DNA from: a virus
DNA: 20,527 nucleotides
Virus record (IMG/VR): IMGVR_UViG_3300025327_000175
Coordinates: 1 to 20,527 of that record
Direction: 5' to 3' (one strand)
Numbering within the stretch: position 1 is the first letter of the stretch; each line of letters opens with the position of its first letter. Of the stretch, positions 1 to 20,527 are shown piece after piece. The notes beneath the pieces were generated by a model. That model ran no database searches. It saw nothing but the letters and a program-made list of their open reading frames with translations, and was not told the DNA's origin. Position numbers and translations under genes: made by a program.

Positions 1-2
1 AA

Positions 3-563
3 GCCGCATACAAGCTGATCGAAACCAAGTTTCTATCATCCGGCTTTTGTTCTGCGGTTGGCAAATATACCGGCTTGTCGGCGAGACTCATGCTCACGTA
101 TCACGCCATCGAGTGCGCGGCCAAACATGTACACCCTCAATCGTTCCAAGTATCAGAAGATACGGCGCAGCGTGTTGAATTGCTCATGACCAAATTCTTG
201 TTGCAGCATGCGATCATCTTTTATATGCAGGCAGGCAATGCCGGGAATATGGCGAAAAAGGTCAGGTCGGTTGCCGGGTTGATCCTGGCGCATGGCCTGG
301 ACAGCGTTACAAAACGATACATCCATCACCATAACGATCAGTGGCGCAGATGGAAAGAGCCGGAGCGCGAAACGATATTACGCCAGTTGATCGACGCGGG
401 GTGGATTGTCCCGGCTGAAGGGCGGCGCGGTATTGATAAGTTCCCGACAAATTTCTTAGTCAACCCCGCCCTGCCTGTCATGTTTGACAAGCACAAGCTG
501 GCGGAGATCGAGCGGCGCGAACAATGGGCGGCGATCTATAGGGATATGCGCGATGGGAACTAA
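3..563 (+). CDS. DUF3987-type primase/helicase-like protein, C-terminal part (partial)
   Basis: The reading frame is open from the left edge of the window to a TGA at 561-563, so only about 186 C-terminal residues are present and the true start lies outside. The segment around the in-frame TTG at 75 (SARLMLTYHAIE) resembles the helical 'G-hydrophobic-RLAL-hydrophobic-HLIE' region typical of the C-terminal half of DUF3987 proteins, which are primase/helicase-like replication proteins of phages and prophages. The last third looks like a winged-helix segment (ETILRQLIDAGWIVP) followed by charged residues. The TTG at 75 is not needed as a start because coding continues upstream without a stop. 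It overlaps the next gene by 11 bases, so the two are probably one transcript. Family assignment is by recognition of motifs; the catalytic core is off the window. Confidence 0.6.
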   Translation, partial: AAYKLIETKFLSSGFCSAVGKYTGLSARLMLTYHAIECAAKHVHPQSFQVSEDTAQRVELLMTKFLLQHAIIFYMQAGNAGNMAKKVRSVAGLILAHGLDSVTKRYIHHHNDQWRRWKEPERETILRQLIDAGWIVPAEGRRGIDKFPTNFLVNPALPVMFDKHKLAEIERREQWAAIYRDMRDGN

Positions 564-717
564 AAAGCGCCTAACCAAATCCGGCAAGTATGTAACGGTC
601 GATTACGTCGCCAAGCCGAAGCCGAAGTCTCAACCTCGGCAATGCCTATGCTGCCTGAAACCGTTCAAGTCGGCTGGCTGGCATAATCGTATGTGCGATA
701 GGTGCAGGAAGCTGTAG
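553..717 (+). CDS. Small zinc-ribbon protein (54 aa)
   Basis: The ATG at 553 lies inside the end of the preceding frame, giving an 11-base overlap typical of coupled phage genes. A longer upstream extension of this frame would have to be translated out of frame inside the primase gene and is not credible. The protein has a basic, proline-rich first half (about residues 1-30) and a second half with paired cysteines: C31/C33/C34 and C48/C51 (CLCC, then CDRC). This spacing suits a single zinc ribbon. Small zinc-ribbon proteins next to replication genes are common in phages and may bind nucleic acid or protein partners. No specific function can be assigned. Confidence 0.6.
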   Translation: MGTKKRLTKSGKYVTVDYVAKPKPKSQPRQCLCCLKPFKSAGWHNRMCDRCRKL

Positions 718-719
718 CC

Positions 720-752
720 CAAAAAAATACCCCCGGATTAGATCAACGGGGG
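720..752 (-). terminator. Intrinsic terminator of the leftward operon
   Basis: Read on the minus strand, a perfect 6-bp GC stem (730-735 paired with 747-752, loop of 11) is followed directly by TA and a run of seven T (the A7 at 721-727 on the plus strand). This is a standard Rho-independent terminator, placed about 45 bases beyond the stop of the last leftward gene. On the plus strand no T-run follows the hairpin, so it should not terminate rightward transcripts efficiently. Confidence 0.7.
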
Positions 753-757
753 CTAAA

Positions 758-775
758 CGCGGCGGTGAAGCCGCG
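758..775. other. Perfect 6-bp hairpin CGCGGC/GCCGCG
   Basis: The arms 758-763 and 770-775 are perfectly complementary with a 6-base loop. It sits just before the leftward terminator, in the 3' untranslated part of the leftward transcript. It has no T-run, so it may stabilise or process the mRNA end; this is inference. Confidence 0.35.
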
Positions 776-795
776 AGGGGAGGTTAGATTATGTC

Positions 796-1008
796 CTAAT
801 ATCTTGAATCCTTCAATGCTTGCATTGCATCCCCGAATAACGGGTGACCGCGCGAGTGCTCATGATCCATGAACGCCCGGAAAGCCAGCCGAAGTTTGCC
901 GAGCTTGGCCAGCTTGTCAACATACAACCGAAGAGCCTCGGAATCACACGGGCAACTACAGGCGCCTGGAGTCGGGCATCCTGCCGGTTCAATTTGAATG
1001 TGTTCCAT
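796..1008 (-). CDS. Small cysteine-cluster protein (70 aa), unknown function
   Basis: Last gene of the leftward operon. The frame is open further upstream, but the ATG at 1008 is the best start: it is preceded on the minus strand by GGAAAGGAAAA at good spacing, and the longer form would run deep into the previous gene. The start lies 20 bases inside the upstream HTH gene. The N-terminus holds a tight cluster C11, C17, C19, C21 (CPTPGACSCPC), suggesting metal binding or disulphides. The rest is a predicted amphipathic helical region (SEALRLYVDKLAKLGKLRLAFRAF) and a short HEHSRGH segment. I do not recognise the family. Confidence 0.55.
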   Translation of the reverse strand: MEHIQIEPAGCPTPGACSCPCDSEALRLYVDKLAKLGKLRLAFRAFMDHEHSRGHPLFGDAMQALKDSRY

Positions 1009-1168
1009 TTGATTTTCCTTTCCGTTGATAGTCAATCCCTTCCTTCCGAATCCAACGCCAGACAGTTGAGGGATGCACGCCTGCCTGTTTCGCGGCTTCC
1101 TGAACACTGGCACCTTCGTGAATCAAGCGAAGTGCCTCACGGGATTCCTGTGATGTTTTAGCGCCCAT
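989..1168 (-). CDS. Small helix-turn-helix protein (59 aa)
   Basis: The start ATG at 1168 has a GGAG sequence with 7-base spacing, placed in the 3' end of the upstream gene, whose TGA (1172-1170) is one base away, so translation is coupled. Residues about 20-43 (SVQEAAKQAGVHPSTVWRWIRK) form a clear helix-turn-helix of the resolvase/transposase 'Hin-like' type, with a conserved WRWI recognition-helix pattern. The C-terminal 15 residues are basic. It probably binds DNA, and may regulate its own operon or be a degenerate recruit from a transposase or terminase small subunit. A much longer upstream extension (a Leu/Met run) is simply the other frame of the trinucleotide repeat in the neighbouring gene and should not be taken as coding. 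Confidence 0.6.
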   Translation of the reverse strand: MGAKTSQESREALRLIHEGASVQEAAKQAGVHPSTVWRWIRKEGIDYQRKGKSNGTHSN

Positions 1169-1169
1169 A

Positions 1170-1733
1170 TCATTGCTCCAGTATTGACCGGATGATGTCC
1201 GCTTGCCGCTTGCCCATTTTATTTCGAGCATCAGCAGCAGCATAAGCATAAGCATAAGCATCAGCAGCAACAGCATAAGCAGCAGCATAAGCAGCAGCAG
1301 CAGCACCAGCAGCAGCAGCATAAGCATAAGCAGCATAAGCAGCAGCAGCATAAGCAGCGCGTCTCAAGACCAACAACTCCTCTAGCGTTATCTTGCCTTC
1401 CAGATAATCCCGCGCGCCCTGTATGCAATCCCTCACGCGCGTATCGTTCGGATATCTGGCCTCAAAAATTGGCAGAACTTCCGCCGCGAACTCGATTGCC
1501 AGCTGCGCAGCAATTCGCTTCGAATCCTGCACTGTTGCACGGAGGCACCAGAGCGTGTCTTGCACACCATTGGATTCCAGGATCGTGAGCAGGTTGATCT
1601 CAGCGTCTGCGTCGTAATTGTCGCCGACGTGCTGCAGCAGTTTGAGATACCCCGACAGCGTACCGTCTTTGTTCGGGCGGATTCCGCATGGGCCAGCTTT
1701 GCGGATCAGGTTTAGTGTAGTAGTGAGTCTCAT
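1170..1733 (-). CDS. Imm5-like / Ala-Tyr repeat protein (187 aa)
   Basis: ATG at 1733 has GGGAG 6 bases upstream and overlaps the stop of the preceding 40-codon gene (ATGA). Residues 1-125 are an ordinary helical domain (for example WCLRATVQDSKRIAAQLAIE and an ARYPNDTRVRDCIQGARDYL segment). The latter pattern is typical of the phage-borne proteins related to the putative immunity protein Imm5 family. Residues 126-169 are an almost pure Ala/Tyr tract: 31 Ala, 9 Tyr, 2 Asp, 1 Gly and 1 Val. The protein ends in a basic tail (NKMGKRQADIIRS). Proteins of this kind with Ala/Tyr tracts occur in many tailed phages, but their role is not established. The tract is nucleotide-repetitive (see the repeat entry), so its length may vary between relatives. 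Confidence 0.6.
   Translation of the reverse strand: MRLTTTLNLIRKAGPCGIRPNKDGTLSGYLKLLQHVGDNYDADAEINLLTILESNGVQDTLWCLRATVQDSKRIAAQLAIEFAAEVLPIFEARYPNDTRVRDCIQGARDYLEGKITLEELLVLRRAAYAAAAYAAYAYAAAAGAAAAAYAAAYAVAADAYAYAYAAADARNKMGKRQADIIRSILEQ
1227..1358. repeat. GCT/TAT trinucleotide tract inside the Ala-Tyr gene
   Basis: On the coding (minus) strand all 31 alanine codons in this 132-bp tract are GCT and all 9 tyrosine codons are TAT. The four exceptions, GGT, GTT and two GAT, are each a single base change from GCT. Such uniform codon use points to expansion by replication slippage of GCT units rather than selection on amino acids alone. The whole stretch remains in frame with no stop. Confidence 0.85.
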
Positions 1734-1852
1734 TTTGTACTCCCGAAAGTAATAGGTTCAGTTCCGTTGATCCATGCCGCAATGTCCGGCACGGCGATCA
1801 TGGTGAGAATTGCGAATGCTGCGGTCAGTAGCAAGTTGGCGAGGTCATTCAT
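1730..1852 (-). CDS. Small single-pass membrane protein (40 aa)
   Basis: A 40-codon frame with ATG at 1852 and TGA at 1732-1730. It overlaps the next gene by the four bases ATGA and overlaps the preceding 19-codon frame in the same way. A GAGGG sequence lies 8 bases before the start. Residues about 5-27 (LANLLLTAAFAILTMIAVPD) are strongly hydrophobic with a central Pro, fitting one transmembrane helix with a short polar C-terminal tail. It could be a membrane-acting phage peptide, such as a lysis or exclusion accessory, but there is no sequence evidence for either. Confidence 0.5.
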   Translation of the reverse strand: MNDLANLLLTAAFAILTMIAVPDIAAWINGTEPITFGSTK

Positions 1853-1908
1853 GGCCGCGCCCTCAGATCAGCGATGATTGTCAGGCCGGAAAGGTTGATA
1901 GTTTGCAT
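1849..1908 (-). CDS. 19-codon coupled peptide or leader ORF
   Basis: ATG at 1908 has one of the strongest ribosome-binding sites of the operon (GGGAGAG, six-base spacing), which overlaps the TAG of the upstream 57-codon gene. The frame ends TGA overlapping the next ATG (ATGA). The peptide begins MQTINLSGL and ends RARP. It may be a real microprotein or only a device that loads ribosomes for the membrane-protein gene downstream. The spacing and overlaps support translation; function is unknown. Confidence 0.4.
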   Translation of the reverse strand: MQTINLSGLTIIADLRARP

Positions 1909-1918
1909 GTTGCTCTCC

Positions 1919-2092
1919 CTAAAATCCGTTGAGCGTTGCGGTTTGCAGTTGCCGGGCCAGAACGGCCAGGCGCAAGCAGTTATGCTTTCGCGCATATGCC
2001 ACGGCCGCATGCCTGCCCCATATGTTCCAGTTCGCTGCGCAGCGTATCGCGGCCAAAGCCTGCGGATGGATGTTTTGCCATGTTGCGATCAT
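1919..2092 (-). CDS. Small helical protein (57 aa), unknown function
   Basis: Minus-strand frame ending TAG at 1921-1919. Two in-frame ATGs exist, at 2098 and 2092. The first overlaps the upstream stop (ATGA) but is only one base from the GGAG sequence, while the second has seven-base spacing, so 2092 is preferred. The protein is rich in Ala, Arg, Trp and Asn (for example IRCAANWNIWGRHAAVAYARKH) and is probably helical and basic. No family recognised. The composition and tight packing in the operon support it as a real gene. Confidence 0.5.
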   Translation of the reverse strand: MIATWQNIHPQALAAIRCAANWNIWGRHAAVAYARKHNCLRLAVLARQLQTATLNGF

Positions 2093-2094
2093 GT

Positions 2095-2352
2095 TCATTC
2101 TCCTTTTGCTTTGGCGATTGCCGCGCGTGCACCGGCAGCTACCTCCATCATATTAAACCTGCCCTGTCCATCAGCAAGTGCGGCGATCTCGATGCAGGCC
2201 GCCAGCAATTCAGGCGCGGCGGCGATCAGGCGGGCGTTGTCCCAATCTCCCGGACAATTTTCGACGCGGCAGATGGTTTTCCCGCTAACATCTTTCACCC
2301 ACACAGCGACCGTCTTTTCGCTGCCGCCAGCAATCCAATGTTTCGTTTCCAT
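2095..2352 (-). CDS. Conserved small phage protein with NARLIAAAPELL motif (85 aa)
   Basis: The C-terminal half has the motif DNARLIAAAPELLAACIEIA followed by ARAAIAKAKGE. This arrangement is seen in a very common family of small phage proteins of unknown function. The N-terminal half is a short beta-rich segment (KTVAVWVKDVSGKTICRV). Two Met codons are available, at 2358 and 2352. The GGGG ribosome-binding sequence is one base from the first and seven from the second, so 2352 is preferred. The initiation region GAATGAACATG is identical to that of the next gene downstream, an 11-bp repeat (2350-2360 and 2090-2100). Stop overlaps the upstream Met of the following gene. Confidence 0.65.
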   Translation of the reverse strand: METKHWIAGGSEKTVAVWVKDVSGKTICRVENCPGDWDNARLIAAAPELLAACIEIAALADGQGRFNMMEVAAGARAAIAKAKGE

Positions 2353-2428
2353 GTTCATTCCCCATTCTGTTTAGTGGTCGAATCGCCACCGCGAAGGGCC
2401 GAAGTATGAACCTGGCCCTTGACGCTGG

Positions 2429-2545
2429 TTACTCGGCTTTACCGGATTCGATGCCGGCAAGGTAAGCATGCATGCGGTTGTAAAGCTCGCGTTTCGGGAC
2501 GTGCCCGCAACCAAACCCAGCCCGCTTGCCGCCTGCCGCCTGCGC
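2429..2545 (-). pseudogene. Coding-like in-frame continuation beyond the TGA of the 94-aa gene
   Basis: Directly after the TGA at 2548-2546 the same frame stays open for 38 codons to a TAA at 2431-2429. It reads like protein, for example PKRELYNRMHAYLAGIES. No ATG, GTG or TTG start with a ribosome-binding site precedes this part; the first Met is 25 codons in. It is therefore either the end of a longer gene interrupted by a nonsense mutation or frameshift, a readthrough extension, or a separate gene with a damaged start. The other two frames also lack convincing coding character. Confidence 0.35.
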
Positions 2546-2830
2546 TCATACAAGCGGCAAGCAGTCGCGTTCATCGAACAGGTAGCCGCGCTCAATCAGT
2601 CCGCGCTCCAGGCACATATCGCGGTATTTGCGATGCATTGTCTGAACCTCCTCATGCACTGGGTCTGTAAAACCAGTGGCCGTGGTGTTGGCAATCGGGT
2701 CGCCGAAACGCGCAATCCCTACGCGCCGCCCGATGTCGCGCATCTGTTCGTTAATCGCAGTCCAGTCGAGTTCGACGCCGTTTTGTTTCAGCATCCCGAG
2801 TGCGCCACAGAGTTGGTCGTATGTGCTCAT
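2546..2830 (-). CDS. First gene of the leftward operon (94 aa), unknown function
   Basis: ATG at 2830 has CAGGAG with good spacing. A start 20 codons upstream (2890) is possible but has a poorer site and would overlap the decamer repeats. The protein is soluble and mixed alpha, with segments such as VELDWTAINEQMRDIGRRVG and VQTMHRKYRDMCLERGLIERGYLF. No family recognised. It is promoter-proximal, behind a leader of about 160 bases. The frame continues beyond its TGA into coding-like sequence (see 2429-2545), so this 94-aa form may be a truncated version of a gene of about 130 codons. Confidence 0.55.
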   Translation of the reverse strand: MSTYDQLCGALGMLKQNGVELDWTAINEQMRDIGRRVGIARFGDPIANTTATGFTDPVHEEVQTMHRKYRDMCLERGLIERGYLFDERDCLPLV

Positions 2831-2889
2831 TTCTATCTCCTGCCCCTGTGCCCGAGGCGCGGTGTAGAAGGTGTCTACAGTTCTATTCA

Positions 2890-2947
2890 TTCCCGAAACT
2901 TCCCGAAACGGGATTTTCCGGCCCTCCGGTTTTCCCGAAATTTCCCG
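2890..2947. repeat. TTCCCGAAA decamer repeats
   Basis: TTCCCGAAAC occurs twice in tandem (2890-2899, 2900-2909), again as TTCCCGAAAT at 2932-2941, and partially (TTCCCG) at 2942-2947. A CCCG/CGGG hairpin (2902-2912) is embedded. These lie in the leader of the leftward operon. They could be iteron-like binding sites for a replication protein or regulator. Confidence 0.6.
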
Positions 2948-2973
2948 CCCCCCCTATAAGAGGGGGGCTTTTA
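2947..2973 (+). terminator. Rightward intrinsic terminator
   Basis: A 7-bp GC stem (2947-2953 with 2962-2968, loop 8) is followed by TTTTAT on the plus strand. It would stop rightward readthrough from the replication module, which would otherwise run antisense through the leftward operon into the control region. On the minus strand the stem lies in the leader of the leftward mRNA without a T-run. Confidence 0.6.
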
Positions 2974-2999
2974 TCCCAGCACACTCGCTGTATGATTGC

Positions 3000-3027
3000 A
3001 TTATGCGTCAATCCTCTCATTATGCAA
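3000..3027 (-). promoter_or_regulatory. Leftward sigma70-like promoter with GCATAATG repeats
   Basis: On the minus strand TTGCAT (3027-3022) is separated by 16 bases from CATAAT (3005-3000), facing the leftward operon. Both boxes lie in copies of the same octamer, GCATAATG (plus-strand CATTATGC at 2999-3006 and 3018-3025, 19 bp apart). A repressor recognising this octamer would cover both the -35 and -10 elements. The copy at 2998-3006 is itself a palindrome around a central base. Confidence 0.5.
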
Positions 3028-3260
3028 CTAAATTGTTCTTATAATGCGAGTGGCTAATATTAGATATTGCTGATGGTGTGACGGAATGTGACGACTCCAC
3101 AATACGTTACAGGGTGAGCGATAGTAAGTGTAAATGGCAAAGTGGGCTAAATAATGTTGGCAATGTGGAGTGAACGCGATAAATAGGCGGGAGAGCATTT
3201 TATATATAATTTCTCTAACTGAGTCTCTCTAGGGCCTTTTCTTACTCCACATTGCGACAC

Positions 3261-3288
3261 TTATTTTTCTAACAAATCATGCTACACT
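3261..3288 (+). promoter_or_regulatory. Rightward extended -10 promoter
   Basis: TGCTACACT (3280-3288) is an extended -10 element, with a weak -35 TTATTT (3261-3266) 16 bases before the hexamer. It lies about 30 bases before the ATG at 3319, and one arm of the 12-bp inverted repeat (3244-3255) sits just upstream, placed to act as an operator. Confidence 0.45.
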
Positions 3289-3318
3289 TAAACTTCCTTC
3301 ATCACCAGGAGCGCGATC

Positions 3319-3558
3319 ATGGATGAGCGGATTACACTTTTAAGGCAGTTTGGGCTTCACAATTTCCCGGCGGATACCACGCCAGCCGAATGCACGGAAT
3401 TGTTTGATGCATGGTTAAGCGATCATTACCCGTCGTTCCCAAGCATTACAGCCAAGGCTATAGGGCCGCTGTTAGTTGGGTTAGGGTTCAGGCGTATTGG
3501 CTGGAAGCATGGCCGTGTGAGGCTGTTTAACCCGCATTTTGGGGAGGTTGTAATATGA
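3319..3558 (+). CDS. Small putative DNA-binding protein, copy 1 (79 aa)
   Basis: ATG at 3319 has AGGAG with seven-base spacing. The C-terminal half (residues about 40-72: AKAIGPLLVGLGFRRIGWKH, then RVRLFNPHF) has the look of a small winged-helix domain: a helix ending in LGFRR, then a beta wing and an NP motif. The same pattern recurs in the next gene, and the stretch coding for GFRR is identical over 12 bases in both (GGGTTCAGGCGT at 3484-3495 and 3726-3737), pointing to tandem duplication. Such modules occur at the C-terminus of D5/P4-type phage primases. A DNA-binding role is inferred. The stop overlaps the next start (ATGA). Confidence 0.6.
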   Translation: MDERITLLRQFGLHNFPADTTPAECTELFDAWLSDHYPSFPSITAKAIGPLLVGLGFRRIGWKHGRVRLFNPHFGEVVI

Positions 3559-3851
3559 TGGCGAAAACTGAAGATTTAGTGAAAGAAGTTTGGCGCCTCG
3601 GCCTGGATGCTTACAAGCAGTACAGTAATGCGGATGATCTGCACGAAACGTATTTGGAGCTTCGGAGTGAATACACTCCCAAGGCCAGTTCAAGGGCGCT
3701 GTCTGCAGCCCTCGTCGACTACTTCGGGTTCAGGCGTTTAAGATTCCTCGTTGAACGCAAGACGATCTACTACAACCCCTGGCACCCAGATAGCCCGGAG
3801 AGCAGCGACGATACCAAGCTGATCTACCCAAGCTGGCTTGATAAGGATTGA
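3555..3851 (+). CDS. Small putative DNA-binding protein, copy 2 (98 aa)
   Basis: Starts at ATG 3555 within the stop of copy 1; a second Met follows immediately. The region around residues 40-76 (SSRALSAALVDYFGFRRLRF, then ERKTIYYNPWH) aligns with copy 1 in the helix, the GFRR turn, the wing and the NP motif. The N-terminal 40 residues are a different, acidic-helical segment, and an extra tail (DDTKLIYPSWLDKD) follows the wing. The two products may work as a pair, for example as a heterodimeric regulator or as subunits that replace a primase C-terminal domain. No stronger assignment is possible from sequence alone. Confidence 0.6.
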   Translation: MMAKTEDLVKEVWRLGLDAYKQYSNADDLHETYLELRSEYTPKASSRALSAALVDYFGFRRLRFLVERKTIYYNPWHPDSPESSDDTKLIYPSWLDKD

Positions 3852-3993
3852 TGCGCTGGCCTGTCCTGCAGGGCGTGCCGGCGACGATCATGTTGCCGGC
3901 ACCGGCAAAGTGATGCAGTTGCGCACCAAGTATCATAAGCCCGCGCTAATGTACCCATGCCGCAGCGCACCATTCAGGCCATCATCCCCGCAA

Positions 3994-4008
3994 TGATAAT
4001 CATTCTCA
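3994..4008. promoter_or_regulatory. Fur-box-like operator (TGATAAT-C-ATTCTCA)
   Basis: The site matches the 7-1-7 Fur consensus TGATAATNATTATCA at 13 of 14 defined positions and contains a perfect 13-bp palindrome, AATGATAATCATT (3992-4004). The GATAAT within it (3995-4000) could also be a -10 element with a weak -35 (TTCAGG, 3973-3978). Fur is the host iron-responsive repressor; occupancy here is inference. Confidence 0.45.
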
Positions 4009-4042
4009 CAGTACGATGCGCGTAAGTCATTGATATGTTACG

Positions 4043-4060
4043 AGTGTTAGTGCTTACACT
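4043..4060. promoter_or_regulatory. 18-bp imperfect palindrome
   Basis: AGTGTTAG and CTTACACT are complementary at 7 of 8 positions around a central TG. It lies immediately before a GCATAATG octamer (4063-4070). The size and symmetry suit a dimeric repressor site. Confidence 0.3.
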
Positions 4061-4155
4061 TCGCATAATGTGTGTTATGTTAAATTAGAGGACGACGATG
4101 CAGATTGATGCAAGTCTTTGATTTCGTTGCGAAACATGCTTTTGTCGCGCATTAT

Positions 4156-4185
4156 GCCGGCAGGGGGGGCGCCGGCAGGGGGGGC
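4156..4185. repeat. Tandem 15-bp repeat GCCGGCAGGGGGGGC x2
   Basis: Two exact head-to-tail copies, 4156-4170 and 4171-4185. Each contains a palindromic GCCGGC and a run of seven G. They lie between a possible short leader ORF and the terminator at 4213-4244. The copy number could vary by slippage. Confidence 0.8.
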
Positions 4186-4212
4186 GCGGAATGCTGGCAC
4201 GAGTGTTTCCTA

Positions 4213-4244
4213 TGGGGATGTCTGTCCCCAATTTTATTTTTTTT
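4213..4244 (+). terminator. Rightward intrinsic terminator before the late genes
   Basis: A perfect 6-bp stem TGGGGA/TCCCCA (4213-4218 with 4225-4230, loop of 6) is followed by ATTTTATTTTTTTT. It would insulate the late genes from the upstream rightward transcript, unless antitermination acts here. Confidence 0.75.
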
Positions 4245-4283
4245 ATAGAATATCCCGTGATAGACATAAGTTATTTTTATCCA

Positions 4284-4311
4284 TTGCAAAGTTAATTTAT
4301 GGGGTTATCAT
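4284..4311 (+). promoter_or_regulatory. Possible late promoter at the terminase start
   Basis: TTGCAA (4284-4289), a 16-base spacer and TATCAT (4306-4311). The expected start point would fall at about 4318, the A of the ATG, giving a nearly leaderless terminase mRNA. The gene lacks a good Shine-Dalgarno sequence, which is consistent with this, but the boxes are only moderate matches. Confidence 0.3.
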
Positions 4312-4314
4312 TCG

Positions 4315-4818
4315 GTGATGGGCGCATTGACTAAGGCGGGTTGGCAGAGGATGGACGTGCTGGTGAGCGAGCATGGAGCGGATGATGTTCTGCACATGGT
4401 TTGCGATCAGGTGGCGAACGGGATAAGCTTGACCGAGATTGGGCGTTCGGAAGGAATTCCTTATACGGTGCTGTGGAAATGGTTGAAGGGTGAGGATTCC
4501 CGCTTTAAGGCATACTCCGATGCTTTGATGGCAAGGGCTGATTCGGAGGCGCATCGGTTGTTGGAGTTGGCGGATAGTGCTAGCCCGGAAGACGTGAATG
4601 TGGTCAAGCTTCGGACGGATGTTCGGAAGTGGCTGGCGGGGAAGTGGGATCGGGATCGATATGGGGACAAGCAGAGTATTGAGGTTACGCGGGTTGATTT
4701 GAGCATGAAGGATTTGCTGGAGGTTAGGGAGAAGCGGTTGTTGGAGATTGTGCCGATTGAGGGGCAGTCTGAACGGGTTGATGATGATAAGTCCAATGAT
4801 GAGGAGTTGGTCATTTGA
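4315..4818 (+). CDS. terS: Terminase small subunit
   Basis: The 167-residue protein has a helix-turn-helix at about residues 38-58 (SLTEIGRSEGIPYTVLWKWL). Next comes a helical region, and then the motif KLRTDVRKWLAGKWDRDRYGDK (about residues 98-119), which is characteristic of a broad family of phage terminase small subunits. It recognises the packaging site and delivers DNA to the large subunit, whose gene follows with a four-base overlap. Start choice is uncertain: GTG 4315 or ATG 4318, neither with a good ribosome-binding site; the ATG may be used leaderlessly. The acidic C-terminus (SERVDDDKSNDEE) may contact the large subunit. Codon use is G-rich (TTG, GGG, CGG), like TerL and unlike the capsid genes. 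Confidence 0.85.
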   Translation: MMGALTKAGWQRMDVLVSEHGADDVLHMVCDQVANGISLTEIGRSEGIPYTVLWKWLKGEDSRFKAYSDALMARADSEAHRLLELADSASPEDVNVVKLRTDVRKWLAGKWDRDRYGDKQSIEVTRVDLSMKDLLEVREKRLLEIVPIEGQSERVDDDKSNDEELVI

Positions 4819-6347
4819 GTGATGGGCTGACGAAGGATAGGGCGCTGGTGCTGGAGCGGATGCTGTCGGACGATTTGTACTGGAGTCCGTATCGGTTTGC
4901 GTTGTGGGCTTATCCTTGGGGTGAAGGGGAGTTGAAACGGTTCGATGGGCCGAGAGTATGGCAGCGCGGCGTGATGGAGGAGATGGAGCAGTATTTGCGG
5001 GATGCGTATCGGGACAGCAAGACCGGATTGGGGTGGGGGGATTTTTTTCGGAAGGCGGTGGCATCCGGGCGTGGGCCTGGAAAGTCTGCTTTGTTGGGGA
5101 TGCTGGCGCATTGGTTTGCCAGTACGCGGATAGGTTCGAGCGTGTGGGTGGCGGCGAACGGGGAGCCGCAGCTGAGGACAAAGACATTCCCGGAGATAGC
5201 CAAGTGGGTGGCGATGGGGATCAACAAGGACTTTTTCGAGATCAACGCGATGTCGATAAAGCCTTCCAAGTGGTTCGCGGAGCATATCAAATCCCCGCAA
5301 GGGTTGGGAAAAAGCACTGAGTACTATTACATCATGGGCCAGTTGTGGAGCGCGGAGAACCCGGAGGCGTTTGCCGGCGCGCATAACTGGGATGGCGAGA
5401 TGAGCATCTTCGACGAGGCTTCCGGCATTCCGAACGATATATGGGGGGTGCAGGAGGGCGTTTTTACCGAGGACATACCGGATCGGTTCTGGTTTGCCTT
5501 CTCGAACCCTCGCAGGAATACCGGGGAGTTCTTCAACTGCTTCAACAGGCCGGGAAGCAAGTGGCGGACGCTGCATGTCAATTCGATGGATGTCGAGGGG
5601 ATCAACACTTCGACGTTCCAGAACATTGTCGATAAGAATGGTGCGGATTCGGACTCGGCCAGGATTGAGGTATTCGGCCTGTTCCCTCGTGCTGGCGACA
5701 AGCAGTTCATATCGACTCAGGTTGTCATGGAGGCGCAGCGGCGGGAAGTCATTACGGATGCAGGGTCGCCGTTGGTGATGGGGGTTGATGTGGCGCGGGG
5801 AAGTACGGACTACTGTGTTGCGCGATTCAGGCAGGGCAAGGATGCGCGGTCGATACCGCCCGTGCGCTGGCAAGCGAAGGACTTCAATGAATCGGCGCGG
5901 AAGGTGGCTTGGTTGATGGATAAGTACAATCCTGATGGGGTGTTCATTGACCAGGGCATGGGAAGCGCCGTGGTGGATATTCTCAAGACGATGCGTTACA
6001 AGACGACCGAGATTGCTTTCGGGGCGGCTTCGTCTCGGCCTGAGTATGCGTACAAGCGGACTGAGATGTATGCTGACCTACGTGATTGGTTGGGTGGCGG
6101 GGGAGCGATTGATTCATGCCCACGGCTGTACTCTGACTTGACTGAGGTAGAGTTCAAGGAACATGGTCCAGCCAAGGACAAGATCATTCTGGAACCGAAG
6201 GATGACTTGCGGGCCAGATTGGGGCGGTCACCGGATGACGGGGACGCGCTGGTGCTGACGTTTGCGCGTCCGGTGGCACGGAAGGATCGGGCTTCTTATA
6301 ACCGGCAGACTATGTGCAGGGATGTTGACTATGCTATCTTTGGGTAG
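4815..6347 (+). CDS. terL: Terminase large subunit (ATPase/nuclease)
   Basis: 510 residues, a usual size. The packaging ATPase has a Walker A motif SGRGPGKS at about residues 84-91, a Walker B with catalytic Glu MSIFDEA (196-202) and a coupling motif FSNP (229-232). The C-terminal RNase H-like nuclease shows the expected acidic residues: GVDVARG (323-329, D325), VFIDQGMG (376-383, D379) and SPDDGDAL (472-479). All key residues are present, so it should be active. It starts with TTG at 4815, overlapping the TerS stop; GAGGAG lies eight bases upstream inside terS. In the virion assembly line it cuts concatemeric DNA and pumps it through the portal. Confidence 0.95.
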   Translation: MSDGLTKDRALVLERMLSDDLYWSPYRFALWAYPWGEGELKRFDGPRVWQRGVMEEMEQYLRDAYRDSKTGLGWGDFFRKAVASGRGPGKSALLGMLAHWFASTRIGSSVWVAANGEPQLRTKTFPEIAKWVAMGINKDFFEINAMSIKPSKWFAEHIKSPQGLGKSTEYYYIMGQLWSAENPEAFAGAHNWDGEMSIFDEASGIPNDIWGVQEGVFTEDIPDRFWFAFSNPRRNTGEFFNCFNRPGSKWRTLHVNSMDVEGINTSTFQNIVDKNGADSDSARIEVFGLFPRAGDKQFISTQVVMEAQRREVITDAGSPLVMGVDVARGSTDYCVARFRQGKDARSIPPVRWQAKDFNESARKVAWLMDKYNPDGVFIDQGMGSAVVDILKTMRYKTTEIAFGAASSRPEYAYKRTEMYADLRDWLGGGGAIDSCPRLYSDLTEVEFKEHGPAKDKIILEPKDDLRARLGRSPDDGDALVLTFARPVARKDRASYNRQTMCRDVDYAIFG

Positions 6348-6447
6348 CAATTCATCAAGAACCAAAAACTAAAACCAACAAAGAGCAGCAAGGCACAATA
6401 AAAGAGAACCCTGGCAACATCTATAATGAAGAATCTTGTGGAATTTT
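6348..6447. other. Convergent intergenic gap
   Basis: About 100 AT-rich bases separate the terL stop from the stop of the leftward repressor gene. I see no strong hairpin with a T-run on either strand, so opposing transcripts may overlap here. It marks the left edge of the leftward island. Confidence 0.4.
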
Positions 6448-6630
6448 TCATGGTTTTTTAAGGGTACGCTTGTTGAGCAGGTAGAACAACTTCCTTGCCG
6501 CTTCCGGCATTTTCGATTCACCTGATTCCCATCGGCACCAGGTTCGTGCGGAAACATCGACCTGCGCTGCCGCTTTCGACAGCGACAGGCCGAGTTTCTT
6601 TCTTGCTTGCTTCAAGTCATGCGGTGTCAT
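6448..6630 (-). CDS. XRE-family small repressor (60 aa)
   Basis: A Cro/CI-type helix-turn-helix spans almost the whole protein: DLKQARKKLGLSLSKAAAQV, then SARTWCRWESGESKMPEAARKLFYLL. The RxWxRWExGxxxMP pattern is typical of XRE-family regulators of phages and toxin-antitoxin loci. Two adjacent ATGs are possible. The one at 6633 overlaps the upstream stop (ATGA) but is only three bases from AAGGA; the one at 6630 is six bases away and is preferred. Second gene of a leftward pair driven by the promoter at 7311-7283, which carries TTGTCA/TGACAA repeats that this protein probably binds (inference). No toxin gene is visible beside it. Confidence 0.75.
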   Translation of the reverse strand: MTPHDLKQARKKLGLSLSKAAAQVDVSARTWCRWESGESKMPEAARKLFYLLNKRTLKKP

Positions 6631-7247
6631 CATGTATCCTTGTCGCGGGTCATTGCCAGGATTTCGCTGCGGCGCCAGCAAGTGCAGCCGGCCGTAAGAC
6701 GAATCGGCTTCGGAGCGCGGCCCGTCTTGCACCACGACCACCAAGTCGACTTTGATACCGGGATGATTTGCAACACCTGCGGCAGGCGCAGCAGGCGGTC
6801 AGGTGCAGGGATAGGCTGGATGGATTTCCGCGCTCTAGGCTGGCTGGGTTTCCGCACGCGAGTCATGTTCGCCAAAGTCACAGTAATCCATGGATCATTT
6901 CCAAGCGGGGTATTCTCCAACGCTACGCGGATAATCGGGTTTCGTTTCGCCAGCCGGCGCGCCTCGCCTCGGGCAAGTTTCAGCATTCCGTCTGTCTTGT
7001 CGCCGTACTGTTGCCGAAGCTGGGCATCGGCTTGCTGCATGCCAAGTTCCAGCGCTGCATCGTCCGGCACCGCCTGGCGCATAGCTGCGTTCAAGCGGCG
7101 GCAGAACTCTCGCACAATATCGGCAGGAATTCCATCGGCAGCAAGTACAGCACTAATTTCCTCAATTGCCTTTTGCTGATCCAATGGCAAGGTGCCGTCT
7201 CCACCCAAATCAATCGCTCCTATTTTGTTTGCGGTTGTATCGGTCAT
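6630..7247 (-). CDS. Scaffold-like segment joined to an AlpA-type HTH (205 aa)
   Basis: The C-terminal part (about residues 150-203: LLRLPQVLQIIPVSKSTWWS, then GRAPKPIRLTAGCTCWRRSEI) is a clear AlpA-type winged helix of the MerR/excisionase superfamily, used by phages and genomic islands as activators or excisionases. The N-terminal part (about 66-131) has a helical stretch QLRQQYGDKTDGMLKLARGE, then LENTPLGNDPW and TLANM. This resembles the region of phage scaffold proteins represented here by residues 174-225 of the scaffold gene (ALKKEWGQAYEQEMNMAFTA and onward). Fusion of such a segment to AlpA is unusual. Its ribosome-binding site is weak (AAGAAA). It is the first gene of the leftward island. 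Confidence 0.65.
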   Translation of the reverse strand: MTDTTANKIGAIDLGGDGTLPLDQQKAIEEISAVLAADGIPADIVREFCRRLNAAMRQAVPDDAALELGMQQADAQLRQQYGDKTDGMLKLARGEARRLAKRNPIIRVALENTPLGNDPWITVTLANMTRVRKPSQPRARKSIQPIPAPDRLLRLPQVLQIIPVSKSTWWSWCKTGRAPKPIRLTAGCTCWRRSEILAMTRDKDT

Positions 7248-7282
7248 TGGTATTTCTTAATTGGTATTGAATGTTGATGTTC

Positions 7283-7311
7283 ATCCTACGACAGATTGTC
7301 ACACTTGTCAA
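7283..7311 (-). promoter_or_regulatory. Leftward promoter of the repressor island
   Basis: On the minus strand a perfect -35 TTGACA (7311-7306) is followed by a 17-base spacer and TAGGAT (7288-7283). The -35 lies inside the palindrome at 7305-7317, so repressor binding there would block it. This suggests autoregulation of the XRE gene. Confidence 0.65.
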
Positions 7312-7343
7312 TGACAATTTGTCATAGTTTGCAAGTCATTGAC
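7296..7343. promoter_or_regulatory. TTGTCA/TGACAA operator array
   Basis: TTGTCA occurs at 7296-7301, 7305-7310 and 7319-7324, and its inverse TGACAA at 7312-7317. Positions 7305-7317 form a perfect palindrome around one base, and GTCATTGAC (7335-7343) is another. The array covers the leftward -35 and the rightward -35, so one regulator could control both directions. Confidence 0.6.
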
Positions 7344-7367
7344 TTTTAAGAAGAAAAATCGCACAAT
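7339..7367 (+). promoter_or_regulatory. Rightward promoter for the portal/capsid operon
   Basis: TTGACT (7339-7344), a 17-base spacer and CACAAT (7362-7367). The -35 overlaps the palindrome GTCATTGAC. It would start a transcript shortly before the 72-aa gene at 7401, so the capsid genes could be expressed separately from the terminase. Confidence 0.45.
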
Positions 7368-7400
7368 TAAAGGCACTAATCACCCGCAAAGGAGATCGCT

Positions 7401-7619
7401 ATGGGCAGTATCGTAAGTTCGATTTTCGGCGGTGGGGAGAGAGAATCCGCTCCGCCGCCGCCGCCGCCCGCTCCGACAATCGATACCGCCGCAGTCAATG
7501 CCGCCGCCTCCGATGAGCGCAGACGCCGCGCTACCGCCGAGGGCAGAGCTAGCACAATGCTGGCGCAGGAAGAAGAAGATACTGCGCAGACAGCGCGGAG
7601 ACGCCTACTTGGTTCGTAA
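7401..7619 (+). CDS. Small pre-portal protein with proline run (72 aa)
   Basis: ATG 7401 has AAGGAG at ideal spacing. The protein begins with a short Gly/Ile/Ser-rich stretch (GSIVSSIFGGG), then six consecutive prolines in PPPPPPAP, then an acidic/basic helical half rich in Arg, Glu and Ala and ending ARRRLLGS. Proteins of this layout, ending in a short 'LLG' tail, commonly precede the portal in podoviruses and related phages and are probably minor virion or assembly components. The function is not known. Confidence 0.65.
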   Translation: MGSIVSSIFGGGERESAPPPPPPAPTIDTAAVNAAASDERRRRATAEGRASTMLAQEEEDTAQTARRRLLGS

Positions 7620-7622
7620 GCC

Positions 7623-9257
7623 ATGAAGCCAAATAACGAGACTGCCGAAGCGATCATCAAGCGCACGGATGAGTTGCGCGGCAAGCGCGCCAATTGGGAA
7701 AGCCATTGGGAAGAAGTCGCGCAACGAGTCTTGCCGAATTATAGCAGTCTGTTTCAGGGGCGCGGTTTCGTTATCGGTGGCGAGAAGCGCACACAGGAAG
7801 TATTCGATTCGACGGCATCAATCGCCCTGACGCGCTTCTCTTCGGCAATGGAATCCACGCTGACGCCGCGACAAGGTACGTGGCATCACCTGAAGTCGAG
7901 CAATCCCGATCTGATGAAGGATCGCGCAACGCGGCTCTGGTTCGAGGAAGTCAATCGGCTGCTGTTCAAGTACCGCTACAGTCCCAAGGCGAACTTCGCT
8001 TCGCAAATCCACGAAAGCTATATGTCCCTCGGTGCCTTCGGTTCCGGGATCATGTTCGTCGATGATCTGCAAACGAAGCGCGGGAATGATGGCATACGCT
8101 ACAAGTCCATTTTCCTTGGTGAAATCTATTTCTGCGAGAACCATCAAGGCATTGTCGATACCGCATATCGCATCTTCAACATGAATGCGCGGCAGTTGAT
8201 GCAGAAGTTTGGCGACAAGGTTCCGAAAGAGATCACCGATATTGCAGACAAGAATCAGGACAAGGAATACGAAGTCATCCATTGCGTGCGCCCGAATACC
8301 GACCAGATCGAGGGCCGCATCGACTTCAAGGGCATGGAGTTCTATTCCGCCTACGTTGTGCGCGAAGGCGCTGCGTTGCTGCAAGAAGGCGGCTACAACA
8401 CTTTCCCATTCCCGATCAGCCGCTATGTGACGACACCTGGCGAAACCTATGGCCGCAGTCCGGCCATGATGGTACTTCCGGCGATCAAGACGCTGAACGA
8501 GGAAAAGAAAACCATTCTCAAGCAGGGCCATCGGATTGTCGATCCTGTCCTATTGGCCTTCGATGATGGGGTGCTGGATTCATTCAGCTTGAAGGCTGGG
8601 GCCATCAACTATGGCGGCGTATCTGCAGAAGGCCGTCCTCTGGTGCATCCGTTGCCGACTGGCAATCTTGCCATCGCGCAAGAGATGATGAATGACGAAC
8701 GCGCGGTCATCAATGATGCTTTCCTTGTCACGTTGTTCCAGATTCTTGTCGATACACCGCAGATGACGGCGACGGAAGTAATGGAGCGTGCGCGTGAAAA
8801 GGGCGCATTGCTGGCTCCGACGATGGGACGGCAACAGTCAGAACTGCTCGGGCCGATGATCGAACGCGAGATTGATCTGCTCATGCGGCAGGGAAAGATT
8901 CCGCCATTGCCGATGTCGTTGCGGGAAGCCGAGGGCGAGTACCGCATCGAATACGACTCGCCATTGTCTAGAGCACAGAAGGCAGAGGAAGGCGCTGGCA
9001 CGATGCGGACGATTCAATGGGCCGCCGAGATTGCCGCGACTTCGCAGAATCCTGCCGTGTTCGATCACTTCAACTTTGACGAGATTATTCCTGAGTTGGC
9101 AGATATCAATGCAATGCCGGTTCGGTTCATCAACGATCCGCAAGCCATCCAGGCAATCCGCGAAGGACGGCAACAGCAAGCGGCAACGCAGCAGTTGATT
9201 GATTCCGCCCCGTCTATTGCGGCCATGATGAAGCAGGGAGTGGGTGCACCGGCATGA
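7623..9257 (+). CDS. Portal (head-tail connector) protein
   Basis: At 544 residues it is the right size for a T7-like connector (T7 gp8 is 536). Recognisable features are the N-terminal helix RANWESHWEEVAQRVLP (about 22-38), the ESYMSLGAFGSGIMFVDD segment, the YVTTPGETYGRSPAMMVLPA segment, the core helix KTLNEEKKTILKQGHRI, and the MTATEVMERAREKGALL region near the crown. It forms the ring through which TerL packages DNA and on which the tail is built. It starts three bases after the previous stop without a clear Shine-Dalgarno sequence, suggesting coupling. Its stop overlaps the next small gene by ATGA. The long frame on the opposite strand is a shadow. Confidence 0.92.
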   Translation: MKPNNETAEAIIKRTDELRGKRANWESHWEEVAQRVLPNYSSLFQGRGFVIGGEKRTQEVFDSTASIALTRFSSAMESTLTPRQGTWHHLKSSNPDLMKDRATRLWFEEVNRLLFKYRYSPKANFASQIHESYMSLGAFGSGIMFVDDLQTKRGNDGIRYKSIFLGEIYFCENHQGIVDTAYRIFNMNARQLMQKFGDKVPKEITDIADKNQDKEYEVIHCVRPNTDQIEGRIDFKGMEFYSAYVVREGAALLQEGGYNTFPFPISRYVTTPGETYGRSPAMMVLPAIKTLNEEKKTILKQGHRIVDPVLLAFDDGVLDSFSLKAGAINYGGVSAEGRPLVHPLPTGNLAIAQEMMNDERAVINDAFLVTLFQILVDTPQMTATEVMERAREKGALLAPTMGRQQSELLGPMIEREIDLLMRQGKIPPLPMSLREAEGEYRIEYDSPLSRAQKAEEGAGTMRTIQWAAEIAATSQNPAVFDHFNFDEIIPELADINAMPVRFINDPQAIQAIREGRQQQAATQQLIDSAPSIAAMMKQGVGAPA

Positions 9258-9406
9258 ACCTGGTTGACAAGACGTTCTCGGTATTGGTCGCAACCATGTT
9301 CGTTGCAATGTTCTACGGCATGACGACGCATAACCTGCCGCTTGCCGTTGTCGGGATCATCGGCTTTCACGGCTTCATCTTCGCTTGGTGGAAATTGACA
9401 GAGTGA
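9254..9406 (+). CDS. Small two-helix membrane protein (50 aa)
   Basis: A 50-codon frame begins in the portal stop (ATGA) and ends in the start of the next gene (GTGA), so it fills the gap exactly. It has two hydrophobic stretches, about residues 7-23 (FSVLVATMFVAMFYGM) and 29-45 (PLAVVGIIGFHGFIFAW), joined by a short polar turn, then WKLTE. This is a hairpin topology seen in class II holins and other small phage membrane proteins. Its place between portal and scaffold is not typical of lysis cassettes, and no endolysin is visible, so a lysis role is only a possibility. Confidence 0.6.
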   Translation: MNLVDKTFSVLVATMFVAMFYGMTTHNLPLAVVGIIGFHGFIFAWWKLTE

Positions 9407-9675
9407 ATCTAATCGAGAAAGCAAGGAACTACCTTTCACAGCGGCAACGCGCATACAAGCTGGCCTTTACCGGCGTTGCGGGCGATGCCGTATTGCAGGA
9501 TTTGGCGCGGTTCTGTCGCGCAAACCAATCATGCTTCCATCCTGATGAGCGAGTGAGTGCGCTAATGGAAGGACGGCGTGAGGTATGGCTGCGAATCATG
9601 GAGCATTTAAAGCTCACTGAGGAACAGCTTGCGAATATTCACATTCCATCACAACGAAAGGAAGGCAATGACTGA
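9403..9675 (+). CDS. Bbp19-type phage protein (90 aa)
   Basis: The GTG at 9403 overlaps the previous stop by four bases and gives the expected N-terminus (VNLIEKARNYLSQRQRAY). Upstream GTG/TTG codons in the frame would overlap the membrane-protein gene more. The core LQDLARFCRANQSCF, then EGRREVWLRIMEHLKL is typical of the Bbp19 family, named for Bordetella phage BPP-1, a small protein always found between portal and scaffold in this phage type. It is all helical. The role is unproven; the location suggests head assembly. It overlaps the scaffold gene by eight bases. Confidence 0.75.
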   Translation: MNLIEKARNYLSQRQRAYKLAFTGVAGDAVLQDLARFCRANQSCFHPDERVSALMEGRREVWLRIMEHLKLTEEQLANIHIPSQRKEGND

Positions 9676-10525
9676 TATTACCGCCCCCGCAGTATCCGGA
9701 CAAGGCACTGATACTACCGCCAGCACTGATACTACCGCCGCAACATCCATCGATACCAATTCTGTATCCGCATCAAATACGATTGGCTGGCTTACAGATG
9801 CGCCGGAAGATATTACAGGATTCGTCAGGAATAAAGGATGGAATACCCCGATTGATGCAATCATTTCCTACAAGCAACTTGAGAAATTTGTAGGGACTCC
9901 GGCTGACAAATTGCTGCGGTTGCCGGATTTTGACAAAGGTGATAAGCACGAGATAGATCAGTTTTACAATAAACTTGGTCGCCCTGTAGAATCAAACAAA
10001 TATGAAATTCCAGTACCGGAAAATGTTGATCCTGCGTTCGCGGAAGCAGCCAAGTTGAAATTTCATGAACTTGGCATTACCGCAAGGCAAGCGAAGGCAC
10101 TTGCTGAATGGAATAATGAGTTTGCCACTCAAACAATCAATAAACATAATGAAGCCTACAACCAGGCTATAACCGCAGAAAACAATGCACTGAAAAAAGA
10201 ATGGGGGCAAGCTTATGAGCAGGAAATGAATATGGCATTTACTGCCGCCAGAGCATTGGGGTTGACTTCAGAGAAGATAGATAAATTGAAGCAATCCATT
10301 GGATTCGCCGATACCATGAAAATGATGGCAAATATCGGTAAGCGGGTTGGTGAAGACAAGTATGTTGATGGCGAAGGCTCAGGTGGGAATGTGGCCATGA
10401 CACCAGCAATGGCAAGGGAAAAAATCAATAATGCCAGAAATGACAAGGAATTTCAGGCAAAGCTTATAGCGGGCAACGCAAGCGCCAAAGCCGAATGGGA
10501 TCGTTGGCACGGATTTCTGCAATGA
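9668..10525 (+). CDS. Capsid scaffold / assembly protein
   Basis: The ATG at 9668 has AAGGAAGG before it and is preferred over an upstream in-frame start at 9629 that would lie inside the Bbp19-type gene. The 285-residue protein has a Thr/Ala/Ser/Asp-rich disordered N-terminus (residues 1-40, with a tandem repeat TDTTAS/TDTTAA). It then has a WLTDAPEDITGFVRNKGW segment, a long acidic helical middle (130-230, with ALKKEWGQAYEQEMNMAF) and a C-terminal basic helix (KINNARNDKEF, then KAEWDRWHGF) of the kind that binds capsid protein. Position just before the capsid gene supports the call. The region is AT-richer, with more AAA/AAT codons than its neighbours. Confidence 0.85.
   Translation: MTDITAPAVSGQGTDTTASTDTTAATSIDTNSVSASNTIGWLTDAPEDITGFVRNKGWNTPIDAIISYKQLEKFVGTPADKLLRLPDFDKGDKHEIDQFYNKLGRPVESNKYEIPVPENVDPAFAEAAKLKFHELGITARQAKALAEWNNEFATQTINKHNEAYNQAITAENNALKKEWGQAYEQEMNMAFTAARALGLTSEKIDKLKQSIGFADTMKMMANIGKRVGEDKYVDGEGSGGNVAMTPAMAREKINNARNDKEFQAKLIAGNASAKAEWDRWHGFLQ
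9705..9740. repeat. 18-bp tandem duplication in the scaffold gene
   Basis: GCACTGATACTACCGCCA (9705-9722) is followed directly by the same unit differing only in the last base (9723-9740). It adds six codons in frame within the disordered N-terminus, where length changes should be tolerated. Confidence 0.85.
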
Positions 10526-10725
10526 GCGACAACCCGGCACTTGAATGTTTGAAGTTGGCGGCAACGCTTGTCAGTCCGTCTGTTCAGGACAGAGAAAAAG
10601 AGGTTGAAATAATCTCAGAAAAGTTGTATGTTCATTATCGCAAACTTATGGATATGGGATTTGACCCACATCCAATATCTGCGATACCAGACAAGCCAAG
10701 GCGAGGAAGGCCGCCAAAGCCCTGA
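10522..10725 (+). CDS. Small protein with AT-hook-like tail (67 aa)
   Basis: ATG 10522 overlaps the scaffold stop (ATGA). Residues about 1-50 are helical (NPALECLKLAATLVS, then KEVEIISEKLYVHYRKLMDMG). The C-terminus PRRGRPPKP matches the RGRP core of an AT-hook, a minor-groove DNA-binding motif. Small proteins at this position with such tails occur in related podoviruses. It could contact DNA during assembly, or the tail could be a simple basic anchor. It has no strong ribosome-binding site and probably relies on coupling. Confidence 0.55.
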   Translation: MSDNPALECLKLAATLVSPSVQDREKEVEIISEKLYVHYRKLMDMGFDPHPISAIPDKPRRGRPPKP

Positions 10726-10826
10726 CAATTAGAGTAGTGTCAGACCCCTCTTGATGAGGACAAGTCAAGGAATGTGACCGCCTTAAAAGGTTGCAAACTT
10801 TTTCTTCAATTATCAGGAGACATACC

Positions 10827-11720
10827 ATGTCTGTAAATCTGCCTACTCATTTTGTACAGCAGTACAGTTCCAATATCCAACTTCTCCTCGCGGCACAAGG
10901 GGGTAAATTTACCTCTAAAGTCATGATGGGGAGCCATGTTGGCAAGCAAGCAAGTCCAGTAGATCAGTTCGGTGCAGTCGAAATGCAGTTGGTAACTTCT
11001 CGCTTCGCGCCGAAGCAACGAACTGATGCTCCCACCGACCGCCGTTGGGTTTTCCCGAGCGATTATGACCTGAATCAAATGGTTGATTCGTTTGACAAAC
11101 TCAAGATGATTACCGATGTAAACAGCACTTATGTAGTGAATGCTGTTAAAGCGGCAAATCGTCAAATGGACAGAATCATCATCAACGCCTTTACGAGCAC
11201 TGCAAAAACTGGAGAGAATGGCGGAACTTCAACCATTTTCACAGCAGGCAATGAGGTTGACGTAGCTGTTGGCGGTGCCAACTCGAAGTTGAACGTAGCC
11301 AAACTCAAAGCTGTACGGGAACAGATGGAGAGTCAGTTCGTAGACTTCGAGACAGAAGAAGTATATTGCGGCTTGACAGCCGCCGACAATGCCTCGCTTC
11401 TGAACGAAATTCAGATTATCTCATCCGACTTCAATGGCGGCGATGCTGTTCTAAAGGATGGGCGCGTTGTCTCGTTCTTGGGTTTCACGTTCTGCCAGTC
11501 ACAACTGATAGAACAATTGCTGGCTGGAACGAATGAGGTTACTTTGCCGGTGTGGTGCAAGTCGGGGATGTACATTGGTCTGTGGGAAGATGTGCAGAAC
11601 GATGTTCATCCGCGCCATGACATTCAGGGCGATCCTTGGGAAATTACCACTACAATGTCTGCTGGTGCCACACGCCTTGAAGAAAACAAGGTGTATGCGA
11701 TTGAGAGCTACCGGGCGTGA
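10827..11720 (+). CDS. Major capsid protein
   Basis: The ATG at 10827 with AGGAG at seven-base spacing is chosen over an upstream in-frame start at 10791. The 297-residue protein matches the BPP-1-type capsid family: an N-terminal region THFVQQYSSNIQLLLAAQGG, the block MGSHVGKQASPVDQFGAV (about 34-51) and TDAPTDRRWVFPSDYDL (about 66-82), then the helical spine TYVVNAVKAANRQMDRIII. The fold is expected to be HK97-like, forming the T=7 shell. The strong ribosome-binding site fits high expression. It is preceded by a gap of about 100 bases without a clear promoter. Confidence 0.92.
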   Translation: MSVNLPTHFVQQYSSNIQLLLAAQGGKFTSKVMMGSHVGKQASPVDQFGAVEMQLVTSRFAPKQRTDAPTDRRWVFPSDYDLNQMVDSFDKLKMITDVNSTYVVNAVKAANRQMDRIIINAFTSTAKTGENGGTSTIFTAGNEVDVAVGGANSKLNVAKLKAVREQMESQFVDFETEEVYCGLTAADNASLLNEIQIISSDFNGGDAVLKDGRVVSFLGFTFCQSQLIEQLLAGTNEVTLPVWCKSGMYIGLWEDVQNDVHPRHDIQGDPWEITTTMSAGATRLEENKVYAIESYRA

Positions 11721-11779
11721 TAACTTCTAGGGATATTCATTGGTTAGCAGGATTCCTAGATGGCGAAAATTATCTTTGA
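11717..11779 (+). pseudogene. Remnant of a LAGLIDADG homing endonuclease gene
   Basis: A 20-codon frame begins at GTG 11717, overlapping the capsid stop (GTGA), and ends at TGA 11777-11779. It contains DIHWLAGFLDGE (11732-11767), which is the signature first motif of LAGLIDADG homing endonucleases (the usual form is D-x-x-W-L-A-G-F-x-D-G-E-G). The normal protein would continue for more than 100 residues; here it stops three codons later, just before the ribosome-binding site of the next gene. A 6-bp inverted repeat (TCTAGG/CCTAGA, 11726-11731 and 11755-11760) spans it. I read this as a deletion scar of a free-standing endonuclease gene. Confidence 0.6.
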
Positions 11780-11793
11780 AAGGAGAATGAAAA

Positions 11794-12285
11794 ATGGCTA
11801 CTGAAGACCTTAAATCCGGCTTCATTACGAATCGTGATGCTACTCCGGCTGTATCTACTACATCCAATCCTGGCCAAGTGTTCCGCGCCTACGGCAAGGT
11901 TGAATGTGCCGGCGGCGATCTGGCATCGACCTACCGCTTCTGCGAAGTCCCATCCAATGCCAAGATGGTTCGCTGCTTCTATTCATGCGACGATCTTGGT
12001 ACTAGCGTTACGATGAACGTCGGTCTGTACCAGACTACTGGAAACGGTGGTGCTGTTGTTGATCAAGACTTCTTCGCTTCGGATCTGGACGTGGCAACTG
12101 CTGCTGTCGGTATCACCGAAATCACCTTTGAGCGTGGAGCTACGCTCATTGATGAGGCCGAGGAGCCGCTGTGGGAACGTCTTGGTTTGTCTGCGGACTC
12201 GCAGCGCAACTATGATGTTGTTGCTGTTTCGGCCGGTGCCGCTGCAACTGGCACGATGGCAGTTTGGGTAGAATACATCATCTAA
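11794..12285 (+). CDS. Capsid cement protein (Bbp16-type)
   Basis: 163 residues, strong ribosome-binding site (AAGGAG). The sequence is beta-rich throughout: VFRAYGKVECAGGDLASTYR, then VTMNVGLYQTTGNGGAVVDQ, VGITEITFERGAT and TGTMAVWVEYII. This pattern and its place right after the major capsid gene match the Bbp16 cement protein of BPP-1, which adopts a jelly-roll fold and clamps capsomers. The N-terminal extended arm (about residues 1-30) may insert between capsomers. It is followed by a strong hairpin (12289-12315) that may protect this abundant message. Confidence 0.8.
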   Translation: MATEDLKSGFITNRDATPAVSTTSNPGQVFRAYGKVECAGGDLASTYRFCEVPSNAKMVRCFYSCDDLGTSVTMNVGLYQTTGNGGAVVDQDFFASDLDVATAAVGITEITFERGATLIDEAEEPLWERLGLSADSQRNYDVVAVSAGAAATGTMAVWVEYII

Positions 12286-12288
12286 CCG

Positions 12289-12315
12289 GATCAAGGGGGC
12301 TTCGGCCCCCTGATC
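12289..12315 (+). other. Strong UUCG-loop hairpin after the cement gene
   Basis: Arms GATCAAGGGGGC and GCCCCCTGATC pair over 11 base pairs with one bulged A, closed by a C(UUCG)G tetraloop, one of the most stable known. No T-run follows; the next gene starts 16 bases later with its own AGGAG. It therefore looks like an mRNA-stability or processing element, or a weak attenuator, rather than a full terminator. Confidence 0.7.
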
Positions 12316-12331
12316 GCATCAGGAGACAAAC

Positions 12332-12526
12332 ATGGCAGATCGTTTCTATTCCGTAATCCTTGGTGAACAGATCGAAAGTCTCGTCACCGAAGGCGCATCG
12401 ACTTCCAGCGAGGCCATTGAACTGCGTGTCAATGACTCGGTGTATGCGAACAAGCTTCAGGTAATTCTAGGGGTTCGGGCACTCCTGCTTTACCTTGAGG
12501 GCAAAGAAACCAGCCCGATTGCGTGA
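12332..12526 (+). CDS. Small virion-region protein (64 aa)
   Basis: ATG 12332 with AGGAG at six-base spacing. The protein begins DRFYSVILGEQIESLVTEGA, then has a Ser/Thr segment and IELRVNDSVYANKLQVILGV, ending in a helix ALLLYLEGKETSP. Small proteins of similar length and layout lie between cement and tail genes in BPP-1-like phages, and their role is not known. It is complete by comparison with these (start, helix and short tail all present). Confidence 0.65.
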   Translation: MADRFYSVILGEQIESLVTEGASTSSEAIELRVNDSVYANKLQVILGVRALLLYLEGKETSPIA

Positions 12527-12530
12527 CGCC

Positions 12531-13100
12531 ATGAAAATCATGCGCCTTCGTAGCACTATCGCCAGGCCGGCAGACGCTACTGCTTATGCTGCTGGTGATG
12601 AGGTGAGTAACAGCGCCTCGGCAGGGTCGGTTGTTCGTGCGACATTTAATATGTCAGGGTTCAGATATGGCAAAATACTTGCTGCTGAAATTGATCTGAC
12701 TCCGGCATCTGGAAACGTAGTAACGACTGCGGCTGATTTCGAACTTCAAATTTATCGCACCAGCGAAGTTCCTGCTGCGGTTGGCGACAACGTTACTAAT
12801 CCTATTTCAGCAGTAAATCGTGCGAAGTCGATTGCTATATTCAGGTTCGATGACACAGGATGGACTGGCCCACTTGGAACTGTTGCTGCTGGCACATCGC
12901 AGCATCAAGCGGTTGGTGCTCATCTTGTTCAGCCTTCGGCTACTCCGTCATTGCAGATTTTATTTCCTGCCGGATATTTCTTCAGTTTGGAAGATCAAAC
13001 CACAAAGACTTTCACTGCCGCCCTTCGTGTTTTGGCTGCATGGACTCCGACAGGAATTGTAAATACGTTCGGCATCACATTGGATATTGAGGTTGAATGA
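12531..13100 (+). CDS. Putative minor virion protein (189 aa), beta-rich
   Basis: The ATG at 12531, four bases after the previous stop, is preferred over an in-frame start at 12495 inside the previous gene. The sequence is rich in beta-prone segments: KILAAEIDLTPASGNVVTTA, then DFELQIYRTSEVP, FRFDDTGW, PSLQILFPAGYFFSLE and TFGITLDIEVE. The composition and position suggest a second head-decoration or head-tail protein. No family is named with confidence. The ribosome-binding site is weak, so coupling to the 64-aa gene is likely. Confidence 0.55.
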   Translation: MKIMRLRSTIARPADATAYAAGDEVSNSASAGSVVRATFNMSGFRYGKILAAEIDLTPASGNVVTTAADFELQIYRTSEVPAAVGDNVTNPISAVNRAKSIAIFRFDDTGWTGPLGTVAAGTSQHQAVGAHLVQPSATPSLQILFPAGYFFSLEDQTTKTFTAALRVLAAWTPTGIVNTFGITLDIEVE

Positions 13101-13134
13101 TTTTGTGGATTATTGACTGGATTGGGAATGAATA

Positions 13135-13704
13135 ATGGCATCCATTGTTGGAATCTGCAATCGCGCACTGCAAAAGCTAGGCGCAGAACGCATCATCTCG
13201 CTAACGCAGGATAGCGTAGCAGCCCGGGCAGCCAATGCAGCTTTCGAGCCTGTACGTGATGCGGAATTGCGTGCTCATTCGTGGGCATTCGCAATCCAAC
13301 GCGCCGAATTGGCATCGACTACCGCCCCGGATTTCGGTTATTCCTACGCATACCAATTACCTTCCGATTGCCTGAGACTGCTTCCGCCGGATCATAACGA
13401 AGGCACGTACATGCAGGACTGGAAGATCGAAGCCCGGTTGATCCTGACGAACGAAACCGCGCCATTGCAGATCAGGTACGTTGCCAGAATCACCGATCCG
13501 AATCAGTACGATTCACTGTTCAATGAATCGCTGGCGTGCAAACTCGCAATGGAAATGTGCGAGGAATTGACGCAGAGCAATCCAAAAAAACAACTGATTG
13601 CCGAGGAATACAAAGCAGCCATTCGGGAAGCACGCCGGATCAATGCTTTCGAAAATGTTCCAGCAGAGCAGCAGACAGATTCATGGATTACGGCGAGGCT
13701 ATAA
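13135..13704 (+). CDS. Tail tubular protein A (T7 gp11-like)
   Basis: 189 residues, close to T7 gp11 (196). The N-terminal helix IVGICNRALQKLGAERIISL is the hallmark of this family. It is followed by AANAAFEPVRDAELRAHSWA, FGYSYAYQLPSDCLRLLPPD, and a C-terminal ESLACKLAMEMCEELTQSNP helix. It forms the dodecameric adaptor ring joining portal to tail nozzle. The next gene, tail tubular protein B, begins directly after its stop. Confidence 0.88.
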   Translation: MASIVGICNRALQKLGAERIISLTQDSVAARAANAAFEPVRDAELRAHSWAFAIQRAELASTTAPDFGYSYAYQLPSDCLRLLPPDHNEGTYMQDWKIEARLILTNETAPLQIRYVARITDPNQYDSLFNESLACKLAMEMCEELTQSNPKKQLIAEEYKAAIREARRINAFENVPAEQQTDSWITARL

Positions 13705-15729
13705 ATGAAAGCTTCGCCGCTCAAGGATGCATTCAACGCAGGCGAATTCTCGGAACTGACAGCAGCAAGAGTCAGATTCGAGAAGTATCAGAATGCGTTA
13801 CGTCTTTGCGAGAACATGATTCCGCTTGTGCAAGGCGGCGTCACGCGACGGCCTGGAACAATGTTCGTCGCAGAGGTCAAGACGAGCGCAAAACAGACAA
13901 GGTTGATTGACTTCGAATATTCTATAACTCAGGCGTATATGCTTGAGTTCGGGGATCAGTACATCAGGTTTTACAAGGATCGCGGCCAAATCGAATCCGC
14001 GCCGAGTACGCCTTATGAAATAGCAACGCCGTATCTCGAAGCCGATCTTTTCCAGTTGAAATACACGCAATCTGCGGACGTGTTGTATATCACGCATCCA
14101 AGTTATGCGCCCCGCAAGTTGTCTCGCACCGGACATACTGCATGGACGCTGACGACGATTGACTTTCAGGACGGGCCTTACTTGTCCACGAACATCACGG
14201 CGACCACTATCACGCTTGGGGCGACATCAGGAACAACGACTGCAACGGCAAGCACGGCGATCTTTGCTTCCACTGATGTAGGGCGGCATATCAGATTCAA
14301 ATCCACCGGTAGCACTTGGGGTTGGATGAAGATCACTGCCTACACAAGTACAACGCAAGTCACGGTTAGTATTCAGCGCAGTCCTGCCGCAGCTACCGCA
14401 TCAACCAATTGGCGGCTTGGATTCTGGAGTGCTACGACAGGTTATCCGTCATGCGTTACATTCTTCGAGGACAGACTGTTCTTTGCGAACAATAGTCTTA
14501 GGCCACAGCGCATTGACGGAAGCATTGTCGGTGATTACGAGAACTTCGCGCCGACCGCATCTGATGGTGTTGTGGCTGACGACAATGCGATAACGATTAC
14601 TCTGAATGCGAATGACGTGAATGCGATCATGTGGATGATTGACGACGAGAAGGGTTTGCTTGTCGGCACGAAGTCAGGCGAATGGATGGTTCGCCCATCA
14701 TCTTTGCAGGAAGCATTGACGCCGACAAACGTTGCGGCAAAGAGATCAACTGCATTCGGAAGCGCAAGCCTTCAAGCGGTTCGGGCTGGCCGCGCATCAA
14801 TCTACCTGCAACGTGCAGGCAAGAAAGCGCGTGAGTTGGCATACGTCTATGAGGTAGATGGCTTCCGTTCGCCCGATATGAATGTACTTGCCAGTCATGT
14901 TCTTGATGGTGGGGTAACCCAATTTAACTACCAGCAGGAACCGTACTCAGTAATCTGGTTTGCTAGGACTGACGGGCAGCTTGTCGGTCTGACATACGAG
15001 CGCGATCAGGATGTTGTAGGCTGGCACAGACATATCATCGGAGGGTCATTCGGAAGTGGCGATGCGGTTGTTGAATCTGTGAATGTGATTCCCGCGCCGA
15101 CTCTGGATTCTGATGAAGTATGGATGATCGTCAAGAGAACCATAAACGGGGCGACTGTCAGGTATATCGAATACATCACGCCAAACTTCGATGAAGATAC
15201 GACTACTGATGCCTTTTTCGTGGACTGTGGCTTGACGTATGACGGCGTTGCAGCCGATGTGATTAGTGGGTTGGATCATCTTGAAGGGGAAACATTGAGC
15301 GTGCTGGCTGATGGCGCAACACACCCTGCCGTAGTAGTGGCAAGCGGTTCTGTCACGCTGAATCGTGAAGCAAGCGTGGTACAGCTTGGTCTGTCTTATA
15401 CATCTGATGTTCAGACATTGAGGATCGACGCAGGCGCGGCCGATGGTACGGCGCAAGGTAAGACGAAGCGCATTCATCGCATAGGTATGCGCCTATACAA
15501 GACACTCGGGCTTAAGTTCGGCCCGAACGCCAGCAATCTGGACATACTGCCATTCAGAACATCGGCTGATGAAATGGGTAATCCGCCTACTCTATTCACA
15601 GGTGATAAGTCTGTGAATTGGAATAGTGGATATGAGACTGAAGGATATGTCTATCTGAGACAGGATCAGCCATTGCCATTTACGCTGCTTGGATTATATC
15701 CGCAGCTTGTCACACAGGATAGAGGATGA
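13705..15729 (+). CDS. Tail tubular protein B / tail nozzle (T7 gp12-like)
   Basis: 674 residues. The N-terminus (LKDAFNAGEFSELTAARV, then RLCENMIPLVQGGVTRRPGT) and the following ARFYKDRG- and YTQSADVLYITHPSYAPRKL-type segments are characteristic of the podoviral nozzle or stabilisation protein. A middle insertion with many Thr/Ser residues (about 155-235) is likely a surface beta domain. The part around WSATTGYPSCVTFFEDRLFF is also typical. It is shorter than T7 gp12 (794) but usual for this phage group. It forms the hexameric nozzle on which fibres are mounted. The stop overlaps the next start (ATGA). Confidence 0.9.
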   Translation: MKASPLKDAFNAGEFSELTAARVRFEKYQNALRLCENMIPLVQGGVTRRPGTMFVAEVKTSAKQTRLIDFEYSITQAYMLEFGDQYIRFYKDRGQIESAPSTPYEIATPYLEADLFQLKYTQSADVLYITHPSYAPRKLSRTGHTAWTLTTIDFQDGPYLSTNITATTITLGATSGTTTATASTAIFASTDVGRHIRFKSTGSTWGWMKITAYTSTTQVTVSIQRSPAAATASTNWRLGFWSATTGYPSCVTFFEDRLFFANNSLRPQRIDGSIVGDYENFAPTASDGVVADDNAITITLNANDVNAIMWMIDDEKGLLVGTKSGEWMVRPSSLQEALTPTNVAAKRSTAFGSASLQAVRAGRASIYLQRAGKKARELAYVYEVDGFRSPDMNVLASHVLDGGVTQFNYQQEPYSVIWFARTDGQLVGLTYERDQDVVGWHRHIIGGSFGSGDAVVESVNVIPAPTLDSDEVWMIVKRTINGATVRYIEYITPNFDEDTTTDAFFVDCGLTYDGVAADVISGLDHLEGETLSVLADGATHPAVVVASGSVTLNREASVVQLGLSYTSDVQTLRIDAGAADGTAQGKTKRIHRIGMRLYKTLGLKFGPNASNLDILPFRTSADEMGNPPTLFTGDKSVNWNSGYETEGYVYLRQDQPLPFTLLGLYPQLVTQDRG

Positions 15730-16148
15730 TTGTTGTGCCATTCGAGAGGGAGCATCTTAAGCGCATGGTGATTCAGCAGAATCAGCAAGGTCTGGAGTAT
15801 TTGCTGACGGATGCTATTTACGCGACGCTGGAAGGGAGTGATGCTTATACTGCGCTGGAAGGCGATGAGGTTCTGGCATGCGCGGGAACCATCGAGGCAG
15901 CACCAGGACGGGCTATCGCATGGGCGTACATATCTCAGCATGTCGGAAGCCGCATGATGGGCGTAACGAAGGCCGTGAAGCGGTTCTTGGATATGGCCGA
16001 ATACAGGCGGATTGAGATGGATGTTGATTGCGATTTTGCACAGGCGCATCGGTGGGCAAGGATGCTAGGCTTCGAGATGGAATGCGAGCGTCGCAGGAAG
16101 TATTCACCGGATGGGCGTGATTGTGCGCTTTATGCGAGGATAAGATAA
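15726..16148 (+). CDS. GNAT-like virion protein (T7 gp13-type position)
   Basis: 140 residues with a GNAT-like pattern: a long helix, then AWAYISQHVG, then MGVTKAVKRFLDMAEYRRIE, then a strand and the typical HRWARMLGFEMECERRRKYS end with a final beta strand. The usual acetyl-CoA loop (R/Q-x-x-G-x-G/A) is not recognisable; SQHVGSRMMGVT occupies that place and has lost the pattern. So it is probably structural. It lies where T7 carries gene 13, also a GNAT-like small virion protein needed for core assembly. Confidence 0.65.
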   Translation: MIVVPFEREHLKRMVIQQNQQGLEYLLTDAIYATLEGSDAYTALEGDEVLACAGTIEAAPGRAIAWAYISQHVGSRMMGVTKAVKRFLDMAEYRRIEMDVDCDFAQAHRWARMLGFEMECERRRKYSPDGRDCALYARIR

Positions 16149-16678
16149 TGGAAATCGGAATCGCGACAATCTTTCAGATGATCGGAACGGCTGTATCGGT
16201 CATTGGTGCATTGAACCAAGGGCAACAACAGCAAGATTCATCCGAATACAACGCTGCCGTTGCAAGAAACAATGCTACAGCATCGAGGCAACAGGCAGAA
16301 GCAAATGCGGCGGCGCAGCAACGGAGAGCGCGTCAGACGATAGGGGCGATGCGTGCGGGATATGGCGCTTCAGGCGTGGGGCTTGAAGGGTCTGCGCTGG
16401 ACGTACTTGAAAGTTCTGCGGCAATGGCTGAGTTGGATCGGCAGAATATTCTGTATGGTGGTGAATTGCGCGCTCAAGGCTATGAAAGCACGGCTGGCCT
16501 TGAGTTAATGCGCGGCGAGAATGCGGTAACTGGCAGTTACTTTTCGGCTGGAAGCGCATTGCTTGGTGGTGTGGCTAGGTCTGGCGCATTCAACAGTTCT
16601 AGCACACCTTCCGCAAGCAGTGATGATCTGTACTTCGATGACTGGAATGTCGGCAGTAACTTGAGAAGAGTCGGATAA
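16148..16678 (+). CDS. Internal virion protein B (T7 gp14-like)
   Basis: Start ATG 16148 overlaps the TAA of the preceding gene (TAATG); an upstream in-frame start at 16121 is less likely. The 176-residue protein has a hydrophobic N-terminal helix (IATIFQMIGTAVSVIGAL), then a long Gln/Ala/Arg coiled helix (YNAAVARNNATASRQQAEAN), then AMRAGYGASGVGLEGSALDV, a segment typical of the family. Proteins of this kind form the outer-membrane pore part of the ejection channel. The C-terminus is Ser-rich and acidic (SSDDLYFDDW). Confidence 0.75.
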   Translation: MEIGIATIFQMIGTAVSVIGALNQGQQQQDSSEYNAAVARNNATASRQQAEANAAAQQRRARQTIGAMRAGYGASGVGLEGSALDVLESSAAMAELDRQNILYGGELRAQGYESTAGLELMRGENAVTGSYFSAGSALLGGVARSGAFNSSSTPSASSDDLYFDDWNVGSNLRRVG

Positions 16679-18882
16679 TGCCGCGCATTCGTGAATATAC
16701 GCAACAGACTTCCGCGCAAGGGGCGATAGATACTCGCCGTGCTACGGAAGCTGACTTTGGTTTCAGCCAGCAAATGCAACAGTTCGGCGGGACCATGCAG
16801 GAAGTCGGCGCGTACATCAAGCAGGAAGAAGACCGCAGGGAGATCGAGAATGCCACACTAGGAATGGCACAAGCGCGGCAGCAATGGACTGAGACGTACA
16901 TCAGTCGACAGCAGAACATGCGCCCCGGCGATATGAGTATGGCACCGGCAATGCGAAAGGAAATGGAGGACTACTTCGGCGGGATGTCGGACAACTACAA
17001 GTCAGACAAGGCGAAGAACTATGTCCGCATGAACGGGATGTCGCTTACGACAGACTTCTTCGTTCGCGGATTGCAACATCAGCAACAGCAGGCGGGGATT
17101 AAAGCTGTATCGGATCATGAAAACAGGGTGGCGACTGATGCCAAGACACTTGCCGCTGTGCCGGACATGTACAACTCTGTTGCGGCATCTCTCAAGTATG
17201 ACATTACGAACGGCGTAGGTTCGTATGAATTCCTGAAGAATAGCCCGCGCAAGGATGAATTCATGCGCGAGGCAATCGAGAAACTTGCTTGGTCTGCCGC
17301 TATGACAGCAAGTGAGAATCCGATGATGCGCGCCATGTTCATGCACCTGTTGCCGAAGGATCAGATGGACGAGGCGCAGCTTGGCGGGAAGATTGCCGAG
17401 ATGGAGAAAAAAGGCGCATCGGATATCGAGATCGCCACATTCATAAAAATGAATAGGCCGAATGCCGCAGTGCAGATTGGCGAAGCAACGTATGCACAAG
17501 ATGAGAAACTTAAGGATGAGCCATTGCCGCAGTGGTTCAAGGATTTGAGTTTTGACAAACGCGCCGCATTCATGAAATCTGTTTCAGCGAACCAGCACCG
17601 AGACGATGCCGTGGCGATGCAGGCATTGCGCCAAAAGGTTGCTGATGATGATGCTTATATTCGCTTGTATGGACAACGACCCGAGAAAACGCTGAATGCT
17701 GGCGATTTCAAGGACAACGTGATTGGATGGGAAACGTATAGCGCCATGCTCAAGGCAGCGGATACGATGACTGTTGCAACGAAACTGCCAATAGACCAAG
17801 GCATTTCGATGATCGAGGCATTGAAGCCGAAGGAAGGTGATGCCGCTTTAGCACAGAAGGCAAAGGAATATGATGAGGCTGCCAGGTTGTTCGCTGGACG
17901 GTGGAAAGAAATTCAATCAGACCCGATCAAGGCGGCAATGAATTCCAGGTTCAGCGCAGGCCAAAGCCCTATTGTTCCGCTTTCTGTATCGTCACCAGAG
18001 AAATGGGCCGATGAATTGTCTGTACGCATTCCACAATCGAAAGCTGTTGAGAGCGCGTGGGGATTGCGTGGTAGTGCACCGGCAATCCTATCCAAGCCTG
18101 AAGCCGAAGCTATGGGTAAGGTATTCGATCAGATGTCCATAGACAAGCAATTTGAGGCTATCGGTACGCTCACAACCAGATTCAAAGATGATCCTTCCGC
18201 CGTCGTTGGACTTTTCAATCAGATCGCGCCGAATAATTCAAGCATCAATGCTGCTGCGTATTATGCAACGAAGCGGTCTGATGCGATCCAAGGCGGCGAG
18301 ACTAGGGATAATGTCGTCGGGCATATCCTTGCTGGCATGAAGGCGATGAAGCCGCTTGATAAAGGCAAAGGACTGGATACTGAGAAAGCCGTTCAACGCG
18401 CTGGTATGCCTTCCGCTACTGAGGCATTGAAGTTGCTTTCAGGCATGAGTGGGTACAGCGATGGCGTGTCTCCTGAATTCCAGATCGGGCTAGAGAAACA
18501 GATTGAAGTTGTCATGGCGCATTATGTCGGTAAGCAGATCAGCAGCGGGAGATTTAATTTGAATCTTCGTGAAGGCGATAACAAAAGTGCTTTTGAAAAG
18601 TCCGTCGAATCTGTACTCGGCAAACCTGTTCATTTCGGCTCAACACGGGTACTCAAGCCTTGGGGAATGAAGGAAGATGAGTTTATTCGCGGTATCGAAA
18701 ATAGGGTTAATGCTGCAGTAGGCAAACCCGTATCTGGATATGGGTTGATGCAGGAAGCAGGTGTTGCTGGTGATGTGTATCGCGTACTTGAAGGTGGTAT
18801 AGCAACGAACATCCTTATCAATATGGCGAACGAAATTCCACCGAAGCCAACTCGCCAATTGCATATCGGCAAAATAAGATAG
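16678..18882 (+). CDS. Internal virion protein C (T7 gp15-like)
   Basis: 734 residues, close to T7 gp15 (747). The N-terminus (IREYTQQTSAQGAIDTRRAT) is typical of podoviral core proteins. The rest is almost entirely amphipathic helix, with no transmembrane segment and no enzymatic motif visible, as expected for the periplasm-spanning tube formed during genome ejection. It starts in the stop of the previous gene (TAATG) and is followed by a 4-base gap. Confidence 0.75.
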   Translation: MPRIREYTQQTSAQGAIDTRRATEADFGFSQQMQQFGGTMQEVGAYIKQEEDRREIENATLGMAQARQQWTETYISRQQNMRPGDMSMAPAMRKEMEDYFGGMSDNYKSDKAKNYVRMNGMSLTTDFFVRGLQHQQQQAGIKAVSDHENRVATDAKTLAAVPDMYNSVAASLKYDITNGVGSYEFLKNSPRKDEFMREAIEKLAWSAAMTASENPMMRAMFMHLLPKDQMDEAQLGGKIAEMEKKGASDIEIATFIKMNRPNAAVQIGEATYAQDEKLKDEPLPQWFKDLSFDKRAAFMKSVSANQHRDDAVAMQALRQKVADDDAYIRLYGQRPEKTLNAGDFKDNVIGWETYSAMLKAADTMTVATKLPIDQGISMIEALKPKEGDAALAQKAKEYDEAARLFAGRWKEIQSDPIKAAMNSRFSAGQSPIVPLSVSSPEKWADELSVRIPQSKAVESAWGLRGSAPAILSKPEAEAMGKVFDQMSIDKQFEAIGTLTTRFKDDPSAVVGLFNQIAPNNSSINAAAYYATKRSDAIQGGETRDNVVGHILAGMKAMKPLDKGKGLDTEKAVQRAGMPSATEALKLLSGMSGYSDGVSPEFQIGLEKQIEVVMAHYVGKQISSGRFNLNLREGDNKSAFEKSVESVLGKPVHFGSTRVLKPWGMKEDEFIRGIENRVNAAVGKPVSGYGLMQEAGVAGDVYRVLEGGIATNILINMANEIPPKPTRQLHIGKIR

Positions 18883-18886
18883 GTGA

Positions 18887-20254
18887 ATGATGGGTATCGG
18901 GCCTATTACACTTGACGCCAGCCAGCAGAACGAAGCTTACGACTATCGTTCGCGCATGCTGGACAAGCCAGCAGAAGAAGTCGGATTCTTTACCGGCGCT
19001 GGATTCTCTTTGTTCAAAGGATTCGAGCATGCTGCGGCTGTAGGCTCGGCGGCATTATTGGCTGGCGAACCTGAATTGATACCAGATTTCATACAGAACA
19101 AGCAACGCGATGCCTATCAATGGATGGTAGAGACAAGGCCAGACCCAAAGACGATGGGTACCCTAGCGCAAATGGGGCATGGGCTTGGAACTGTTTTCGG
19201 TATGGGTGCGATGGGCGCGCCGTTCGGATTGCCTGGTGCTGCGGTAAGCATCGGAGGATTGTCAGGCTACGACAAGTATTCAGAACTTATTGATGCTGGC
19301 GTAGATCACGACACGGCATTGAAAGCCGCAGGTCTTACAGGAACAGTAATGGGTGCAGGCGCATTTCTTCCCCCCTATCTCGGCAAAACATTGGCAAAGC
19401 AGGTAGCAGCGGGCGCAGGGATCAACCTCGGTCTTGGTTTCGTTGAACGCGGAGGAACATCGGCCATACTTGAGAAGGCCGGATATGCCGACATGGCGGA
19501 GCATTACAAAATGCTTGATGGAACTGCGATGGCAATTGATGCAGTCTTAGGGGCGGCATTCCCGATAGGCGCAAGGATGCTACGCCGCGCGCCGGCAGGC
19601 GAAGGGCCGTCGCATTCAGACATTGATACAGCCCTGCTCGGAAGTGAAGGAATTGCCGAGCGTACTCGCGATCCTGCCTTGCAGACTACGCTTGAAGGGA
19701 TGGACAAGCGGTTGGCTGCGGACATGGAACTGACGCGGCAGATTTTTGAGGAAGGCAAGCCGCTGTCGGAAGTAAGGGTTCCGCCCGGTTTGATGGATGA
19801 CGCAATCCCGAATCCGGCATTGGCACAAATTACGGCAATTGCAGCAAGAGCAATGGATGACCTGTTTTCTGCTGACGGGGTATCTGTTGGCAGGATGGAT
19901 AGCGATATTACGGCAGCGACAAAAATCATGGATGATGTTTTGAAGGAAGTCAGTGAGCCGGTTCAACTAAAGCTAGATGATGGGACAGCAGCTGCAAAAG
20001 CTGTTGCAGCGAAAGAGCCACCAGAAGTCCGTGCCAAAACCGAAGAAGCAGAAATAGACCCGGATCAATATACGAACGTGGCAGCCAGGGCGATTGCAGA
20101 GGCCAATCCTGACATGCGAGTATTTGATGATATGGGCGTGGAGAAGAACGCCAAGCAATTATTGGACGATGCCGAGCAGAAATTCCAGCAGGAGAAACGC
20201 GAATCCGTGCTGTTCAAGATTGCAGTATCTTGCGCGATAGGGGCCGGTGAATGA
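18887..20254 (+). CDS. Hydrophobic internal virion / ejection protein (455 aa)
   Basis: Two adjacent ATGs (18887, 18890) follow AGGTG. The first half has Gly/Ala-rich hydrophobic segments suited to membrane insertion: about residues 32-60 (VGFFTGAGFSLFKGFEHAAA), 95-126 (GHGLGTVFGMGAMGAPFGLP), 144-186 and 213-232. The second half is helical, acidic and polar. This resembles the membrane-active segments of T7 gp16-class ejection proteins, here as a separate gene. The transglycosylase catalytic domain of gp16 is not visible in it. The stop overlaps the next start, so it may act together with that product. Confidence 0.65.
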   Translation: MMGIGPITLDASQQNEAYDYRSRMLDKPAEEVGFFTGAGFSLFKGFEHAAAVGSAALLAGEPELIPDFIQNKQRDAYQWMVETRPDPKTMGTLAQMGHGLGTVFGMGAMGAPFGLPGAAVSIGGLSGYDKYSELIDAGVDHDTALKAAGLTGTVMGAGAFLPPYLGKTLAKQVAAGAGINLGLGFVERGGTSAILEKAGYADMAEHYKMLDGTAMAIDAVLGAAFPIGARMLRRAPAGEGPSHSDIDTALLGSEGIAERTRDPALQTTLEGMDKRLAADMELTRQIFEEGKPLSEVRVPPGLMDDAIPNPALAQITAIAARAMDDLFSADGVSVGRMDSDITAATKIMDDVLKEVSEPVQLKLDDGTAAAKAVAAKEPPEVRAKTEEAEIDPDQYTNVAARAIAEANPDMRVFDDMGVEKNAKQLLDDAEQKFQQEKRESVLFKIAVSCAIGAGE

Positions 20255-20527
20255 AAGCAGAATGTATAGCCGCAGTCCGGCAAGCCGCCCTCATGCTTGG
20301 CAAGGAGCTTGGCAAGAATGAGGTTCAAGGAATTGAAGCCAAGGTAATCCAAGCGCAGAAGCAGCTTGCGAAGCAGGACATTGCCGCTTGGCGGGCGATG
20401 ACTCGTGCGCAGCAACTTGAGAAGGCTGGCGAGATTGTTGTTCAGGATGCAATTCACGCAGCGATCAAAAAGCGTCAACGTGCCGAACTGACCATCATGA
20501 AGCGCAACGAGCGCGAGGCTATCTTCG
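20251..20527 (+). CDS. Start of a further virion protein (partial)
   Basis: ATG 20251 overlaps the previous stop (ATGA), and the frame remains open to the right edge (92 codons seen). The visible part is helical and charged (KAECIAAVRQAALMLGKELG, then AKQDIAAWRAMTRAQQLEKA and AIKKRQRAELTIMKRNERE). In podoviruses of this layout a very large internal virion protein usually follows here. The fragment is too short to tell whether it carries a lytic transglycosylase or peptidase. Confidence 0.6.
   Translation, partial: MKAECIAAVRQAALMLGKELGKNEVQGIEAKVIQAQKQLAKQDIAAWRAMTRAQQLEKAGEIVVQDAIHAAIKKRQRAELTIMKRNEREAIF

Follow-up and report, generated by a model that had tools for sequence, protein, structure and literature searches.

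The window analyzed here is a 20,527-nucleotide stretch of viral DNA from a phage that is known only from metagenomes. It contains a junction between the gene for the major capsid protein and a gene for a cement-like protein, and at this junction lies a reading frame of 20 codons that very probably derives from a homing endonuclease gene (HEG). The features of the junction are the following:

10827 to 11720, + strand: major capsid protein gene, 297 amino acids and stop TGA (phrog_3437, major head protein, E 1.3e-55), upstream of the junction

11717 to 11779, + strand: 20-codon stub assigned to a LAGLIDADG HEG from its translation, its profile score, and homologous intact genes in the same place; its GTG start overlaps the capsid stop, and it ends in TGA

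11732 to 11767, + strand: first LAGLIDADG motif, DIHWLAGFLDGE, in which six synonymous codons are the only differences from the related locus L017

11768 to 11779, + strand: AATTATCTTTGA, the likely deletion junction, inferred from alignments in which the motif is followed by G in most of the family but by NYL and stop in the window

11780 to 11793, + strand: leader of the cement-like gene (AAAGGAGAATGAAAAATGG) with ribosome-binding site AAGGAG, to which a near-identical AAAGGAGAATGATATGG corresponds after the intact endonuclease in L163

11794 to 12285, + strand: gene for a cement-like (possibly decoration) protein of 163 amino acids, directly 3' of the capsid gene, downstream of the junction and kept in relatives

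The 20-codon stub and its neighbors

The first-pass annotation had described a short GTG-initiated frame that overlaps the capsid stop and encodes the first LAGLIDADG motif, and the translation and a family profile score of 19.4 bits bear this out. The GTG at 11717 overlaps the capsid TGA at 11718 to 11720, positions 11717 to 11776 translate as VITSRDIHWLAGFLDGENYL, and a TGA stop follows at 11777 to 11779. The same annotation placed the frame in a 73-base gap, which is indeed the distance between the capsid stop and the ATG of the cement-like gene at 11794. Its estimate that about 20 codons are left holds as well, but its wording of the frame's end needs amendment: codon 17 is the last of the motif (DGE), and NYL makes up three further codons before the stop. 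The motif carries no disabling change and stands where a LAGLIDADG domain would begin. The complete alpha-beta-beta-alpha-beta-beta-alpha domain is absent, and, since only 20 codons are present in the window, the stub is a remnant rather than a functional member of the family. Three more IMG/VR contigs from this population (L001-L003), which share 99.98-100% identity with the window, match it at every letter of the junction; with four contigs in agreement, the stub cannot be put down to an error in one assembly.

Relatives of the capsid protein are found in pelagiphages and other (podovirus-like) Caudoviricetes. The putative 163-amino-acid protein has no PHROG or Pfam match and a poor structure model (pLDDT 51); its place after the capsid gene suggests a cement or decoration role. 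The capsid and cement frames are complete in the window, in L017, and in L163, so the arrangement is not that of an intron- or intein-encoded endonuclease, for which the host gene would be interrupted and spliced. The capsid C terminus reads AIESYRA and stop in the window and NIESYRA and stop in L163. A TGA stop of the capsid gene was considered as a mark of occupancy and is suggestive only (TGA in 3/84 empty junctions, and also in the window and L163). Elsewhere in the window, the - strand has an open reading frame of 187 amino acids (1170-1733), whose C-terminal half is rich in Ala and Tyr and consists of tandem repeats of the AGCAGC type. Its score against Imm5-like immunity families exceeds the curated cut-off but may be inflated by the low-complexity repeat.

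Intact endonuclease genes at the same junction in relatives

In relatives, intact LAGLIDADG genes of about 150-163 codons lie exactly between the capsid gene and the next (cement-like) gene. One of them, in L017 (L008/L017, IMGVR_UViG_3300020147_000007), was found by a scan with the back-translated motif; its open reading frame is complete, with 151 codons from the ATG at L017:4019 or 157 from an upstream GTG, begins MGGVTAKDIHWLAGFLDGEGYF, and is flanked by a capsid gene (43% identity) and a cement homologue (37% identity). The stub and the start of this endonuclease are 73.7% identical over 19 amino acids, and their 12 motif codons differ by six synonymous and no nonsynonymous changes, which marks the sequence as one that was being translated as a gene while it diverged. 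A scan by alignment to the capsid protein yielded 80 loci, and further scans added L190/L268, L271-L275, and L340. L163 has an intact endonuclease open reading frame of 163 codons at the capsid/cement junction, with the same gene in L180 and L181, and in L190/L268, L271-L275, and L340 an intact endonuclease gene directly follows the capsid gene. Comparison of junctions, which had been proposed as the check on the original reading, thus finds a full LAGLIDADG gene with matching first residues in L017, L163, L190/L268, L271, and L340; the outcome named as contradicting that reading, in which relatives would share the short frame but never have an intact endonuclease, was not observed.

Most of the intact endonuclease genes begin at the capsid stop or no more than about 90 bases from it, and their ends abut the leader of the gene that follows. 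Seventeen of 50 distinct members of the endonuclease family adjoin a capsid gene of this superfamily. The family also adjoins more distant capsid genes, among them those of L018/L019, L020/L021, L022, L193, L194, and L200, as well as L202, L204, L207, L212, L219, L222, and L223. In most of these cases, the endonuclease starts no more than about 50 bases from the capsid stop and runs up to the following gene. In L019, a second endonuclease gene (HNH_3, E 1.8e-13; 2595-3023) lies just upstream of the capsid gene, which is thereby bracketed by two unrelated endonucleases.

With a profile of 47 related endonucleases from which the window was left out, the stub frame scored 19.4 bits, compared with 5.4 bits for the next best frame of the whole window and a maximum of 13.2 bits when the whole window was dinucleotide-shuffled 300 times. 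Scores of the junctions alone were cleanly separated: intact relatives reached 28-37 bits and the window population 19.4, while empty junctions stayed at or below 3.8, so that no further stubs were found in other relatives. That an untranslated spacer reads like a LAGLIDADG motif by chance is nevertheless a possibility to be weighed, because the stub is short, a Pfam scan of its 20-mer gave no match, and tblastn of the 20-mer against phages returned only stretches in mycobacteriophage terminases at E ~8. Distant blastn of the junction against phages likewise gave no match. We consider coincidence extremely unlikely: apart from the shuffle control, the stub coincides exactly with the intact genes in position and frame, its likeness to them reaches upstream of the motif (ITSRDIHW and VTAKDIHW), and the motif has diverged from that of L017 by synonymous changes only. 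The intact genes at the same junction refute this explanation in practice.

Occupied, empty, and decayed junctions

Among 84 distinct junctions of close relatives (the window included), 79 are empty, four hold an intact gene, and one holds the stub. One insertion site therefore has both occupied and empty alleles, as is also seen in a single close pair of loci:

L268, 2001-4894, and L270, 2001-4894: near-isogenic pair, recognized by flank identity; one member has the endonuclease and the other lacks it, and a few bases beside it differ as well

Between the occupied L268 and the empty L270, identity is 98.4% across 2.9 kb of upstream sequence and 99.3% across 1.2 kb that begins at the cement start codon and runs downstream. 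The differences are confined to a short exchanged tract that takes in the endonuclease, the leader, and a few codons at the end of the capsid gene. Flanks that are 98-99% identical indicate that the site changed hands recently there. As far as sequence comparison can tell, the pattern is consistent with what would be expected of recent homing with short co-conversion, although loss by recombination would give the same picture. The cement-like gene of L270 is a tandem duplicate (2940-3443 and 3459-3959; two related open reading frames of 166-167 amino acids), and L268 has the same internal DNA repeat.

In the capsid tree, L163 is nested among empty relatives and the neighbors of the window branch are all empty, so the presence of the gene is sporadic. 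No endonuclease is annotated at the junction of Pelagibacter phage HTVC100P. An intact copy was not found in the window population or its closest relatives and, with the nearest relatives in the capsid tree empty, we infer both gain and loss on the window branch. Coexisting alleles such as those of L268 and L270 could also mean that a sub-population of the window phage still carries the full gene and that the contig is a deletion variant or a collapsed assembly. This is very unlikely, as the four contigs of the population are the same at every letter of the junction and a collapse would require a repeat at the breakpoints.

Very probably, a free-standing LAGLIDADG HEG had once invaded the capsid/cement junction, and the stub is what is left of its 5' end. 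Direct support comes from its homology, its site, the series of intact, empty, and stub junctions, the recent exchange in a relative, and the predicted LAGLIDADG fold of an intact homologue. The first-pass proposal that a free-standing homing endonuclease once occupied the junction is accordingly upheld by the intact genes at that place in relatives, by the empty sites, and by the L268/L270 pair. In the history that we infer, which involves endonuclease activity, homing, a cut site, and a single deletion step, a free-standing HEG would have entered between the capsid and cement genes. Since such genes start near the capsid stop and end against the next leader, the HEG would have been added to the late operon with neither neighbor broken. 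By the known homing cycle, its product would cleave the unoccupied junction of another phage infecting the same cell, and the gene would be copied in by repair. A deletion of about 400 bases in the window lineage may later have taken away the gene from codon 17-18 onward, as far as the leader of the cement-like gene. What was left would be the start codon with the first motif and, beside the ribosome-binding site, a stop, so that the operon would have stayed compact.

The earlier description of the endonuclease as "precisely removed" is too strong, since about 50 bases of its 5' end remain in the window, whereas true empty sites have no endonuclease bases. Homology of the stub ends at DGE (11767), and the stop beyond it, previously taken as a new one that formed part of the footprint, is better read as part of either the leader native to the next gene or the old gene's end. 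We considered YL and stop as the old C terminus of the endonuclease: L017 ends alike (KVSL and stop; AAAGTATCTCTC TGA GGAGAA), but the empty L100 has TTGAAAGGA before its start codon. Given both resemblances, the last 12 bases before AAGGAG may be either the old gene end or native leader. Fitting the right flank of the window to the empty flanks gave no clear best match.

A retained function of the stub, in site immunity or translational coupling, is possible. As a translated mini-ORF derived from the HEG, the stub might carry ribosomes from the capsid stop, through the GTGA overlap, to the cement ribosome-binding site; its start overlaps the capsid stop, its stop lies directly before AAGGAG, and its motif has no disabling change. 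However, 79 of the 84 close junctions manage with nothing inserted, mostly with shorter gaps (median, 22), a recent deletion explains the preservation equally well, and the population contigs show no variation at the junction, and we regard this role as quite unlikely. The stub might instead persist because, by interrupting the recognition site, it shields the phage against renewed invasion at almost no cost. Intact genes enter exactly at the junction, which implies that a leftover insert would split a target spanning it, but the cut site could lie within the capsid gene, and such protection seems rather unlikely. Selection for both effects, in which the stub would act as a "vaccination scar" that keeps the homing site split, confers immunity without the endonuclease, and couples ribosomes from capsid to cement, is similarly doubtful.

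The enzyme family and known homing elements

The AlphaFold2 model of the intact L163 homologue (mean pLDDT 82) has a helix, two strands, a helix, two strands, two helices, and a low-confidence tail. Its best Foldseek matches in the PDB are I-CvuI, I-CreI, and I-MsoI (E 8.5e-6 to 5e-5; probability 1.00; TM-scores 0.43-0.50), so that an I-CreI-type fold is predicted from the model. Sequence profiles are weaker: Pfam LAGLIDADG_1 matches at E 0.0013, below its curated cut-off, and PHROG 5046, "HNH endonuclease," at E 4e-11. The C-terminal HCxxGHEYTPENTY...CxxC segment of the intact proteins resembles the tails of HNH proteins (PHROGs 1492 and 826). In L020/L021, an endonuclease open reading frame (4010-4816) has three copies of an HCxxGHxxxPEN...CxxC-like segment, an expanded putative DNA-binding tail. 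We found no report of an assay of any enzyme of this capsid-junction family.

The intact capsid-junction HEGs (L017, L163, L190/L268, L271, and L340; PHROG 5046) share with the stub the junction, the position of the start relative to the capsid stop, and the first motif; they retain the whole gene with its C-terminal segment, whereas the window keeps 20 codons only. Among the best phage matches of the family (26-29% identity) is gp14 of LittleE, a LAGLIDADG endonuclease in a capsid-gene intron of a cluster J mycobacteriophage (PMC3706429). It is a related protein at a capsid gene, likewise combining a LAGLIDADG domain with an HNH-type C terminus (PMC3706429), but it is intact and lies on the opposite strand in a spliced intron. 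HEGs near capsid genes have been described (PMC10448857), and in T4 the free-standing segD lies between genes 23 and 24 and segF between soc and 56 (PMC2988022). These, too, are HEGs between conserved structural or essential genes, but they are of the GIY-YIG rather than the LAGLIDADG type. In the open-access literature, we found no description of this capsid-junction LAGLIDADG family or of so short a stub.

A single homing site beside a capsid gene is seen here empty, occupied, and decayed, with one near-isogenic occupied/empty pair, which allows the gain and loss of free-standing phage HEGs to be followed at base resolution. Comparison of junctions across relatives makes recognizable 20-codon fossils that ordinary gene calling would miss. 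Loss of HEG sequence by deletion has precedents: I-TevIII in nrdB of T4 has been inactivated in this way, with an intact orthologue in phage RB3 (PMC2988022), and an intron of phage JSE contains a truncated HEG, such truncations making traces hard to detect (PMC2993671). Those elements are intron encoded, whereas the gene at the capsid/cement junction was probably free-standing and has been reduced to about 50 bases. HEG decay is thus a known process, of which the stub is a new example: a molecular fossil of a known element rather than a new kind of system.
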